Positions 1 through 64,000 of a stretch of 64,000 nt of DNA are shown in pieces. The stretch's first letter is position 1; each line of letters begins with the position of its first letter. A model generated the notes under the pieces. That model had not been told where the DNA came from. It did not search any database and worked only from the letters and a program-made list of their open reading frames with translations. This DNA is from Ignavibacteria bacterium (GTDB taxonomy: Bacteria > Bacteroidota > Ignavibacteria > Kapaibacteriales > UBA961): positions 62,001 to 126,000 of the forward strand of contig VGWD01000001.1 in the NCBI GenBank assembly GCA_016873735.1, in the 5' to 3' direction. The translations under genes were made by a program, and so were the position numbers.

Positions 1-413
1 TTGGAGCATCCGGCGGAGCATTGTACACAGTTGCCAATTGGGCGAAAAAACTGATTGGTGAAATCCCCAACGGTTTTGATTGCATCATAGATTCTGCTGG
101 TGGACCTGAGTGGAGTAATTTGACAAGTTTGATTACCATGGGCGGAAGATTGGTTTTTTATGGAGCTACATTGGGGAATGTCCCAGATTTATCACTCCAA
201 AGATTGTTTTGGAAACAAATCACGATATGCGGAAGCACCATGGGAAATGATGCAGAATTTGAAATGATGTTGCATTTCTGCGAACATCATCGAATCGTTC
301 CGATTATTGACAGCATGTTTTCAATTGATGAAGCCGAGCTGGCATTTGCGCATTTGGATAAAGGACAGCAATTTGGGAAAATTATATTACATCATGGACA
401 AAAAGGATCATGA
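1..413 (+). CDS. NAD(P)H:quinone oxidoreductase-like zinc-binding dehydrogenase, C-terminal part (5' truncated by window)
   Basis: The reading frame is open from base 3 and its start lies before the window. The visible part begins with GASGGALYTVANWAKK, the glycine-rich nucleotide-binding turn of the MDR (medium-chain dehydrogenase/reductase) Rossmann fold. It then shows the usual order of DSAGG, a GGRLVFYGAT strand, and a C-terminal AHLDKGQQFGKIIL segment typical of quinone oxidoreductase/crotonase-type MDR proteins. Such enzymes reduce quinones or enones with NAD(P)H in the cytoplasm. The substrate cannot be told from this fragment, and the catalytic N-terminal domain is outside the window. 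The stop overlaps the feoA start (ATGA), so the gene is probably cotranscribed with the iron genes. Confidence 0.8.
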   Translation, partial: GASGGALYTVANWAKKLIGEIPNGFDCIIDSAGGPEWSNLTSLITMGGRLVFYGATLGNVPDLSLQRLFWKQITICGSTMGNDAEFEMMLHFCEHHRIVPIIDSMFSIDEAELAFAHLDKGQQFGKIILHHGQKGS

Positions 414-646
414 TGGACAATACCCTTCGTACTATGCCAATCGGTTCAAAAGCCATTCTCACTTCACTTGAAGGTGATTCGGATTTCATTCGCCGACTCA
501 ATGAATTGGGTTTTCTCCCAGGGACTACATTTACATTGCTGCGAAGAGCGCCATTCGGCGGACCTGTTGAAATAGGATTTGGTCAATCACGCATTGCATT
601 CAGGCCTGATTCAACAGTACGCATACATATCCATCAATTCACATAA
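410..646 (+). CDS. feoA: Ferrous iron transport accessory protein FeoA
   Basis: A 78-residue protein made of a single SH3-like FeoA domain. It has the family pattern LxxLxEGxxxxIxRLNELGFLPGTxxxLLRRAPFGGPVEI near the middle and ends in a beta strand. FeoA is a small cytoplasmic partner of the FeoB permease. The start is ambiguous: ATGATG at 410 and 413. The first ATG overlaps the stop of the dehydrogenase gene by four bases. The stop TAA abuts the ATG of feoB directly, so feoA and feoB are translationally coupled. No feoC gene follows. Confidence 0.9.
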   Translation: MMDNTLRTMPIGSKAILTSLEGDSDFIRRLNELGFLPGTTFTLLRRAPFGGPVEIGFGQSRIAFRPDSTVRIHIHQFT

Positions 647-2497
647 ATGTCCCAACAAGATTCCCCACATATAGCATTTGTTGGAACACCTAATTCCGGC
701 AAAACAACCCTGTTCAATGTCATGACCGGCATGAGAAAAAAAGTTGGAAATTTCCCCGGCATAACAATTGAACCTGCACTCGGATTTGTCGATCATGAAG
801 ATCGCCGCATCGCAATCATTGATTTACCCGGTACATATAGTCTTCTTCCAACATCTCCTGATGAGAAATTGACTATTTCTGTATTGCGTAATGAACTTCC
901 ATCCATTCCAATACCAAGTGCAATTGTTTTTGTCATGGATGCAACCAATATCGACAAGAGTTTATATCTGTATTCTCAAGTTGCCGAATTGGGATTAAAG
1001 ATGATCATTGCCCTTACGATGGTGGATGGCGTGAAAGCTCGGTCGGGCGTGGTTGATGACATAGCGCTCGAACGATTGACCGGGTTGACTGTTGTGCCCA
1101 TCGTTGGTCATAAGGGAATAGGAGTAGAAACATTAAAAAAAGCAATCAATGAAGAGCATTCATGGCATATACCGAATACACCTCCCGTATTCGAGGAGAT
1201 TCGCGATCGTGTACATTGGGTGAAAACCATTTCCGACACCATCATTCGCATGAAAGAAGGCGACAAATTGACGCAAAGATTGGACTCGATTCTCTTGCAT
1301 CCTATTGGTGGCATCATGTCTTTTCTATGTATCATGGCAGTGTTTTTCCAATCGATATTTTCTTGGGCAATCCCATTCATGGATTTCATTGAATCAGGAT
1401 TTTCAGCATTGGAACAATTGGTTTTGTCATCCATGGGTACCGGAATGCTGAGCGATCTCATTGCGCGAGGCCTTATCGCTGGAGTGGGATCTGTCATTGT
1501 GTTTTTGCCACAAATCATCATCTTGAATGTCTTCATTGTGATTCTTGAAGATTGCGGATATCTTGCCAGAGCAGCATTCTTGATTGATCGTCTGATGGGC
1601 GCCTTTGGATTGCAAGGTCGTTCATTCATCCCATTGCTTGGATCCTATGCTTGCGCAATACCAGGCATCATGTCTGCACGCATCATACCATCGCATCGTG
1701 ATCGCATGACAACAATGCTGATAGCACCACTCATGACATGTTCAGCCAGACTCCCTGTATACACTCTCATTATCAGTGCATTCATACCTCCGATGATTGT
1801 TGGAGGATTCTTTTCTCTGCAAGCAGTGATACTGGCCGGTCTTTATGCACTTGGTGGCTTAACAGGTTTATTTGTCGCATTCATCATGAAAAAATCTTTG
1901 TTCAAAGGAGATATAATCCCGTTTCTGATTGAGTTTCCACCCTATCGCATGCCATCATTGAAAAGTTTGAGAGTGTCGGTTTCCGAAAGAGCCATTGATT
2001 TCCTGAAATCTGCTGGAACGGTGATCGTAACATTATCACTCATATTGTGGTGTCTTTCCGCATTCCCGAGATTGGATACCGATACACTTGCCACACCGAT
2101 TGAGCAGCAACAGATGCAACTCGAGCATTCCTATGCTGGTATGATGGGAAAAACAATTGCTCCGGTGTTTGAGCCACTGGGCTTTGACTGGAAATTGACT
2201 GTGGGAGTTTTGGGGAGTTTTGCCGCAAGAGAAGTATTCGTGACTGTCATGGGACAATTGTATGGAACAGATACAACAGATTCCGATGCAACTTTACGCT
2301 CGACATTGCAACAAACAATTCCATTTGCTTCGGCTTTATCTGTTCTTGCATTTTATGTTTATGCCCTTCAATGCATATCCACCATGAGCATTCTAAAAAG
2401 AGAAACCGGCTCATGGAAATGGCCGGCTTTTGCATTTGCTTATATGTTTGCTTTAGCATATGTCTTTGCATTCCTAGTTCACAAAGTAGCTTCCTGA
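647..2497 (+). CDS. feoB: Ferrous iron transporter FeoB
   Basis: A 616-residue inner-membrane GTPase-permease importing Fe2+. The N-terminal G domain has G1 GTPNSGKT (residues 13-20) and G3 DLPGTYS (59-65). The expected G4 NxxD reads TMVD at 124-127, so the asparagine that normally contacts guanine is a threonine. From about residue 215 the membrane part begins (HPIGGIMSFLCIMAVF), with two gate-type segments around GCLAxxAxxxDRLMGAFGLQGRSFIPLLGS and near residue 440. At 616 residues it is at the short end of the family. It follows feoA with no gap and converges with the M16 peptidase gene, one base apart. Confidence 0.93.
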   Translation: MSQQDSPHIAFVGTPNSGKTTLFNVMTGMRKKVGNFPGITIEPALGFVDHEDRRIAIIDLPGTYSLLPTSPDEKLTISVLRNELPSIPIPSAIVFVMDATNIDKSLYLYSQVAELGLKMIIALTMVDGVKARSGVVDDIALERLTGLTVVPIVGHKGIGVETLKKAINEEHSWHIPNTPPVFEEIRDRVHWVKTISDTIIRMKEGDKLTQRLDSILLHPIGGIMSFLCIMAVFFQSIFSWAIPFMDFIESGFSALEQLVLSSMGTGMLSDLIARGLIAGVGSVIVFLPQIIILNVFIVILEDCGYLARAAFLIDRLMGAFGLQGRSFIPLLGSYACAIPGIMSARIIPSHRDRMTTMLIAPLMTCSARLPVYTLIISAFIPPMIVGGFFSLQAVILAGLYALGGLTGLFVAFIMKKSLFKGDIIPFLIEFPPYRMPSLKSLRVSVSERAIDFLKSAGTVIVTLSLILWCLSAFPRLDTDTLATPIEQQQMQLEHSYAGMMGKTIAPVFEPLGFDWKLTVGVLGSFAAREVFVTVMGQLYGTDTTDSDATLRSTLQQTIPFASALSVLAFYVYALQCISTMSILKRETGSWKWPAFAFAYMFALAYVFAFLVHKVAS

Positions 2498-2498
2498 A

Positions 2499-3755
2499 CT
2501 ACTTTGGAATCACGCTGATCGTCACCGCTTCACTGTTTCCAATCACGCTTGAATACAAGTCATTCAACTCTTCTTTACTGATTGATCTATATCTATCCAA
2601 TATGGAAAATGCTCGCATTGGATCATCCCAAAAGAGCGTCTGATTGCAAACCAAATCCGCCATCCCTGCATTCGTTTGAAGATGATATGCAAAACCGGTT
2701 GCTGCAGCATTGATGGCTTTTTCCAATTCATGATCATGCAAGGGAATTGTTTGCAAACTTCGAATTTCAGTTTCCAATTCTTCAATCAATTGATCATGTG
2801 ATATCCCCGGCTGAGAAGCAGTAGTAGAAAAAGTCAAAAGAGATGCATGTTCTCTTTGATCTGCATAACAAAATGCACTTGAGGCTAGCTTTTTATCGCG
2901 AACGAGATTTGTATATAACCGGGAACTTTTCCCATCACCGAATGCAGATGCCAATACATCTGCCTGAACCGACCTATCTGATTTGAACCCATCGAGATGA
3001 TAACTTACAAACACAGCAGGCAAAGGGACTGCATCATGAATGATATGTGAACCCGTCCTTTTCATGGAAGATGAAAATGGATTGCGTGCAATGATTCCAT
3101 CCTTTTTGGGAATTGTTCCAAAATATTGTTCGACGGATTCATATACGGATACTATATCCACATGCCCTGCGACCACCAAGCATGCATTGTCAGGACGATA
3201 ATATCTATCAAAAAACGAAGCGACTTCATTCAAAGTGGCCGATTCAATATGCGCTCGATTACCCAAAACTTCCCATTGATAGGAGCAATCATCAGAAAAA
3301 GCAAGCTTTCCTTGTTCGATGCGCCAAGTTCCATAAGGCTGATTCTCAACTGATTGTTTGATCTCTTCACTCACAACTTTTTGCTGGGTTTCAAGACCAA
3401 TTTGACCAACCCCAAATTGGAGCATTCGGTCAGATTCGAGCCATAATACCAAGTCCAATTGATGCGCTGGAACAGTGGTATGATAAATGGTTTGATCATA
3501 CGATGTATATGCATTAAATGTTCCGCCAGCTTTTGAGCACAAAGCATCAAATTCACCACGCTTCACATTTTTTGATCCATCAAACATCAAATGTTCAAAA
3601 AAGTGAGCAAAACCCTTATGAGAAAAACTATCATCTTTCGACCCTACTTTATACCCGACTGTAACATTCACAAGTGGAGCTTTCTCATTCGGAAGAATGA
3701 TCACTCGAAGCCCATTTGATAAAGTCCGATCAATGATTTGTGGATTCATAATCAT
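2499..3755 (-). CDS. M16 family zinc metallopeptidase (processing-peptidase-like)
   Basis: A 418-residue M16B peptidase. The inverted zinc motif HxxEH is present as HFFEH (residues 52-56 region, in GFAHFFEHLMFDGS), followed about 75 residues later by the EE of KVVSEEIKQS. It is therefore an active-type subunit rather than the inactive partner. The N- and C-terminal halves have the usual duplicated fold, with RPDNACLVVAGHVD in the linker region. No signal peptide is seen. Related bacterial proteins (PqqL/YmxG types) degrade peptides in the cytoplasm or periplasm; the substrate is unknown here. A terminator for the upstream tRNA-Arg gene lies just before the start, so the gene needs its own promoter or read-through. 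I could not pick out a promoter. Confidence 0.87.
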   Translation of the reverse strand: MIMNPQIIDRTLSNGLRVIILPNEKAPLVNVTVGYKVGSKDDSFSHKGFAHFFEHLMFDGSKNVKRGEFDALCSKAGGTFNAYTSYDQTIYHTTVPAHQLDLVLWLESDRMLQFGVGQIGLETQQKVVSEEIKQSVENQPYGTWRIEQGKLAFSDDCSYQWEVLGNRAHIESATLNEVASFFDRYYRPDNACLVVAGHVDIVSVYESVEQYFGTIPKKDGIIARNPFSSSMKRTGSHIIHDAVPLPAVFVSYHLDGFKSDRSVQADVLASAFGDGKSSRLYTNLVRDKKLASSAFCYADQREHASLLTFSTTASQPGISHDQLIEELETEIRSLQTIPLHDHELEKAINAAATGFAYHLQTNAGMADLVCNQTLFWDDPMRAFSILDRYRSISKEELNDLYSSVIGNSEAVTISVIPK

Positions 3756-3765
3756 AATACACCCA

Positions 3766-3795
3766 TAAAAAAACCCGACATACTATTGCCGGGTT
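3766..3795 (-). terminator. Intrinsic terminator of tRNA-Arg
   Basis: Reading the minus strand, AACCCG (complement of 3790-3795) pairs with CGGGTT (complement of 3772-3777) around a 12-nt loop and is followed by a run of T (complement of the A run at 3767-3773). It sits seven bases after the tRNA-Arg 3' end and just before the M16 peptidase start. Confidence 0.75.
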
Positions 3796-3801
3796 GGGAA
3801 G

Positions 3802-3875
3802 CACGCCCGATAGGACTCGAACCTATTACCCACAGCTTAGAAGGCTGTTGCTCTATCCAGATGAGCTACGGGCGC
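3802..3875 (-). tRNA. tRNA-Arg (anticodon UCU)
   Basis: Reading the minus strand from 3875, the cloverleaf is complete. The acceptor GCGCCCG pairs with CGGGCGU, the D arm is GCTC...GAGC, the anticodon stem ACAGC/GCTGT holds loop CTTCTAA (anticodon TCT, reading AGA), and the T arm is ATAGG TTCGAGT CCTAT. The CCA end is not encoded. A strong Bacteroidota-type promoter lies upstream and an intrinsic terminator downstream. Confidence 0.96.
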
Positions 3876-3892
3876 ATGCCTTAAACGAACAA

Positions 3893-3924
3893 CAAAAATA
3901 AGAGCAATCGCATAACCCTGCAAA
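3893..3924 (-). promoter_or_regulatory. Promoter of tRNA-Arg, Bacteroidota type
   Basis: On the minus strand TTTG (complement of 3921-3924) is followed after 20 nt by TATTTTTG (complement of 3893-3900). This matches the -33/-7 consensus TTTG and TAnnTTTG known from Bacteroidota. The tRNA 5' end is 17 nt downstream. Confidence 0.75.
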
Positions 3925-3931
3925 GAAAATG

Positions 3932-3962
3932 TTGGGTGAGACTCCTAAATGGCCTATTTTTA
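3932..3962 (+). promoter_or_regulatory. Likely promoter of the SRP RNA gene
   Basis: TTG at 3932-3934 and TATTTTTA at 3955-3962 are separated by 20 nt. The second is one base from the TAnnTTTG consensus and ends four bases before the predicted RNA 5' end at 3967. It is back-to-back with the tRNA-Arg promoter. Confidence 0.55.
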
Positions 3963-3966
3963 CAAT

Positions 3967-4060
3967 GGGTCAAGCCCTCACGGTCATGACAGATCGAACC
4001 CCGCCAGGTCCGGAAGGAAGCAACGGTACATTTGCTCTGACAGGTTGGTAAGCTTGACCT
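3967..4060 (+). ncRNA. ffs: Signal recognition particle RNA, small (4.5S-like) type
   Basis: The core contains the near-universal SRP domain IV loop GCCAGGTCCGGAAGGAAGCA (4003-4022), which binds Ffh. The ends GGGTCAAGC (3967-3975) and GCTTGACCT (4052-4060) pair to close a single long hairpin of about 94 nt, the size of the small bacterial form without an Alu domain. The RNA directs cotranslational membrane targeting. The purine nucleoside phosphorylase gene starts 25 nt downstream. No terminator is visible between them, so read-through is possible. Confidence 0.95.
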
Positions 4061-4085
4061 ATTGTTATTTTAGGGAAATTCATCC

Positions 4086-4922
4086 GTGCAAGAAATCTCA
4101 AATCCTGAGTATGAATTACACATCAAGGAAGCTTGTGCATATCTGCAAGAATTCCTCATTGAGCAGCCGACCATTGCAATCATTCTTGGCACCGGTCTTG
4201 GAAAAGTAGCCGAATTGATTCACACCTTCCATGAGATTCCCTATCAGAACATACCTCATTTCCCTTTGTCGACAGTGGAATCACATTCCGGAAAACTCTT
4301 GTATGGCACATTTGGTGGAAAGCTTGTACTCGCTATGAAGGGGCGCTTTCATTATTATGAAGGATATGGGATGCGAGATATCACATTCCCAATTCGTGTA
4401 TTCAAATCGCTTGGAATTGAGATGCTCTTTGTATCGAATGCATGCGGAGCATTGAATCCTGCATATAAAGCAAGCGATATTATGATTATTGATGACCATA
4501 TCAATTTACTTGGAGGCAATCCATTGATCGGACAAAATCTGTCGGCTTTCGGTCCACGATTTCCCGACATGAGCAGACCTTATGATTCTTCATTGATTGA
4601 CCTCACATTCAAAAAAGCCGAAGCATTGAATATAGCTCTTCATAAAGGAGTTTATGTCGCTGTAAGTGGTCCCAATCTCGAAACTAGAGCTGAATATAAG
4701 TTCCTACGCATCATAGGGGGCGATGTTGTAGGCATGAGTACTGTTCCAGAGGTGATTGTTGCAAGGCACATGAATATGCGTGTTGCAGGATTTTCCATCA
4801 TAACTGATGAGGGATATCACGAAGATCTCGGCTATGTGTATTTGGAAGATGTTATCAAAGCAGCAGAAAAAGCAGAGCCCGATTTGGCAAAGCTCATCGA
4901 ATCGGTGATTGCAGCCGTATAA
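4086..4922 (+). CDS. Purine nucleoside phosphorylase (class I, trimeric type)
   Basis: A 278-residue cytoplasmic enzyme that splits purine (deoxy)nucleosides with phosphate into base and (deoxy)ribose-1-phosphate. Family marks are the phosphate loop ILGTGLGK, the GRFHYYEGYGM segment, the long signature MLFVSNACGALNP, and the base-binding region GPNLETRAEY with VVGMSTVPEVIVARH. The start is GTG at 4086, with a purine-rich AGGGAA about ten bases upstream. No in-frame ATG fits the N-terminus. It converges with uvrC, the two stop codons being adjacent. Inosine/guanosine specificity is the family expectation, not read from the sequence. Confidence 0.9.
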   Translation: MQEISNPEYELHIKEACAYLQEFLIEQPTIAIILGTGLGKVAELIHTFHEIPYQNIPHFPLSTVESHSGKLLYGTFGGKLVLAMKGRFHYYEGYGMRDITFPIRVFKSLGIEMLFVSNACGALNPAYKASDIMIIDDHINLLGGNPLIGQNLSAFGPRFPDMSRPYDSSLIDLTFKKAEALNIALHKGVYVAVSGPNLETRAEYKFLRIIGGDVVGMSTVPEVIVARHMNMRVAGFSIITDEGYHEDLGYVYLEDVIKAAEKAEPDLAKLIESVIAAV

Positions 4923-6800
4923 TCATTCGTCTTTCTTGCCTAGAGCATGCATCACTTTTTTTGCTTGTGCTATTCCAATGCATGCTATGATATCAATTTT
5001 GCTTGCTTCTTTCACATGTTTCACCGATCCAAACTTTACGAGAAGTTTTTGAGCCGTTTTCTCCCCTATTCCTTCGATCTCCGTCAATTCTGTTGAGAAT
5101 GTTCGTTTATCCCTCAATGTCCTATGATAGGTAATAGCAAAACGATGTGCTTCATCACGAATTGCTTGTAGTAATCTGAGTCCAGTAGAAGTGCGGGGCA
5201 AAAGCATCGTATCTGATTGTCCGGGCAAGACAATTTCTTCCAAACGTTTAGCCAGACCAATGACCGGTATGGATTTCATGTACTCGAGACCGGAAATCAC
5301 TTCCATCGCTGCGGATAACTGCCCCTTACCTCCATCTATGACTATCAAATCCGGCAAAGTCATGAGATCTTCCGGAGCTTTGTCATATCGTCGCCGAATC
5401 ACTTCCTTCATGGCTGCGAAATCATCATTCCCTTCGAATGACCCCAATTTGAATTTTCGATAATCGCTTTTTTTAGGTTTGCCATCCAAAAACACCACCA
5501 TTGATGACACATAATCAGATCCCTGAATATGCGAATTATCGAAACATTCAATGCGCCTCGGTGCTTTTTCCAATCGTAAATCTTGTTGAAGGATTGCAAT
5601 CCCTCTTGGCAGTGCTTGATCCCGTGATGCTCTCTGCAGATGCAATTCACGCACCAGAAAAGCAGCATTAGTCTCGGCCATCGAAATCACTTTTTTCTTA
5701 TCACCGATTTTTGGTATGAGAATGTCCAAAGAAGAACCCTTTTTCTCTCTCAACCAATCCAAATCATAATCAGCATCTTCGATTTCGATGGGAAGAAGAA
5801 TTTCAGTTGGATAAGAATCAGTATCCAGATAATACCGTTCCAGAGCCACGCGGAGCAATTCTTTCACTTCCCTTCCGCTTGCTTGAGCTATAAAATAATG
5901 TCGTTTTCCGACCATTTTCCCATCGCGGATATTCAGAACCACAATACATGCATCATCATCGATGATGGAGATCGCAAAAATATCTCGATCGATCAAATCA
6001 CTTGAAATCACTTTTTGCTTGGACACATATTCACGTAAGTGATGCAGTCTATTACGAATGGCCGCTGCTTCTTCAAAACGCATTTCTTCAGCAAAAACAT
6101 TCATGCGATCCTCCATCATGCGTTCCACATCTCTCGTCTTGCCATTCAGAATTTGTATTGCCTGTTTAATATGAACGGCATATTCCTCTTTGGATTCATA
6201 ACCAACACATGGGCCATTACATTTTTTGATATGGTAATCCAAACAGACTTTGTATTTCCCTGCTGAAATAGTCTGATGCGTCAATGGTAAATCGCAGCTA
6301 CGCAGTGGAAAAATCGATCGCAATGTTCGGAGCAAATGATAGAGATATTTTCCATCCGTATATGGACCGAAATATGTGCTTCCATCACGAATGATGGTTC
6401 GCGTAGAAAATATCCGAGGAAACTCTTCATTCGTTATGCGGATCGATGGATATGTTTTGTCATCTTTGAGAAGAATATTGTATTTCGGACGATGTTGCTT
6501 GATCAGATTGTTTTCAAGAAGCAAAGCTTCTGTTTCTGTATCGGTCACGATGATTTCAACATCATCGATATATCGAATGAGCGCCTTTGTCTTGGCATCC
6601 ATCGGTCTATCTTGAAAATATGAACGAACTCTATTGCGAAGATTCTTTGCTTTGCCCACATAAATAATAGTATCAGAGGCATTCTTATAGATATAAATGC
6701 CCGGTTTTGAAGGCAATCCTCCCACCTTTTTCATCAACAGAGAATGGGAATCATCTTCATTATTCAATGAGGTTTGCTCATCTATGGACATAAAATTCAC
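4923..6800 (-). CDS. uvrC: Excinuclease ABC subunit C
   Basis: A 625-residue protein with all UvrC parts in order: GIY-YIG nuclease (LPSKPGIYIYKN ... IIYVGKAKNLRNRV, about residues 29-60) for the 3' incision; a Cys-rich stretch around CDLPL...CLDYHIKKCNGPCVGY; a UVR domain near residues 225-260 that binds UvrB; the RNase H-like nuclease for the 5' incision (IECFDNSHIQGSD, LIVIDGGKGQL); and tandem helix-hairpin-helix motifs at the C-terminus (IEGIGEKTAQKLL). It incises UvrB-bound damaged DNA in nucleotide excision repair. uvrA and uvrB are not in the window. The gene is divergent from purL. Confidence 0.96.
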   Translation of the reverse strand: MNFMSIDEQTSLNNEDDSHSLLMKKVGGLPSKPGIYIYKNASDTIIYVGKAKNLRNRVRSYFQDRPMDAKTKALIRYIDDVEIIVTDTETEALLLENNLIKQHRPKYNILLKDDKTYPSIRITNEEFPRIFSTRTIIRDGSTYFGPYTDGKYLYHLLRTLRSIFPLRSCDLPLTHQTISAGKYKVCLDYHIKKCNGPCVGYESKEEYAVHIKQAIQILNGKTRDVERMMEDRMNVFAEEMRFEEAAAIRNRLHHLREYVSKQKVISSDLIDRDIFAISIIDDDACIVVLNIRDGKMVGKRHYFIAQASGREVKELLRVALERYYLDTDSYPTEILLPIEIEDADYDLDWLREKKGSSLDILIPKIGDKKKVISMAETNAAFLVRELHLQRASRDQALPRGIAILQQDLRLEKAPRRIECFDNSHIQGSDYVSSMVVFLDGKPKKSDYRKFKLGSFEGNDDFAAMKEVIRRRYDKAPEDLMTLPDLIVIDGGKGQLSAAMEVISGLEYMKSIPVIGLAKRLEEIVLPGQSDTMLLPRTSTGLRLLQAIRDEAHRFAITYHRTLRDKRTFSTELTEIEGIGEKTAQKLLVKFGSVKHVKEASKIDIIACIGIAQAKKVMHALGKKDE

Positions 6801-6842
6801 GAGGGTGGAAAAACAATCCTATGCAAAATAGGGGCATAGTCG

Positions 6843-6850
6843 TAATTTTG
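6843..6850 (+). promoter_or_regulatory. Putative -7 element of the purL promoter
   Basis: TAATTTTG matches TAnnTTTG. No good TTTG is placed upstream. Transcription from here would begin near 6857, downstream of the ATG at 6821, and so favours the purL start at 6926. Confidence 0.4.
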
Positions 6851-6925
6851 GGAGGACCAAAGAGGCAAATCCTCCGATTGCAAGTCTGCAATGTTAAGAA
6901 AGTTTTCTCACACCTCGAAGCTATC

Positions 6926-9166
6926 ATGTCAAGAACACAGCTAGATCTCAATCAATCAGTCTATTCTGAACTTGAAGTAAATACCGCTACTGCAAAAGAA
7001 GTCGGCTTAACCCCCGATGAGTATTCACTCATCTGTCAGAAATTGGGCCGTACACCATCATATACGGAATTGGGTGTGTATTCCGTGATGTGGAGTGAAC
7101 ATTGCTCATATAAGAATTCCATTCTTCAATTGAAAACATTGCCACGTGCCGGTGGACGGATGTTGGTTGAAGCAGGTGAAGAAAATGCAGGATTGATCGA
7201 TATAGGTCACGGCTATGCAATTGCATTCAAAATTGAAAGCCATAATCATCCATCGGCAGTTGAACCTTTTCAGGGTGCCGCAACGGGAGTTGGCGGAATT
7301 TTGCGTGATATTTTCACGATGGGTGCAAGACCAATTGCAGCTTTGAATTCACTCCGTTTTGGTGAATTGGACTCACCACGCACTCAATATTTGGTGAAAG
7401 GCGTGGTACATGGAATCGGCCATTATGGCAATTGCTTTGGCGTTCCTACCGTGGGTGGCGAAGTGTATTTTGATCATTGCTATACGGATAATCCCCTCGT
7501 TAATGCAATGGCAGTAGGAATAGTTAAAGTTGGAGAAACTTGCTCCGCGATCTCAGAAGGTAAAGGCAATAGCGTGATGATCATGGGTAGTTCTACCGGA
7601 CGAGACGGTATTCATGGTGCATCGCTTCTGGCTTCACGGGAATTTGACGAAAAAACCGAAGACATGCGTCCAACGGTGCAGGTCGGAGATCCATTTGCCG
7701 AAAAATTATTGCTTGAAGCAACCTTGGAATTAATCAAAAGCGGTTGTGTTGTCGGCATGCAGGACATGGGAGCAGCAGGCATTTCATGTTCTACTGCAGA
7801 GATGAGTGCAAAAGGCAATGCAGGGATGGAGATCGATTTGGATCTCGTGCCTTTGCGAGAGCAAGACATGAGTGCTTATGAAATCATGCTTTCTGAATCA
7901 CAAGAACGCATGCTTGTGATAGTTGAGCAAGGAAAGGAACATATAGCTGAAGAAATCTGCAAGAAATGGGATGTTCCTATTTCGCGCATTGGTGAAGTGA
8001 CCGAAGATGGTTTTATCCATGTATTCAGACATGGTAAAAAAGTAGCAGAATTACCAGCGCAAACTCTCGTCCTTGGTGGTGATGCACCGGTTTATGTACG
8101 CGAGAAAATAGTACCTGCATATTTGTCCAACAGCAACATTGTACCTGAACTCACAATCAAATCCGAAGAGCATGCATCATTGATTATTGCTTTGCTTTCA
8201 CAAAGCACGATCACAAATAAACGATGGATTTTTGAGCAATATGATTCACAAGTACGAACAAACACTGTCACAATCAAAGGTGATGCTCCGATTTTGAGGA
8301 TCAAGGAAATCAATGATTTTGGCATTGCGGTCAGCACCGATTGCAATAGCCGATATGTCTATCTTGACCCATACAAAGGCGGAATGATGGCCGTGGCCGA
8401 AGCGGCTCGCAATGTGGCTTGCGTTGGCGCCGAGCCAGTTGCAATCACGAATTGTTTGAACTTCGGCAATCCTTATGACCCTGAAGTCTATTGGCAGTTT
8501 TCTGAAGCCATTCGCGGAATGGGAGATGCCTGCAGAGCTTTCAATACTCCGGTTACAGGCGGAAATGTGAGCTTTCACAATGAATCGCAAAAGCATGCGA
8601 TTTTCCCAACCCCGACAATCGGCATGCTTGGCCTCATTCCAGACCTTAAGCAAACTGTAGGTGCAGGTTTCACTGAATCTGAAGCAATCATCGCTTTGCT
8701 CGGCTGGCAAGAAGGCGGCTTGGAAGGTTCTGAATTACTCAAAATGAAAACCGGCAAGATTGCGGGAGAAGCCCCTGCCTTTTCTCTTGATCGTGAAGTT
8801 GCATTGCAGAAAGCAATCATTGAATTGATCAGAAGCGGCAAAGTGCTAAGTGCCCATGATTGTGCAGAAGGTGGCATTGCAATTGCGATTGCTGAATCAT
8901 CCATTGCGCGAGGCATCGGTGCTGAATTGACATTCCCATTTGAAGAAACAGCTGAAGAATTATTCGGAGAGGGGCAAAACAGAATTGTTGTTTCACTGAA
9001 GAAGAACATGCTTGAAGCAGCACAAGGCATTGCCGAAGCACATGGCATTCCACTACATGTGATTGGTAAAACCGGTGGTGATCAAATCAAAGGAACAACA
9101 TTTTCTATTGCTGTTGAAGATGCACATTCAGCATATATGAATTCGCTTTCTGCATTGCTTTCCTAA
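6926..9166 (+). CDS. purL: Phosphoribosylformylglycinamidine synthase, PurL subunit
   Basis: A 746-residue ATP-dependent enzyme making formylglycinamidine ribonucleotide (FGAM) from FGAR in purine synthesis, of the small type that needs PurQ and PurS. Visible marks are YTELGVYSVMWSEHCSYKNS with the catalytic His, the KIESHNHPSAVEPFQGAATGVGG loop, and two AIRS-type ATP-grasping halves repeated around residues 40-380 and 400-740. I place the start at ATG 6926 (MSRTQLDLNQ). The frame is open from 6821, but the extra 35 residues (MQNRGIVVILGG) are unlike the family and lie across a promoter element. purQ and purS are not in the window. Confidence 0.94.
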   Translation: MSRTQLDLNQSVYSELEVNTATAKEVGLTPDEYSLICQKLGRTPSYTELGVYSVMWSEHCSYKNSILQLKTLPRAGGRMLVEAGEENAGLIDIGHGYAIAFKIESHNHPSAVEPFQGAATGVGGILRDIFTMGARPIAALNSLRFGELDSPRTQYLVKGVVHGIGHYGNCFGVPTVGGEVYFDHCYTDNPLVNAMAVGIVKVGETCSAISEGKGNSVMIMGSSTGRDGIHGASLLASREFDEKTEDMRPTVQVGDPFAEKLLLEATLELIKSGCVVGMQDMGAAGISCSTAEMSAKGNAGMEIDLDLVPLREQDMSAYEIMLSESQERMLVIVEQGKEHIAEEICKKWDVPISRIGEVTEDGFIHVFRHGKKVAELPAQTLVLGGDAPVYVREKIVPAYLSNSNIVPELTIKSEEHASLIIALLSQSTITNKRWIFEQYDSQVRTNTVTIKGDAPILRIKEINDFGIAVSTDCNSRYVYLDPYKGGMMAVAEAARNVACVGAEPVAITNCLNFGNPYDPEVYWQFSEAIRGMGDACRAFNTPVTGGNVSFHNESQKHAIFPTPTIGMLGLIPDLKQTVGAGFTESEAIIALLGWQEGGLEGSELLKMKTGKIAGEAPAFSLDREVALQKAIIELIRSGKVLSAHDCAEGGIAIAIAESSIARGIGAELTFPFEETAEELFGEGQNRIVVSLKKNMLEAAQGIAEAHGIPLHVIGKTGGDQIKGTTFSIAVEDAHSAYMNSLSALLS

Positions 9167-9167
9167 A

Positions 9168-9794
9168 TCATTCTTCACGATTGATGATCATTGCTCCAGC
9201 TCTTCCTGCCGTGGATGAGATGACTTCTTGAATGAATGCATCGCATTGTGATTCAGGTATGCGTGCGATGAACTCGACTGCATCTCGATATTCAGAATCG
9301 GAATTAATGGCATAAGCCTCGATGATTCTGCGAATGATTGCAACATCTTCATAGATGCACATGATGCGAATGTCTTTGGATGAATAAATTGGAATTTTTA
9401 CGCAAAACTCAAGAACCATACCGGCAGCCTCGGAATATGCCCTGGCCAAACCACCGATGCCCAATTTGGTTCCACCATAATAGCGAGTGACCACCATCAA
9501 TATATCAGAAACATCATATTTGTTCAGTACAAACAATATTGGTTTTCCTGCAGAACCGGATGGTTCGCCATCATCGGACGTTCTAAATTCAAGTCCACCC
9601 TTTCCGATTCTATAGGCAAAACAATTATGTGTTGCATCCCAAAACTCAGAACGCAACCCTTCCAATTCCTTCTGTGCTTGTTCTTTTGAAGTCACAGGAA
9701 TTGCAGTCGCAATAAATTCAGAGCCACGCACCTTGATAGATGCTCGCTCACGCTGTTGAATGGTCAAATAAAAATCGTTTGTTTCCAGGTTCAT
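9168..9794 (-). CDS. YigZ/IMPACT family protein (UPF0029)
   Basis: A 208-residue protein with the IMPACT/YigZ N-terminal domain, marked by the pattern ATHNCFAYRIG and then TSDDGEPSGSAGKPIL...VVTRYYGGTKLGIGGLARAYS, and a weaker C-terminal UPF0029-type domain. The family is cytoplasmic and near-universal. Its role in bacteria is not settled; in eukaryotes IMPACT dampens Gcn2 signalling through ribosome-associated partners. The stop is two bases from the convergent purL stop, and the start is 21 bases from the divergent bshA start. Confidence 0.88.
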   Translation of the reverse strand: MNLETNDFYLTIQQRERASIKVRGSEFIATAIPVTSKEQAQKELEGLRSEFWDATHNCFAYRIGKGGLEFRTSDDGEPSGSAGKPILFVLNKYDVSDILMVVTRYYGGTKLGIGGLARAYSEAAGMVLEFCVKIPIYSSKDIRIMCIYEDVAIIRRIIEAYAINSDSEYRDAVEFIARIPESQCDAFIQEVISSTAGRAGAMIINREE

Positions 9795-9815
9795 CTTTCT
9801 AAAGGGTTATAACCA

Positions 9816-10940
9816 ATGAAGATTGGCATTGTGTGTTATCCTACCTATGGCGGAAGTGGTGTTGTTGCCACAGAACTCGGCATAAAATTGGCCAAGTGCG
9901 GTCACGAAGTACATTTCATCACATATGCGCAACCTATGCGGCTTGATCGTTTTCAAGACAATATCTTTTATCATGAAGTGGAACAACCGCATTATCCACT
10001 CTTTGAATTTCCTTTATATTCTTTGGCTCTTGCAGGAAAAATCATCGATGTGATCAAATATGAACAACTCGATATGCTACATGTTCACTATGCCATTCCG
10101 CATGCAATAAGTGGATTTCTTGCAAAGGAAATCGTAAAAGAAGATCGCCATGTTGCGCTTGTGACAACATTGCACGGAACAGACATCACATTGATTGGTT
10201 TGGAGCCCACATTTTTACCACTCGTGAAATTCTCACTTGATCAATCCGATGCTGTGACAGCTGTTTCCAAATTTCTTGCTGATAAAACAAGTACGGGGTT
10301 CAAAACCAATCATGAGCCTATCGTCATCCCAAATTTCGTTGACACCAATGTGTATCATCGAATGGAATCTACAAAGATACGGTGTCAGATCGCACCGAAT
10401 GATGAGAAAATTTTGATTCATGTTTCAAATTTTCGTCCTGTGAAACGCGTTGTGGATACCATTCACATTGCCCATGAAGTATTGAAAACCAACCCAATCA
10501 AGCTGGTATTGGTTGGTGATGGACCCGACAGAGCAGAAGCAGAGCGGGTTTCTAGGGAACTTGGGATTCATGAGCATGTACGTTTTCTTGGGAAACAAAA
10601 TGCATTGCCCGAGATTTTGTCCATCGCGGATATTTTCCTCATGCCCAGTCAATCAGAAAGTTTCGGTCTTGCTGCGCTCGAAGCAATGGCATGTGGCGTG
10701 CCGGTGATCGGCACTAATCTTGGCGGAATTCCAGAAGTGATAACCCATAGCGAAAATGGTTTCATTGCTGAATTGGGCGATATCAAGCGCATGGCAAAAT
10801 ATGTATTGGAATTACTGAATAATCCGAAGAAATGGGCTGAGTTCAGTAAGAAAGCAAGACAAAGAGCCGTTGAAGAATTTGATATTTCATTGATTGTCCC
10901 CAAATATGAAGCATTATATCAATCATTGTTGAAATCCTGA
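9816..10940 (+). CDS. bshA: N-acetyl-alpha-D-glucosaminyl L-malate synthase BshA
   Basis: A 374-residue GT-B glycosyltransferase (GT4 family) that joins UDP-GlcNAc and L-malate in the first step of bacillithiol synthesis. The N-terminus MKIGIVCYPTYGGSGVVATELG and the HVHYAIPHAISGFLAK segment are characteristic of BshA. The C-terminal half has the GT4 donor site with ESFGLAALEAMACGVPVIGTNLGGIPEVI. BshB and BshC are not in this window. The stop overlaps the next start by one base (TGATG), so the SRAP gene is probably in the same operon. Bacillithiol as the cell's main thiol is inference from this one gene. Confidence 0.92.
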   Translation: MKIGIVCYPTYGGSGVVATELGIKLAKCGHEVHFITYAQPMRLDRFQDNIFYHEVEQPHYPLFEFPLYSLALAGKIIDVIKYEQLDMLHVHYAIPHAISGFLAKEIVKEDRHVALVTTLHGTDITLIGLEPTFLPLVKFSLDQSDAVTAVSKFLADKTSTGFKTNHEPIVIPNFVDTNVYHRMESTKIRCQIAPNDEKILIHVSNFRPVKRVVDTIHIAHEVLKTNPIKLVLVGDGPDRAEAERVSRELGIHEHVRFLGKQNALPEILSIADIFLMPSQSESFGLAALEAMACGVPVIGTNLGGIPEVITHSENGFIAELGDIKRMAKYVLELLNNPKKWAEFSKKARQRAVEEFDISLIVPKYEALYQSLLKS

Positions 10941-11707
10941 TGTGCGGTCGCTATACATTATTCGGAAATTGGAAATCGGCTCTTCCACCCGATATAATCT
11001 TTGATGAACTCATTGAGTTTCAAGATATCGTCGATAATTACAATGTGACGCCATTACATACGATGCCTATTTTGAAAGCAGTGAATCATGACATTCATGC
11101 AACCGCAATGAGATGGGGCTTCGTGCCTGCATGGTCAAAAGAATCAGCGCCACAAGGAATGATCAATGCCCGATCCGAAACAGTATCTGAGAAACCTAGT
11201 TTTCGACATGCATTCAAACAACGCAGATGCCTCATTCCCATGAATGGATTTTATGAATGGGCATCTTCCCCTTATGGCAAGAAACAACCTGTTTATTGCT
11301 CATCTTCTCAAGGAGAACTGTTGTTTGCAGCAGGTATTTGGGAGCATTGGTCATCTCCGGACAAGAGCATATCATTCGATTCATTTGCCATCATAACCGT
11401 TCCTGCAAATTCCGTCATGCGTGCATTTCATGAACGCATGCCTGCTTTCATAAACAAAGACAGTTTTCAATCTTGGCTTTTTGATTCCGAACATGCTGCC
11501 GGGTTATTATTGCCCAGACCGAATTCCGATTGCAGGGCTATATATGTGGGAACAGGTGTCAATAATGCACGAATGAATAATCCGGAACTTATCCTTGAAT
11601 GCCTACCAATTATAAAAAGCAATGAGATAATACCTTCAAAACCCCCATCGGGAGGCATAAATCGTCGAAATTCCAATGATAATTCCGAACAAGGAGCACT
11701 TTTTTAA
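10940..11707 (+). CDS. SOS response-associated peptidase family protein (SRAP; YedK/HMCES type)
   Basis: A 255-residue protein of the SRAP family, which crosslinks abasic sites in single-stranded DNA through the N-terminal cysteine to shield them. All four active-site residues known from E. coli YedK are present: Cys2 (MCGRYT), Asn76 (NARSET), Glu106 (FYEWAS) and His164 (FHERMPAF). The C-terminal 40 residues after the core domain (ILECLP) are polar and probably disordered. The start overlaps the bshA stop, an unusual pairing of thiol synthesis with DNA protection. A promoter for the next gene lies directly downstream. Confidence 0.92.
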   Translation: MCGRYTLFGNWKSALPPDIIFDELIEFQDIVDNYNVTPLHTMPILKAVNHDIHATAMRWGFVPAWSKESAPQGMINARSETVSEKPSFRHAFKQRRCLIPMNGFYEWASSPYGKKQPVYCSSSQGELLFAAGIWEHWSSPDKSISFDSFAIITVPANSVMRAFHERMPAFINKDSFQSWLFDSEHAAGLLLPRPNSDCRAIYVGTGVNNARMNNPELILECLPIIKSNEIIPSKPPSGGINRRNSNDNSEQGALF

Positions 11708-11727
11708 GCTATTACATCAGCAACTGC

Positions 11728-11758
11728 TTTGTGTTGTTACACATAAACCCTAACTTTG
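11728..11758 (+). promoter_or_regulatory. Promoter of the enoyl-reductase-type SDR gene
   Basis: TTTG at 11728-11731, a 19-nt spacer and TAACTTTG at 11751-11758 give a full match to the Bacteroidota -33/-7 consensus. Transcription would begin near 11765, upstream of the ATG at 11795. Confidence 0.75.
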
Positions 11759-11794
11759 CCAACTCATGCACCTGGTCTGTTTATAGGAAGAGAA

Positions 11795-12625
11795 ATGTCA
11801 TCATCCAGAAATTATGCCGTCATACTCGGAGTCTCAAGCGGCTTCGGAAAAGCCACAGCGTTGGCATTGGCAAAACAAGGATATAATATTGTCGGAGTTC
11901 ACTTGGACAGAGCGGCCGGTTTGGCTGCTGTCGATGAACTAAAAAATTCTCTCAATGCCATGGGTGTGGACACACATTTTTACAATGTGAATGCTGCCGA
12001 TGCGGATAGAAGAAATGAAATCGTTTCTGCATTGACAGCTGAGATTGCTCAATATCCCGGGGCAACGGTCAAAGTTTTGCTGCACTCACTTGCTTTTGGC
12101 AGTTTGATTCCACTCGTTGGTAATAAAGACACCAAGGTTTGTTCACAAAAGCAATTGGAGATGACCATGGATGTCATGGCCAATAGTATAGTGTACTGGG
12201 CGCAATCTATTATGGCAGCCGGCCTCTTCACGAGAGGCGCAAGAATCATAGGTCTCACTTCTGCAGGAAGTAGTCGTGTACTCCCAATGTACGGCGCAGT
12301 TGCTGCCGCAAAGGCAGCAATGGAATCATATATTCGCCAAATGGCTTTGGAATTGGCAGAATTTGGAATCACAGCAAATTCAATCCGAGCCGGTGTAACA
12401 TATACACCAGCTTTGGATAAGATTCCGGGCAGTGATACCATCATCAAAAATGCATATATGCGTAATCCCTATCATCGTTTGACACAACCTGAAGACATCG
12501 CAAAGGTCATATCAGTGCTTGTGAAGCCTGAATGTGATTGGGTGAATGGAACAATACTGGGAGTTGATGGTGGCGAAGATTCCATCGACCTCACCTGGTG
12601 GACACCCGAAGAATCGAAAGGATAA
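11795..12625 (+). CDS. Enoyl-ACP reductase-type short-chain dehydrogenase (FabI/FabL-like)
   Basis: A 276-residue SDR. The N-terminal nucleotide loop is GVSSGFGKATA. The active site has Tyr and Lys six residues apart (YGAVAAAK), the Y-x6-K spacing of enoyl-ACP reductases rather than the Y-x3-K of ordinary SDRs. The C-terminus shows the SDR NGTILGVDGGEDS pattern. This suggests the last reduction step of fatty-acid elongation, with the overall look closer to Bacillus FabL than to FabI. The start is ATG 11795, preceded by AGGAAGAG; an in-frame ATG at 11756 overlaps the -7 element and is unlikely. A terminator follows, so the gene is monocistronic. The substrate is inferred. Confidence 0.72.
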   Translation: MSSSRNYAVILGVSSGFGKATALALAKQGYNIVGVHLDRAAGLAAVDELKNSLNAMGVDTHFYNVNAADADRRNEIVSALTAEIAQYPGATVKVLLHSLAFGSLIPLVGNKDTKVCSQKQLEMTMDVMANSIVYWAQSIMAAGLFTRGARIIGLTSAGSSRVLPMYGAVAAAKAAMESYIRQMALELAEFGITANSIRAGVTYTPALDKIPGSDTIIKNAYMRNPYHRLTQPEDIAKVISVLVKPECDWVNGTILGVDGGEDSIDLTWWTPEESKG

Positions 12626-12639
12626 ATCAACTTTCAAAG

Positions 12640-12664
12640 GACCGCAACATGCGGTCTTTTTTTT
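12640..12664 (+). terminator. Intrinsic terminator after the SDR gene
   Basis: GACCGC (12640-12645) and GCGGTC (12651-12656) form a stem with a 5-nt loop, followed by eight T residues. Confidence 0.85.
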
Positions 12665-12725
12665 GTCCGGAATGCACTATTTTGTCGCAATATCCTGATT
12701 AATGTTTCAGTTCAGAGAACATTAT

Positions 12726-14162
12726 ATGCAACAAGAACAATCATTCAAACGAGATCTCGGTTTATTTGATTCGACGATGATCGTAATCGGATCCATGATC
12801 GGATCAGGCATTTTTATTGTCAGTGCCGATATTTCACGAACATTGGGTGGTGGTGGCTGGGTATTGCTTGTTTGGGCTCTGACCGGTGTGTTCACACTCA
12901 TTGCAGCATTGAGCTATGGAGAACTGGCAGGAATGATGCCGAAAGCAGGTGGACAATATGTGTATTTGCGCGAGGCATATAATCCATTCATCGCATTCTT
13001 GTACGGGTGGACTTTATTCTCTGTTATTCAAACAGGTACAATTGCAGCTGTTGCCGTTGCATTCGCAAAATATACAGGCATATTCATTCCATTTGTGAGT
13101 GAAAACAATATCCTTGTCTCAATCGGATCATTTCATGTTTCTGGTGCTCAATTCTTGGCTATTGCAAGTATTTGGATATTAACCGGAATCAATCTTCGTG
13201 GAGTTCGAGAAGGCAAAATCATTCAAAATGTATTTACATTTTCAAAAACATGCGCATTGATTATACTGATCGGTTTGGGTTTGTTTTCTGCGGGAGATTC
13301 CAGCACATGGACAAATAATCTGTCTACATTTTGGGATGCTGAACAAGTATTGAATGATGGCTCTGTGATTGACCTTAGTGGCGCAATGCTTATTGCCATG
13401 TTCGGAACTGCAATGGTAGGTTCAATTTTCTCGAGCGATGCCTGGAATAATATCACATTCACAGCAGGCGAAGTTCGCGATCCCTCAAAAAACATCCCCT
13501 TGAGTTTGGCATTTGGAACAGGCATAGTCACACTCTTGTATATCCTCGCAAACATAGCATATATGCATGTTCTACCTGTTATTGGTTTCCCGGAAGGAAG
13601 CGATGTGATAGCAAGAGGAATGCAATTTGCCGTGAGTGATCGTGTCGGAGCAGCAGCTGCTGAAATCATTTTTGGTGCAAGCGGTGCCGCAATCATGGCC
13701 GGGCTGATCATGATCTCGACCTTTGGATGCAATAATGGCATTGTACTATCCGGTGCAAGAGCATATTTTGCAATGGCCAAGGATGGTCTGTTTTTCAATA
13801 AAGCAGGTGATTTGAATGCAAACGGAGTACCCGGAAAAGCACTGATCATTCAGGCAATTTGGGCTTCATTATTATGTCTCTCCGGAACATATGGCGCATT
13901 GTTGGATTATGTTGTCACAGCAGTATTGATATTTTACATTCTTACAATCTTTGGAATATTCCGCTTGAGGGCGATGAAACCAAATGTGGAGAGACCTTAT
14001 AAAGCATTAGGATATCCCATTCTACCAGCAATTTATATCGCCTTTGCAGGGGCAATCATCATAGATCTGTTATTGTTCAAGCCGGACACCACTTTACCGG
14101 GAGTACTTCTTGTTCTAACAGGTATTCCACTCTATGCATTCATGAAGAAAAAGCAGTCTTAA
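12726..14162 (+). CDS. APC-family amino acid permease/exchanger
   Basis: A 478-residue inner-membrane transporter with about twelve hydrophobic segments. It has the APC-superfamily helix-1 break GSMIGSGIFIVSADI and the helix-2/3 pattern SYGELAGMMPKAGGQYVYLREAYNP typical of LAT-type amino acid exchangers. The conserved KNIPLSLAFGTGIVTLLYILANIAY region lies near the middle. Substrate amino acid and direction are not evident. I prefer ATG 12726 (MQQEQSF); the frame is also open from ATG 12702. It is preceded by a terminator and followed after 19 bases by nadC, so the two may be cotranscribed. Confidence 0.88.
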   Translation: MQQEQSFKRDLGLFDSTMIVIGSMIGSGIFIVSADISRTLGGGGWVLLVWALTGVFTLIAALSYGELAGMMPKAGGQYVYLREAYNPFIAFLYGWTLFSVIQTGTIAAVAVAFAKYTGIFIPFVSENNILVSIGSFHVSGAQFLAIASIWILTGINLRGVREGKIIQNVFTFSKTCALIILIGLGLFSAGDSSTWTNNLSTFWDAEQVLNDGSVIDLSGAMLIAMFGTAMVGSIFSSDAWNNITFTAGEVRDPSKNIPLSLAFGTGIVTLLYILANIAYMHVLPVIGFPEGSDVIARGMQFAVSDRVGAAAAEIIFGASGAAIMAGLIMISTFGCNNGIVLSGARAYFAMAKDGLFFNKAGDLNANGVPGKALIIQAIWASLLCLSGTYGALLDYVVTAVLIFYILTIFGIFRLRAMKPNVERPYKALGYPILPAIYIAFAGAIIIDLLLFKPDTTLPGVLLVLTGIPLYAFMKKKQS

Positions 14163-14181
14163 TCACCTTACTATCCAAATC

Positions 14182-15030
14182 GTGCATAATTCAGAAATTA
14201 TTCGGCTCATACAAATCGCCCTAAATGAGGATATCAGAACCGGCGATGTTACTGCGGAAAGCGTTTTCCCGGAAATAGGCACTTGGTCACAAGGCGTATT
14301 CATTGCAAAACAATATGGCATACTATGCGGTTTGTCAGTAGCGCGAATGGTGTTCCAAATCATCAGTGATAATCGCATTACATGGACTCCGCAAATGAAA
14401 GATGGTGATATCATCGAGCCGGGCATGATATTGGTAAAACTTGATGGCGAAGCCAGAGATCTTCTATCCGGGGAACGCACAGCATTGAACTTCATGCAAA
14501 GAATGAGTGGTGTCGCAACAAAAACTGCAGAATATGTTCATGCCATAGAAGGAACGGGAGCAAAAATTCTTGATACGCGCAAAACAATTCCGGGGTGGAG
14601 AGAATTGGATAAATATGCTGTAAGAACCGGTGGAGGAAATAATCATCGCAAGGGATTATATGACATGGCAATGATCAAGGATAATCACATTGCAGCTGCC
14701 GGCGGTATTCGAGAGGCAATTCGTTTCTGCAAAGAATATATTCCCAAAGACATTCCGATTGAAGTTGAAGCAGATTCATTGCAGGACGTCATTGAGATTT
14801 TGGAATGCGGGAATGTGCAAAGAATACTCTTCGACAATTTCACTATTGAGCAAACAAAAGCGGCCGTGGCATTGGTCAATGGTTCAGTAGAAACTGAATC
14901 TTCAGGCAATATCACATTGCATACCATTCGTGACTATGCATTGACAGGCGTTGATTATATCTCAGTTGGGGCAATCACGCATTCAGCGCCTGCTTTAGAC
15001 ATTTCATTGGACATCCATTTGCGTGAATAA
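14182..15030 (+). CDS. nadC: Nicotinate-nucleotide pyrophosphorylase (quinolinate phosphoribosyltransferase)
   Basis: A 282-residue enzyme that converts quinolinate and PRPP to nicotinate mononucleotide, CO2 and PPi in de novo NAD synthesis. It shows NEDIRTGDVTAE near the N-terminus, the SGERTALNFMQRMSGVAT helix, DTRKTIPGWRELDKYAV, GGGNNHRKGLYDMAMIKDNH, IEVEADSL, and the C-terminal GVDYISVGAITHSAPALDISL phosphate-binding segment, all family hallmarks. The start is GTG 14182. It converges with the next gene, stop codons adjacent. Quinolinate could come from aspartate (NadA/NadB) or from tryptophan through the KMO at 47.4 kb; neither nadA nor nadB is present here. Confidence 0.95.
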   Translation: MHNSEIIRLIQIALNEDIRTGDVTAESVFPEIGTWSQGVFIAKQYGILCGLSVARMVFQIISDNRITWTPQMKDGDIIEPGMILVKLDGEARDLLSGERTALNFMQRMSGVATKTAEYVHAIEGTGAKILDTRKTIPGWRELDKYAVRTGGGNNHRKGLYDMAMIKDNHIAAAGGIREAIRFCKEYIPKDIPIEVEADSLQDVIEILECGNVQRILFDNFTIEQTKAAVALVNGSVETESSGNITLHTIRDYALTGVDYISVGAITHSAPALDISLDIHLRE

Positions 15031-16407
15031 TCATTTATAGGTGAATTGTCTCTTTCTTTTTCGAGGTTTCATGCGATCTTCGGGTCTACCGGGCAAGTCA
15101 TATGTCTGCTCCCTCCCAAACACTTCATGCTCCGGATGCACCTGACCCAATACTCCGCCTATCCAAACAATAGATTCCGGATCCCCCTTATCGAATCGCA
15201 CAACAATTGTATCACAAGAATTCTTTGCAGCGCCTTCAGGAACTCCACGTTCACTCAATAGAAAATACAAACTCTTAGCTTGGCCTATTGCAATGATGGA
15301 AGATATCGTATCATTGTTTATAATGACCGAGATTGTTCTTCCGCTGAGTTGCTGAGCTCTATTCGGACGCACAGTGTCATCTTTTGTCAATGTGAAGGCC
15401 GACCCAAGAGCATCTATCCGCCGGAGTGATCGCTTCTTCATTATCAATGAAATGGAATCGGCATTCATCATTGTAGAGTCCACCCAGATCATCGGTTTGC
15501 CTTCCAATCTCAATGTATCATTGTCAGGCTTGAAGCGCGCCATTGAGCAGCTTGCCGCCATGGAAGCTCTATTGATCTCAACATTATGTTTTGCAACATA
15601 TGCATTTCCCTCTGAGGGCATTGTTTCAAGCGTATCAGCCACAATAGTCATTGTGTCATAAGCACGCCTTTGTTTGATGATAAATGAGTCTTTTGCAATA
15701 ATACCTGTTTTTGAACCACCGTTTTTTGATTGCACGCTCGACTTTGTTGAGTCTAAAACCATCGTACTGTCAATCAGAAATAGAATTGGTTTTCCTGTAA
15801 TGCGCGTCAATCCCTCTGCCGGAATGCTCTCGGCAAAAGCCCCTTCAATGATGGCAGGATTTTTTTTACCGAGCAATATCACACGACCAAATGCCAAACT
15901 TCTTCTTGATTCCCTGTCATAATGCGCCGAATCGGCATAGATCATCGTTGAATCATCCTCAACCGAAACATTGCCAAAAAAACGAGCTACATATGTCTCA
16001 GTGGAATAATCTCCATACAATGCCTGAACAGTACGACCTCTGTCCATGACTTTTACTCCGCCTCTTCCACGAGCCAAACGAGTGATGCCATCATATGATC
16101 CGGAAGGCATTGCAAGCGTCATTGTTCCCTGCTTTACTATGACATTGCCGGACATCTCTACGGAATTTCCATTCATGTTCCAAAGAGCATAATCACATTT
16201 GACCAAAACATTTCCTTGGGACAATGATACATTTCCACGCAATTGACGGATTGGTCCGGTAGGGCTTTCTGAACCCGACAATACATCGGCATGATGCAAT
16301 ACGATTGGATCTCGTAGGATTGCAAAGGCAAAGTCCACAGGGATTATCCACAGCATAAGGACAATGAAAGCAAAACTAAATCGTTGATGTGCGCCGAATT
16401 GTAACAT
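15031..16407 (-). CDS. LptA/OstA-like LPS-transport family protein
   Basis: A 458-residue exported protein. After an N-terminal hydrophobic signal segment (residues 12-29, FAFIVLMLWIIPVDFAFA) it carries repeated OstA/LptA beta-jellyroll units, seen as recurring patterns of the kind LRGNVSLSQGNVLVKCDYALWN, MSGNVIVKQGTMTLAMPSG, FFGNVSVEDDSTMIYADSAHYD and GKPMIWVDSTMMNADS. In the Lpt pathway such domains form the periplasmic bridge carrying lipopolysaccharide to the outer membrane. It is longer than E. coli LptA (185 residues) and lacks an obvious LptD barrel. The C-terminal tail is Arg/Lys-rich. A perfect DnaA-box sequence lies in its 5' coding end. Confidence 0.7.
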   Translation of the reverse strand: MLQFGAHQRFSFAFIVLMLWIIPVDFAFAILRDPIVLHHADVLSGSESPTGPIRQLRGNVSLSQGNVLVKCDYALWNMNGNSVEMSGNVIVKQGTMTLAMPSGSYDGITRLARGRGGVKVMDRGRTVQALYGDYSTETYVARFFGNVSVEDDSTMIYADSAHYDRESRRSLAFGRVILLGKKNPAIIEGAFAESIPAEGLTRITGKPILFLIDSTMVLDSTKSSVQSKNGGSKTGIIAKDSFIIKQRRAYDTMTIVADTLETMPSEGNAYVAKHNVEINRASMAASCSMARFKPDNDTLRLEGKPMIWVDSTMMNADSISLIMKKRSLRRIDALGSAFTLTKDDTVRPNRAQQLSGRTISVIINNDTISSIIAIGQAKSLYFLLSERGVPEGAAKNSCDTIVVRFDKGDPESIVWIGGVLGQVHPEHEVFGREQTYDLPGRPEDRMKPRKRKRQFTYK

Positions 16408-16492
16408 AAGTTGGATAAACAGGGGAAAAATTGTGGATAAACCCGATCAAAACAAAGTTAGGGCTTTTTCACGTATGCTATTATGTGGAAAA
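16344..16492. promoter_or_regulatory. Cluster of DnaA-box-like sites upstream of smc
   Basis: Three sequences match the DnaA box TTWTNCACA: TTATCCACA at 16344-16352, TGTGGATAA (its complement) at 16432-16440 and TGTGGAAAA at 16484-16492. A degenerate copy, TTGGATAAAC, is at about 16411-16420. They fall in the 172-base smc/LptA-like intergenic region and the adjoining 5' coding end. Binding by DnaA is inference. Confidence 0.45.
16453..16460 (-). promoter_or_regulatory. Putative -7 element for the LptA/OstA-like gene
   Basis: Minus-strand TAACTTTG matches TAnnTTTG and lies 45 bases before the ATG. No upstream TTTG is at the expected distance. Confidence 0.4.
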
Positions 16493-16522
16493 CGCAAAGA
16501 CATGCAAAAGAGCGACACTTTG

Positions 16523-16530
16523 TATTTTTG
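16523..16530 (+). promoter_or_regulatory. Putative -7 element for smc
   Basis: TATTTTTG matches TAnnTTTG and predicts transcription starting near 16537, about 43 nt before the smc ATG. No matching -33 TTTG is seen. Confidence 0.4.
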
Positions 16531-16579
16531 TCATGCATAATCGGGAAACCTGAGACCAATTCCTCACACTTGAATAATC

Positions 16580-19500
16580 ATGTATCTATCGTCAGTTGAC
16601 ATCATAGGCTTTAAGTCATTTGCACAAAAAACCTCTCTCAGTTTTGAGGGTGGATTATCAGCCATTGTCGGGCCGAATGGCTGCGGGAAAACAAATATCG
16701 TCGATGCCATTCGCTGGGCACTCGGCGAACAAAAAACTTCCGTGCTTCGATCCGATAATATGGAGAATGTCATTTTCAATGGCACGCGAACTCGTCGCCC
16801 TGTTGGCTTGGCTGAGGTTTCACTCACCATTCAAAACAATAGAGCGATTCTCCCAACGGAATATTCGGAAGTGACACTCACCAGAAGATTATATCGGAAT
16901 GGTGATAGTCAGTATTTTCTGAACAAGACACAATGTCGTTTGCGCGACATCATTGATCTCTTCATGGACACCGGAATGGGTGCTGATGCATATTCGGTGA
17001 TCGAGCTCAAAATGATTGAGAAAATACTGAGTGATCGAACAGATGATCGCAGACATTTATTCGAAGAAGCTGCCGGCGTCACAAAATACAAAGCTCGGCG
17101 CAAGGAAACCAGACGCAGAATTGAGTCCATCAAAGCTGATGTTGAGCGTGTTCAGGATATCATGCGCGAAGTACAAAAAACTGTGTACACCTTGCAAAGA
17201 CAAGCGGAAAAAGCAAGTCTTCATGCAGAGATCACCGATGAATTGCGTCGCACTGAAGCATGGATTCTACATCACGATTTTGTAAAAATCAATGCGATGC
17301 TTGTCGAGAAAAAGGCAGAGCTTATTCCTCTTCAAGAAGAAAAAGTAACACTTGAGAAACAATTGGCAGAAGCAGAACAAGCACGCACAGCGCTCGAAGC
17401 TGAAGCAGAGCTATTCGAAGCAGAAATGCGAGACTTGCAAAATCAATTGAATGATTCATCAAAGCATTTGGCCGCCATGTCTCAACATAAGGCCGTCACG
17501 ATCGAACGCATCAAAGCATTCAATGAAGCCATTCAAAGAGCGGTGGAGCAATCCAAAGAATCAGAAGAGATTCGTATTGAAGCAATTTCTGGTTTACAGA
17601 AGGCAAAAGAACGCCATACAGAATTGAAATCGCAATGCGAGACAATCGAAAAAGAAGTGGATACGAATAAGCAATCTCGTGAGTCAGTACGAAACAAAGC
17701 TCAAGAATTGCGCAATGAAGCTCGACAATTTGATGAAGCACTCGCCATTCTGGATAAGACCATAGCGGAAAGAAGATCAGCTTCTGATCGCGCTTCCGAA
17801 CGCATCGCCGGAATTGAGCGAAGAATTGCTGAAACGGAAGGCGAGACCTCCGGAACAAAGCAATCACTACAGTCTATCCTTACAGACATAGCATCCAAAG
17901 AGAAAGATAGAGAACGCTTCTTGCATACTTTGAGAGAGGCAGAAATCTCGCTTCAAAGTGCGCAAGAACAAAGTGCTGAATTACAATTCAAGATTGGTAC
18001 ATTACAAGAGACCATTGCTGATAAGCAAAATCAGAAGGGTCGTTTGACTGCATCCTTGGAATTCTTGGCCAATCTTGTCGAAACAAATGAAAGTGCCGTT
18101 CATCTCACAAGTTCCAAATCCTGGTCCCCTGCATCAGGCAAGATCACATTGGCTGAAATTGTCAATGCTGAAGATGCCATAAGCATAGCAATCGATGCTG
18201 CACTTGGCGATGCCGGTGCATATTTTGTTGTCAATACTTTTGACGAAGCACAATCCGGATGCGCCGAATTGGAACGCTCTTCAAAAGGAAAAGCCTCATT
18301 CCTCTGCAAGGAATTCATACCAACATGCGCATCACCCGGTTCTGCACCATCGCAGAAAGGCGTGATTGGCTGGGCAAGTGAGATAGTAAGCGTCGATGAT
18401 GCAATTCGCAGTGCCTTGCGTTTGATACTAGGCAATACATTGATTGTGGAGAATGCAGAAATTGCATTGGCATTACGCAAAAGCAATGAAAACTGCACAT
18501 GTATAACGCTTCGAGGCGAAATCTATGGTTCAGAAGGCATAATCAGAGGTGGCTCCATATCTTCATCCGAAGGTAAACGCATTGGAAGAAGAGAGCAAAT
18601 CGCCAAACAAGAAAAAGCACTCGAACAATTGTCTCGCGAGATTGCTCAATTGACTTCAGACATTGCCACAGCTAAAGCCACAAATGAGGCAATAGACATC
18701 AAGCAATTGACTGAGCTTATGCGCAAAGCTGAATTTGAAAAGAATTCCTTCGAACAAGGCATCGCTCAGCTTGGATATCGCAAAGAAGCATTGGAATCTG
18801 CAAGGCACAAACAAAATGAAACATTGCAAGCACTCCTTAATGAATTAAATGAATTCAAAGGGAGCACATCTACATTAACCGAAGCAATGGACGATGTCAA
18901 TAGCAAACGTTCCGAGGCAGACCAATCAAAGAAATCCATTCTGGATCGTATCCAAGAAACTGATAATGCGCTTATCAATGCAGAAAATCTCTTCAGGCAA
19001 GCCGAAATTACCTTGGTGCAAAAGAGAGGCGAAGAGCGGTCAGTCATGGCTGAAATTCGAAGACTCGAAGAAGTGATTTCGCAAAAAGCAGAGCATTTGG
19101 AATACCTCAAAGCCGAACAGGAACGCGCAGGAAATGAACGCACTGTGCTTGAATCTTCCATGAATGCAGTTGCTACGGATTTGACTCAAGAAGAAGAACG
19201 TGTTCAATCTCTGCAGCAAGCTATTGCGCAAAGAGAAGATAAGGCCAGAGATTTCAAAGAACGCAGACATCTTGTTCGAACAACCGAAGCGGACATTCGA
19301 AGTGCTGAACATTCAATCACAGAGAAAGTGCATGCAACAGAATTAAGCTTGCAACAATCTCAAATTGAATTCAAACGCATTCTAGAAAAAGTATCCGAGC
19401 AATATCCTGATGTTGATTTGGGAAGTATTCCTGAATCTTGGAATTTACCTGAAGACTTCGACGAATTAATCGAAAAAGAAAAAGCAAGAAAACTTTCCAA

Positions 19501-20113
19501 TAGATTGCAAAGTCTCGGCAATGTGAATTTTCTCGCACTCGAGGAATATGAAAAAGAACATGAACGTTTGGAGTTTCTCAAACATCAGCTTGCGGATCTT
19601 TCACAGGCAGAGGAATCCCTCCAAGCAACCATGGATGAGATAAATCAAACAGCTCAACAGCGTTTTAATGAGACATTCGAGAAAATCAGAGGTCATTTCA
19701 AAGATCTTTTTGCAACGCTGTTCAGCGGTCGAGGCGAAGCTGAGATTCATTTGGGCGCGGGAGATCCACTCGAATGTTCAATTGAGATCACTGCAAAACC
19801 CCCCGGTAAAAGACCACAGTCCATAGAGTTGTTGTCTGCCGGAGAAAAAACTCTCACAGCCATCGCATTGCTCTTTGCGATTTACCTTGTGAAACCAAGT
19901 CCATTTTGTATTTTGGATGAGGTTGATGCACCTCTTGATGATGCGAATATCGATCGGTATTTGCAGCTCATCAAAAGTTTCAACGAGAAAACTCAATTTC
20001 TCATGATCACACATAATAAAAAAACAATGGAAGCAGCCGATACATTGTATGGTGTGACTCAAGAAGAAGAAGGAGTTTCCAAAGTTGTCTCTGTGCGTCT
20101 AACCGGAACTTGA
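16580..20113 (+). CDS. smc: Chromosome segregation protein SMC
   Basis: A 1177-residue ABC-type ATPase that compacts and segregates the chromosome. The N-terminal head has Walker A GPNGCGKTNIVDAIRWALGEQ (residues 30-50). Two long coiled coils (about 170-500 and 680-1010) flank a hinge domain (about 505-670, with GGSISSSEGKRIGRR at its end). The C-terminal head carries the ABC signature and Walker B FCILDEVDAPLDDAN. The signature reads LSAGEK (Ala1087) where LSGGEK is usual. Partner genes scpA and scpB are not in the window. A cluster of DnaA-box-like sites precedes the gene, and a small secreted-protein gene follows 19 bases after the stop. Confidence 0.97.
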   Translation: MYLSSVDIIGFKSFAQKTSLSFEGGLSAIVGPNGCGKTNIVDAIRWALGEQKTSVLRSDNMENVIFNGTRTRRPVGLAEVSLTIQNNRAILPTEYSEVTLTRRLYRNGDSQYFLNKTQCRLRDIIDLFMDTGMGADAYSVIELKMIEKILSDRTDDRRHLFEEAAGVTKYKARRKETRRRIESIKADVERVQDIMREVQKTVYTLQRQAEKASLHAEITDELRRTEAWILHHDFVKINAMLVEKKAELIPLQEEKVTLEKQLAEAEQARTALEAEAELFEAEMRDLQNQLNDSSKHLAAMSQHKAVTIERIKAFNEAIQRAVEQSKESEEIRIEAISGLQKAKERHTELKSQCETIEKEVDTNKQSRESVRNKAQELRNEARQFDEALAILDKTIAERRSASDRASERIAGIERRIAETEGETSGTKQSLQSILTDIASKEKDRERFLHTLREAEISLQSAQEQSAELQFKIGTLQETIADKQNQKGRLTASLEFLANLVETNESAVHLTSSKSWSPASGKITLAEIVNAEDAISIAIDAALGDAGAYFVVNTFDEAQSGCAELERSSKGKASFLCKEFIPTCASPGSAPSQKGVIGWASEIVSVDDAIRSALRLILGNTLIVENAEIALALRKSNENCTCITLRGEIYGSEGIIRGGSISSSEGKRIGRREQIAKQEKALEQLSREIAQLTSDIATAKATNEAIDIKQLTELMRKAEFEKNSFEQGIAQLGYRKEALESARHKQNETLQALLNELNEFKGSTSTLTEAMDDVNSKRSEADQSKKSILDRIQETDNALINAENLFRQAEITLVQKRGEERSVMAEIRRLEEVISQKAEHLEYLKAEQERAGNERTVLESSMNAVATDLTQEEERVQSLQQAIAQREDKARDFKERRHLVRTTEADIRSAEHSITEKVHATELSLQQSQIEFKRILEKVSEQYPDVDLGSIPESWNLPEDFDELIEKEKARKLSNRLQSLGNVNFLALEEYEKEHERLEFLKHQLADLSQAEESLQATMDEINQTAQQRFNETFEKIRGHFKDLFATLFSGRGEAEIHLGAGDPLECSIEITAKPPGKRPQSIELLSAGEKTLTAIALLFAIYLVKPSPFCILDEVDAPLDDANIDRYLQLIKSFNEKTQFLMITHNKKTMEAADTLYGVTQEEEGVSKVVSVRLTGT

Positions 20114-20132
20114 TTTCCCTTTTCACATATAC

Positions 20133-20705
20133 ATGACAAATGCCATGAAATGTTTCCTATCAGCTTTATTCATCATATGCTTTTCATGCATGGTGAATGT
20201 TACACCAATCAAAGCTCAATTTGAAGAGGACTTGCCTCAGATAACAACTGAAGACACGCTTAAAGCTTCGATAAGAACTGTATGGAAAGGCATCAAGCGG
20301 GCTTTCAATGAATTGGGCACCTTCTCCGATCCTTCAACACGGGATCCCAAAATGGATGAAAAAACAGGATTGTATCGTGGATTCATTCGTTCTGACTTCA
20401 GAGTGTTTGCCAGTGGTTCGGATACAACTGTTGAAGTACTCGAGCGTTATGGAAGACTACCCGTGATTCGAGGTGGTACATGGAAAGCCGGACGCGTGAA
20501 ATATGAATTCAAGCTTCGTGAATTGGCGGAAGATCTCACATATGTTGCGCTGGTTTGCGGAATTTCCGGATATGAAGAAGGCGTAACGAATGAGGTCCAT
20601 TTTTGGAATTCCAATGGCATTCTGGACAAAGAAATGTTGCAGCTGCTCAGAAAACTAGTTCTCGATCCGGAAACGGAGAATTTCAAAGAAAATCGAATGA
20701 AATAA
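20133..20705 (+). CDS. Hypothetical secreted protein
   Basis: A 190-residue protein of no family I recognise. The N-terminus has a clear signal peptide (hydrophobic FLSALFIICFSCMV, likely cleaved after IKAQ near residue 29). The mature part is acidic and basic mixed, with a predicted beta-rich middle (YRGFIRSDFRVFASGSDTTVEV) and an alpha-helical C-terminus (LDKEMLQLLRKLVLDPETENF). It is probably periplasmic or surface-exposed. It follows smc by 19 bases and ends at a strong terminator, so it may be cotranscribed with smc. No functional link is evident. Confidence 0.6.
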   Translation: MTNAMKCFLSALFIICFSCMVNVTPIKAQFEEDLPQITTEDTLKASIRTVWKGIKRAFNELGTFSDPSTRDPKMDEKTGLYRGFIRSDFRVFASGSDTTVEVLERYGRLPVIRGGTWKAGRVKYEFKLRELAEDLTYVALVCGISGYEEGVTNEVHFWNSNGILDKEMLQLLRKLVLDPETENFKENRMK

Positions 20706-20708
20706 ATG

Positions 20709-20730
20709 AGCCCCTTATGGGGCTTTTTTT
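20709..20730 (+). terminator. Intrinsic terminator after the smc unit
   Basis: AGCCCC (20709-20714) pairs with GGGGCT (20719-20724) around TTAT, followed by T residues to 20730. The convergent gene ends inside its T run. Confidence 0.85.
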
Positions 20731-21976
20731 ATGGCTTGCAATACATCATGAATAAACGATTGTTCACGATCCCCATTGATTGATAAGCACCAACTCGATG
20801 ATTAAATATCGGGGATGACACATAATCAGCCATCATTCCTGCAAATGTGAAACTGTCACTCATTCTCTGCATCATCAAAGCGGAAGACGTTGCATAAGCG
20901 AATGTTCCTGTTTCCGGGGCTTTTGCATAAGGCCTTTGAATGTCAAGGGCGTTTTTTTGCATGAATTTTTGTCCATTGACGATCATGAAAGGATCTTGCT
21001 GAGAGTCTCCAAGTGCATATACTTCCTTACCATCATGGGTAAAGCGTATCATGCCGATATTGATTCCTGCATCATACTCAGCTGTATTCATCACCATGAA
21101 ATTCATTCCTGCTTTGCTTGCAATCAATCCCATCAATGCATCGGAAGGGTGCAAAGCGATATTATCAATTCGGTCATAACCCGAGGTTTCAAGAGGTTGT
21201 ACAAAGTCCGGCGAATAGAGGAAACCACTCATCCTCGTTCCCATGCCATAGGAACATGCGAAGGCAGTACCCATTAGATTGACTTGTGCATGCTGCAGAA
21301 ATGGTGCCGACAGCAATTGTTCGGTATTTTTGAAGACTCTCCAAATCTCACCTTGTTTCCCTGCATGAATCATGGAATTATCAACCAAGAAACCAGCTAT
21401 GATGCATTCATCATATCGTCCTATCTCTTCTTCATTCAACATCATGACCAAACTTGTTACATTCTTTGACACATAGACCCAATTGCTTGCATCAAAACTC
21501 AAGTGGACATCACCGACACGATTCAGCAATACATGCGAAACTGTTTCATTGTCCTTTAGAATATGCAATATTTCACTTTGACCATCTATCACAGAATATG
21601 CAAACACCCCATTTCGAGAAAAAGACAATGTTCCGGGTCTTCCAGCACCTAATGTGATCATCGTATCATCAATATGAATAGACCATATGCCATTTCGAAG
21701 CATTGCATAAGCATGACGATCCCCCATGGGCGAAAATTTTGGCTGATTCAAAGAGTCAGCATCAATTCCCTTTTTGCCATCAATGATCATCGAATATCGT
21801 CTGCTAAATGTCGATGTAATTGCCCACCAATGCCCTGTAGTATCCTGCCCCATTGCTACCAGCGGCTCGGAACCATCAAGCAATTGCTCTGAATAACACT
21901 TATTTTGAGCATCACTTGAACAATAAGCCAAGAAGAGCATTGCTATGAAGTATTCACTTAGAATTCGTAGTTTCAT
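20729..21976 (-). CDS. Hypothetical secreted beta-propeller-like protein
   Basis: A 415-residue protein with an N-terminal signal peptide (IAMLFLAYCSSDAQ). The mature part repeats short strand-rich units with phrases such as QPKFSPMGDRHAYAM, LSFSRNGVFAYSV, IRFTHDGKEVYAL and VHLSFDASNWVYV. These resemble the blades of TolB/PD40-type beta-propellers, where Phe-Ser-Pro-x-Gly marks each blade. It is therefore probably a six- or seven-bladed propeller in the periplasm or at the cell surface. No catalytic residues, lipobox or T9SS tail are visible. The function is unknown. It is divergent from lpxH. Confidence 0.6.
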   Translation of the reverse strand: MKLRILSEYFIAMLFLAYCSSDAQNKCYSEQLLDGSEPLVAMGQDTTGHWWAITSTFSRRYSMIIDGKKGIDADSLNQPKFSPMGDRHAYAMLRNGIWSIHIDDTMITLGAGRPGTLSFSRNGVFAYSVIDGQSEILHILKDNETVSHVLLNRVGDVHLSFDASNWVYVSKNVTSLVMMLNEEEIGRYDECIIAGFLVDNSMIHAGKQGEIWRVFKNTEQLLSAPFLQHAQVNLMGTAFACSYGMGTRMSGFLYSPDFVQPLETSGYDRIDNIALHPSDALMGLIASKAGMNFMVMNTAEYDAGINIGMIRFTHDGKEVYALGDSQQDPFMIVNGQKFMQKNALDIQRPYAKAPETGTFAYATSSALMMQRMSDSFTFAGMMADYVSSPIFNHRVGAYQSMGIVNNRLFMMYCKP

Positions 21977-22008
21977 GAAATATGTTTGATTACGGGCATT
22001 AAAAAAGG

Positions 22009-22740
22009 ATGATTTATTTCATCTCGGACATACATCTCGGTCTTGGAACGCTTATTCAACAATCTGAGCGAGAAAAGGCATTCATTGATTTTTTACGGTC
22101 GATCGAGCATGATTGTGAATCGCTCTACATAATTGGTGATTTATTTGATTTTTGGTTTGAATACGGGACAGTTATTCCTAAGCAATTTTACCAAACGCTT
22201 GCTGAACTCAAGCATTGGACAGACAATGGGAAATCCATTACTTATCTCATGGGAAATCACGATTTCGGCCATGTGAGTTTTTTCAAAGAAGAGTTCGGCA
22301 TCACTGTTCATGAGGATGATGTTACATGCACCATTCATGGAAAATCTTTTTACTTGTCACATGGGGATGGCAAAGCATACAATGATACCGGATATCTTAT
22401 ACTCAAGAGAATACTTCGCAATCCATTCAGCAAATTTCTTTTCCGATTGATTCATCCCGATATTGGCGTCGGTATTGCATCATGGGCATCCAAAGGAAGT
22501 AGAATTCATACAGATGCCAAAGAATTCGGCGAACAATCCATAGGCGATGGATTGAGGGATTTTGCTGAAAAGAAAATACGTGAGTCAGGTTTTGATTTTG
22601 TGATCATGGGGCATAAACATAAAGCCGAGATTATCTCATTTGATGCGGGGATCTATATGAATCTTGGTCATTGGCTTTCATTTCCTGCGACTTATGCCAC
22701 ATTTGACGGATATAATCTCGAATTGCATTCCACCAAGTAA
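22009..22740 (+). CDS. lpxH: UDP-2,3-diacylglucosamine diphosphatase (lipid A synthesis)
   Basis: A 243-residue calcineurin-like phosphoesterase that converts UDP-2,3-diacylglucosamine to lipid X and UMP. All metal-site motifs are present: DIH (7-9), GDLFDFW (43-49), GNHD (82-85), SHGDG (118-122) and GHKHKAE near residue 203. The length and the FSKFLFRLIHPDIG insertion helix fit LpxH rather than a general phosphodiesterase. This supports an LPS-type outer membrane. The ATG at 22009 is preceded by AAAAAAGG. It converges with the ureohydrolase gene, with adjacent stops. Confidence 0.87.
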   Translation: MIYFISDIHLGLGTLIQQSEREKAFIDFLRSIEHDCESLYIIGDLFDFWFEYGTVIPKQFYQTLAELKHWTDNGKSITYLMGNHDFGHVSFFKEEFGITVHEDDVTCTIHGKSFYLSHGDGKAYNDTGYLILKRILRNPFSKFLFRLIHPDIGVGIASWASKGSRIHTDAKEFGEQSIGDGLRDFAEKKIRESGFDFVIMGHKHKAEIISFDAGIYMNLGHWLSFPATYATFDGYNLELHSTK

Positions 22741-23661
22741 TCACTTCTTCGCAAAAGCATAATTTAGCATTTTGTACAATAATCTTGCGGTTGTGAGATC
22801 AGGATGATGTACTTTTTTTTCAGGTGCAAGTTCCACTATGTCAAAACCTATGATTTTCCTTCCGGATGCAATGATTTCGCGAAATATATCCAAAGTTTCT
22901 GCATACATGAAGCCATCAGGCTCAGGAGTGCCTGTTGAAGGCATTATTGATGGATCAAAATAATCCACGTCGAATGTGACATATACTTCCTTGGACAATG
23001 TCGCAACGACGGACTTTTGCCATTGTTTTCCATGTAATCCTCTTCTGATTGCAGAAGCATAAAATGTATTCACGCCTTTGGATTCAATGAATAAAGCTTC
23101 CTCTTTGCATAGAGCTCTGATGCCTACCTGAGTGATTGCTTTCGGATTCATGAATTCGCAAACTCTCGACATAAAACAAGCATGAGAATAGGGAGTGCCT
23201 TCATATGTATCGCGGAGATCAGAATGTGCATCAAAATGTAATACGGACATCTTCGGAAATTTCTTGTGATTAGCTTTGATAGGTGCCGTTGAGATGGTAT
23301 GCTCACCGCCAAGTGTCACAACGAATTTTCCTTTGTCCAATAAATCAGACACCTGCTGTTCAATCAAATTCAGAGCTTTAGCATGTATTGCTTTGCCGAA
23401 AGCGATTGGTTTCAATGTGGCTATACCGATATCGAAACACAATTCCCTTTTGAATTCATCATCATAGAACTCAACATAAGCACTGGCATCCAATATTGCT
23501 TTGGGTCCTTTGCCTGCTCCTCCGCCATAACTCACCGTATGTTCATATGGAGCGGATACAATTGCCACAGCAGATGATTCAAGTTGTGAATGTTTTGACT
23601 CAATCGCCAAAAAATTAGCTGATTTTCCAAGAGTTTTCATATCTATGTCCAATAGTCGCAT
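22741..23661 (-). CDS. Ureohydrolase, agmatinase family
   Basis: A binuclear manganese enzyme of about 306 residues from the arginase/agmatinase/formiminoglutamase family. Metal-ligand motifs are GGEHT, HFDAHSDLRDTYEG with SHACFM, and TFDVDYFDPSIMPSTGTPEPDGF; the last reads closest to SpeB-type agmatinases. Agmatinase makes putrescine and urea from agmatine for polyamine synthesis. The start is uncertain: ATG 23661 (MRLLDID) or ATG 23640 (MKTLGK) are both plausible. The frame is open from 23763 but that N-terminus would run into the promoter of the divergent gene. No speA is present here. Confidence 0.82.
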   Translation of the reverse strand: MRLLDIDMKTLGKSANFLAIESKHSQLESSAVAIVSAPYEHTVSYGGGAGKGPKAILDASAYVEFYDDEFKRELCFDIGIATLKPIAFGKAIHAKALNLIEQQVSDLLDKGKFVVTLGGEHTISTAPIKANHKKFPKMSVLHFDAHSDLRDTYEGTPYSHACFMSRVCEFMNPKAITQVGIRALCKEEALFIESKGVNTFYASAIRRGLHGKQWQKSVVATLSKEVYVTFDVDYFDPSIMPSTGTPEPDGFMYAETLDIFREIIASGRKIIGFDIVELAPEKKVHHPDLTTARLLYKMLNYAFAKK

Positions 23662-23688
23662 GATGTGAATAACACATAAAATTCGTGC

Positions 23689-23718
23689 TTTTCCATGAGT
23701 CTGAAAAACATAGTTTTG
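23689..23718 (+). promoter_or_regulatory. Likely promoter of the Asp-box T9SS protein gene
   Basis: TAGTTTTG (23711-23718) matches TAnnTTTG; TTTC at 23689-23692, 18 nt upstream, is one base from TTTG. The ATG is 28 bases downstream. Confidence 0.5.
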
Positions 23719-23745
23719 TATTGCCACAACAAAGGTGAACATTAT

Positions 23746-26631
23746 ATGAAAAAACACATACAATTTCTGCTTTACTCATTGATATTCATGGCTTTGGGAA
23801 CTCAGCATATTTTATCACAAGCTGATTTGTCAACAGACATCAAAAGAGCCGGAGAAGCACTTCGCAGATACATGGAATCTGCTCATCCCACTCCCGATAT
23901 TGGAATAGATATTCCAATGACTCCGATGATTCCGATGGTCACGAATTCGCTTACGAATCCAAGTTTTTTTGATGATGTGAATATGATCATCGCCGAAACG
24001 GATCAATTGCCCGTCCAAAATGAGTCATCAATTGCAGTCAATCCCACCAATCCCAAAAATCTCATTGGCTCTGCTGTTGATTATCGAGCAAGTTCCTCGG
24101 CTTGGGTATATTATTCGATGGATGGAGGAAGGACATGGAAAAATGTGAATCTCGGCAAACCTCCAAAAATGATGACTTCAAGCAATGATCCATCTGTTGC
24201 ATTCAGTAGAGATGGCACCGGATATCTGGTTTATGGAGGGTTTGGAGACAGATCAAAAGCATCGCCGGAAAATGGCGTGTTTTTTTCACGTACAACAGAT
24301 GGTGGCATCACATGGACAAAACATATTCCCGTGATTCAACATCTTGGTGATCAAACACCTGATTCATCATTTGAAGACAAATACTATATCATGGCCGACA
24401 ATTCAATTACATCGCCTTTTGCCAATCGATTATACATACCCTGGAAAAGAGTCATCAATCGAGATTCCTCAACCCAAATCGTCAATGTATATTCCACTGA
24501 CAGAGGCAATACATGGTCTGTGCCGGTTGCAGTCAGTGATCGCGTGCCGGGTATATCGGAAGATACCACTTTTGGACAAAGCTTTCCTTTGACAGTGACC
24601 GGTCCTGAAGGAGAAGTCTATACGGTGTGGAATTATGGACCGAAGTCAAGTATCGGATTTGCATCTTCAATGGATGGTGGCAATACATTCTCTGCACCAC
24701 GGTTGATTCAAACATATCGTCCATTCGGCAAAGCAAAAGCACTGGATGAAGGCGTAAGGCATACCGTTAAAGGCGGAGTTCGGGCAGAAGCGTATCCATC
24801 GCTGACCTGTGATATAACAAATGGCCCGAGAAGAGGTTGGCTCTATTTGGCATGGTCTGCAGACAGCATTCCAAATGTATATGTTTCACGTTCAACAGAC
24901 AAAGGAGCCACATGGTCCGCTCCGAAGATCGTGCATTCAACCGAAACCAATGATCAATTCTGGCACTGGATAGCAATTGACCCAATCAATGGTGATCTCG
25001 GCATCATGTATTTGGATTCCAGAGATGATCCAAACAATATCATCACAAATTGTTATGTGAGTTATTCCAGAGATGGTGGCAACACATGGATGGATCGTCG
25101 TGCCTCCGAAGCACAAAGCGATTTGAGAAATAATCCTTTTCGAAATAATGTGTTTGCAGGTGATTATAGCGGCTGTGCAATGTATGATGGCATCATCTAT
25201 CCATCATGGGTGGACATGCGTAATGCCGGCATAAGCAAAGTCGATAATGACGCATATACGGCCATTGTGAACACTCGCATTCCTCAGCCGGCATATCCAT
25301 TTACCGCAAGACCATCATCTGTGGACACCACATCAATACGTTTGTTTTGGAAAGCACCAAAAGCAAGAGTGTTCGATCAGCCATTGAATTCCCCTATTCG
25401 ATTTCTTCTCACAAGAAATAATACCTTTCTTGCGGAATTGTCCGGCGACATCGAAACATTCAATGATACTTCAGTTATTGCATTCAGATCATATGTCTAT
25501 GGCATTCGAGTTATAGCCGGCACAGATACAAGTGCCATGAAAGAAGCAAGGGGCATAGCCGGGGGTGCGAGATTACCGCAAATGCCAACTTTTGCTTCTT
25601 CAAGAACATTGGGTGAATCCAATATCATCGCTTTATCAATGAGAATCCCCTCATTCAGGGCGGACACCATAACGCCTTTCATCAATCCGAAGTCATTCGT
25701 GATATTCAGGGACGGAGCAAAGGTGAAGGAATATCCTATTTCAATACAGGATACAGGGGCAATTCGTACATTCAATGATACATTGCCGATTGAAGGTTGG
25801 TATGAATATTCATTCACCATCACTGATAAATCAACATATGAAAGTGCTCGAACGCCGATCAGACTTTTATTCGGCGGACCGGTTCAATCACAATTTTCCG
25901 AACATTTTGATGGCGATGAATTGAGAGCATATTATACCTCAGGTAGATTTTCCTCCAATTCTTCATTCTCTTTCAGTAAACCCAATGCTTTAACCGAATC
26001 ACCGAATGGCCAATACAGCAGAAATGCACGTGACACATTCATGCTGATGCCGGTCAATACCATTCCCAATAGTCAGTATTTCATGCGATTTCAACATGCA
26101 GCCATCATTGATAAAACCGATTCAGCATTGGTGGAGATTTCTCAGGATTGGGGTAAGACATGGCAAATACTCGGGCAATATGACAAAACGCAATTCACTC
26201 CATGGATGGACAGCATCACCAATACCGATGATTGGAAGCCGGAGATTGTATCTTTCACTCCCGTTTCCGATACATCTCTATTTCGTTTTCGTTTCTTTTC
26301 CGGCCCTTCATTTCAAGAAGATGGCTGGTGGATAGATGATATCTCCATAGGCCTAACCACCGGTATTGCAGAAATTCGTCCAATGGATATATCGGTTTTT
26401 CCCCTTCCGGCTAAAGACTTTGTGACCATTGGACTGGAATTGTCCGGTGATATACAGTTGCAGCTCAATGATATCATGGGAAATGAAATTCCGAGTGAAT
26501 CACTACAATTCGAGCATCATGATCATCATATCTTGATCGATGTTAAACAACTGCCTACCGGTGCATATTCGCTATCGCTTGCAAATGATGGAAAGAATAT
26601 TGGAATTTTCCCCATTTTGATCCATAAATAG
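23746..26631 (+). CDS. Secreted sialidase-fold (BNR/Asp-box) protein with T9SS sorting domain
   Basis: A 961-residue protein. The signal peptide covers residues 1-25. The core carries seven Asp boxes (S-x-D-x-G-x-T-W): SMDGGRTW (124), SRTTDGGITW, STDRGNTW, SMDGGNTF, STDKGATW, SRDGGNTW, and a late ISQDWGKTW, which fits a six-bladed sialidase-type propeller. A fibronectin-III-like segment follows, with a jelly-roll-like part after it. The last 80 residues form a T9SS sorting domain (VFPLPAKDFVTIGLEL ... LPTGAYSLSL), so it should cross the outer membrane and be anchored or released. Activity on sialic acid is not shown: the family holds many non-enzymatic propellers, and I do not see the arginine triad clearly. 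Confidence 0.78.
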   Translation: MKKHIQFLLYSLIFMALGTQHILSQADLSTDIKRAGEALRRYMESAHPTPDIGIDIPMTPMIPMVTNSLTNPSFFDDVNMIIAETDQLPVQNESSIAVNPTNPKNLIGSAVDYRASSSAWVYYSMDGGRTWKNVNLGKPPKMMTSSNDPSVAFSRDGTGYLVYGGFGDRSKASPENGVFFSRTTDGGITWTKHIPVIQHLGDQTPDSSFEDKYYIMADNSITSPFANRLYIPWKRVINRDSSTQIVNVYSTDRGNTWSVPVAVSDRVPGISEDTTFGQSFPLTVTGPEGEVYTVWNYGPKSSIGFASSMDGGNTFSAPRLIQTYRPFGKAKALDEGVRHTVKGGVRAEAYPSLTCDITNGPRRGWLYLAWSADSIPNVYVSRSTDKGATWSAPKIVHSTETNDQFWHWIAIDPINGDLGIMYLDSRDDPNNIITNCYVSYSRDGGNTWMDRRASEAQSDLRNNPFRNNVFAGDYSGCAMYDGIIYPSWVDMRNAGISKVDNDAYTAIVNTRIPQPAYPFTARPSSVDTTSIRLFWKAPKARVFDQPLNSPIRFLLTRNNTFLAELSGDIETFNDTSVIAFRSYVYGIRVIAGTDTSAMKEARGIAGGARLPQMPTFASSRTLGESNIIALSMRIPSFRADTITPFINPKSFVIFRDGAKVKEYPISIQDTGAIRTFNDTLPIEGWYEYSFTITDKSTYESARTPIRLLFGGPVQSQFSEHFDGDELRAYYTSGRFSSNSSFSFSKPNALTESPNGQYSRNARDTFMLMPVNTIPNSQYFMRFQHAAIIDKTDSALVEISQDWGKTWQILGQYDKTQFTPWMDSITNTDDWKPEIVSFTPVSDTSLFRFRFFSGPSFQEDGWWIDDISIGLTTGIAEIRPMDISVFPLPAKDFVTIGLELSGDIQLQLNDIMGNEIPSESLQFEHHDHHILIDVKQLPTGAYSLSLANDGKNIGIFPILIHK

Positions 26632-26646
26632 AGCTTTGAAGGATGC

Positions 26647-26676
26647 TTTGGAATTAAGGTGAATTTTGTATTTTTG
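26647..26676 (+). promoter_or_regulatory. Promoter of tRNA-Leu, Bacteroidota type
   Basis: TTTG (26647-26650), an 18-nt spacer, then TATTTTTG (26669-26676), a full consensus match. The tRNA begins 12 bases downstream. Confidence 0.75.
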
Positions 26677-26687
26677 ACTCTCCACTC

Positions 26688-26771
26688 GCAGGAGTGGCGA
26701 AATGGCAGACGCGCTGGACTCAAAATCCAGTGGACCTTAAATCCGTGTGGGTTCGAGTCCCACCTCCTGCA
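26688..26771 (+). tRNA. tRNA-Leu (anticodon CAA)
   Basis: The acceptor GCAGGAG (26688-26694) pairs with CTCCTGC (26764-26770). The anticodon stem CTGGA/TCCAG holds loop CTCAAAA with anticodon CAA, reading UUG. A long variable arm (TGGACCTTAAATCCGTGT) shows it is a class II tRNA, as expected for Leu. The T arm contains GTTCGAGTC. No CCA is encoded. Confidence 0.96.
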
Positions 26772-26784
26772 CTTATTACAAAAT

Positions 26785-26816
26785 CCCAAAAGGTTGCGAT
26801 TCCTTTTGGGTTTTTT
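26785..26816 (+). terminator. Intrinsic terminator of tRNA-Leu
   Basis: CCCAAAAGG (26785-26793) and CCTTTTGGG (26802-26810) form a stem, with six T residues after it. Confidence 0.85.
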
Positions 26817-26891
26817 ATTACTGTTGGTTATTTATTAGTATGTTGTACGAAACAATTTGGTTTTGAATTACAATATTGTCGTGATTACAAT

Positions 26892-27806
26892 ATGAAAACC
26901 TACACTCGTATATTTGATTACTCCGATAAGCTGCTTTCCTATGATACAAGAGTAAAGATCGAAAAGCTTGCTCTATCTATTGCTATTTCTTTCTTTTTCA
27001 TTCATTTACTTATCATAATTCTTGCATTTTTTGACTTCGTAAGTGTCAGGTCTTCATTTTTATTAAATCCTATTGCCGCAATTTATACACCCTTTTCTTT
27101 CATTCTGGTCTATGAAGTGTATTTACTGATCTTCTATATTCCTCATTCAATAACAATATATATCGGCAAACAATTTGAAATTATAACTTTAATTGTCATA
27201 CGACGGATTTTCAAGGATATAGCTTCTCTTGATTTTACCAGTGATTGGTTTTACTCAAAGGGTGATTTACAATTCACTTATGACATTGTTACAACACTGA
27301 TATTATTGCTTCTAATTTTCCTTTTCTACAAAAATTCGCATGCCTACTCAAAAGCCGGTTACAAAGTTTCAGGTACAAAGCTTGATCATAACTTACATTT
27401 GTTTATTCGGCTAAAGTTGGTTTTAGCTAGAATTTTAGTACCGACTATGTTTTTATTGGCTTTATTTGCATTCATCAATTGGTCTAGTAATGCCTTGAAT
27501 GCGTATTCACAAAAAATGGAAGTGTTTGTTGAGCTTAATAATGTTTTCTTCGATGAGTTTTTTACCGCTTTGATCATAGTAGATGCACTTTTGCTTCTGT
27601 TGTCTTTATATTTTTCTGATAAGTTTCATGTCATTGTTCGAAACTCTGGATTTGTCATTTCTACAATTTTACTTAAGCTTTCGTTTTCAACAGACGGGAT
27701 TATGAATAATTTACTTATTATTGGGTCTGTATTATTTGGGCTATCCATACTCTTGATTCACAATTTATACGATACAAATTTGGAAAGTAAGCAACTACAA
27801 GAATAA
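26892..27806 (+). CDS. Hypothetical polytopic membrane protein, AT-rich
   Basis: A 304-residue protein with about seven hydrophobic segments (for example residues 28-51, IAISFFFIHLLIIILAFF; 64-84; 139-154; 180-198; 225-243; 258-275; 280-292) separated by short polar loops such as IYIGKQFEIITLIVIRRIFKD. I do not recognise the family. The DNA is visibly richer in A/T than its neighbours and uses TTA/CTT for leucine, whereas adjacent genes favour TTG and GCA-type codons. It lies directly after the tRNA-Leu and its terminator. That could mark a transferred gene, although no repeat of the tRNA 3' end is seen at the other side. The start is ATG 26892; the frame upstream runs through the tRNA and is not coding. 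Confidence 0.65.
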   Translation: MKTYTRIFDYSDKLLSYDTRVKIEKLALSIAISFFFIHLLIIILAFFDFVSVRSSFLLNPIAAIYTPFSFILVYEVYLLIFYIPHSITIYIGKQFEIITLIVIRRIFKDIASLDFTSDWFYSKGDLQFTYDIVTTLILLLLIFLFYKNSHAYSKAGYKVSGTKLDHNLHLFIRLKLVLARILVPTMFLLALFAFINWSSNALNAYSQKMEVFVELNNVFFDEFFTALIIVDALLLLLSLYFSDKFHVIVRNSGFVISTILLKLSFSTDGIMNNLLIIGSVLFGLSILLIHNLYDTNLESKQLQE

Positions 27807-27874
27807 TTTGTTCATCAACCTTTAGTTGTCGCAAACTTTACACCTAATTATCAAAGTACTTCCCTTAAGTCACT

Positions 27875-28603
27875 TCAAGACTTTTTTTTCCATTCATCAT
27901 ACATCGAACGCAATAATTGCACATCTTCCCATGCGGGTTTTTTCCAATTGGGATTGCGAAGCAAAGCGGCAGGATGATACGTGGCAAGCAATGAAACACC
28001 GTGATAGTTCATGAGTTTACCACGAATGTCTTGCATTTGATGTGTTTTTTTGAACAATGTGTTAACCGCAGTCAGTCCAAGCGCAAGAATAAATGCTGGT
28101 TTAATGAGTTCGATTTGTTTTTGTAAATATGGCTCGCATTGCGCTATTTCGTCCTTCTCGGGTCTTCTGTTTTCCGGTGGCCTGCACTTGATGATATTTG
28201 CGATATATACTTCATCCCTTGAGAGTTCTATGGCTTCAAGAATTTTTGTGAGCAATTTTCCTGCTGCACCAACAAAGGGCAATCCTTGTTCATCTTCATC
28301 GGCACCGGGTGCCTCCCCGATGATCATGATGTCAGCATTGGGATTTCCCGAACCAAACACAAAGGAATTGCGTGTGGCACCCAATCGACATTCCATACAT
28401 GTGTGAATGCCTTCATACAATATTGGCAATGATTCTGAATGATTCCATTGGGGAGATATGCTCATGACTTGCGTCTCTTGCTGTGTTTGTGATTCATCAA
28501 TTTGAGAGATTGATGAATTCGATTCAACAAATAATAGATGACCAAATTGTTCTTGTTGAACAAGATATCGTTCAAGGATTGAAAGATCCTTTTTCATGAG
28601 CAT
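27875..28603 (-). CDS. Uracil-DNA glycosylase, family 4 (iron-sulfur type)
   Basis: A 242-residue base-excision-repair enzyme that removes uracil from DNA. The family 4 traits are a [4Fe-4S] cluster bound by four cysteines (Cys69, Cys72, Cys140, Cys156), motif A GEAPGADEDEQGLPFVG (96-112) and motif B HPAALLRNP near the C-terminus. The first 60 residues are polar and glutamine-rich, a non-conserved extension common in this family. The ATG at 28603 has a second in-frame ATG two codons later. It is 12 bases after the phosphohexomutase stop, so the pair may share a transcript. Confidence 0.93.
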   Translation of the reverse strand: MLMKKDLSILERYLVQQEQFGHLLFVESNSSISQIDESQTQQETQVMSISPQWNHSESLPILYEGIHTCMECRLGATRNSFVFGSGNPNADIMIIGEAPGADEDEQGLPFVGAAGKLLTKILEAIELSRDEVYIANIIKCRPPENRRPEKDEIAQCEPYLQKQIELIKPAFILALGLTAVNTLFKKTHQMQDIRGKLMNYHGVSLLATYHPAALLRNPNWKKPAWEDVQLLRSMYDEWKKKS

Positions 28604-28615
28604 ATACCGGAATCG

Positions 28616-30016
28616 TCAATGTAATTTTATTCCTTCTTCAAGCAATTCATTGACTTTGCCCATGGACTCTGCTTCAGCGTAAAAGCGAATGAGGGGTTCC
28701 GTTCCGGAGGCGCGAATAAGCAACCAACCATTGTCAACAAAAAACTTATAGCCATCTTTTGTGTTCGATCCGTTGACAGTGAATCTTCCAATCTTTACAG
28801 GACCTTTGGCGCATGCCGCAAGAATTGCTTTTTTTTGTTGCGGTGTAACATGAACATCTTTTCGCATATATCTATGCGGACCAAATTCCTCATCCAGTTC
28901 ATCGCATAATTCACGAAGTGTTTTTTTGCAAGTGGCCATGAGCTCAATTAGCAATAATGCATTGAATATGCCATCACGTTCAGGTATATGCAGCATAGTA
29001 CCAAGTCCGCCTGATTCTTCTCCACCCACAATGATCTTATCTTCATTCATATGTTTGGCAACATACTTGAATCCAACAGGAGTTTCTATGCATGGAATTG
29101 AATGCTTGGCACAATACTTTTCAACCATGGAAGTAACGGAAACGGTCTTGACCACTGATCCTCTTTTTTTCTTGACTTCCCAAACATACTTTAGAAGTAG
29201 CATGAATATTTTTTGAGAATCAACAAAATTCCCTTCATTGTCTGCTGCACCTAATCTATCCGCATCACCGTCTGTCGCAATACCTATATCATAAGTACCT
29301 GTTTTCATCAAATCGAGAAATTCATGAAGATTGTGAGGAATGGGCTCTGGGTGCTTCACTTCACCAAATGTGGGATTCACTTCAGCATGTATTTCGGTCA
29401 CATTATTCAATACCTTTGGAAGAATATGTTGCCCGGCACCATACATTGCATCAAGTAAAACTGAATATCCTGAATCATTGATCAAATTGAGATCGATTTT
29501 CTTTCTCATATATCGCAAATAGGATTCTTGTGCATCGAATGGACGAATCATTCGTTCAAGAATATACTCATCAAGTGTTTTGGCCAGAGATTTTGGCACC
29601 TTGCTCCCGAGCTTTTCCAATTCTTTTTCTATCTCGGCTATCTCCTCCGGATATGCCGGACCACCGAAACGTCCTTTTACTTTGAACCCACTATAAATCG
29701 GAGGATTATGGCTTGCGGTGATGACAATCCCGAGAACAGAACCTTTTTGCTTTGTGTGAAAAGACACCTGCGGAGTGGAAGACACATCCTGCGTCAAGTG
29801 AACGGTGATACCATGTGAGGCAAATACGCGGGCAGTTTCCTCGGCAAATTCCTTGGACATGAATCGAGTATCATATCCAATGACTGCCGAAGGATTTTTG
29901 TCGCCAATTCTTGTTATATAATTGGCTGTGGCTGTAGCAACCAATGCAAGATTGTCATAGGTGAAGTCACGCGCTATGATGCCGCGCCATCCATCCGTTC
30001 CAAAGACAATATTCAT
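28616..30016 (-). CDS. Alpha-D-phosphohexomutase (phosphoglucomutase/phosphomannomutase)
   Basis: A 466-residue four-domain mutase of the PGM/PMM superfamily that moves phosphate between C1 and C6 of a hexose. Marks in order: FGTDGWRG near the N-terminus, the active-site serine in ITASHNPP (Ser102), the metal loop DGDADR (249-254), the sugar-binding GGEESGG, and the C-terminal phosphate loop RASGTEPLIRFYAE. Which hexose it prefers cannot be settled from sequence alone; glucose and mannose phosphates are the usual substrates. It precedes the uracil-DNA glycosylase gene and follows eno by 39 bases, giving an eno-pgm-udg order on the minus strand. Confidence 0.92.
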   Translation of the reverse strand: MNIVFGTDGWRGIIARDFTYDNLALVATATANYITRIGDKNPSAVIGYDTRFMSKEFAEETARVFASHGITVHLTQDVSSTPQVSFHTKQKGSVLGIVITASHNPPIYSGFKVKGRFGGPAYPEEIAEIEKELEKLGSKVPKSLAKTLDEYILERMIRPFDAQESYLRYMRKKIDLNLINDSGYSVLLDAMYGAGQHILPKVLNNVTEIHAEVNPTFGEVKHPEPIPHNLHEFLDLMKTGTYDIGIATDGDADRLGAADNEGNFVDSQKIFMLLLKYVWEVKKKRGSVVKTVSVTSMVEKYCAKHSIPCIETPVGFKYVAKHMNEDKIIVGGEESGGLGTMLHIPERDGIFNALLLIELMATCKKTLRELCDELDEEFGPHRYMRKDVHVTPQQKKAILAACAKGPVKIGRFTVNGSNTKDGYKFFVDNGWLLIRASGTEPLIRFYAEAESMGKVNELLEEGIKLH

Positions 30017-30055
30017 TTCAATCTCGCTTCAAGTGTGGTGAATCATTCAATTCGA

Positions 30056-31348
<1,293 letters not shown>

Positions 31349-31356
31349 TTATTGAT

Positions 31357-31389
31357 AAAAAAAGCAACCGTTGACAAAGCAATGGTTGC
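31357..31389 (-). terminator. Intrinsic terminator after the trxA-pterin dehydratase unit
   Basis: On the minus strand GCAACC (complement of 31384-31389) pairs with GGTTGC (complement of 31364-31369), followed by seven T residues. Confidence 0.75.
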
Positions 31390-31420
31390 CTGAAACATAT
31401 TCTCTGCAGAGATGGAAATT

Positions 31421-31714
31421 TCATAAAGAGATTGCATCAACTTTACCCGCCAAATCCATATCCAGCATCGTCAGACCACCACGATCATGTGTGCTGATCA
31501 TGACATCAACTTTATTCCAGCCATAAATCCTGATATCAGGATGATGATCCATCGTTTCGGCATGTATTGCAATGGCATTTACAAAACCTATTGCAGATAC
31601 AAAATCTTGGAGAATGAATGTTCTGTGAATACATGTTCCGTCACATTCCCAGTTAGACAACAATGCCAAATAATGATTCAATGCTTCAGTTGAGAGAAGT
31701 TCGGGTCTGCTCAT
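31421..31714 (-). CDS. Pterin-4a-carbinolamine dehydratase
   Basis: A 97-residue enzyme that dehydrates 4a-hydroxytetrahydrobiopterin during pterin cofactor recycling for aromatic amino acid hydroxylases. The active-site pattern NAIAIHAETMDHHPDIRIYGWNKVDVMIST matches the family, with the paired histidines of HHP as the catalytic set. The start is ATG 31714 (MSRPELL); the open frame reaches 31810 but the upstream part overlaps trxA. The ATG is 16 bases after the trxA stop, and a terminator closes the pair. No phenylalanine hydroxylase is in the window. Confidence 0.88.
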   Translation of the reverse strand: MSRPELLSTEALNHYLALLSNWECDGTCIHRTFILQDFVSAIGFVNAIAIHAETMDHHPDIRIYGWNKVDVMISTHDRGGLTMLDMDLAGKVDAISL

Positions 31715-31730
31715 GAGCGATGTAATCCAA

Positions 31731-32057
31731 TCAATTAATATGCGCTTCAAGGCGCTCTGTGATATATGGCTTGCCAACTGCGCCGATAATCGTATCCACC
31801 AATTGACCACCTTTGAAAATCAGAATGGTTGGGATGGAACGAATACCAAATTTCTCTGCGGATTGTTGATTATTGTCAACATCCAATTTTCCGATAACTG
31901 CTTTGCCATCATAATCTTTGGCTAAATCTTCGATGATAGGTGCAATCATACGACAAGGACCACACCATGTGGCCCAAAAGTCCACAAGAACTGGTTTATC
32001 GGAATTCAATACTTCCGCATCAAAATTTTCATCGGTGATATGCAGTGGTTGCGACAT
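31731..32057 (-). CDS. trxA: Thioredoxin
   Basis: A 108-residue cytoplasmic disulfide reductase. The redox active site is WATWCGPCRMIAP (Cys31/Cys34 region), and the cis-proline is in IRSIPTILIFKGG. The total length and the C-terminal GAVGKPYITERLE helix are standard for TrxA, and there is no signal peptide. It precedes the pterin dehydratase gene by 16 bases. The aminotransferase gene starts beyond a 159-base gap that holds no other feature I can support. Confidence 0.95.
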   Translation of the reverse strand: MSQPLHITDENFDAEVLNSDKPVLVDFWATWCGPCRMIAPIIEDLAKDYDGKAVIGKLDVDNNQQSAEKFGIRSIPTILIFKGGQLVDTIIGAVGKPYITERLEAHIN

Positions 32058-32216
32058 GGTTCTTTACCTGTTGATTGATTGATATGAATTATGACGGCTG
32101 CTAAATTACAAAAAATACCATCGTGAAATGTGCGTTTGATTGTCCCGCCAATCCTAAAACTACTGAGTATCATGACAATTCTCCATAATGAGTCCTTAGC
32201 AAAATGATATTGGCTT

Positions 32217-33386
32217 TCATGGACGCATCAAGGCCAATCTTTCAGCAGCTTGCTCAAGAGTTTGATTATTCTTGCAGAAGCAGAATCTGACATAATTGCC
32301 CGCTCTTTCGGGTCTTTCATAGAAACTGGCATTTGGAATGCAAGCAATACCTATCTCCTTGATCATCCACGTGGCGAATGCCTTCATATTGGGGAATGGA
32401 TATTCGGAGGTGTCAGCCATGATGAAATAGGCACCATCAGGCAATATGGGGTGGAGACCGGCCCCCTCCAATGCATGAGCTAGAAAATCTCGCTTGGAAC
32501 GATACATTTCGGTCAAACCCGAAAAATAACTACCGGGAAGATCCAGAGCAGCTGCTGCTGCACCTTGAAATGGTGTTGCGGACGAAAAAATAGTGTATTG
32601 ATGCACATTTCTTATGGGTATTGTCAACTCTTCTGGAGCAATCACCCAACCAATCTTCCAACCCGTGCAAGAAAATGTTTTTCCAAGACTTGAAATAGTA
32701 ATGGTTCTGTGTTTCATGTCAGGAAGTGTTCGCATTTGAACATGCCCGGCTGACTCGAACACGATATGCTCATACACCTCATCCATAATTGCCAAAACAT
32801 CAAACTCTTGACATAAATCTGCTATATAACCCAATTCCAATTGATTGAACATCATACCCGTGGGATTATGCGGTGTATTGATGATGATGGCTTTGGTGGA
32901 GCGCGAGAATGCTTCCCTCAATTCATGATGATTGAACCTAAAGAGCGGCTCATGCAATGTGACGGGAATAGGTATTCCTCCGGCCATGCGAATCACGGGG
33001 ACATAAGAATCATAGCATGGCTCAAAAACGATTACCTCATCACCGGGATTGATAAAGGCAAGCAGACTGGATAATAATCCTTCGGTTGCTCCGGAAGTCA
33101 CCGTGACTTCGGCCTCAGGATCTATTTCATGAACATAAAATCTGGATTGATGCCTTGCGATAGAACGTCGCAATGCCGGCATTCCTATCATGGAGGCATA
33201 TTGGTTCTGGCCGGAAGCAATGGCTTCCATGGCGAGTCTCTTCATCTCCTGCGGACCATCAAAGTCAGGAAAACCTTGCCCGAGATTCACAGCATTATAC
33301 TCTTGTGAAAGTTGGGTGATCTCTGAGAATATGGTCATTCCCAAACCGGCAATTCTATCTGCTAAAAGATGAGGCTTCTGAGCCAT
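32217..33386 (-). CDS. Class I/II aminotransferase of the kynurenine/methionine aminotransferase type
   Basis: A 389-residue PLP enzyme of fold type I. The PLP lysine is Lys236 in SSLGKTFSCTGWKIGW; Asn174 (NTPHNPTG), Asp202 and Tyr205 (MDEVYEH) bind the cofactor, and the C-terminal arginine that holds the substrate carboxylate is in NYVRFCF. The AVNLGQGFPDFDGP N-terminus and overall length match the YbdL/kynurenine aminotransferase-like group, which acts on methionine, kynurenine or glutamine. Substrate identity is not fixed by the sequence. A kynurenine role is an inference strengthened slightly by the KMO gene at 47.4 kb. The terC gene ends three bases upstream of its start. Confidence 0.85.
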   Translation of the reverse strand: MAQKPHLLADRIAGLGMTIFSEITQLSQEYNAVNLGQGFPDFDGPQEMKRLAMEAIASGQNQYASMIGMPALRRSIARHQSRFYVHEIDPEAEVTVTSGATEGLLSSLLAFINPGDEVIVFEPCYDSYVPVIRMAGGIPIPVTLHEPLFRFNHHELREAFSRSTKAIIINTPHNPTGMMFNQLELGYIADLCQEFDVLAIMDEVYEHIVFESAGHVQMRTLPDMKHRTITISSLGKTFSCTGWKIGWVIAPEELTIPIRNVHQYTIFSSATPFQGAAAAALDLPGSYFSGLTEMYRSKRDFLAHALEGAGLHPILPDGAYFIMADTSEYPFPNMKAFATWMIKEIGIACIPNASFYERPERAGNYVRFCFCKNNQTLEQAAERLALMRP

Positions 33387-33389
33387 GTA

Positions 33390-34136
33390 TCACCGTAAAT
33401 GTATAGGAGGAGATTGAGACTTTGATCTCAAACGAATATTCAATGTTTCCACCAATAAGGAGAAAGCCATTGCTGAATAGATATAGCCTTTTGGAACATG
33501 CACGCCAAATCCCTCAACAAACAATGTTAAGCCAACCATCAAGAGAAATGAAAGCGCCAACATCTTCAATGTTGGATGCCTGTCCACAAATTCGCTGATT
33601 GCCGTCGATGATAAAAGCATGATTGTCAAAGCAATCACTATTGAAGCCACCATGATGGGAATATGATTAGCCAATCCAATAGCAGTGATGACAGAATCGA
33701 GCGAAAAAACCAGATCAATGAGCAATACTTGCCCGATAACCATCGCGAAGGCACTCTTGCCGGCTTTTGCCACTGCACTCTGGGAATGGCCATCTCCTTC
33801 CAATTTTGAGTGAATCTCCAATGTGCTCTTTGCCAGAAGAAATAATCCACCGAATAGCATGATCAAATCTCTTCCGCTGAAATCATGTCCGATCATCGTA
33901 AATAGCGGGAATGTCAAACCTGCCAAATATGAGATGCTCATCAATAAACAAAAGCGCAAAACCAATGCACCGGCAATCCAAATTCTACGAGCCAAAACAT
34001 GGCGTTCTTTGGGTAATTTCCCAATAATGATAGAAACAAAGATAACATTGTCGATGCCCAATGCTAACTCCAACATAGAGAGCGTCAATAAACTGAATAA
34101 CCCCTCGGGTGTGGCAAATATGTGTAGAAAGTCCAT
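33390..34136 (-). CDS. TerC-family integral membrane protein
   Basis: A 248-residue protein with about seven transmembrane segments. It carries two copies of the TerC metal-binding type pattern: LALGIDNVIFVSIIIGKLP in the first helix and LIDLVFSLDSVITAIGL in a later one, with Asp/Asn residues in the membrane. The family exports metal ions such as Mn2+ or Ca2+ during membrane-protein or tellurite stress responses. I use ATG 34136 (MDFLHIF); the frame is open from 34205 but the extra residues are polar and atypical. It ends three bases before the aminotransferase ATG and may be cotranscribed with it. Confidence 0.87.
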   Translation of the reverse strand: MDFLHIFATPEGLFSLLTLSMLELALGIDNVIFVSIIIGKLPKERHVLARRIWIAGALVLRFCLLMSISYLAGLTFPLFTMIGHDFSGRDLIMLFGGLFLLAKSTLEIHSKLEGDGHSQSAVAKAGKSAFAMVIGQVLLIDLVFSLDSVITAIGLANHIPIMVASIVIALTIMLLSSTAISEFVDRHPTLKMLALSFLLMVGLTLFVEGFGVHVPKGYIYSAMAFSLLVETLNIRLRSKSQSPPIHLR

Positions 34137-34276
34137 GGTTGTTGTTAGTAAGTGTGAAACAATCCTCTGAAATGATTTACCAAAAATAGCAAAGCGGCAC
34201 TTCATCGGAAAGGAAACGCATATTCAGGCACAGATGATTCATACCATAAGTAGGTTCTTATGCTATGAAATGTAAC

Positions 34277-34284
34277 TAAATTTG
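34277..34284 (+). promoter_or_regulatory. Putative -7 element for the sigma factor operon
   Basis: TAAATTTG fits TAnnTTTG and ends 23 bases before the sigma factor ATG. The -33 position reads GTTC rather than TTTG, so this may be a weak or alternative-sigma promoter. Confidence 0.35.
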
Positions 34285-34307
34285 TCGAAAACTGTTATTT
34301 CACGCGT

Positions 34308-34874
34308 ATGACGAAGAGTCCTGCAGAGCATTCCGACATCGAGCTTTATGCCATGTTACGATTGGGGAAACCCATTTCGGAGCAGGCATTTGCGGAGTTA
34401 TATGCACGCTATTCCCCACGTATTTTTGCGTATTGCCGGCGGATATTGGGTGATTATGATCGTGCTCAAGATGCTTTTCAAGAAACATTTGTCAAGTTTT
34501 TCAATAGCGCACAGCAAGAAAGAGAGATGACAAATGTTCCTGCATATTTGCTAAGGATTGCCAGAAATTTATGTTTGAACATGCAAAGAGGGCAAAAAGG
34601 CCATGTAAGTCTTGAAGAGTATCATTTGCCCTTGCACTCAGATATGTCACATGACAAAAAAGAATTGCTTGATTTGATCACAAAGTCAATGGAACAATTG
34701 CCGGCTGATTATAAGGAAGCATTCATCTTGAGAGAATATGAAGGATTGAGCTATCAAGAAATTGCTGAACTGACAGAATCTTCTCTTCCCACCGTGAAGA
34801 TTAGAATTTTCAGAGCAAAACAAAAGATTCGGGAGATACTCGCCCCTTATGTGGCCGACCTCTCACAACATTGA
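34308..34874 (+). CDS. ECF-type RNA polymerase sigma factor
   Basis: A 188-residue sigma-70 family factor with region 2 (about residues 22-90: FAELYARYSPRIFAYCRRILGDYDRAQDAFQETFVKFFN, then YLLRIARNLCLN) and region 4 (about 125-182: LPADYKEAFILREYEGLSYQEIAELTESSLPTVKIRIFRAKQKIREIL, a helix-turn-helix). It lacks region 3 and the large N-terminal domain, as extracytoplasmic-function (ECF) factors do. The anti-sigma-like gene begins 18 bases after its stop, and the lipoprotein and T9SS protein genes follow on the same strand. Target promoters are unknown; autoregulation is a reasonable guess. The ECF subgroup was not assigned. Confidence 0.9.
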   Translation: MTKSPAEHSDIELYAMLRLGKPISEQAFAELYARYSPRIFAYCRRILGDYDRAQDAFQETFVKFFNSAQQEREMTNVPAYLLRIARNLCLNMQRGQKGHVSLEEYHLPLHSDMSHDKKELLDLITKSMEQLPADYKEAFILREYEGLSYQEIAELTESSLPTVKIRIFRAKQKIREILAPYVADLSQH

Positions 34875-34891
34875 ACAACTTTGTGATTGAT

Positions 34892-36112
34892 ATGAATCAA
34901 CAAACAAAACCCGAACACATTGATGAGCAACTGATTTCTTATCTCGATGGTGAATTACCTATCGAGCAAGAAGATTCCATGTTTCAATCACTCGCCTCTG
35001 ATGAGGAGGATGCACGCGGAACAATGCGTGAGCTCATCTCCATGCGCAATGTGATTCCACATGACATCGAAGCATTTACTCCACCGCCGGCCGCAAAAGA
35101 TGCCGTGTTCTCACAATTGGGAATGACTTCAAATTCTACTGTGAAAGAACAATCCTCCTGGAAAAGAGCTTTATTACCCCTTGCATTTCTTGCTCTAGGT
35201 TTGGCCGGAGGTTATGGCTTGGGAGATCGATTCTCCAACAATGATGAAGAAATCATGCAGTTGATGCGCAAGAGCTCAGCAAAAGGTGCCGTGGCACCTC
35301 TAACATCCATTGGCATTTCTCTGCAAGTGCCAACAATAGTGTTACAGCAAGCAGCTCCTGTAAAAGTGATCTACAGGGACAGAATACTAAATACAGCAAG
35401 TGTGACCCCTATGATCACTTTACCCCCGATTGCGGTGAATCAACAAAGTAATGCTCCTGCAGTTGATGAAATACAAACAATGACCACAGATTCAAAACCT
35501 GCGGATCAATCACCTATTGCATCAAGTGAAGTTTCATCCCAATCGAATACAAATGGGAACAATATCCAGGATCAGGTCATAAAAGAAACAGAACGTATCC
35601 AAATAGGAAATACTCATGCTGTATATCCTCAATTCTGGATTCAGTTGAGAAATATGTCTACTTTACAATCGCCGGAATTTTCAGGCATTCGAGAGCAATT
35701 GGGTATTATGGATAATTCTCGTGTGACATTTGCATGGTCATTGGGAGAACATTTCGCAGTTGGATTGGAAGCAGGAAGAGAGCCATTTGTTTTGGAGTAT
35801 CAAGGGATAAAAGAAGATAGACCTTTCGTCTTCAATCAATACTCCCCAATGCTCACCGGTGGACTATTTCTTCAGGGAAGAACTTCCGCTTTGGATTATC
35901 TTGGTAATTCCAGATTCTATGCACAGGCTGTGGCAGGCGGTTCCGAAATTGGAATTCTTGGAAGATTCGGATTGGGTATTGCATATCCAATCAGTGATGC
36001 AATTTCACTACAACTCGGCTTAGAGCAATCATATATGCAATTTCAATTTCAAGGCAATGCATTTGATTCTCAAAAACTTGATTTACTGTATGGAATCTCT
36101 ATCACATTATGA
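34892..36112 (+). CDS. Anti-sigma-factor-like membrane protein with C-terminal outer-membrane-protein-like domain
   Basis: A 406-residue protein. Residues 1-60 resemble anti-sigma N-termini (IDEQLISYLDGELPIEQE, then an alpha-helical stretch), but no Cys zinc finger is seen. One hydrophobic segment (92-112, RALLPLAFLALGLAGGYGLG) should place the rest in the periplasm. A Ser/Thr/Gln/Asn-rich linker (about 185-240) leads to a beta-rich domain (245-406) with aromatic-terminated strands such as FWIQLRNMS, HFAVGLEAGREPFVLEY and ILGRFGLGIAYPI, as in small outer membrane barrels. The start is ATG 34892. The stop overlaps the lipoprotein start. The sensing role is inferred from position next to the sigma factor. 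Confidence 0.7.
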   Translation: MNQQTKPEHIDEQLISYLDGELPIEQEDSMFQSLASDEEDARGTMRELISMRNVIPHDIEAFTPPPAAKDAVFSQLGMTSNSTVKEQSSWKRALLPLAFLALGLAGGYGLGDRFSNNDEEIMQLMRKSSAKGAVAPLTSIGISLQVPTIVLQQAAPVKVIYRDRILNTASVTPMITLPPIAVNQQSNAPAVDEIQTMTTDSKPADQSPIASSEVSSQSNTNGNNIQDQVIKETERIQIGNTHAVYPQFWIQLRNMSTLQSPEFSGIREQLGIMDNSRVTFAWSLGEHFAVGLEAGREPFVLEYQGIKEDRPFVFNQYSPMLTGGLFLQGRTSALDYLGNSRFYAQAVAGGSEIGILGRFGLGIAYPISDAISLQLGLEQSYMQFQFQGNAFDSQKLDLLYGISITL

Positions 36113-36843
36113 TGCATATGAAAAATCATACAATACATAGCAGACTTTTGGTCAAAGTGGCTTCACTCTTCTTGTTGATGCTTATTGGGTGCAAGTCACC
36201 GATTGATCTCGATAAGGATGTGAAGGAAGTACCCATTCAAACAAAGCTTGTTGAGGTATCCGATATTAGTTTTTCCGTCGATGGAGGTGGAAGATCAATG
36301 CGATACATTCCAAATTTACCTCCTGAAGACAGTAGATTTTTATTCAGCACTTTCAAACTCGAAAAGATTCATATCGATACCACAAATAAACAAACACTGA
36401 CTTTGGCAATGAAATATGGTATCATTACTAATGTAGGAGATACATCTCGCTTTGAAGAAGTGTTGCCTGTATCGCTTTATCATGAATTAGATACCATCAA
36501 TATCCCAATTTTTGAAAATCCGCCAGGGCCAAGAGATAAGAAACCGTTCATGATGAAAATATCTAAGTTAAAAACCTATATTTTCACCAAAAAGAAAGAT
36601 GGAATGAATGGATTTCGAATGGTAAGGTCCGAGAGAGAGTTCGACCTCCTTGAAGATTCCAAAGGTGACAATCATGTCGATTCTTATGTCTATGCTATTA
36701 GATCAAGAATGCCACAAGGCAAAACAGGTGTCATTGTATTCATTGAATCAGGTTTTACATTAAACGGTGTTGAGATTGATTCCTATGACAAAAAATTTCG
36801 CTCAAATTCGAGCGGAAGATCCATCTTGAAAATTTCTTTTTGA
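36109..36843 (+). CDS. Hypothetical lipoprotein of the sigma/T9SS operon
   Basis: A 244-residue protein with a type II signal: LFLLMLIGC, with the lipid-modified cysteine at about residue 28. The mature part has alternating strands and polar turns and no domain I recognise. Parts such as FLFSTFKLEKIHIDTTNKQTLTLAMKYGI suggest a beta-sandwich. ATG 36109 overlaps the preceding stop, and in-frame ATGs at 36112 and 36118 are alternatives. Position between the anti-sigma-like gene and the T9SS protein gene suggests a role at the same envelope site. The function is unknown. Confidence 0.65.
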   Translation: MMHMKNHTIHSRLLVKVASLFLLMLIGCKSPIDLDKDVKEVPIQTKLVEVSDISFSVDGGGRSMRYIPNLPPEDSRFLFSTFKLEKIHIDTTNKQTLTLAMKYGIITNVGDTSRFEEVLPVSLYHELDTINIPIFENPPGPRDKKPFMMKISKLKTYIFTKKKDGMNGFRMVRSEREFDLLEDSKGDNHVDSYVYAIRSRMPQGKTGVIVFIESGFTLNGVEIDSYDKKFRSNSSGRSILKISF

Positions 36844-36876
36844 TAATGTATACACTTTCATTTTTAGAGGTCCAAA

Positions 36877-39372
36877 ATGGTCCACATTAACAGATTAACA
36901 AGCCTGCTCGCTTTCATGCTCACATTGCTGCTTGCAGGTACTTCAACCGTCATGGCAAATGCTCCCGGCAAACCAAAAGAACTCAAGGTTATTGCTGAAG
37001 GCGCAGGCATCGCACCGGCAATCGTCAACCTTTCATGGGTAGCCCCTTCAGATGATACAACATTGGAATATGTTGTCTATATGGCATCCATGACTGTAAA
37101 TGTAACAACCGATTACAAAGCAATCATTGAAACATGGAAAACTTCTGCCATTGTGAAAGATGTACCTGCAGGTACGCACAAATTCTATGTTGTGGCTAGA
37201 GCACGTGGTGCACAAAGCGAGCCTTCGGATAAAATTGCAATCACGATTCGTGGTGAAGAACCAAAAACATTTGGAATCATCATTGATCCCCCTATTCATT
37301 ATATCCTCGAAGGCAAAGTTTTTACGTATCAAGTGAAACTCCAATACCCATCAACCTACAAAGGTGGATTTGGGTATAAACTCGAAAAATCACCTGCGGG
37401 CATGACAATTTCTGACAAAGGCGTCATTGAATGGAAGACACCGATTTATGGAAGTCATGAGATAATAGTTTCTGCTTGGATGTTAGAAGCTCCAAAATCT
37501 CAAGCTGTGAAATCCTTCAAGATCGAAGTTGGGTATGAATCCAAAAAATTTGAAATCATATCCAAACCAAAAGAAATCGCATGCCTTAATAAGTTATACG
37601 TATACGAAGCAGTTGCAAGAGTACCTTTTGTTGATGGCGGCACAGTTGTTTGGTCACTCTTCGAACCAATTGATGGTATTTCAATAGATGAAAAATCCGG
37701 TCGCTTTACATGGACTCCTACAAAAGTTGGTTCTCAGCGCGTAAAGATCAAAGCAACATTCATCAAAGGAAATGATACGCTCATAACATATCAGTCATGG
37801 ACAATTGTTGTCAAAGAAAATTGCGATAATATTCCTGCTCCTCCATGTGCAAAATTCGTAGGCATGCTCAAAGATGACAATGGAAATCCAATCTTGACCG
37901 GAAAGGTAAAACTCATCAGACTTGAGAAGGACAATTTGGGTCCATCAGCTTATGAAGCACAAGTCAAGAATGGTCAATGGATGGTAATGGTTCGCGCAGG
38001 TTCATATAAGATTAGATTCGAAGGCGAAGGCTTCATTGCTGAATGGTATGAAAATGTACTTGAAATGGGTGAAGCAAAAGTCATGATTGCAGAATGCGAT
38101 AAAATCATTGAAGTACCTGCAAAAGTTACCGTAAAAGAAAAGCCCGCAATGAAGGTAATCGAAGGAATGGTAAAAGACAGCGAAGGCAATCCTGTACCAA
38201 ATTCCATGGTTTCGTTTATGATCATTGAAGCGAATGGTGGAAACAAAGATGGCGGAATGAGATTCGCTGTAAAAACAAATGCTCAAGGTAATTATCGCAT
38301 TGAAGTTCCTGCGGGAATGACCTATATCGCGATGGCAACTCCAAATGAAGCATTGGCAAAAACACATTCGCATGTCTATTATGATGGCAAGCTCAATGCA
38401 AATGATGCTCTTCGTTTCACCGTAAATGAAGTGATGGTGATTAATTTCACATTAATCAAAAAAGCAGTGTTTAACAATGGCCTTGCAGCTTCATTGAAGG
38501 ATACAAACGGCATTGGCATCAAAGGTCGCATCACATTGCTTCCGGTTCAAAAAGATAAAGAACCTAAAAAAGGAATGGCTATTACGGTTGAAACAGATTC
38601 AAATGGCAATGCTTTGTTCTCAAACATTCAACCTGGTACATATATCATTCAAGGTATTCCTCATACTCGCAATTATGCTCCGGGCTTCTATACAACTACC
38701 GGTTATGCTGCAATGTCTTGGAAAGAAGCTACAAGAGTTGAAATTGGCGAAGTGATGATTACACTCGTTTATGATATTCGTCTTCGCCCCGTACTCGGCA
38801 AGCGTGGAGCTGCTCGCGTTGATGGCATCATCAAAGGTCGTGGAATCATTGCTAAACGAGAATCTTCATTTGCAGAGCAAGAGCTTGGTGGCGCACTCCT
38901 TTATGCTCTTGATGAAAACAATGATATCGCAGACTATGCATTAAGCGATGGTGCAGGTACATACTCTATGTTTGACTTGGGTCAAGGTACATTTTCAATT
39001 ATGGCAGACATGGTTGATTATGAGCCGGCATTTGGCACTGTTTCAACAGATTATGTAAATGCAAGAACCGTAAACAGTTCAATAACCTTGGGCAATAATG
39101 CTTTGTCTGTGGAAGACCCAACAATGGTGCGCGGTGAGAATGTGTATCCGAATCCGGCAAATGCACAGATCACAGTTTCCGGAATCACAATGCAAGGTGT
39201 TGTAACGATGAGAATTTTCTCAAACACGGGAATAATGATTACCGAATTCCCAGTGAATATCAATGGCGATCACATCACATTCCCTGTTAATGACCTTGCA
39301 GTTGGTACATACATGTTCAGCATCAAGCAAAACATTGTAATAATGAATGGTCAATTCTCCATCATTCGTTAA
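36877..39372 (+). CDS. Large secreted multidomain protein with T9SS sorting domain
   Basis: An 831-residue protein. After a signal peptide (residues 1-28) come an FN3-like domain (about 31-125, GKPKELKVIAEGAG...VNLSWVAPSDD), two Ig/cadherin-like domains (130-315), then four carboxypeptidase-regulatory-like beta-sandwiches (about 325-410, 430-530, 540-635, 650-735) with phrases such as GMVKDSEGNPVPNSMVSFM and TDSNGNALFSNIQPGTY. The C-terminal 75 residues are a T9SS sorting domain (VYPNPANAQITV...DLAVGTYMFSIKQ). The layout suits an adhesin or scaffold on the cell surface. No enzymatic motif is visible. It is the last gene of the sigma-factor operon, 33 bases after the lipoprotein gene. Confidence 0.78.
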   Translation: MVHINRLTSLLAFMLTLLLAGTSTVMANAPGKPKELKVIAEGAGIAPAIVNLSWVAPSDDTTLEYVVYMASMTVNVTTDYKAIIETWKTSAIVKDVPAGTHKFYVVARARGAQSEPSDKIAITIRGEEPKTFGIIIDPPIHYILEGKVFTYQVKLQYPSTYKGGFGYKLEKSPAGMTISDKGVIEWKTPIYGSHEIIVSAWMLEAPKSQAVKSFKIEVGYESKKFEIISKPKEIACLNKLYVYEAVARVPFVDGGTVVWSLFEPIDGISIDEKSGRFTWTPTKVGSQRVKIKATFIKGNDTLITYQSWTIVVKENCDNIPAPPCAKFVGMLKDDNGNPILTGKVKLIRLEKDNLGPSAYEAQVKNGQWMVMVRAGSYKIRFEGEGFIAEWYENVLEMGEAKVMIAECDKIIEVPAKVTVKEKPAMKVIEGMVKDSEGNPVPNSMVSFMIIEANGGNKDGGMRFAVKTNAQGNYRIEVPAGMTYIAMATPNEALAKTHSHVYYDGKLNANDALRFTVNEVMVINFTLIKKAVFNNGLAASLKDTNGIGIKGRITLLPVQKDKEPKKGMAITVETDSNGNALFSNIQPGTYIIQGIPHTRNYAPGFYTTTGYAAMSWKEATRVEIGEVMITLVYDIRLRPVLGKRGAARVDGIIKGRGIIAKRESSFAEQELGGALLYALDENNDIADYALSDGAGTYSMFDLGQGTFSIMADMVDYEPAFGTVSTDYVNARTVNSSITLGNNALSVEDPTMVRGENVYPNPANAQITVSGITMQGVVTMRIFSNTGIMITEFPVNINGDHITFPVNDLAVGTYMFSIKQNIVIMNGQFSIIR

Positions 39373-39390
39373 CGTAATTACAACTAAAAA

Positions 39391-39427
39391 ATCCTCGCTC
39401 TCTTCATTGAGTGCGAGGATTTTTTTT
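39391..39427. terminator. Bidirectional intrinsic terminator between the T9SS protein gene and gcvT
   Basis: ATCCTCGC (39391-39398) pairs with GCGAGGAT (39413-39420), and an inner CTC/GAG extends the stem. T runs flank it on both strands (seven T after 39420 on the plus strand; the A run before 39391 on the other), so it can stop both convergent genes. Confidence 0.85.
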
Positions 39428-39442
39428 ATTCATCAAGAAATG

Positions 39443-40528
39443 TTAGACGAAAGGCAATGTTACAATTTCAGCATCGAATTCTTTACCTCGTGCAGAAATT
39501 TGAATGATTGTGCCCGGTTCAGCAAGCGGAATCGGTACATAGCCAAGACCAATCCCCAAATTCAGCATAGGAGAAATATTGCCACTTGTCACTTCGCCAA
39601 TGGGCTTTCCACCACTATGTATCGGATAATGTTGACGTGCAATGAATTTATCAGCCGTCACTTTGAATGCTATGAGTTTTCTTGTTGGACCCTGTTCTTT
39701 CACTTTTGCGATAGCATCGGAACCATTAAATGCACCCTTTGCCAATTTTGTTATCCAGCCAAGCCCTGCCTCCAATGGATTGGTATCCTTGTTGATATCA
39801 TTTCCGTAAAGACAATATCCTTTTTCCAAACGAAGTGTATCACGCGCTCCCAATCCGATGGGTTGTATACCATGTGCATTTCCGGCTTCAAATAATGAAT
39901 TCCAGACATGCGCACATACGGACTCATCACCACGGAAATACAACTCAAAACCAATCTCACCGGTATATCCGGTTCTGGAAAGAATCATGTTGACCCCGGC
40001 TAGAACTCCATCCGAAAAACCATAATATGGTATATCAGCCAAATTGGTTTCTGTCAAGATCTGCAGGGTTTCCAAAGATTTAGGACCCTGCACCGCAAGA
40101 AGATTGATTTCATCGCTCACGTCCAGTAAATTCATGTCCATACCTTTTGCTTGCTCATGCATCCATGCAATGTCTTTTTCGGCGCAAGCACCATTGATGA
40201 CAAGCATATAATGATCTCCACGATGATAAACCAACATATCATCGATGATGCCACCATCAGGATAGCACATAGCCGAGTATTGAGCTTTATTTGGAATCAG
40301 TTTTGACGCATCATTGATTGATATTTTCTGAACAAAATCCAAAGCTTTCGGACCACGCACTTCAACTTCACCCATATGCGAAACATCAAATACGCCCACT
40401 TCCTTACGGACAGACATATGTTCTGTAATAATTCCCGCAGGATATTGAATAGGCATTTCAAATCCTGCGAATGTGACAATCTTTGCACCTAAACGCTGAT
40501 GTATTGAATGAAATCGTGTTGTTTTCAT
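39443..40528 (-). CDS. gcvT: Aminomethyltransferase (glycine cleavage system T protein)
   Basis: A 361-residue folate enzyme that moves the aminomethyl group from H protein to tetrahydrofolate, releasing ammonia. Family traits are the N-terminal VTFAGFEMPIQYPAG, VFDVSHMGEVEVRG, the QYSAMCYPDGGIIDDMLVY segment that binds folate, LSRTGYTGEIGFELYF and the C-terminal KGAFNGSDAIAK with SGGKPIGEVTSGNISP. I use ATG 40528 (MKTTRF) with AGGAAT upstream; a TTG at 40546 would overlap the upstream gene's stop. gcvH and gcvP are not in the window. Confidence 0.95.
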   Translation of the reverse strand: MKTTRFHSIHQRLGAKIVTFAGFEMPIQYPAGIITEHMSVRKEVGVFDVSHMGEVEVRGPKALDFVQKISINDASKLIPNKAQYSAMCYPDGGIIDDMLVYHRGDHYMLVINGACAEKDIAWMHEQAKGMDMNLLDVSDEINLLAVQGPKSLETLQILTETNLADIPYYGFSDGVLAGVNMILSRTGYTGEIGFELYFRGDESVCAHVWNSLFEAGNAHGIQPIGLGARDTLRLEKGYCLYGNDINKDTNPLEAGLGWITKLAKGAFNGSDAIAKVKEQGPTRKLIAFKVTADKFIARQHYPIHSGGKPIGEVTSGNISPMLNLGIGLGYVPIPLAEPGTIIQISARGKEFDAEIVTLPFV

Positions 40529-40546
40529 GGTATTCCTATCCTTCAA

Positions 40547-41737
40547 TCATGCATTCAGGGCTTTCTCAAGCCTTTGTTCTAATTCTTCAAATTTTTCCGC
40601 CATTTCCATGCGTTCTGCCTTCAATGCGGCATTCTCCTTTTTCAATGTTGTGAAGCCTGCTTCATCAAACAAATCGCCTTTAGCGGAGCGTAGTGCATCA
40701 ATCACATCATCTTTCTCATGTTGTATCGCAAGCATTTCTTCAATACGCGATTGCAGATCACTTTTTTCCTGACGCAATTTTTCAATGGATGATTCAAGTG
40801 AAGATTTTCTGTCAGATGCTTCAGGATTCAAGTCTCGAAAAGTAATGATCTGATCCTTTAATTCACGATTCATCTCTTTTTGATCATCAAGCAAATCTTC
40901 TGTTTCCTTCAAGCGTTGAGTGAGCGAGTCCAAATCTGATTGCTTCAAATCCAATTGTAATTGTAATTCTTTGATTTCAGCTTTCAATTCACTTGGTCCA
41001 CCATTTGATGAAAGCATATTGCCGGACTTTTCAAGTTGTTTAAGTGAACGGATAAGATCTTTATTTTCTGCTTTCAATTCATCGATCTCTTTATGCAAAA
41101 GATCGACATTGCCATCAGAAACTGATGATTTCTTCTTTTGTTTTTTTGATTCTCCACGGTATGACTGCAATTCTTCAAGGCGGTCTTCAGCATCAATTCG
41201 CAATCCACGAATATATTTCAAGATTGCTTGTGCAATACCAAGCAGTTCATCATCGGTTTGAGGAAATTCAACAATGTCGAGTGTTTCTTTCATCAAGGTT
41301 GAGAGAGCGGATCGCATCGAAATATCCATTGAGTCTTTCTCAGACACTGATCGTTCCAAAATCTCAATCTGACCTTGACGAAGTGCCAATTCCTCATCAT
41401 ACCTGGAGGATTGTCTTTTCAGCGCTTGCATTTCCGTTTGAAGCGCATCATATGACTGTAGCAAACCTGCACTCTGTTGAAGGCTTCGCTCCAAAGCTTT
41501 TACTCTGTCAGTAAGCACTTTTTGTTCATGTAACAATTTCCCTTTTTCTTTTTCTTTGATCGAGCGGATTTTATGCGTGCTCGACATCTGCTGATCAAGC
41601 TCTGCATATGCGGTTTTTACGGCAGTATAAGCATTTGCATGTCTACGGATCTCTCTCCATAACATGTCCAATGCTCTTTGCAAGTCCGGTGAAGCTCCAG
41701 TGGGTATACTATTCGGCATAATTGATTTTTTTCTCAT
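40547..41737 (-). CDS. Coiled-coil protein of unknown function
   Basis: A 396-residue protein that is almost entirely charged heptad-like coiled coil (about residues 45-390, for example DLIRSLKQLEKSG and DLKQSDLDSLTQRLKETEDLL). No globular domain, signal peptide or membrane segment is seen. A more globular N-terminus (PDLQRALDMLWREIRRHANAYTAV) may form a short helical head. It ends at gcvT and is preceded by GGAGGAAC eight bases upstream of the ATG. The family is unknown to me; a structural or DNA/membrane scaffold role would be guesswork. Confidence 0.6.
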   Translation of the reverse strand: MRKKSIMPNSIPTGASPDLQRALDMLWREIRRHANAYTAVKTAYAELDQQMSSTHKIRSIKEKEKGKLLHEQKVLTDRVKALERSLQQSAGLLQSYDALQTEMQALKRQSSRYDEELALRQGQIEILERSVSEKDSMDISMRSALSTLMKETLDIVEFPQTDDELLGIAQAILKYIRGLRIDAEDRLEELQSYRGESKKQKKKSSVSDGNVDLLHKEIDELKAENKDLIRSLKQLEKSGNMLSSNGGPSELKAEIKELQLQLDLKQSDLDSLTQRLKETEDLLDDQKEMNRELKDQIITFRDLNPEASDRKSSLESSIEKLRQEKSDLQSRIEEMLAIQHEKDDVIDALRSAKGDLFDEAGFTTLKKENAALKAERMEMAEKFEELEQRLEKALNA

Positions 41738-41790
41738 TGTTCCTCCATCATGGCTGCCTACGAAGATACGGATTAGATAGGATTTCTCGA

Positions 41791-41868
41791 TGTGGAAAAG
41801 TTCAATCTGCTATGGATAGAAATATCAAAATTCCCCAATTATGCAGGATTAAGAAAAAGTTATCCACA
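41791..41868. promoter_or_regulatory. Two DnaA-box-like sites upstream of groES
   Basis: TGTGGAAAA (41791-41799, complement TTTTCCACA) and TTATCCACA (41860-41868) match TTWTNCACA in the 253-base gap between the coiled-coil gene and groES. The rest of the gap holds the CIRCE element and the groES leader; I see no other feature. Confidence 0.4.
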
Positions 41869-41910
41869 TTCTGACAATAATTTACCCGAACCCTTCGTCA
41901 AAGCTCGCTA

Positions 41911-41937
41911 TTAGCACTCATCGAATTAGAGTGCTAA
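41911..41937 (+). promoter_or_regulatory. CIRCE element (HrcA operator) before groES
   Basis: Perfect inverted repeat: TTAGCACTC (41911-41919), nine spacer bases, GAGTGCTAA (41929-41937). This is the classical CIRCE sequence with all 18 arm bases matching. HrcA binding here represses groESL until heat or unfolded protein titrates GroEL. hrcA itself is not in the window. Confidence 0.95.
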
Positions 41938-41990
41938 TACCATATATTGTCCATTATTCAATTCAATTTTCTAATCTTTTGGAGGTTCAG

Positions 41991-42281
41991 ATGAACTTGA
42001 CCCCTTTGCACGATAGAGTGCTCGTGCGCCCGTCAAAACCTGAGGAAGTAACAGCCGGTGGAATCATCATACCTGATACGGCGAAAGAAAAGCCCATGCA
42101 GGGTGAAGTGATTGCTGCAGGCCCGGGTAAAGTTAATGATGATGGTAAAGTTTCAGCTTTACAAGTAAAAGTTGGTGACTCTGTGTTATACGGAAAATAT
42201 TCCGGAACAGAAGTTTCCGTCAATGGAGAAGATCTCCTCATCATGCGTGAATCAGACATTTTCGCTGTATTGACAAAGTGA
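41991..42281 (+). CDS. groES: Co-chaperonin GroES
   Basis: A 96-residue ring-forming cap of the GroEL chaperonin. The sequence has the family opening [14 protein letters not shown], the mobile loop [20 protein letters not shown] that binds GroEL, and the roof segment [27 protein letters not shown] 41991 is preceded by a strong GGAGG seven bases upstream; an upstream frame extension would run through CIRCE. It lies 54 bases after CIRCE and is followed by groEL 38 bases later, an operon under HrcA control. Confidence 0.97.
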
Positions 42282-42319
42282 TCATTTCAATTTGAATTCA
42301 ATTTAAGAGGTACATTATA

Positions 42320-43945
42320 ATGGCATCGAAAATCATAACATTTGATGTTGAAGCGCGTTCAGCGCTTAAGCGTGGCGTAGATCAACTTGCCAATGCTGTA
42401 AAAGTAACGCTCGGACCAAAAGGCCGAAACGTGATCATCGACAAAAAATTTGGTTCACCAACAGTGACAAAAGACGGTGTGACTGTTGCCAAGGAAATCG
42501 AATTGGAAGATCCGATTGAAAATCTTGGAGCTCAGATGGTCAAAGAAGTTGCATCCAAAACAAGTGATGCTGCCGGTGACGGTACAACAACCGCGACAGT
42601 TCTGGCACAAGCCATTGTTCGTGAAGGATTGAAGAATGTCACTGCTGGTGCTAATCCGATGGACCTCAAACGAGGGATCGACTTGGCAGTGAGAACTCTT
42701 ACTGCAGAACTCAAGAGCATGAGCCGTGAAGTGACAGGTAAAACTGAAATCGCTCAAGTAGGTACAATCTCTGCTAACAATGATGAAACAATTGGAACCT
42801 TGATTGCAGATGCGATGGAAAAAGTTGGCAAAGATGGTGTTATCACAGTTGAGGAAGCAAAAGGAACAGAAACATCCATGGATGTTGTGGAAGGTATGCA
42901 GTTTGATCGTGGATATCTTTCTCCTTATTTCGTGACTGATGCAGACACCATGGAAGCAGCACTTGAGAATCCATTCATTCTCATCCATGATAAAAAAATC
43001 AGCGCCATCAAAGATCTTCTTCCAATTCTAGAGAAAACAGCTCAATCAGGTCGCGGACTCATCATCATTGCAGAAGACATTGAAGGTGAAGCACTTGCAA
43101 CATTGGTTGTGAATAAGCTTCGTGGCACATTGCGTGTTGCAGCAGTGAAAGCACCCGGTTTTGGAGATCGTCGCAAAGCCATGCTTGAAGACATAGCAAT
43201 TCTTACCGGTGGAACAGTCATCAGTGAAGAAAAAGGATATAAGCTCGACACGGCAACAATTGAGTATCTCGGTACTGCCAAAAAAGTCACGATTGACAAG
43301 GACAATACGACAATCGTAGAGGGCGCTGGTTCATCTGAAAATATCAAAACACGTATCAATGAAATCAAATCGCAGATCGAAAAAACATCAAGTGATTATG
43401 ATCGTGAGAAGTTACAAGAGCGTCTTGCAAAGCTTTCCGGTGGTGTTGCTGTATTGAAAATCGGTGCTTCAACCGAAGTTGAGATGAAAGAGAAGAAAGC
43501 ACGCGTTGAAGATGCGCTGCATGCAACACGTGCTGCAGTCGAAGAAGGAATTGTTCCTGGTGGTGGAGTTGCCTATTTGCGAGCAGTCAAAGTTCTTGAT
43601 GGTTTGCGTGGCGACAATCATGATCAGGATACCGGCATAGCAATCATTCGTCGCGCTGTTGAAGAACCAATTCGCCAAATCGTGACGAATGCAGGTTTGG
43701 AAGCCTCCGTGATTGCAAATCGCATCAAAGAGGGTACCGGCTCCGACGGGTTCAATGCTCGTACCGAACAATATGAAGATTTGATTAAGGCCGGTGTTAT
43801 CGATCCAACGAAGGTTTCACGTGTTGCACTTGAAAATGCTGCATCTGTTTCCAGCTTGCTTCTCACAACTGAAGCTACTATAGTTGAAAAGCCCGAACCG
43901 GAAAAACCAATGCCTGCAATGCCTCATGGCGGCATGGATTATTGA
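42320..43945 (+). CDS. groEL: Chaperonin GroEL
   Basis: A 541-residue ATPase whose double seven-mer ring folds proteins with GroES. Marks: [18 protein letters not shown], the ATP loop [35 protein letters not shown], and a C-terminal [11 protein letters not shown] tail of the GGM kind. Typical length. AAGAGG lies about ten bases upstream of the ATG. A strong terminator closes the unit. Regulation by CIRCE is expected from the preceding operator. Confidence 0.98.
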
Positions 43946-43992
43946 TGAACATGTGAGATTTCCTTCGGGGAATTTCCATCCCGCACAAAGAA

Positions 43993-44021
43993 ATGGCTCT
44001 CAATCGAGAGCCATTTTTTTA
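43993..44021 (+). terminator. Intrinsic terminator after groEL
   Basis: ATGGCTCTC (43993-44001) pairs with GAGAGCCAT (44006-44014) with loop AATC; seven T follow. It overlaps the 3' end of the convergent dapA. Confidence 0.88.
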
Positions 44022-44909
44022 TACTAATCCTGCTTTCTGCAATGCCACATGCAATCGCTCTTTGTTCTCGGGTAATAATGGTTGCATTGGAAGACGATAC
44101 GCTTCTTGGCATATGCCCATCATCGATAGAATTCCCTTTACCGGAATCGGATTTGTTTCAATAAAATTCAATTTCATCAATTCAAACAATGCATAATGAG
44201 CAGTCCGAGCTTCCTCCCATCTTCCTTCCAATGCGGCCTTGATGCAATTGCCAAATTGTTTTGGAACATAGTTAGACAATACTGAAACAACACCATGTCC
44301 GCCAGAAGCAATGATTGGCAGTGCAAGAGAATCATCACCTGCGAGAACCGAGAAATGTGCAGGTCTATGTCTGATGATTTCCATGATCTGTTCCAAATCT
44401 GCAGAGGCCTCTTTTGTTGCAATGATATGATCATGACTTTCAGCCAATGCCAATTGCGTTTCAGCATGCATGTTTGATGCAGTTCTTCCCGGCACATTGT
44501 ACAATATCTGCGGAATATCACATGCATCGGCAATGGCGGTAAAGTGAGCAATCATGCCACGTTGAGTCGGCTTATTATAAAATGGCGAAACCAATAAGAC
44601 ACCATCTGCTCCCAGTTCCTTGGCTTTTTTGGTCAAGGATATGGCTGCATCAGTATCATTCGAACCCGTTCCCGCTATAACCGGAATTCTACCGGCAGCA
44701 TATTCCACGGTTGTCTGAATGACTGAGCATTTTTCATCAATGGTCATTGTAGCGCTTTCGCCGGTTGATCCACAAGGAACAATTGCATCAATGCCTCCTT
44801 CAATTTGCAAGTCGATTAGTTTTTTTAGCGATGCACTATCAATGGAACCATCATGATTCATCGGTGTGACAAGAGCTGTGATTGTTCCGTGAACAGGAAG
44901 TTTTAACAT
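44019..44909 (-). CDS. dapA: 4-hydroxy-tetrahydrodipicolinate synthase
   Basis: A 296-residue (beta/alpha)8 enzyme that condenses pyruvate with aspartate semialdehyde in lysine and diaminopimelate synthesis. Visible: GTITALVTPM near the start, CGSTGES (46-52) with Thr49, ILYNVPGRT with Tyr137, and the Schiff-base Lys166 in IIATKEASADL. It is close to the usual length and well conserved. Start ATG 44909 (MLKLPVH); the ORF upstream runs through the preceding gene. The upstream gene ends 11 bases before it, so it may be the last member of the MBL-peptidase-OMP group. Diaminopimelate use implies a standard peptidoglycan. Confidence 0.95.
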   Translation of the reverse strand: MLKLPVHGTITALVTPMNHDGSIDSASLKKLIDLQIEGGIDAIVPCGSTGESATMTIDEKCSVIQTTVEYAAGRIPVIAGTGSNDTDAAISLTKKAKELGADGVLLVSPFYNKPTQRGMIAHFTAIADACDIPQILYNVPGRTASNMHAETQLALAESHDHIIATKEASADLEQIMEIIRHRPAHFSVLAGDDSLALPIIASGGHGVVSVLSNYVPKQFGNCIKAALEGRWEEARTAHYALFELMKLNFIETNPIPVKGILSMMGICQEAYRLPMQPLLPENKERLHVALQKAGLV

Positions 44910-44919
44910 GGGATATATC

Positions 44920-45468
44920 TCATAAATAAAAGACTGTTGATAAGCCTGTACTTGGAAGTATTGGAAAATCGAAATCAAAATTAAACCAGGAATTGGATGG
45001 TTTTTTCTGAATCTCTTGATGAGATAATTCAAACATCAATCCCCCATCCAATTGTAAAGCTATTGTTTTTGACAATGCAAATTCATGTCCTAAACGCTTG
45101 AGCCCATACGTATAATCATTGATTTCAAATTCACCATCTTCATGCAAAGCTGAAATACCAATTTTTCCATACCATGGTGTTTGCCCATAGTCATTTCTTG
45201 TTAAGAATATGCGAAACAAACAATCAGCGCTCAAAGTAAGCAGAGAACCATTTGAAGGTGCTGATCCAACATTCACGCCGAGTTCCAAGTGATTGATTCT
45301 ATATCTGGCTCCCACATGCAATAACTCAGGCAGAGAACAACCGATCAAACCTCGTACCTTGGGAACTTCCACTACTTGAGACTTATCTTCCGCATGGAGA
45401 ATTTGAGGCACCAAAGAAAAAAACAATAGGAAGATATTCATCAAAAATGGTTTGATGTCAATCACCAT
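44920..45468 (-). CDS. Hypothetical exported protein, probably outer-membrane barrel
   Basis: A protein of about 182 residues. After a signal-like N-terminus (MNIFLLFFSLVPQILHA, cleaved after HA) it has alternating beta strands and aromatic ends, such as RYRINHLELGVNVG, SLLTLSADCLFRIFLTR and KIGISALHEDGEFEIND, and finishes in LSTVFYL with a terminal aromatic strand, as in small outer-membrane barrels. The start is uncertain: ATG 45468 overlaps the preceding gene stop, ATG 45441 is also possible. No homolog recognised. It is coupled to the peptidase gene by overlap. Confidence 0.6.
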   Translation of the reverse strand: MVIDIKPFLMNIFLLFFSLVPQILHAEDKSQVVEVPKVRGLIGCSLPELLHVGARYRINHLELGVNVGSAPSNGSLLTLSADCLFRIFLTRNDYGQTPWYGKIGISALHEDGEFEINDYTYGLKRLGHEFALSKTIALQLDGGLMFELSHQEIQKKPSNSWFNFDFDFPILPSTGLSTVFYL

Positions 45469-46588
45469 TGGACATATGTGAATCAAGCAAAGATGTTTTA
45501 ATGAATGCATCAATTTCATGCTCCTGTATGGCGAGATGTTTCGTGATCACAGATTTCAACCTATGTGTTTCAATTCTTGCATCATCCAAGAAACGTTTGA
45601 GTCCTGATCCACCGGACAAATGGAACACCTGTTTGCACATGATGGCACCATAAATATAATAAGCCAAAGATTCTTTTTGCTCAGCTAGAATCACCTTGTC
45701 GAATGTCAGGGTCTGTGCTCTTGAAACATACTCTTTAGCCATGATCTTACTTAATGTTTCAAAAGATTGCCCCAAACTACCGCCAAGCCAAGTTGATAAT
45801 CCTTCAATCAAGAAAGTATGCGTCTTTGAAAATGAACCAAATATGAGATGGACCAATTCATGTGAATGAAACTCAGTATCCATGGCAGTGAACACATAAT
45901 CCTTCTCGGGATATGTCAGGCCTTGGGGTATGGAAACAAAAAAGTCAAATCCAAGTATCGAAGCAAGTTCATCCTTCGATTGAGCGACATAGTATCTGGC
46001 TTGTTCAATATCATGCAAATCAAATAAGGCCGTCAATGAATCACAAAATTTCACAGCTCTTCTTGCCATTCCTGAAGAATAGCGATGTTTTGGAGACATG
46101 ATGAATGTGATTCCGCCTATTGTTCTTTGAGACCAGTCATCTGTGACCGATTCCAGAATATGTTCAAGATACCACTCTTCACCTGAAGTTTTTGCGTATA
46201 CTTTGTATAAAGCAATCGGAATAGCTGAACCGGATGAATCAATGCCCTGAAAAAGAGTCTTTAGAAGGATTGTTCCCTTCTCTATTTCTTCAGCACTTAT
46301 GATCAATCCCGGGTATTTTTTCATGAAGTCTTTTGATTGAAAAACCCACGCTCTCGCCGGATCGAAAGAATATCGTTCATTTCTGTCTTTCTCCGGCCAA
46401 AGTACATGCTCTTGCAAAGAATCAGGAGACGAATTCACATACTTCATCCACATTTCAATCGCAGTACGGATTCTCGGGTTGGCTATGTCCACAGTTGGCG
46501 AATATGAAATGAATGATTCCTCACACCATACATTGAATGGTACATGCATGGCTATCAAGAAACAATATGTGAGAATTGTTTTCATCAA
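45458..46588 (-). CDS. Putative secreted zinc metallopeptidase (HELVH, peptidase-MA-like)
   Basis: A 376-residue protein with an N-terminal signal segment (TYCFLIAMHVPFNVWC). It carries the zinc motif HELVH (residues 243-247) and, 15 residues on, a glutamate in LIEGLSTWLGG (Glu262), the arrangement of gluzincin (MA clan) peptidases such as the peptidase-MA-like family. This predicts two His and one Glu around zinc, with Glu244 as the catalytic base. It has no T9SS tail. The 3' end overlaps the start of the barrel-like protein gene, and the 5' end overlaps the MBL hydrolase gene. The substrate is unknown and activity is an inference. Confidence 0.68.
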   Translation of the reverse strand: MMKTILTYCFLIAMHVPFNVWCEESFISYSPTVDIANPRIRTAIEMWMKYVNSSPDSLQEHVLWPEKDRNERYSFDPARAWVFQSKDFMKKYPGLIISAEEIEKGTILLKTLFQGIDSSGSAIPIALYKVYAKTSGEEWYLEHILESVTDDWSQRTIGGITFIMSPKHRYSSGMARRAVKFCDSLTALFDLHDIEQARYYVAQSKDELASILGFDFFVSIPQGLTYPEKDYVFTAMDTEFHSHELVHLIFGSFSKTHTFLIEGLSTWLGGSLGQSFETLSKIMAKEYVSRAQTLTFDKVILAEQKESLAYYIYGAIMCKQVFHLSGGSGLKRFLDDARIETHRLKSVITKHLAIQEHEIDAFIKTSLLDSHMSNGD

Positions 46589-47265
46589 GGAATAGAATAC
46601 TCTTCGCCTATCTTTGGTAATATAAAAGAAATGTGTTGTGATTTCATATAACCTTTCACTAAGTCATGATCAATCGAAATCGGAGGGAATGTGTCAAAAT
46701 GCACACCCATGCATCTCTTGGACTTGAGCATTGCGCAAGCTTTTGCTGCATCAATGTGATCCATGGTGAATACACTCCCGATGGGTAAGATTGCCATGTC
46801 AATTGAATATCGCTCTGCAATCAGTGCAAAATCCATCGTGAGCGATGTATCACCAGAATAAAACACACATGCATCATTGGATTGAATGATGAATCCATTA
46901 GGGTTTCCACCATATGAACCATCAGGAAAAGAACTTGAATGATATGCATGCGTCATTGTCAATGTCCCAAATGGGAATGCCTCTGACCCACCCGAATTCA
47001 TCGCAAATCCTTGAATACCCTTTTTAGCAAAGTGATTCACAATTTCATAATTGGCTATCAATGTGCACGATAATTGCTTTGCAAAGAATTCCACATCTGC
47101 GCAATGATCACCATGTGCATGTGAAACAAGCATATAATCCGGTTTTATCGATGTTATGTCCACATGTTCAGCAAGCGGATTATCATTGATAAATGGGTCG
47201 ATAAGTATTGTATGATTGTCGATTTCCAATAGAAAACATGAGTGACCCAAAAATCTACAGTTCAT
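46585..47265 (-). CDS. Metallo-beta-lactamase-fold hydrolase (UPF0173 type)
   Basis: A 226-residue MBL-fold protein without a signal peptide. The metal motif HxHxDH appears as SHAHGDHCAD (about residues 49-58), with further ligands in the FYSGDTSL and VHFDTFPP segments. The N-terminal LGHSCFLLEIDNHTILIDPFINDNPLA matches the UPF0173/YtkL group of metal-dependent hydrolases, whose natural substrate is uncertain. A TAnnTTTG-type element precedes it. The stop overlaps the start of the HELVH gene by four bases, so the three genes form a coupled set. Confidence 0.85.
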   Translation of the reverse strand: MNCRFLGHSCFLLEIDNHTILIDPFINDNPLAEHVDITSIKPDYMLVSHAHGDHCADVEFFAKQLSCTLIANYEIVNHFAKKGIQGFAMNSGGSEAFPFGTLTMTHAYHSSSFPDGSYGGNPNGFIIQSNDACVFYSGDTSLTMDFALIAERYSIDMAILPIGSVFTMDHIDAAKACAMLKSKRCMGVHFDTFPPISIDHDLVKGYMKSQHISFILPKIGEEYSIP

Positions 47266-47298
47266 GTGTATACCTTATGCAATGAGTACCATACTCTA

Positions 47299-47306
47299 CA
47301 AAATTA
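47299..47306 (-). promoter_or_regulatory. Putative -7 element for the MBL-peptidase-OMP group
   Basis: Minus-strand TAATTTTG matches TAnnTTTG and lies 34 bases before the MBL start. No -33 TTTG is apparent. Confidence 0.4.
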
Positions 47307-47408
47307 CCATTTTTTGTTCAGTGAATATCCGAATGAACCAAGGATGGCCCAGAGTTGTTAATTTGCGGTTCGGATTATGTCCATTTAACTCAACATGAAA
47401 TTCAAACC

Positions 47409-48773
47409 ATGAGCAAAAACATCACTATCATCGGAGGCGGACCTGTTGGTTGCCTTTTATCTGTTTATCTGGCAAAAAGGGGGCATTCGATTTCCATTTT
47501 TGAACGTAGACCTGATATGCGCTCCAATAGCATGAGTGCGGGCAGATCGATTAATCTCGCTTTATCGGATAGAGGCCTACGAGGGCTGGAAGCTGCAGGC
47601 ATTGTGGATGATATCCTGTCTGTCGCAATTCCAATGCATGGTCGCATGATGCATTCCATTGATGGAAGCGAGCATTATCAACCCTATGGAAAAGAGGGTC
47701 AGGCAATAAATTCGGTTTCGAGAGGCGGCATCAATAAAGCATTGCTTGAATGCGCTGACAGTTTCAGCAATGTGGATATCACATTCAATGTACGATGCTC
47801 TCATGTTGATTTGGATACGGCCACCGCTCATTTCACACATCAAGATGGAACTACTTCCATCATTGAGTCTGATTGCATCATTGCCACCGATGGCGCTTAT
47901 TCTGCGGTCCGAGAAGTGATGCAAACAACAGATAGATTCAATTATCAGCAATTCTATATTGAGCATGGCTATAAGGAATTGCATATTCCGGCAGGCGAAC
48001 ACGGTGCTTTCAACATGGAGAAGCATGCTTTGCATATTTGGCCAAGAAAGCAGTACATGATGATTGCACTACCGAATATGGATGGCAGTTTTACTTGTAC
48101 GCTTTTTTTTCCATTTGAGGGCGAGCCATCTTTTGCCTCTTTGCAGTCTGATGAAGACATTATGTCATTCTTCAAAGAGCAATTCCCGGATGCACTCGCA
48201 ATGATGCCAACACTATTGGAAGACTACAAAAAAAATCCGGTCTCTTCACTTGTGACTGTTCGTGCATTTCCATGGGCTTATAAGGATAAAGTCCTATTGA
48301 TGGGTGATGCTGCTCATGCAATCGTCCCATTCTTCGGACAGGGCATGAATGCTGGATTTGAAGACTGCAGAGTATTTGACGAGATGCTCGCTGCTCATAC
48401 CGGTGAGGATTGGACTTCCTTGTTTCATTCATATGAACAAGCAAGAAAACCAAATGGAGATGCAATCGCAGAATTAGCATTGAATAACTTTATTGAAATG
48501 CGAGATCTTGTTGCAGATCCGGAATTCTTGAGAAGGAAAAAAGCGGAAAGGATGCTATCGGATTTGTTCCCTGATACATTCCACACAGCATATTCAATGG
48601 TTACATTCAATCACATGCCTTATTCGGAAGCATTGCGAAGAGGAAAATTGAATGAATCAATTATTGATTCGATGCTCGGAATTCCCGGAATCTTTGAAAA
48701 TGATCCGGAATCACATAGAAAGGAATTGGAAGCGCTGATTCAACAATATGAGCAGTTAGTCAAACTCGCTTGA
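47409..48773 (+). CDS. kmo: Kynurenine 3-monooxygenase
   Basis: A 454-residue FAD monooxygenase that hydroxylates kynurenine to 3-hydroxykynurenine with NADPH and O2. It has the FAD loop [17 protein letters not shown], the [17 protein letters not shown] segment typical of KMO, the DG motif [13 protein letters not shown], and the second FAD motif [25 protein letters not shown]. The C-terminal 80 residues resemble the KMO membrane-contacting tail but are not strongly hydrophobic. The start is ATG 47409; the open frame begins at 47355. It implies the tryptophan-to-quinolinate route; other steps are not in the window. The 3' end overlaps rfaE2 by 14 bases. Confidence 0.9.
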
Positions 48774-49224
48774 TTGCATCAATGATGGAGGTTGTGGATT
48801 TTCCCTCCACAAATGGGATCACTTCCACTTTACCACCATGCGCGAGAACCTCTTTTGCACCTATGATGGTATCCAAAGTGTAGTCACCACCTTTCACTAG
48901 TATATCCGGATGGATGGATTGTATAAGGGTAAGTGGAGTATCTTCATCGAATGGAATCACATAATCAACAGACTTCAATGCCGATAGTACATATACTCTG
49001 TCTTCAAGGGTATTAACCGGCCTATCATTTCCTTTCAATCGCTTGACGGATGCATCAGTGTTCATGCCAACGATCAAGATATCTCCCAAGTCTTTTGCTG
49101 ACTGCAAATATGCCACATGGCCTCTGTGCAATATGTCGAAACAACCATTCGTGAACACTATGCTTTTTCCACTCAGTTTGAGTTCACGAATCATTTCCAC
49201 GATTTGATTCAGATCATGCATCAT
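48760..49224 (-). CDS. rfaE2: D-glycero-beta-D-manno-heptose 1-phosphate adenylyltransferase
   Basis: A 154-residue nucleotidyltransferase, the size of the stand-alone C-terminal half of HldE. The motif [17 protein letters not shown] carries the HxGH signature, and [20 protein letters not shown] and LVKGGDY follow. It makes ADP-glycero-manno-heptose for the LPS inner core. The kinase half is a separate gene elsewhere. The start overlaps the pcm stop by four bases and the 3' end overlaps the convergent kmo. Confidence 0.92.
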
Positions 49225-49877
49225 TGATCACCGCTCCATCCTTGTTTGCCAATCAATGGGACAAAACTAACATCCTCTAGAGGATAATCCGCAAAACTTT
49301 GTTCATCTTCCCTTATGATGCAATGCATCACTTGCGAACGTTCATTGCCCACCGGTATGATGCAATGTCCACCGATTGCCAATTGTTTCAATAACGATTC
49401 AGGTATTTCAGGTGCACCTGCTGTCACGATGATTCCTTGAAATGGCGAAAATTCTGCCCAACCTATGGTTCCATCTCCAAATCTACACTGTATCGGCTTA
49501 TCAGGGTAGAGATCTTTGAGCACTCTTCTGGCTTCATTATAGAGTTCAAAATGACGTTCTATAGTATAGACTTTTGCTCCCATTTCAGCAAGTATCGCTG
49601 CTTGATATCCGGATCCGGTTCCGATTTCAAGAATTGAATCACCTCGCTTGGACTCCAGCAATTCAGTCATTCTGGCAACAGTGAATGGTTGTGAAATCGT
49701 TTGATGTTTATTGATCGGAAGCGCAACGTCTTCATAGGCACGCTGCTTGAATGGCTTGGACACGAAATGTTCTCTTGGAACTTGAAGCATGGCTTGCAAA
49801 ACTTGTTCATTGACTATGCCTCTTGTACGAAGCGAATCAATCAATTGATTGCGTGCATCTTGATATTGACGGTTCAT
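49221..49877 (-). CDS. pcm: Protein-L-isoaspartate O-methyltransferase
   Basis: A 218-residue repair enzyme that methylates isoaspartyl residues in aged proteins using S-adenosylmethionine. It has the AdoMet fold motif [19 protein letters not shown] and the family-specific [20 protein letters not shown] and [22 protein letters not shown]. The start is ATG 49877 and the stop overlaps rfaE2 by four bases. The two enzymes have no shared pathway, so the operon link is probably one of convenience. Confidence 0.93.
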
Positions 49878-49922
49878 TGATTATCTGGAATTAACCGAAT
49901 GTGCTGCTTATTCGGGGAATGA

Positions 49923-50711
49923 TTATTCTTTATCTGCAATAGTACCCGATGACAAATATTTTTGCAAAAGTGTCGGAAATGTTTTGATGCCGATTTGTTG
50001 CGTAAGATGACCTTCTCTTGCAAGTGATATGGCACCTGTTTCTTCTGAAACTACAACAATCACAGCATCCGATTGTTCTGAAAGACCAAGTGCTGCACGA
50101 TGTCTTGTTCCAAGATTTCCAAGATCATTTCTGGACATTGTGCTCAATGGCAAAACGCATTTTGCAGCAGTGATCATATCGTTCTCAATGATCACAGCTC
50201 CATCATGCAATGGTGATTTTGGATTGAATACCGAAAGCAACAATTCAGAGCTAACCAAAGCTTGTATCGGAATGCCGGTATCAATTGTCATTTTTATATT
50301 CTGTGATCTTGGAAATACCAATAATGCACCTACATGTCGATCAGACAACTCTTTCACTGCTTCAACAATATGATCTAATGTTTGAGACAAATTTCGTTTG
50401 ACAATCACCCGGAACAATTTTGTTCTGGTGATCATGAGCAATACTCTTCTAATCTCTGGTTGGAACAAAATGATGAAAGCAATGAGCCAGATATCGGCTA
50501 TTGCACGGAGTATCCAGTTCAATGCCTTCAGATTGAGTGATTGCGTGATGAATGAAACAATCAACATCAAAATGAATCCCAATAGGATTCTTACCGCAAT
50601 GGTATCTCGCAACACTGAATACAGTGCAAAGAATAGAATCGTCACGATTCCAATGTCCAGCACATCGATCAATGTGATTTGTAAAAAACCTATGCGAAAC
50701 AATTCAATCAT
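49923..50711 (-). CDS. cdaA: Diadenylate cyclase (c-di-AMP synthase), CdaA type
   Basis: A 262-residue membrane enzyme that makes cyclic di-AMP from two ATP. Three N-terminal transmembrane helices (about residues 13-33, 38-56 and 65-82) precede the DAC domain, whose DGA (170-172, in SPLHDGAVII) and RHR (203-205, GTRHRAALGL) motifs are intact. It lies between pcm and lepB. c-di-AMP usually controls potassium and osmolyte transport and cell-wall balance; no target gene is recognised here. No regulator CdaR/YbbR partner lies next to it. Confidence 0.93.
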   Translation of the reverse strand: MIELFRIGFLQITLIDVLDIGIVTILFFALYSVLRDTIAVRILLGFILMLIVSFITQSLNLKALNWILRAIADIWLIAFIILFQPEIRRVLLMITRTKLFRVIVKRNLSQTLDHIVEAVKELSDRHVGALLVFPRSQNIKMTIDTGIPIQALVSSELLLSVFNPKSPLHDGAVIIENDMITAAKCVLPLSTMSRNDLGNLGTRHRAALGLSEQSDAVIVVVSEETGAISLAREGHLTQQIGIKTFPTLLQKYLSSGTIADKE

Positions 50712-50742
50712 GCAGAATGCCGGATTCTAAGGAATGATTCAC

Positions 50743-51690
50743 TCATTGAATGATGGTACCAATGCGGGCCCATCGTATCGAGGCAATCTTTTTGAAAATA
50801 TCGGTTATGGGCCTACCTGTATCCCATGACCAATAGACTATCATTGGGGTGCCAATCACATTTTCCATGGGAATGAATCCCCAATAGCGGCTATCCTCGC
50901 TATTATTGCGATTATCGCCCAAGCCGAAGCAATAGTCTTTTTTCACGGTATAAGATGTAGTTTCTTTGCTATTTATAAAGATCTTTTCTCCCTCTACGGC
51001 AAATGTATTTCCTTCACGACGAATGAATGTTTGCCATTCCATAATTGCATTTTTGTCAAGCTTGATCACATCACCTGCCTTTGGAATACGCATGGGCCCC
51101 CAATCATCACGAGTATAACCTCTACCAATCGGAAATGAATGATCCTTTTGTGCTTGAAGCCATTGCTCTTTGAACTCAGATGGTGGTTCCATCGACAAAT
51201 CAAATTTTCCATCGCGTGGCAATCCAAATTCCCTGCCGTTCACATATACTTTTGTTTTACGAATTTCCAATGTATCGCCGGCAATTCCAACGCAGCGCTT
51301 GAGATAATAGGTGAAATCTCTAGGCTCAATATCATCTCTATCACCGGGATAAATAAACACAATAACATCACCTACTTTTGGATCGGCATAGCCGGGCAAT
51401 CTATAAAATGGCAATGGCTTATTGATGAATGGGATCATTTGCGGAGTGGATGGAGCATAAATCAATCTGTTCACGAATACGAAATCGCCTGTTGCAACCG
51501 TATTCTCCATTGAGCCGGTCGGGACAACAAATGATCCGAACAATAATCCATTCACAATCATGATAAAGAAAATCGCTCCAAACATTGTTTTAAACCAAGC
51601 AACAATATGCTCAACAGGAGTTTGCGGCTCTTTACGCTTTGCATCTTTTTCCTGCTTCCATTGCTTGTATCGATTGATCAGTTCGGTCAT
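50743..51690 (-). CDS. lepB: Signal peptidase I
   Basis: A 315-residue inner-membrane serine protease that removes signal peptides. One N-terminal membrane helix (IFFIMIVNGLLFGSFVV) is followed by the catalytic serine (Ser60) in PTGSMENT and the lysine general base (Lys131) in LKRCVGIAGD, then the family box FGLGDNRNNSEDSRYWGF. ATG 51690 (MTELINRY) is preferred over 51723, which would overlap the lipoprotein gene. It precedes cdaA on the same strand, 31 bases upstream. Confidence 0.94.
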   Translation of the reverse strand: MTELINRYKQWKQEKDAKRKEPQTPVEHIVAWFKTMFGAIFFIMIVNGLLFGSFVVPTGSMENTVATGDFVFVNRLIYAPSTPQMIPFINKPLPFYRLPGYADPKVGDVIVFIYPGDRDDIEPRDFTYYLKRCVGIAGDTLEIRKTKVYVNGREFGLPRDGKFDLSMEPPSEFKEQWLQAQKDHSFPIGRGYTRDDWGPMRIPKAGDVIKLDKNAIMEWQTFIRREGNTFAVEGEKIFINSKETTSYTVKKDYCFGLGDNRNNSEDSRYWGFIPMENVIGTPMIVYWSWDTGRPITDIFKKIASIRWARIGTIIQ

Positions 51691-51713
51691 TGTATTGCTC
51701 AAATGTAAAGTGA

Positions 51714-52190
51714 TTATTGCCATTGAATGATTGAATACCAGGAATCAATGCGATTATACAATATCCGCAATGCCTCCGGAGCTGTGGCATCGCCCTGATA
51801 ATCATTGATTCGCTTTCCTCGAATCACGCCTTTCTTTGCATGGAGAACAGTAAAAATTACCGATGGCATGTCGGTTGAGGATTGCATCACGTATTCAGCT
51901 TGAAGATCATTAATGTTCACCGCCTCAATATCGCGCATCATTGCTGAAATCGAATCTTTTGAAATGATACCTATTCTTTTCCCTTTTAAAGGGGTATTCA
52001 TGAATCCTTCATATTCAACGGTTCCATCACCATGGATGGTTATGGAATAGACCGGACAATTTCCTCTGCATGCAGTTCGCTCCAAGGTTACCGTATATGA
52101 TGACACTGAATCTTTCATGGGAACTGATGTAGTTCTACATCCCATAAGAATCGACATACCAAAAAGCATGAAAAGTATAATGCATCGCAT
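51714..52190 (-). CDS. Lipoprotein with DUF6438 domain
   Basis: A 158-residue protein with a lipoprotein signal: hydrophobic LFMLFGMSILMGC, modified Cys17. The mature part contains the DUF6438-type pattern TLERTACRGNCPVYSITIHGDGTVEYEG, with two cysteines likely paired. The function of this domain is not known. It ends 23 bases before the lepB start. It is preceded closely by the response regulator gene, whose stop lies one base upstream, so these genes may share a transcript. Confidence 0.75.
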   Translation of the reverse strand: MRCIILFMLFGMSILMGCRTTSVPMKDSVSSYTVTLERTACRGNCPVYSITIHGDGTVEYEGFMNTPLKGKRIGIISKDSISAMMRDIEAVNINDLQAEYVMQSSTDMPSVIFTVLHAKKGVIRGKRINDYQGDATAPEALRILYNRIDSWYSIIQWQ

Positions 52191-52191
52191 A

Positions 52192-53607
52192 TTATTTTCC
52201 GGATCTGAATTTGTTGACGTCAATTTCATAGCGACGAATCTTATTATGCAGAGTCTCTCTGCTAATTGCAAGCAATACCGCCGCCTTACTCACATTACCA
52301 TTACATTTCTGCAATGTGGACATGATTTTCATTTTATCGGCTCTCGCTATATCATCTTTTAAAGAGCCATCGCTTGTGATGGAGAATTGATCCGTTGATG
52401 ACTTCACTTCGGGATATGATCTGATTTCATTCGGACTTGCAACTGAATGAATGTCACGAATTTCTATAGTATCGGCTGATACGGTTTGCAATACAACACG
52501 AATTGTACTTTGCAATTCCCTCACATTCCCTTTCCAGGTATGATCCTGCAAATATTCAATAGCTGCAGGTGAAAAGGATTTATTGTCAACCATTTTATCA
52601 TTATGTTTTTTGAGATAATGATCAACAATCAACGGAATATCCTCTTTTCTTTCACTCAATGGAGGAATGGTGATTTCACATTCACGCAATCTATGATATA
52701 ATTGTTCTCTGAATTTTCCTTCGCGCATAGCGCCAAGCAGATCTCTGTCCGTTGCTGAAATGAAGCGTACATCAACCTCTTCCGGCTCAACTGAACCAAC
52801 CCTGCGTATGATCTTTGTTTCTATCGGTAGAAGGAGATTCGCCTGTAATTCAAGAGGCAAATCACCAATTTCATCCAAAAACAATGATCCTTTATTTGCC
52901 TGATGAAACAGACCTTTTTTATTGTCATGAGCACCTGAAAAAGATCCGCGCAAATGTCCGAACAATTCACTTTGAAACAATTCTCTCGGAATATTCGGAA
53001 TATCAACGGTTACCACGGGATGTGATCCTCTTCTACTAACGGCATGGATAGCTTCGGCAACCAATTTTTTTCCTGTACCGGTTTCTCCTGTGACAAGCAC
53101 ATTCAAATCGGTCTTGCCAAATCGAATGATTTTATCAGCCACCTTGAGCAAAGCTTCACTTTTACCTATTATACCTTGTTTCCCGATAATTTTAAGTAGT
53201 TCATGATGCTCTGTTTGTACCTGCAATTTTTCCAAAGTACTCGTCAACACATCACGCAAGCGATCTGTTGAAATGGAACTTTTCTCAATGAAATTCACGG
53301 CACCAAGTTTTGTGGCATGAACCGCATTTTGAATTGTTCCTTTGCCGGATATCATGATGACCGGTAATGAAGGATATTTTTTTACACTTTGTCCCAGTAC
53401 ATCCAGTCCATTCATTTGAGAATTGATGAATTCTATGTCCAATAACATCAGTGACAAAGAACGATGATTCTTTTCAATAAATGACAGAGCTTCTTCAGGC
53501 GCATTGCATGCATGCGTTTTCCAACCAAAGCCCCCGATGATATCTGCCAGAGTATCAGAGAACTCAGGATTATCATCCACCAATAGAATTGTAATTTCAG
53601 ACGCCAA
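52192..53607 (-). CDS. NtrC-family response regulator (REC-AAA+-Fis) with altered GAFTGA loop
   Basis: A 471-residue regulator counted from TTG 53607. The receiver domain (1-120) has Asp11/Asp12, the phosphoacceptor Asp57 in MLLDIEF and a conserved Lys near residue 103. The AAA+ domain (about 150-385) has Walker A GETGTGKK and Walker B GSLFLDEIGDLP, and its GAFTGA loop, used to contact sigma-54, reads GSFSGA (221-226). A Fis-type helix-turn-helix (NVSKAAVLLAISRETLHNKIRRY) ends it. TTG 53607 has GAGGGGG upstream; an ATG at 53649 has no such site. No partner kinase lies nearby. Confidence 0.85.
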   Translation of the reverse strand: MASEITILLVDDNPEFSDTLADIIGGFGWKTHACNAPEEALSFIEKNHRSLSLMLLDIEFINSQMNGLDVLGQSVKKYPSLPVIMISGKGTIQNAVHATKLGAVNFIEKSSISTDRLRDVLTSTLEKLQVQTEHHELLKIIGKQGIIGKSEALLKVADKIIRFGKTDLNVLVTGETGTGKKLVAEAIHAVSRRGSHPVVTVDIPNIPRELFQSELFGHLRGSFSGAHDNKKGLFHQANKGSLFLDEIGDLPLELQANLLLPIETKIIRRVGSVEPEEVDVRFISATDRDLLGAMREGKFREQLYHRLRECEITIPPLSERKEDIPLIVDHYLKKHNDKMVDNKSFSPAAIEYLQDHTWKGNVRELQSTIRVVLQTVSADTIEIRDIHSVASPNEIRSYPEVKSSTDQFSITSDGSLKDDIARADKMKIMSTLQKCNGNVSKAAVLLAISRETLHNKIRRYEIDVNKFRSGK

Positions 53608-53619
53608 AATAATATCCCC

Positions 53620-53635
53620 CCTCGCAATTGCGAGG
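53620..53635. repeat. Perfect 16-bp palindrome before the NtrC-like gene
   Basis: CCTCGCAATTGCGAGG is its own complement. Its downstream edge merges with the G run (53616-53620) that forms the ribosome-binding site of the TTG start at 53607. It may be an operator, or a hairpin in the leader that hides the site. Confidence 0.6.
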
Positions 53636-53669
53636 TATATATGAAACAATCAACCCACTATACAATTTG

Positions 53670-54140
53670 TCATTTTTCATGTTGTGCTTTTGGTATTGGC
53701 GGAACTGCCAACATCAATGAATCATAAATCGCTCGAAATTCTTTGCTGCCAAATGTTGTGAATTCCGGATTCCAAATGGCTTTCATGTGTACATTTGTTT
53801 TTGTGTTGACATATTCAACGGACCGATATGTCTTACCGGGCGAATATAATGATTGTATGGCAGTAAATGTCCCGACTATGTCTTGTAATTTGCCACAGAA
53901 TAACCGTGATTCAATGGAATCCAATATAACCAAGCTCATTGATGATGTTGCATCAGGTTTATTCACTGCATATAAAGCCAATTCTTTTGCATGCATCTCA
54001 TAGCCAGAGTACGATCCTTTTCCTAATTCCCCATCACCCCAACGAATGATGGTTCCAATTGTTCGATCATTGATGCAGGTACTTGGTGTACTTGTGCAGC
54101 CAATGAACAAAGAGCCCATCAGAAGAATGAACATCCTCAT
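53670..54140 (-). CDS. Hypothetical lipoprotein
   Basis: A 156-residue protein whose N-terminus MRMFILLMGSLFIGC is a lipoprotein signal with Cys15. The rest is mixed helix and strand, for example GKGSYSGYEMHAKELALYAVN and GKTYRSVEYVNTKTNVHMKAIW; no family is recognised. Two more cysteines (Cys21 and that in RLFCGKL) could form a disulfide. Its start overlaps the gltX stop by four bases, so it is probably cotranscribed with the tRNA synthetase. The function is unknown. Confidence 0.65.
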   Translation of the reverse strand: MRMFILLMGSLFIGCTSTPSTCINDRTIGTIIRWGDGELGKGSYSGYEMHAKELALYAVNKPDATSSMSLVILDSIESRLFCGKLQDIVGTFTAIQSLYSPGKTYRSVEYVNTKTNVHMKAIWNPEFTTFGSKEFRAIYDSLMLAVPPIPKAQHEK

Positions 54141-55594
54141 GATGGATTTCCTTGCTCTTTGAGAAATCGTTCAATTCTGTTGATGCATGTATCTTTTCCG
54201 AGCACTTCCATAGTCTCATACAATCCTGCGCCAACCTGCTTCCCTGTGAGAATCATTCTCAATGGGTGAATGATGAACTTTGATGCGATTCCATGTTCTT
54301 TTGAATATCCACCTATTGTTTCATTGAGTTGCACATGTTCAAAGCTCTCTGCTTGTTTCAATATTGGCAATAATGCATGAATGATGGAGCTCGCTTCTTC
54401 ATTCCAGTGTTTTGCTTTGTATTCTTCATCTATTTCATATGATTCGGAAAACATATATGCACCAAATGAAGGAATCTCATTCAGAAATGTGATTCTTTCT
54501 CTCAGGAGAATCAAGATATTCTTTGCTCTTTCATCTGAAATTTCAATTGAATGATCACACAATATGCGCTGTAATGATGGCAATAGTGTTTGAGCATCGG
54601 AAGCGCGCAGATATTGAGCATTCATCCATTCCAATTTTTTGGTATCAAATACCGCACCGGCCTTATTTACTTTTTCAAGAGAAAAATATTCTATCAATTC
54701 AGTCATGGTGAATATCTCTCTATCGGCCGTTGGATTCCAACCGAGCAATGCAACGAAATTCACGAGCGCATCGGGGAAAAATCCTTTTTCTCTAAAACTT
54801 TTTGCAAAGACATCCCCGAATCGCTTACTCATTTTTGATTTATCGGGATTCAATAGCAGAGGAAGATGAGCAAAGCGAGGCATTTCCCAATTAAAAGCTT
54901 GATAGAGAAGCACATGTTTCGGAGTTGATGGGAGCCATTCTTCCCCACGAATCACATGTGATATTTGCATCAAATGATCATCGACAACATTTGCAAGATG
55001 ATATGTTGGGAAGCCATCTGATTTCAGAAGGATTTGATCATCAACATCGCGAGCATTGACAATCACCTCGCCACGAACGATGTCATTGAAGCGAATGTCA
55101 CCGGAAACCGGCACTTTCAAACGTATGCAATAGTCGGCGCCTGAATCAAGCAATCTTGTTGTTTCATCAGGTCCGAGCGTATATTCACTTCTCATAACCG
55201 TTCTGTCATACTTCGCCGCAATGCCCGCATTCTTTTGTCGTTCGCGCATGGCATCCAATTCTTCCGATGTATCAAAAGCGCGATAGGCCATGCCTTTTTG
55301 CAATAATTCATTTGCATAATTTCGATAAAGCTCTGTGCGTTCTGATTGACGATATGGTCCGAAAGGTCCGCCTTTTTCAGGGCTTTCATCAAACTCCATA
55401 CCTGCCCATCTGCATATATCAACAATATTCTCCTCAGCACCTTCAACAAATCTAGTCTGATCAGTGTCTTCAATGCGCAAAATACATGCTCCACCATGAT
55501 GCTTTGCAAAAAGATAATTGTACAAAGCAGTCCTTAATCCTCCTATATGAAGGAAGCCTGTTGGTGATGGTGCAAATCGACCTCTGACTGACAT
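54137..55594 (-). CDS. gltX: Glutamyl-tRNA synthetase
   Basis: A 485-residue class I synthetase charging tRNA-Glu. HIGH-type motif FAPSPTGFLHIGGLRTALYNY at the N-terminus, the ATP-binding loop SKMSKRFGD near residue 250, and the LRIEDTDQTRFVEGAEENI segment. The C-terminal helical anticodon-binding domain is present. Whether it also charges tRNA-Gln (with GatCAB) or a separate GlnRS exists is not shown here. The lipoprotein gene begins at its stop. queD is 17 bases upstream on the same strand. Confidence 0.96.
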   Translation of the reverse strand: MSVRGRFAPSPTGFLHIGGLRTALYNYLFAKHHGGACILRIEDTDQTRFVEGAEENIVDICRWAGMEFDESPEKGGPFGPYRQSERTELYRNYANELLQKGMAYRAFDTSEELDAMRERQKNAGIAAKYDRTVMRSEYTLGPDETTRLLDSGADYCIRLKVPVSGDIRFNDIVRGEVIVNARDVDDQILLKSDGFPTYHLANVVDDHLMQISHVIRGEEWLPSTPKHVLLYQAFNWEMPRFAHLPLLLNPDKSKMSKRFGDVFAKSFREKGFFPDALVNFVALLGWNPTADREIFTMTELIEYFSLEKVNKAGAVFDTKKLEWMNAQYLRASDAQTLLPSLQRILCDHSIEISDERAKNILILLRERITFLNEIPSFGAYMFSESYEIDEEYKAKHWNEEASSIIHALLPILKQAESFEHVQLNETIGGYSKEHGIASKFIIHPLRMILTGKQVGAGLYETMEVLGKDTCINRIERFLKEQGNPS

Positions 55595-55611
55595 ATGATA
55601 TTCTGGTATGA

Positions 55612-56049
55612 TTATGAACGATGATAATAATGCTCGGCTTCGGCAAAGGTATTTTCTGTTTCTCGCAAACGAATGATCAATCGATGGACCGATGGAAAAG
55701 CCGAAAATCCGGAAATCAATTCACGAAGAATATAATGCGCGATATTTTCTGCCGTGGAATAAAAATCAACCACGTTCACCTTCATCGGATGCTGTTTGAA
55801 GAAGTCAATAAGGACATGATCTGAAGAATCAAGCAGGAATGAATGATCCAACCGATCGATCAATGGCTCGACAAGAGCTTTCATGTCAAAGTAATCAATC
55901 ACCATACCCGTTGCAGGGTCGATTATACCGATTACTTCAACTCGCATTGTATAGGAATGTCCGTGGATATTCTGACAACCACCTTGATGATAAGGTAGGC
56001 GATGTCCCATTTCCCAATGAAATTCTTTTGCAATACGGGATTCCATCAC
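55612..56049 (-). CDS. queD: 6-carboxy-5,6,7,8-tetrahydropterin synthase (QueD)
   Basis: A 145-residue zinc enzyme of the PTPS family that turns 7,8-dihydroneopterin triphosphate into carboxy-tetrahydropterin for queuosine. Zinc and catalytic residues appear as FHWEMGHRLPYH, then the catalytic Cys in GGCQNIHGHSYTM (Cys then HGH), and DYFDMKALVEPLIDRLDHSFLL. Eukaryotic-type PTPS activity cannot be excluded, but the Cys-x3-HGH spacing fits QueD, as does the neighbouring queF. The start overlaps the queF stop by four bases. Confidence 0.9.
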   Translation of the reverse strand: MMESRIAKEFHWEMGHRLPYHQGGCQNIHGHSYTMRVEVIGIIDPATGMVIDYFDMKALVEPLIDRLDHSFLLDSSDHVLIDFFKQHPMKVNVVDFYSTAENIAHYILRELISGFSAFPSVHRLIIRLRETENTFAEAEHYYHRS

Positions 56050-56387
56050 TGCTTCCTATACTGAGCGGTGATGACGCTGGACATTCCACCGCGAACACCC
56101 CAATCTGTGGTGATTGTCATTTCAATGGGATTGCAACGTTCCACAAGATCATCCAGGATCTTATTGGTAACTGCTTCATAGAAGATTCCCATATTGCGAA
56201 ATTCCAGGAAATAGTATTTAAGCGCTTTTAATTCTAAACAAATTGCGTCCGGAACATAGTCAATTGTGACAGTTGCAAAGTCCGGCAGACCGGTCAAAGG
56301 GCATACCGAAGTGAATTCATGCAATATATGCTTGATGCGATACTGTCTTCCGACAGCAGGATTGGGGAATGTTTCGAGACGATCCAT
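56046..56387 (-). CDS. queF: NADPH-dependent preQ0 reductase (QueF, short type)
   Basis: A 113-residue T-fold enzyme that reduces preQ0 nitrile to preQ1 for queuosine. The catalytic Cys29 (HEFTSVCPLTG) and Asp36 (LPDFATV) align with Cys55 and Asp62 of the Bacillus subtilis enzyme. The usual HE pair (His96-Glu97) reads YE (Tyr70-Glu71, in RNMGIFYE). ATG 56387 is the only likely start: the open frame upstream reaches 56612 but overlaps rlmB and has no other good start codon. At 113 residues the N-terminus is short. Confidence 0.85.
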   Translation of the reverse strand: MDRLETFPNPAVGRQYRIKHILHEFTSVCPLTGLPDFATVTIDYVPDAICLELKALKYYFLEFRNMGIFYEAVTNKILDDLVERCNPIEMTITTDWGVRGGMSSVITAQYRKQ

Positions 56388-56473
56388 GGAATTACTGTAT
56401 TTTTGTGCGGTGAAACATATGCCTTCTAAAAGGAGGGCAAAGGATTGTAAAAATACGGGTTTTCCGCGAATTA

Positions 56474-57235
56474 ATGAAGAATACGACCAGTCATTATCTC
56501 TATGGCAGACGTGCCGTGATCGAAGCTCTAAATGCAGGCAGAGAAATTGAGAAGATTTTCGTGCAATATGGCGCTTCCGGCGATGCGATTGAGGAGATCC
56601 GCATGAAGGCAAGGCAAAAAAACATCGCCTGTGCCATTGCCGACAAAATGAAGTTCAATGACATGGAACGGAGAATACCACTGGAACGTGGCTCTGCTCA
56701 AGGCGTTATTGCTCTTACGGCCATGATTGAATATGTGGAGCTTTTTGCTTTGCTCGATGTATCCCTGGAGAAAACTCCAAATCCTCTCATCATTGCGCTC
56801 GACGAAATCAATGATCCTCACAATGTTGGCGCAATAGCCCGATCAGCAGAATGCTCCGGCGCCTCAGGAATGATCATCACCATTGAACATTCATCACCGA
56901 TTACACCCGCCACATTCAAATCGGCTGCCGGCGCAATGGAGTTTTTACCTATTTGTAAGGTCGATTCCCTTTTGGTGGCAATCAGAAATGCAAAAGCCGC
57001 CGGATACACCGTATTGGGAACCGATGGGATGGCAGATCTATCCTATGCAGAACCGGGATTATTTTCCGGTCCAACAATTCTCATCATAGGAAGTGAAGGC
57101 AAAGGAATCAGACCCGCCATTCGAAAGGAATGCACAAAACTCATTCGCATTCCAATGCATGGCAATGTGGAATCACTCAATGCATCCGCAGCTGCTGCAA
57201 TAATCATGTTCGAAAGGATACGACAAGCGGAGTAA
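56474..57235 (+). CDS. rlmB: 23S rRNA guanosine-2'-O-methyltransferase, RlmB/TrmH family
   Basis: A 253-residue SpoU-class enzyme. An N-terminal L30e-like substrate-binding domain (HYLYGRRAVIEALNAG at its start) is followed by the knotted SPOUT domain with IIALDEINDPHNVGAIARSAECSG, TILIIGSEGKGI and IPMHGNVESLNASAAAAI. The last motif is the AdoMet-binding trefoil knot. RlmB methylates G2251 in 23S rRNA; a tRNA target cannot be excluded by sequence. The next gene starts five bases after the stop. Confidence 0.9.
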   Translation: MKNTTSHYLYGRRAVIEALNAGREIEKIFVQYGASGDAIEEIRMKARQKNIACAIADKMKFNDMERRIPLERGSAQGVIALTAMIEYVELFALLDVSLEKTPNPLIIALDEINDPHNVGAIARSAECSGASGMIITIEHSSPITPATFKSAAGAMEFLPICKVDSLLVAIRNAKAAGYTVLGTDGMADLSYAEPGLFSGPTILIIGSEGKGIRPAIRKECTKLIRIPMHGNVESLNASAAAAIIMFERIRQAE

Positions 57236-57239
57236 TATC

Positions 57240-58028
57240 ATGCGAATTGTATGCCTCACAGAAGAAACCACCGAAACACTCTATGCTCTTGGCGCGGATG
57301 ACATGATCGTCGGAATCTCAGGGTTCACTGTTAGACCTGCCATTGCCCGCAAAACAAAACCTAAGGTCTCCACATATCTTGATGCAAAGATTGATGAAAT
57401 CGTTGCACTTAAACCGGATATCGTTCTTGCATGGAGTGATCTGCAGGCAGGCATTTGCCAACAGTTAATCCTGGCTGGGATTTCTGTTCATTGCTTCAAT
57501 CATCGTACAATCGAAGGGATTCTTGACATGATCTCCATGCTTGGACGCATGATTGACAAATCATCCGAGGCAAAGGAGTATAGGACTTTTCTTGAGAGAA
57601 AAATTGATGCCGCTGCCCTACAGTCACATACATTGAACAGACGTCCACGCATTTATTTCGAGGAATGGTTTGATCCTCTTATCTCAGGGATAGCATGGGT
57701 AAGTGAGCTCATAGAATTATGCGGTGGCATTGATGTTTTTGCAGAACACAGGCTATATCAAGATGCTAAAAGAAGAATAATACCGGATCCATCAATCATC
57801 ATTGAAAAAAATCCGGATATCATCATCGCATCATGGTGTGGCAAAGGTGTAAAACCAAACATGATCACTTCCCGCGAAGGTTGGATGGACATCAATGCGG
57901 TGAAGGAACATCGCATTCATGAAATAAAATCTTCAATCATACTGCAACCCGGTCCCGCAGCATTGACGGATGGTATCGTTCAAATACAGGCAATCATTCA
58001 AGATTGGCATCAAAACTTGACGAAATAA
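57240..58028 (+). CDS. Periplasmic-binding-type cobalamin/siderophore-binding protein (BtuF-like), no signal peptide
   Basis: A 262-residue protein of the BtuF/FepB (Peripla_BP_2) class: two Rossmann lobes joined by a long helix, with LTEETTETLYALGADDMIVGISGFT at the start, EIVALKPDIVLAW, and the linker helix followed by RIYFEEWFDPLISGIAWVSELIELCGG. It starts at ATG 57240 without a signal peptide, although such proteins normally act in the periplasm; related stand-alone forms exist in many Bacteria and Archaea. It follows rlmB closely. No btuC or btuD gene is next to it. The 3' end overlaps a convergent gene by 19 bases. Confidence 0.8.
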   Translation: MRIVCLTEETTETLYALGADDMIVGISGFTVRPAIARKTKPKVSTYLDAKIDEIVALKPDIVLAWSDLQAGICQQLILAGISVHCFNHRTIEGILDMISMLGRMIDKSSEAKEYRTFLERKIDAAALQSHTLNRRPRIYFEEWFDPLISGIAWVSELIELCGGIDVFAEHRLYQDAKRRIIPDPSIIIEKNPDIIIASWCGKGVKPNMITSREGWMDINAVKEHRIHEIKSSIILQPGPAALTDGIVQIQAIIQDWHQNLTK

Positions 58029-58480
58029 GTCAGTCCAAAAAATGATGTGTTCATTGGCAGGGGATTATATCTGTCCACACTGAAATTCCAACCGTGATAC
58101 ACTCTTACACCCAACATTGAGATACCAATTTCGGGTCTGAATCGAAGCGAACCACCATGAAAATCAGTATAATATAACATGGAGGCACCAAAAGACACAA
58201 ACCAGTTCATTGTATAGGAAATCTTTGGCGCAATGATGAATCGATCTGCATTCAATGGACCTGTTTCCATTCCAACTGAAATTGCCCCCAAGCCTTTGAT
58301 CATTGAGGTCTTGGGCCAATACACCAAACTGCCATAACTATACATCGCCTCAAGAGATGTTCCTATATCCCCGGATTGCACGCCAATAGTCACGCCATGC
58401 ACAGGCACATCGGATGCGCATAGTTTGCAGATAGGTGAACATGACAGCAAAGCACAGACTATGAAGGCCTGCAACTTCAT
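58010..58480 (-). CDS. Hypothetical outer-membrane-barrel-like protein
   Basis: A 156-residue protein with a signal peptide (AFIVCALLSCSPICKLCA). The rest is made of short amphipathic strands with aromatic ends, for example AISVGMETG, FIIAPKISYTMNWFVSFGASMLYY, LRFRPEIGISMLGVRVYHGW, and it finishes in a terminal Phe (LTYFVKF), the typical C-terminal signature of outer membrane barrels. Six to eight strands fit. Family unknown. It follows the HMA-domain gene by one base on the minus strand and overlaps the btuF-like gene at the 3' end. Confidence 0.65.
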   Translation of the reverse strand: MKLQAFIVCALLSCSPICKLCASDVPVHGVTIGVQSGDIGTSLEAMYSYGSLVYWPKTSMIKGLGAISVGMETGPLNADRFIIAPKISYTMNWFVSFGASMLYYTDFHGGSLRFRPEIGISMLGVRVYHGWNFSVDRYNPLPMNTSFFGLTYFVKF

Positions 58481-58481
58481 A

Positions 58482-58685
58482 TCACATTGCCAATCTGAAT
58501 CCGGCTTCGTCTATCGCTTGAAGAATGTCTTCATCATTCACCAATTCAGGATCATATTCAATCACGGCTTTGCCAATCGCAACTTCTTGCACTGTCAATC
58601 CTTTGATGGCGGATAATTCTTTGTTGAGAGATTTCACGCAATGTCCACATGACATTCCATCTATTGCCAATTCTTGTTGTATCAT
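58482..58685 (-). CDS. Heavy-metal-associated (HMA) domain protein, CopZ-like
   Basis: A 67-residue single HMA domain with the metal motif GMSCGHC (Cys13, Cys16) and the family's GVxxVEVxxxxxxVEYDPELVNDEDILQAIDEAGF ending. Such proteins carry Cu+ or other soft metals to a P-type ATPase. No copper ATPase is in the window, so its partner is unknown. It lies between dnaB and the barrel-like gene, four- to eleven-base gaps, all on the minus strand. Cellular location is cytoplasmic. Confidence 0.88.
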   Translation of the reverse strand: MIQQELAIDGMSCGHCVKSLNKELSAIKGLTVQEVAIGKAVIEYDPELVNDEDILQAIDEAGFRLAM

Positions 58686-58696
58686 ATACCTTCTCC

Positions 58697-60184
58697 TTAA
58701 AAATCAATGTCATCCAAAGTTGTGGCCGATCCTATGAATCTGGGCGGCTCATCAAATTGAATGGATAAATTCTCAAAACGAGCATAGCTTTTCAGATATG
58801 CCAAACGAATATCACCAACAGGACCATTCCTTTGTTTTGCAATAATGATCTCTGCCGTGCCTTCCGTCGGTGATCCATCCTCCCAAGTCAATATGCCATA
58901 TTGCTCAGGTCTGTTTATGAACATCACCACATCCGCATCTTGTTCAATTGATCCTGATTCACGAAGATCGGATAGCATCGGGCGCTTATCGGCACGTGCT
59001 TCCACACCCCGATTCAATTGAGACAAAGCTATAACAGGTATTTGCAATTCTTTTGCTATTTGTTTCAATGTTCGAGAAATGATCGATATCTCACGCTCTC
59101 TGCTTTCTGCCTTCGGTGGCGAAACAAATTGCAAATAATCCACGATGATCAATTGAACATTGTGTTCTGCTTTCAATCTTCTGCATTTCGCCCTAATTTC
59201 CATAACTGTCAATGTTGCACTATCATCAATGAGCAAAGACGAATGCGTCAAAGAATCTATCGAAGAAGTGATCTTTGCCATTTCTTGTTTTTGCAATCGA
59301 TTGGTGCGAATATCATGAGCATTCACTCTGGCTTCGGCACTCAACAATCGAATCATGAGTTGATTTGCCGCCATCTCAATGGAGAAAAATGCCACGGGCG
59401 TATTGTATTCAACAGCAACATTTCGTGCGATGCTCAAAGCAAATGCAGTTTTTCCCATTGATGGTCTTGCTGCTATGATCACCAAATCTCCTTTTTGAAA
59501 TCCGCCAAGAATATCATCAAGTTTGGTGAAACCAGATGGCACGCCCGATATTCCCAGGGTGGTTTCTCTTTCCTGCATGCTTGCAATAAAATTGAATGTT
59601 TCTATTGCAAGCTCCTTCAAGGATATGAAACTCTTTCCAAGTCTTTGCTCAGCGATTTCAAAAATCTTTGCCTCTGCGGAATCAACCTCTTCCAATGCAT
59701 CTGTTGTTTCATCATATGCCCGAACAAGAATTGTTCCGGCAACGGAAATAAGAGAACGTTTGATATATCGCTCAAGCACTATTCTTGCATAATGCTCTAC
59801 ATTCGCCGCAGTTGGAACCATTGCCGTGATTTCGATGATTGCAAAGGATCCACCCACAGCATCCAATTCGCCGGTTCTCCTGAGTTCTTCTGTCAATGTG
59901 GTGATATCCACATCTACACCGCGACCGAACAGACTTAGTATTCCATTATAGAGTGTTTTATGCGACTCTTTATAAAATGCTTCGAGCTTAAGAATTTCAA
60001 TCACTTTTGGGATTGCTGCTCGGTCTATCAACATTGCACCAATCACCGCCATCTCAGCTTCCACGGAATGGGGCGGAATTTTCCCGGGCATTCCCTCGGC
60101 AGGAATCGGCAAATGTTGTCCAGAACGCTTCGACTTCTTGCGATCGTCGCCGCTCGTCACCGGCAAAAATTGTGGTTGATCCAT
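58697..60184 (-). CDS. dnaB: Replicative DNA helicase DnaB
   Basis: A 495-residue hexameric helicase. The N-terminal domain (about residues 35-140) starts with PPHSVEAEMAVIGAMLIDRAAI. The RecA-like C-terminal domain has Walker A ARPSMGKTAFALSIARNVA, the VAFFSIEMAANQLMIRLLSAEA segment, and LSQLNRGVEARADKRPMLSDLRESGSIEQDAD. The start is ATG 60184, preceded by TAGGAGGT; the earlier ATG at 60211 is unlikely. It is divergent from miaB. The HMA gene follows 11 bases after its stop. No dnaC- or DnaI-type loader is near. Confidence 0.96.
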   Translation of the reverse strand: MDQPQFLPVTSGDDRKKSKRSGQHLPIPAEGMPGKIPPHSVEAEMAVIGAMLIDRAAIPKVIEILKLEAFYKESHKTLYNGILSLFGRGVDVDITTLTEELRRTGELDAVGGSFAIIEITAMVPTAANVEHYARIVLERYIKRSLISVAGTILVRAYDETTDALEEVDSAEAKIFEIAEQRLGKSFISLKELAIETFNFIASMQERETTLGISGVPSGFTKLDDILGGFQKGDLVIIAARPSMGKTAFALSIARNVAVEYNTPVAFFSIEMAANQLMIRLLSAEARVNAHDIRTNRLQKQEMAKITSSIDSLTHSSLLIDDSATLTVMEIRAKCRRLKAEHNVQLIIVDYLQFVSPPKAESREREISIISRTLKQIAKELQIPVIALSQLNRGVEARADKRPMLSDLRESGSIEQDADVVMFINRPEQYGILTWEDGSPTEGTAEIIIAKQRNGPVGDIRLAYLKSYARFENLSIQFDEPPRFIGSATTLDDIDF

Positions 60185-60208
60185 TAATGTACCTCCTAAA
60201 TCGGAGAG

Positions 60209-60216
60209 CAAAGGTA
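60209..60216 (-). promoter_or_regulatory. Putative -7 element for dnaB
   Basis: Minus-strand TACCTTTG matches TAnnTTTG and lies 25 bases before the dnaB ATG. Confidence 0.4.
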
Positions 60217-60272
60217 GTATTTATTTGCGATTTCTCATGTTGCGTTTTGAGGATGTGAAAAAATGACTCTGT

Positions 60273-60296
60273 TTATCCACCCACTCATGTGGAAAA
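60273..60296. promoter_or_regulatory. Inverted DnaA-box-like pair between dnaB and miaB
   Basis: TTATCCACC (60273-60281, one mismatch to TTATCCACA) and TGTGGAAAA (60288-60296) face each other in the 226-base dnaB/miaB gap. The rest of the gap holds the two putative -7 elements and nothing else I can identify. Confidence 0.4.
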
Positions 60297-60376
60297 TCAT
60301 TGGTTTTGTTGGATATACGGCATTTCACGGGGCTATTTGCATCATTCCACATTCCCCTATGACTCCATCAATTTTG

Positions 60377-60384
60377 TATCTTTG
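60377..60384 (+). promoter_or_regulatory. Putative -7 element for miaB
   Basis: TATCTTTG matches TAnnTTTG, 27 bases before the miaB ATG. No -33 TTTG found. Confidence 0.4.
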
Positions 60385-60410
60385 TCCATTCTATTTTTGA
60401 CGGATGATTT

Positions 60411-61793
60411 ATGCTCGAGCTTCCAATTATTCAAGATACAAAGTCCGAATCCACCATTCGGAACATCCAAGATTTGTCTCATCAACCCAAACTCTATGTG
60501 GAAACATATGGATGTCAGATGAATGTGAATGATACCGAAATTGTTCAAGGGGTCATGAATGATTCCGGATATGCAATGACGGACAAACCGGAACAAGCAG
60601 ATGTGATATTGCTCAATACATGCGCAATTCGGGACAATGCGGAAAAGAAAATCCATGAACGATTAAACCATCTGAAATATTATAAGAAGCGGAATAAAGA
60701 TTTAGTTGTCGGTATCCTGGGCTGCATGGCAGAACGCCTTCGTGAGACATTGCTCGAAAAGGAATTGGTTGATTTAGTGGTTGGTCCGGATGAATATAGA
60801 ACAGTCCCTGAACTTGTATCCAAAGCTTATTCAGGAGAACGAGGCATAGCCGTCAAATTGAGCAGAGTTGAAACGTATGATGATATTCTGCCATTCCGAA
60901 CAGAAGGTATAAGTGCATGGGTTTCAATCATGCGTGGTTGCGATAAATTCTGCACTTATTGCGTAGTTCCATTCACAAGAGGAAGAGAACGTTCGAGGGC
61001 ATTTGCTTCAATCGTGGATGAAGCAAAGTCACTCTTTGATCAAGGATTCAAGGAAATCACATTGCTTGGTCAAAATGTGAACAGCTATCGCGATGAACAA
61101 TCCGGACATAACTTTGCCGAATTACTTGATGCATGTGCAAAGGCGGTGCCCGAGATGCGTATTCGCTATACCACTTCGCATCCTCAGGACATGAGCGATC
61201 AATTGATTGAGACAATGGCGATGCATGACAATATCTGCAAATATATTCACCTTCCCGTGCAATCAGGATCCAATCGCATACTTTCGCTCATGAATCGCAC
61301 GCATCCAGTTGAACATTATTATGAGCGCATCGACATGATCAAGAAACTCATGCCTCATTGCGCACTATCAACTGATATCATCACCGGTTTTCCCACGGAA
61401 ACAGAAGAAGATCATGAAGCAACAATGGAACTCATGAGACATGTTCGATACGATGGCGCATATATGTTCAAGTATTCGCCTCGGGAAAGAACAAAAGCAT
61501 GGAAAATGGGAGATGATATTCCTGATGAAGTGAAAGTCCGTAGACTCAATGAAATAATCAATCAACAAAATGCCATCGCTCGTGAGATCAATCAAACATT
61601 GATTGGGTCTATCGAAAAGATACTCGTTGAAGGTCCCAGCAAGAAGAATCCAATGGAATGGCAAGGAAGAACGGACTCAAACAAAGTCACGATTTTCCCT
61701 CAAAATGAACAATCACCTTATGTGATTGGAGACATCATTGCTGTTAAGATAGAAAAGGCATCCAGTGCGACATTATTCGGGAGTTTGATCTGA
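60411..61793 (+). CDS. miaB: tRNA-2-methylthio-N6-dimethylallyladenosine synthase
   Basis: A 460-residue radical-SAM enzyme that adds the methylthio group to i6A37 of tRNA. Cys35, Cys71 and Cys105 of the N-terminal UPF0004 domain bind the auxiliary cluster, and the radical-SAM triad is Cys177, Cys181 and Cys184 (RGCDKFCTYCVVPF). TRAM domain at the end (IEKILVEGPSKKN, GDIIAVKIEKA). It is a full-length MiaB-type methylthiotransferase; the GQNVNSYRD and VEHYYERIDMI segments also fit MiaB. The gene is followed by yraN after 27 bases. Confidence 0.93.
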   Translation: MLELPIIQDTKSESTIRNIQDLSHQPKLYVETYGCQMNVNDTEIVQGVMNDSGYAMTDKPEQADVILLNTCAIRDNAEKKIHERLNHLKYYKKRNKDLVVGILGCMAERLRETLLEKELVDLVVGPDEYRTVPELVSKAYSGERGIAVKLSRVETYDDILPFRTEGISAWVSIMRGCDKFCTYCVVPFTRGRERSRAFASIVDEAKSLFDQGFKEITLLGQNVNSYRDEQSGHNFAELLDACAKAVPEMRIRYTTSHPQDMSDQLIETMAMHDNICKYIHLPVQSGSNRILSLMNRTHPVEHYYERIDMIKKLMPHCALSTDIITGFPTETEEDHEATMELMRHVRYDGAYMFKYSPRERTKAWKMGDDIPDEVKVRRLNEIINQQNAIAREINQTLIGSIEKILVEGPSKKNPMEWQGRTDSNKVTIFPQNEQSPYVIGDIIAVKIEKASSATLFGSLI

Positions 61794-61820
61794 TTCCACC
61801 ACACAATCCGGGGTATATTT

Positions 61821-62174
61821 ATGAATCGCCGAAAAGCAGGATCCCAAGCAGAGGATCAAGCGGTGATGTTTTTGGAACAGGCAGGGTATATCATAATCAA
61901 ACGCAATTTCACTTTCGGGCGCATCGGCGAAATCGACATCATCTGCAAGCATGAAGGGATATTGATATTTGTTGAAGTGAAAGCTCGCATGAACCATGAA
62001 TATGGTCCACCCGAAGCATCAATTACCCAAAAGAAAGTCAAAGCACTGAAAAGAGCGGCGGAAGGCTATCTGTATATCAACAATATCAAAGACATTCCTT
62101 GCAGGTTTGACTTCATAGCAATCGAATATCCCGAGGGCATACCCGTTATTCGACATTTGATCAATGCGCTTTGA
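61821..62174 (+). CDS. YraN/UPF0102 family endonuclease-like protein
   Basis: A 117-residue protein of the restriction-endonuclease-like fold. The N-terminus GSQAEDQAVMFLEQAGY and the core NFTFGRIGEIDIICKHEGILIFVEVKAR carry the Glu-x-Asp and ExK residues of the PD-(D/E)XK catalytic site (Asp in GEIDII, Glu and Lys in VEVKAR). The family may act as a Holliday-junction-type nuclease or in DNA processing; its role is uncertain. The start is ATG 61821 with GGGGTAT upstream. It converges with the M28 peptidase gene, with adjacent stops. Confidence 0.88.
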   Translation: MNRRKAGSQAEDQAVMFLEQAGYIIIKRNFTFGRIGEIDIICKHEGILIFVEVKARMNHEYGPPEASITQKKVKALKRAAEGYLYINNIKDIPCRFDFIAIEYPEGIPVIRHLINAL

Positions 62175-63953
62175 TCATTTTTTACTTGGAAACATTACTT
62201 GCAATTCAACTTCCTTGTCTTCACGGGGTCCACGCAGAACAGTGATTGAAGTTGAATCGCCTGCTTTGAATTTTCCGAGCGCAAATGTATAATCATATAC
62301 ATTCTTAATCACTGTTGATCCTAATTTGATGATGATATCATCAGCAATCAGCCCTGCTTTTTCACCGGCACCACCTTCTCTCACACCCGTAATTCTCATG
62401 CCTTTCGGATGATCGCTGTAATCAGGAGTGATTCCCAATGAAACTTTAAAAGACATTGCCTGCCCCGGTTGAGCAGCAGATTTCACTTTGATATAGTCAG
62501 GTTTGTTGGTGGCATTTCCTACAAAGTCAAGTGTTTGCAAAATCATATTGACAATTAATGACTCACCATCATATTGAATCTTTTCCCATGTATCCGTTGG
62601 CCTGTGATAATCACCATGCAATCCAGTAAAGAAAAAGAGAACAGGTTTTTCTTTGCCATAAAATGAAGCATGATCACTCGGACCAAATCCATCTTCTGTA
62701 TAAGATAGTTTTACAGGATGCATTCCTCCAATTGAATCCAAAAGGGGTTTGAATCCTGAAGATGTCCCAATTCCACCTATATTCAATTTCCCGTCTTTAA
62801 GTCTTCCAATCATGTCCATATTCATCATCATGCAAATACTATCCAATCCTATTGTGGGAGATTTCACAAAATGAGCCGAACCCAATAATCCCCGTTCTTC
62901 AGCTGTGAATCCTATGAACATAACAGGTCTTTTCAATGGCTTTTTGGATAATGCATAAGCAGTTTCGATAAGCCCTGCCGTTCCCGAAGCATTGTCATCT
63001 GCTCCATAATGAATTGCTTGTTCTTTGGTGCTCGCAAGTGTACCCGATCCTTCTCCACCCCAACCCAGATGATCAAAGTGTGCTCCAATGACGATAGTTT
63101 CATTCATCGCATTTGGGTCAGTACCGGGTAAATAAGCAATCACATTCGAAGTATTTACCGATTTCTCTTTCAGTGATACGGCAAGTCGCATGCGAATATC
63201 ATTGATTGCGACACTGGCCGGAGATTTTGATGCCTTTATCACACTATCCAATCTGGAAATGCTCAATGATGGGAGCATCTTTTCGATTGCTGTTGATAGT
63301 GCATTCAGAACAAGCATTCCATCCACCTTACCGCCTTGCTCATATCTCATGGCAAGCAATGAATCCGGGAATTGCTGACCCGACACACAAATCATCGCTT
63401 TTGCACCTTTTTCTTTGGCAGTCATGGCTTTGGTTCTAAGTGATGCAAATTGAGAGAGATTACCATGAGGATTATCTTGTTCAGGTGCACCACGCATCAC
63501 GATAACAACTGCATTGTTCACATCAATGCCGGCATAATCATCATATTTATCTGCAGGTGAAGAAATTCCATAACCGGCAAAAACAATGCGGCATTCAGCT
63601 GTACCATTATCACTGATTCCAAGTGGAGTGAACTCATTTTTGAGTTTTAGATTATGTTCTTTTTTTTGAGAAATGACACTCAGTGCATTCCCTTTGGGAT
63701 TCAATGTTATATCAGTGACAATAGAAAATTGCTGAAAAAAATCATGATTGCCATAGGGCTTAAGACCAATCTTTTTGAATTGATCGCGAATATATTCCGC
63801 AGCCAAGAGATTGCCTTTTGTTCCGGGGGCTCTTCCTTCCAAAGTCTCGGAGGCAAGGTATTTCACATGTGCTTGTAATCTATCTGTGCGTTCATCAGCA
63901 TGAAGAAAAGAAGTCAAACAAGAAATTGCAATGAAGAATAAGGTTGTTTTCAT
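62175..63953 (-). CDS. Secreted M28 family aminopeptidase with C-terminal PDZ domain
   Basis: A 592-residue exported peptidase. Signal peptide 1-19 (TTLFFIAISCLTSFLHA). The N-terminal half includes a PA-type insert (about 115-235, DYAGIDVNNAVVIVMRG). The di-zinc M28 domain shows the ligand segments GAHFDHLGWG, GADDNASGTAGLIE, AEERGLLGS and MNMDMIGRL, and then GLHGDYHRPTDTWEKI. A PDZ domain at the C-terminus (about 500-590, GMRITGVREGGAGEKAGLIADDIIIKLG) should bind peptide tails. No T9SS tail is seen. The start is ATG 63953; the frame is open from 63998. Aminopeptidase activity in the periplasm is inferred from the family. Confidence 0.9.
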   Translation of the reverse strand: MKTTLFFIAISCLTSFLHADERTDRLQAHVKYLASETLEGRAPGTKGNLLAAEYIRDQFKKIGLKPYGNHDFFQQFSIVTDITLNPKGNALSVISQKKEHNLKLKNEFTPLGISDNGTAECRIVFAGYGISSPADKYDDYAGIDVNNAVVIVMRGAPEQDNPHGNLSQFASLRTKAMTAKEKGAKAMICVSGQQFPDSLLAMRYEQGGKVDGMLVLNALSTAIEKMLPSLSISRLDSVIKASKSPASVAINDIRMRLAVSLKEKSVNTSNVIAYLPGTDPNAMNETIVIGAHFDHLGWGGEGSGTLASTKEQAIHYGADDNASGTAGLIETAYALSKKPLKRPVMFIGFTAEERGLLGSAHFVKSPTIGLDSICMMMNMDMIGRLKDGKLNIGGIGTSSGFKPLLDSIGGMHPVKLSYTEDGFGPSDHASFYGKEKPVLFFFTGLHGDYHRPTDTWEKIQYDGESLIVNMILQTLDFVGNATNKPDYIKVKSAAQPGQAMSFKVSLGITPDYSDHPKGMRITGVREGGAGEKAGLIADDIIIKLGSTVIKNVYDYTFALGKFKAGDSTSITVLRGPREDKEVELQVMFPSKK

Positions 63954-64000
63954 GTGTTGTTGGAATGGTAAAAAAAGAGCATGACACAAAAAAGTCATGC

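Follow-up and report, generated by a model that had tools for sequence, protein, structure and literature searches.

The window analyzed here is a stretch of 64,000 nucleotides from the 2.26 Mb genome of an Ignavibacteria bacterium. Analysis of this DNA revealed four genes on the + strand, flanked by a divergent terC and a convergent gcvT. The features identified are as follows; residues of the anti-sigma protein are numbered from TTG 34871.

34271-34298, + strand: predicted ECF promoter (TGTAAC 34271-34276, 16 nt, TGTTAT 34293-34298)
34308-34874, + strand: ECF sigma factor, 188 aa (Pfam Sigma70_r2 3e-14, Sigma70_r4_2 8e-18)
34892-36112, + strand: anti-sigma protein (ORF open from TTG 34871; AlphaFold2 model and homologues)
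34913-35116, + strand: predicted cytoplasmic anti-sigma domain, residues 15-82 (helices 15-25, 31-43, 48-69 and 73-82 in the model)
35168-35224, + strand: putative inner-membrane helix, residues about 100-118, ALLPLAFLALGLAGGYGLG (hydrophobic stretch)
35288-35620, + strand: predicted disordered periplasmic tether, residues about 140-250, ~110 residues (pLDDT <50 over 75-247)
35630-36106, + strand: predicted C-terminal 8-stranded outer-membrane beta-barrel, residues 254-412 (AlphaFold2, pLDDT mostly >90)
36109-36843, + strand: lipoprotein, 244 aa (lipobox LIGC, Cys28 at 36190-36192; beta-rich body)
36877-39372, + strand: T9SS-exported surface protein, 831 aa (signal peptide, Ig-like and CarboxypepD_reg-like domains, type A sorting domain about 39142-39369)
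39386-39425: intrinsic terminator (hairpin with 13 + 3 pairs at -22.9 kcal/mol, then a U run)

The four-gene cassette (34271-39425) is predicted to be a single transcription unit, because an ECF-type promoter is located at its start and a strong terminator at 39425. The hexamers of the promoter are conserved 5′ of the sigma gene in sister genomes and in other families, while the spacer is variable; the TGTAAC-N16-TGTTAT motif has a single match within the window. Since the ATG of the sigma gene is only 9 nt past the promoter, the transcript may be nearly leaderless. The terminator, placed between the cassette and the convergent gcvT, is probably bidirectional. A preliminary description of this DNA reported four genes in one direction with short or overlapping junctions, and this was confirmed: all four + strand ORFs were found, with an overlap of 4 bases between the anti-sigma and lipoprotein genes and a gap of 33 bases between the lipoprotein and T9SS genes. 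The overlap reported for the sigma and anti-sigma genes exists only with the TTG start at 34871; homologues favour ATG 34892, which leaves a short gap after the sigma gene. No gene begins at 34277, where the unit had been said to start; this position is just after the -35 box.

The best NCBIfam matches of the sigma factor, TIGR02985 (Sig70_bacteroi1) and NF058625, were each under the cut-off. For the anti-sigma protein no Pfam family was found at E ≤ 1, hence there was no match to the FecR domain, and a weak match to an NCBIfam 'anti-sigma factor' model (3e-4) was obtained. According to an AlphaFold2 model built from 19 sequences, this protein is predicted to span both membranes, with a cytoplasmic domain, an inner-membrane helix, a tether and an outer-membrane barrel. 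Its anti-sigma domain carries a YLDGEL motif conserved across homologues. The inner-membrane stretch sits within a helix (97-135) in a low-confidence region of the model, and the tether is rich in S, T, N, Q and P and poorly conserved among homologues. The best PDB folds for the barrel are outer-membrane barrels, including NspA, OmpA, OmpW and OprG. The C-terminal residue is F in 51 and L in 14 of the 76 distinct homologues; this fits the C-terminal signal of outer-membrane proteins and was counted in favour of a barrel. Homologues with a similar layout were found across the order, and among these sequences, at about 25% identity to one another, the barrel is the best conserved part besides the anti-sigma domain, which suggests a specific role. 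The earlier identification of this gene product as a membrane anti-sigma-like protein had overlooked the predicted outer-membrane barrel at the C-terminus.

Analysis of the 831-residue protein with Pfam detected CarboxypepD_reg, He_PIG repeats and Por_Secre_tail. The last of these, the sorting domain PF18962, scored 28.7 bits against a cut-off of 27, and the TIGR04183 score of 22.6 was slightly below 23; the sigma domains (Sigma70_r2/r4) and the sorting domain were thus identified as previously claimed. The signal peptide was read from the sequence only. The same genome encodes the T9SS translocon SprA (TIGR04189, 2.8e-211, above cut-off) and contains about 70 sorting-domain matches. The protein aligns end to end with ten homologues at 26-81% identity (26-31% across families), its closest named relatives being Candidatus Kapaibacterium, Ignavibacteria and OPB56 metagenome bins, and homologues were found in 94 of 123 genomes of the order. 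The placement of the window in Kapabacteria is drawn from these relatives.

Search of related genomes for the four-gene order, as had been proposed, found it in identical form in five sister genomes, where the outer neighbours are also the same as far as the contig reaches, and it recurs in other families. Such conservation of gene order is far beyond chance. One relative genome seemed to be missing the cassette, but its contig ends inside terC. When the search was started from the T9SS protein alone, the sigma, anti-sigma and lipoprotein genes were adjacent in 18 of 19 testable closer relatives, a count that includes one contig ending in the lipoprotein gene and one ending in the anti-sigma gene. 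A further 80 loci were examined, and the T9SS-protein homologues adjoin a sigma/anti-sigma pair in 43 of the 68 testable ones, although some of these loci are genomes of the previous set under other names and the two counts are not independent. In 32 of the 43 linked loci the anti-sigma gene is upstream in the same direction, in ten the genes are divergent and in one it is downstream. Among loci scoring at least 700 bits, 19 of 21 testable ones are linked to the pair. It had been stated that the unit would be a coincidence if homologues were not found next to the pair in relatives; the observed adjacency shows a conserved unit. In the remaining 25 testable loci, mostly more distant, the T9SS gene is away from the pair. 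The T9SS-linked sigma factors group on the tree (8 changes compared with 26.4 when shuffled), the T9SS protein gene being carried along by one sigma subfamily.

The other three genes are associated more widely. Matches to the anti-sigma protein were found in 59 of 61 relatives searched, with a maximum of 27 in one genome. The sigma gene is directly upstream of it in 75 of 76 distinct loci, and the downstream gene, in the 73 loci having a suitable one, encodes a lipoprotein-like N-terminus in 71, compared with 89 of 952 control ORFs. Sigma factor, barrel anti-sigma and lipoprotein are a fixed triad throughout the order, and a single genome has many copies of this core that lack a T9SS gene. Outside the order, a few genomes of the class have full-length homologues of the anti-sigma that are accompanied by a sigma gene and in some cases by a lipoprotein gene too. 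The lipoprotein itself had no match in Pfam or NCBIfam. Its AlphaFold2 model (pLDDT 82, about nine strands) retrieved no PDB fold at E ≤ 0.001 in a structure search. In the T9SS-linked branch residues Cys28, D90, T91 and D128 are invariant, P31 is near-invariant, and an IDT motif is conserved.

The sigma promoter motif was found in 23 of 33 same-direction loci and in 9 of 603 control upstream regions. In these loci the T9SS gene is normally without its own copy of the motif, as expected if it is transcribed as part of the operon. On the T9SS strand of 12 divergent loci there is a copy of the promoter motif of the local sigma gene: TGTTAC/TGTTA in one family and TTGCAAC/TGTGTTAT in another. The lone variants TTGCAAC/TGTGTATA and TTGTCAC/TGTGTAAT at T9SS genes match the altered sigma promoter alongside. 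When the sigma site was set beforehand, the match summed over the 12 loci came to 143, whereas 1000 shuffles averaged 110.9 and reached at most 120. The sigma sites were picked by eye after the regions had been read, so that this score is not fully blind, and the divergent loci are related by descent, so that it overstates independence. All seven divergent loci of one family gave P ≤ 0.008 each, and those of another family were singly weak (P 0.03-0.08). When inverted repeats were sought without constraint in the divergent regions, most single loci did not reach significance. The change of the motif in step at sigma and T9SS genes, seen in several lineages, is a stronger point than the summed score. 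Because divergent T9SS genes carry the promoter motif of the sigma gene, and the two change in step, shared control of the sigma operon and the T9SS gene is well supported at the level of sequence, and with it control of the surface protein by the sigma factor. The earlier proposal that the sigma factor may sense or control the export of this protein goes further. Among the 37 unlinked loci, a figure that includes those at contig ends, no T9SS gene has the motif used for the same-direction loci, so these copies are probably under other control. The unlinked loci and the lack of the motif at their T9SS genes mean that the link between T9SS gene and pair is not universal.

We also considered a palindromic operator in place of a promoter. 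A promoter was preferred, since the second box does not keep a constant final base (T/C/G/A) and often lies about 10 nt before the ATG. A large regulon in the source genome is unlikely, with 16 near-matches to the motif compared with 85 for a reversed-pattern control. In six genomes of the genus, genes for small lipoproteins that weakly match LTXXQ (CpxP/Spy-like) are preceded by this motif, often as tandem copies. In the source genome the motif 5′ of such a lipoprotein has one mismatch, and in several of the six genomes these genes share a contig with a paralogous sigma pair. The genes of the LTXXQ-type lipoproteins are a possible second target, which might be read by this sigma factor or by a paralogue.

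The predicted architecture has a counterpart in the Dma proteins of Bacteroides, which combine an anti-sigma domain, a transmembrane helix, a disordered tether and a C-terminal barrel (PMC13088901). The domain order is the same, an ECF sigma gene (in Dma, one of the ECF21 group) is likewise adjacent, and the third gene of the dma2-type operon also encodes a lipoprotein-like product (DUF4943, with a lipoprotein-like signal). However, comparison of a 24-row family with two Dma2-type proteins by hhalign gave a probability of 6.6%, and no sequence homology to them was detected. This indicates similar design and does not establish common descent, so the Kapabacteria protein is taken to be Dma-like in its working and is not filed as a homologue. 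It also differs in its anti-sigma motif (YLDGEL), in the coupling of the unit to a T9SS protein, and in the spread of the family through a whole order with up to 27 matches in one genome. As modelled, the cassette is a variant of the Dma-type transenvelope anti-sigma system, coupled here to the T9SS. The view that the system is undescribed consequently holds only for the T9SS-coupled version, the architecture being already known.

A connection of a T9SS sorting-domain protein with an ECF sigma factor exists also in Porphyromonas gingivalis, where PorA feeds through the two-component system PorXY into SigP, which controls T9SS machinery genes (PMC7712824). This is a precedent for a T9SS protein influencing a sigma factor by a different route: here the sigma gene has the gene of a barrel anti-sigma next to it, the linked gene specifies a cargo-type protein, and the cassette contains no two-component relay. 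TonB-dependent signalling of the FecR/FecA type similarly passes a signal from the surface to an ECF sigma factor in the cytoplasm, but it needs a separate TonB-dependent receptor and an anti-sigma with a FecR domain, whereas the present unit has no FecR match and no receptor gene, and its barrel and anti-sigma domain are on one polypeptide.

On balance we think it probable that the cassette is a transenvelope surface-sensing sigma/anti-sigma operon of Kapabacteria, with the lipoprotein and the T9SS protein most likely setting the signal. The N-terminal domain of the anti-sigma would hold the ECF sigma factor at the inner membrane, and the barrel, on its disordered tether, would reach the outer membrane. 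There it would sense a change at the membrane or the surface, most likely set by the two co-encoded proteins, upon which the sigma factor would be released to transcribe its own operon. The lipoprotein and surface protein would be made along with the switch and would probably feed back on it. There is computational support for the predicted architecture with its barrel, for the conservation of the triad and of its link to the T9SS gene, and for a promoter motif in common. What we infer is the signal, that the sigma factor is released, that the barrel, the lipoprotein and the T9SS protein make any contact, and that there is feedback. A more specific version, in which these two proteins are ligands or plugs of the barrel, so that one polypeptide would tell the sigma factor whether cargo has reached the surface in a secretion-coupled feedback loop, is put forward tentatively.

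That the barrel senses the surface protein or the lipoprotein is likewise something we infer, and a possible though rather unlikely alternative shares the same architecture and control and differs in the sensing step alone. It proposes envelope homeostasis as in Dma1 and Dma2: the barrel would respond to the state of the outer membrane (folding, lipid or vesicle stress), and the lipoprotein and T9SS protein would be output only. Vesicle output is altered in mutants of Dma1 and Dma2, and in the dma2 mutant the dma2 operon is strongly induced (PMC13088901). The occurrence of the same barrel anti-sigma in many paralogous loci without any T9SS gene, and of the motif 5′ of the LTXXQ-like lipoproteins in six genomes, also fits homeostasis. 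Against it, rearrangement has not parted the T9SS gene from the one sigma subfamily, and the gene has retained the sigma promoter motif; this tie is tighter than for most output genes, yet compatible with output as well as with sensing. The barrel could instead be a passive anchor in a plain ECF/anti-sigma pair activated by ordinary regulated periplasmic proteolysis. Membrane anti-sigma factors are commonly released by proteolysis, and the tether would provide a cleavable sequence, but the conservation of the barrel makes such a role quite improbable. Finally, a chance neighbourhood, with the T9SS and lipoprotein genes unrelated to the sigma pair, would agree with the unlinked T9SS-protein homologues; it is hardly credible given linkage in both orientations with promoter motifs in common, and was rejected on the conserved linkage and the sigma promoter motif at divergent T9SS genes.

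The surface-sensing operon we favour extends the transenvelope anti-sigma design past Bacteroides to a whole order of uncultured bacteria, in which the triad of sigma factor, barrel anti-sigma and lipoprotein is demonstrated to be fixed. Conservation of the cassette points to a direct route by which the cell surface could act on gene expression. With a natural family and matching promoter motifs, the question of what the barrel senses becomes testable, and the T9SS surface protein is the leading candidate.

The whole genome of a 7.9 Mb relative (G029) was searched with the barrel anti-sigma protein of the window and gave 27 matches, a large expansion of the family. The cassette is also borne, in its Kapabacteria-type form, by a contig filed under Bradyrhizobiaceae (L085), a label that is probably wrong in the public record.

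The gene content of the locus varies among relatives. In one family (L079, L080, L088 and L089) the cassette is followed by a fifth gene, whose product in L089 (12349-14352) carries a peptidase M1 domain and a T9SS sorting domain. At a divergent locus, L043:10917-16667, the T9SS gene is partially duplicated: its start is present twice, and the extra copy, a 257-aa ORF, is separated from the full copy by another gene.

Genomes in other parts of the phylum encode a sigma factor, a short anti-sigma protein (~240 aa) and a separate protein of ~420 aa with a similar C-terminal motif, DGFGxxNA, at the following loci:

L286:1614-4159
L296:1511-4059
L300:1422-3954

This arrangement is possibly a split version of the barrel anti-sigma design.

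Only one further full Dma-like pair was found in the window's own genome, on contig C7 (L053:7597-10535). This unit contains no T9SS gene and consists of genes for a sigma factor, a barrel anti-sigma protein and a lipoprotein; the lipoprotein is 377 aa long and shows ASH/HYDIN-like Ig matches. Its promoter keeps TGTAAC and differs in the second box (TCTTTA).

The promoter motif of the cassette also precedes small-lipoprotein genes in six genomes of the genus, in tandem copies in four of them:

L162:4931-4958 (window's genome, C7:19930-19957)
L163:4582-4684
L164:4925-5853
L166:4628-4727
L309 and L311

These lipoproteins show a weak LTXXQ (CpxP/Spy-like) match. They may be a second target of the cassette sigma factor, or the target of a paralogous one.
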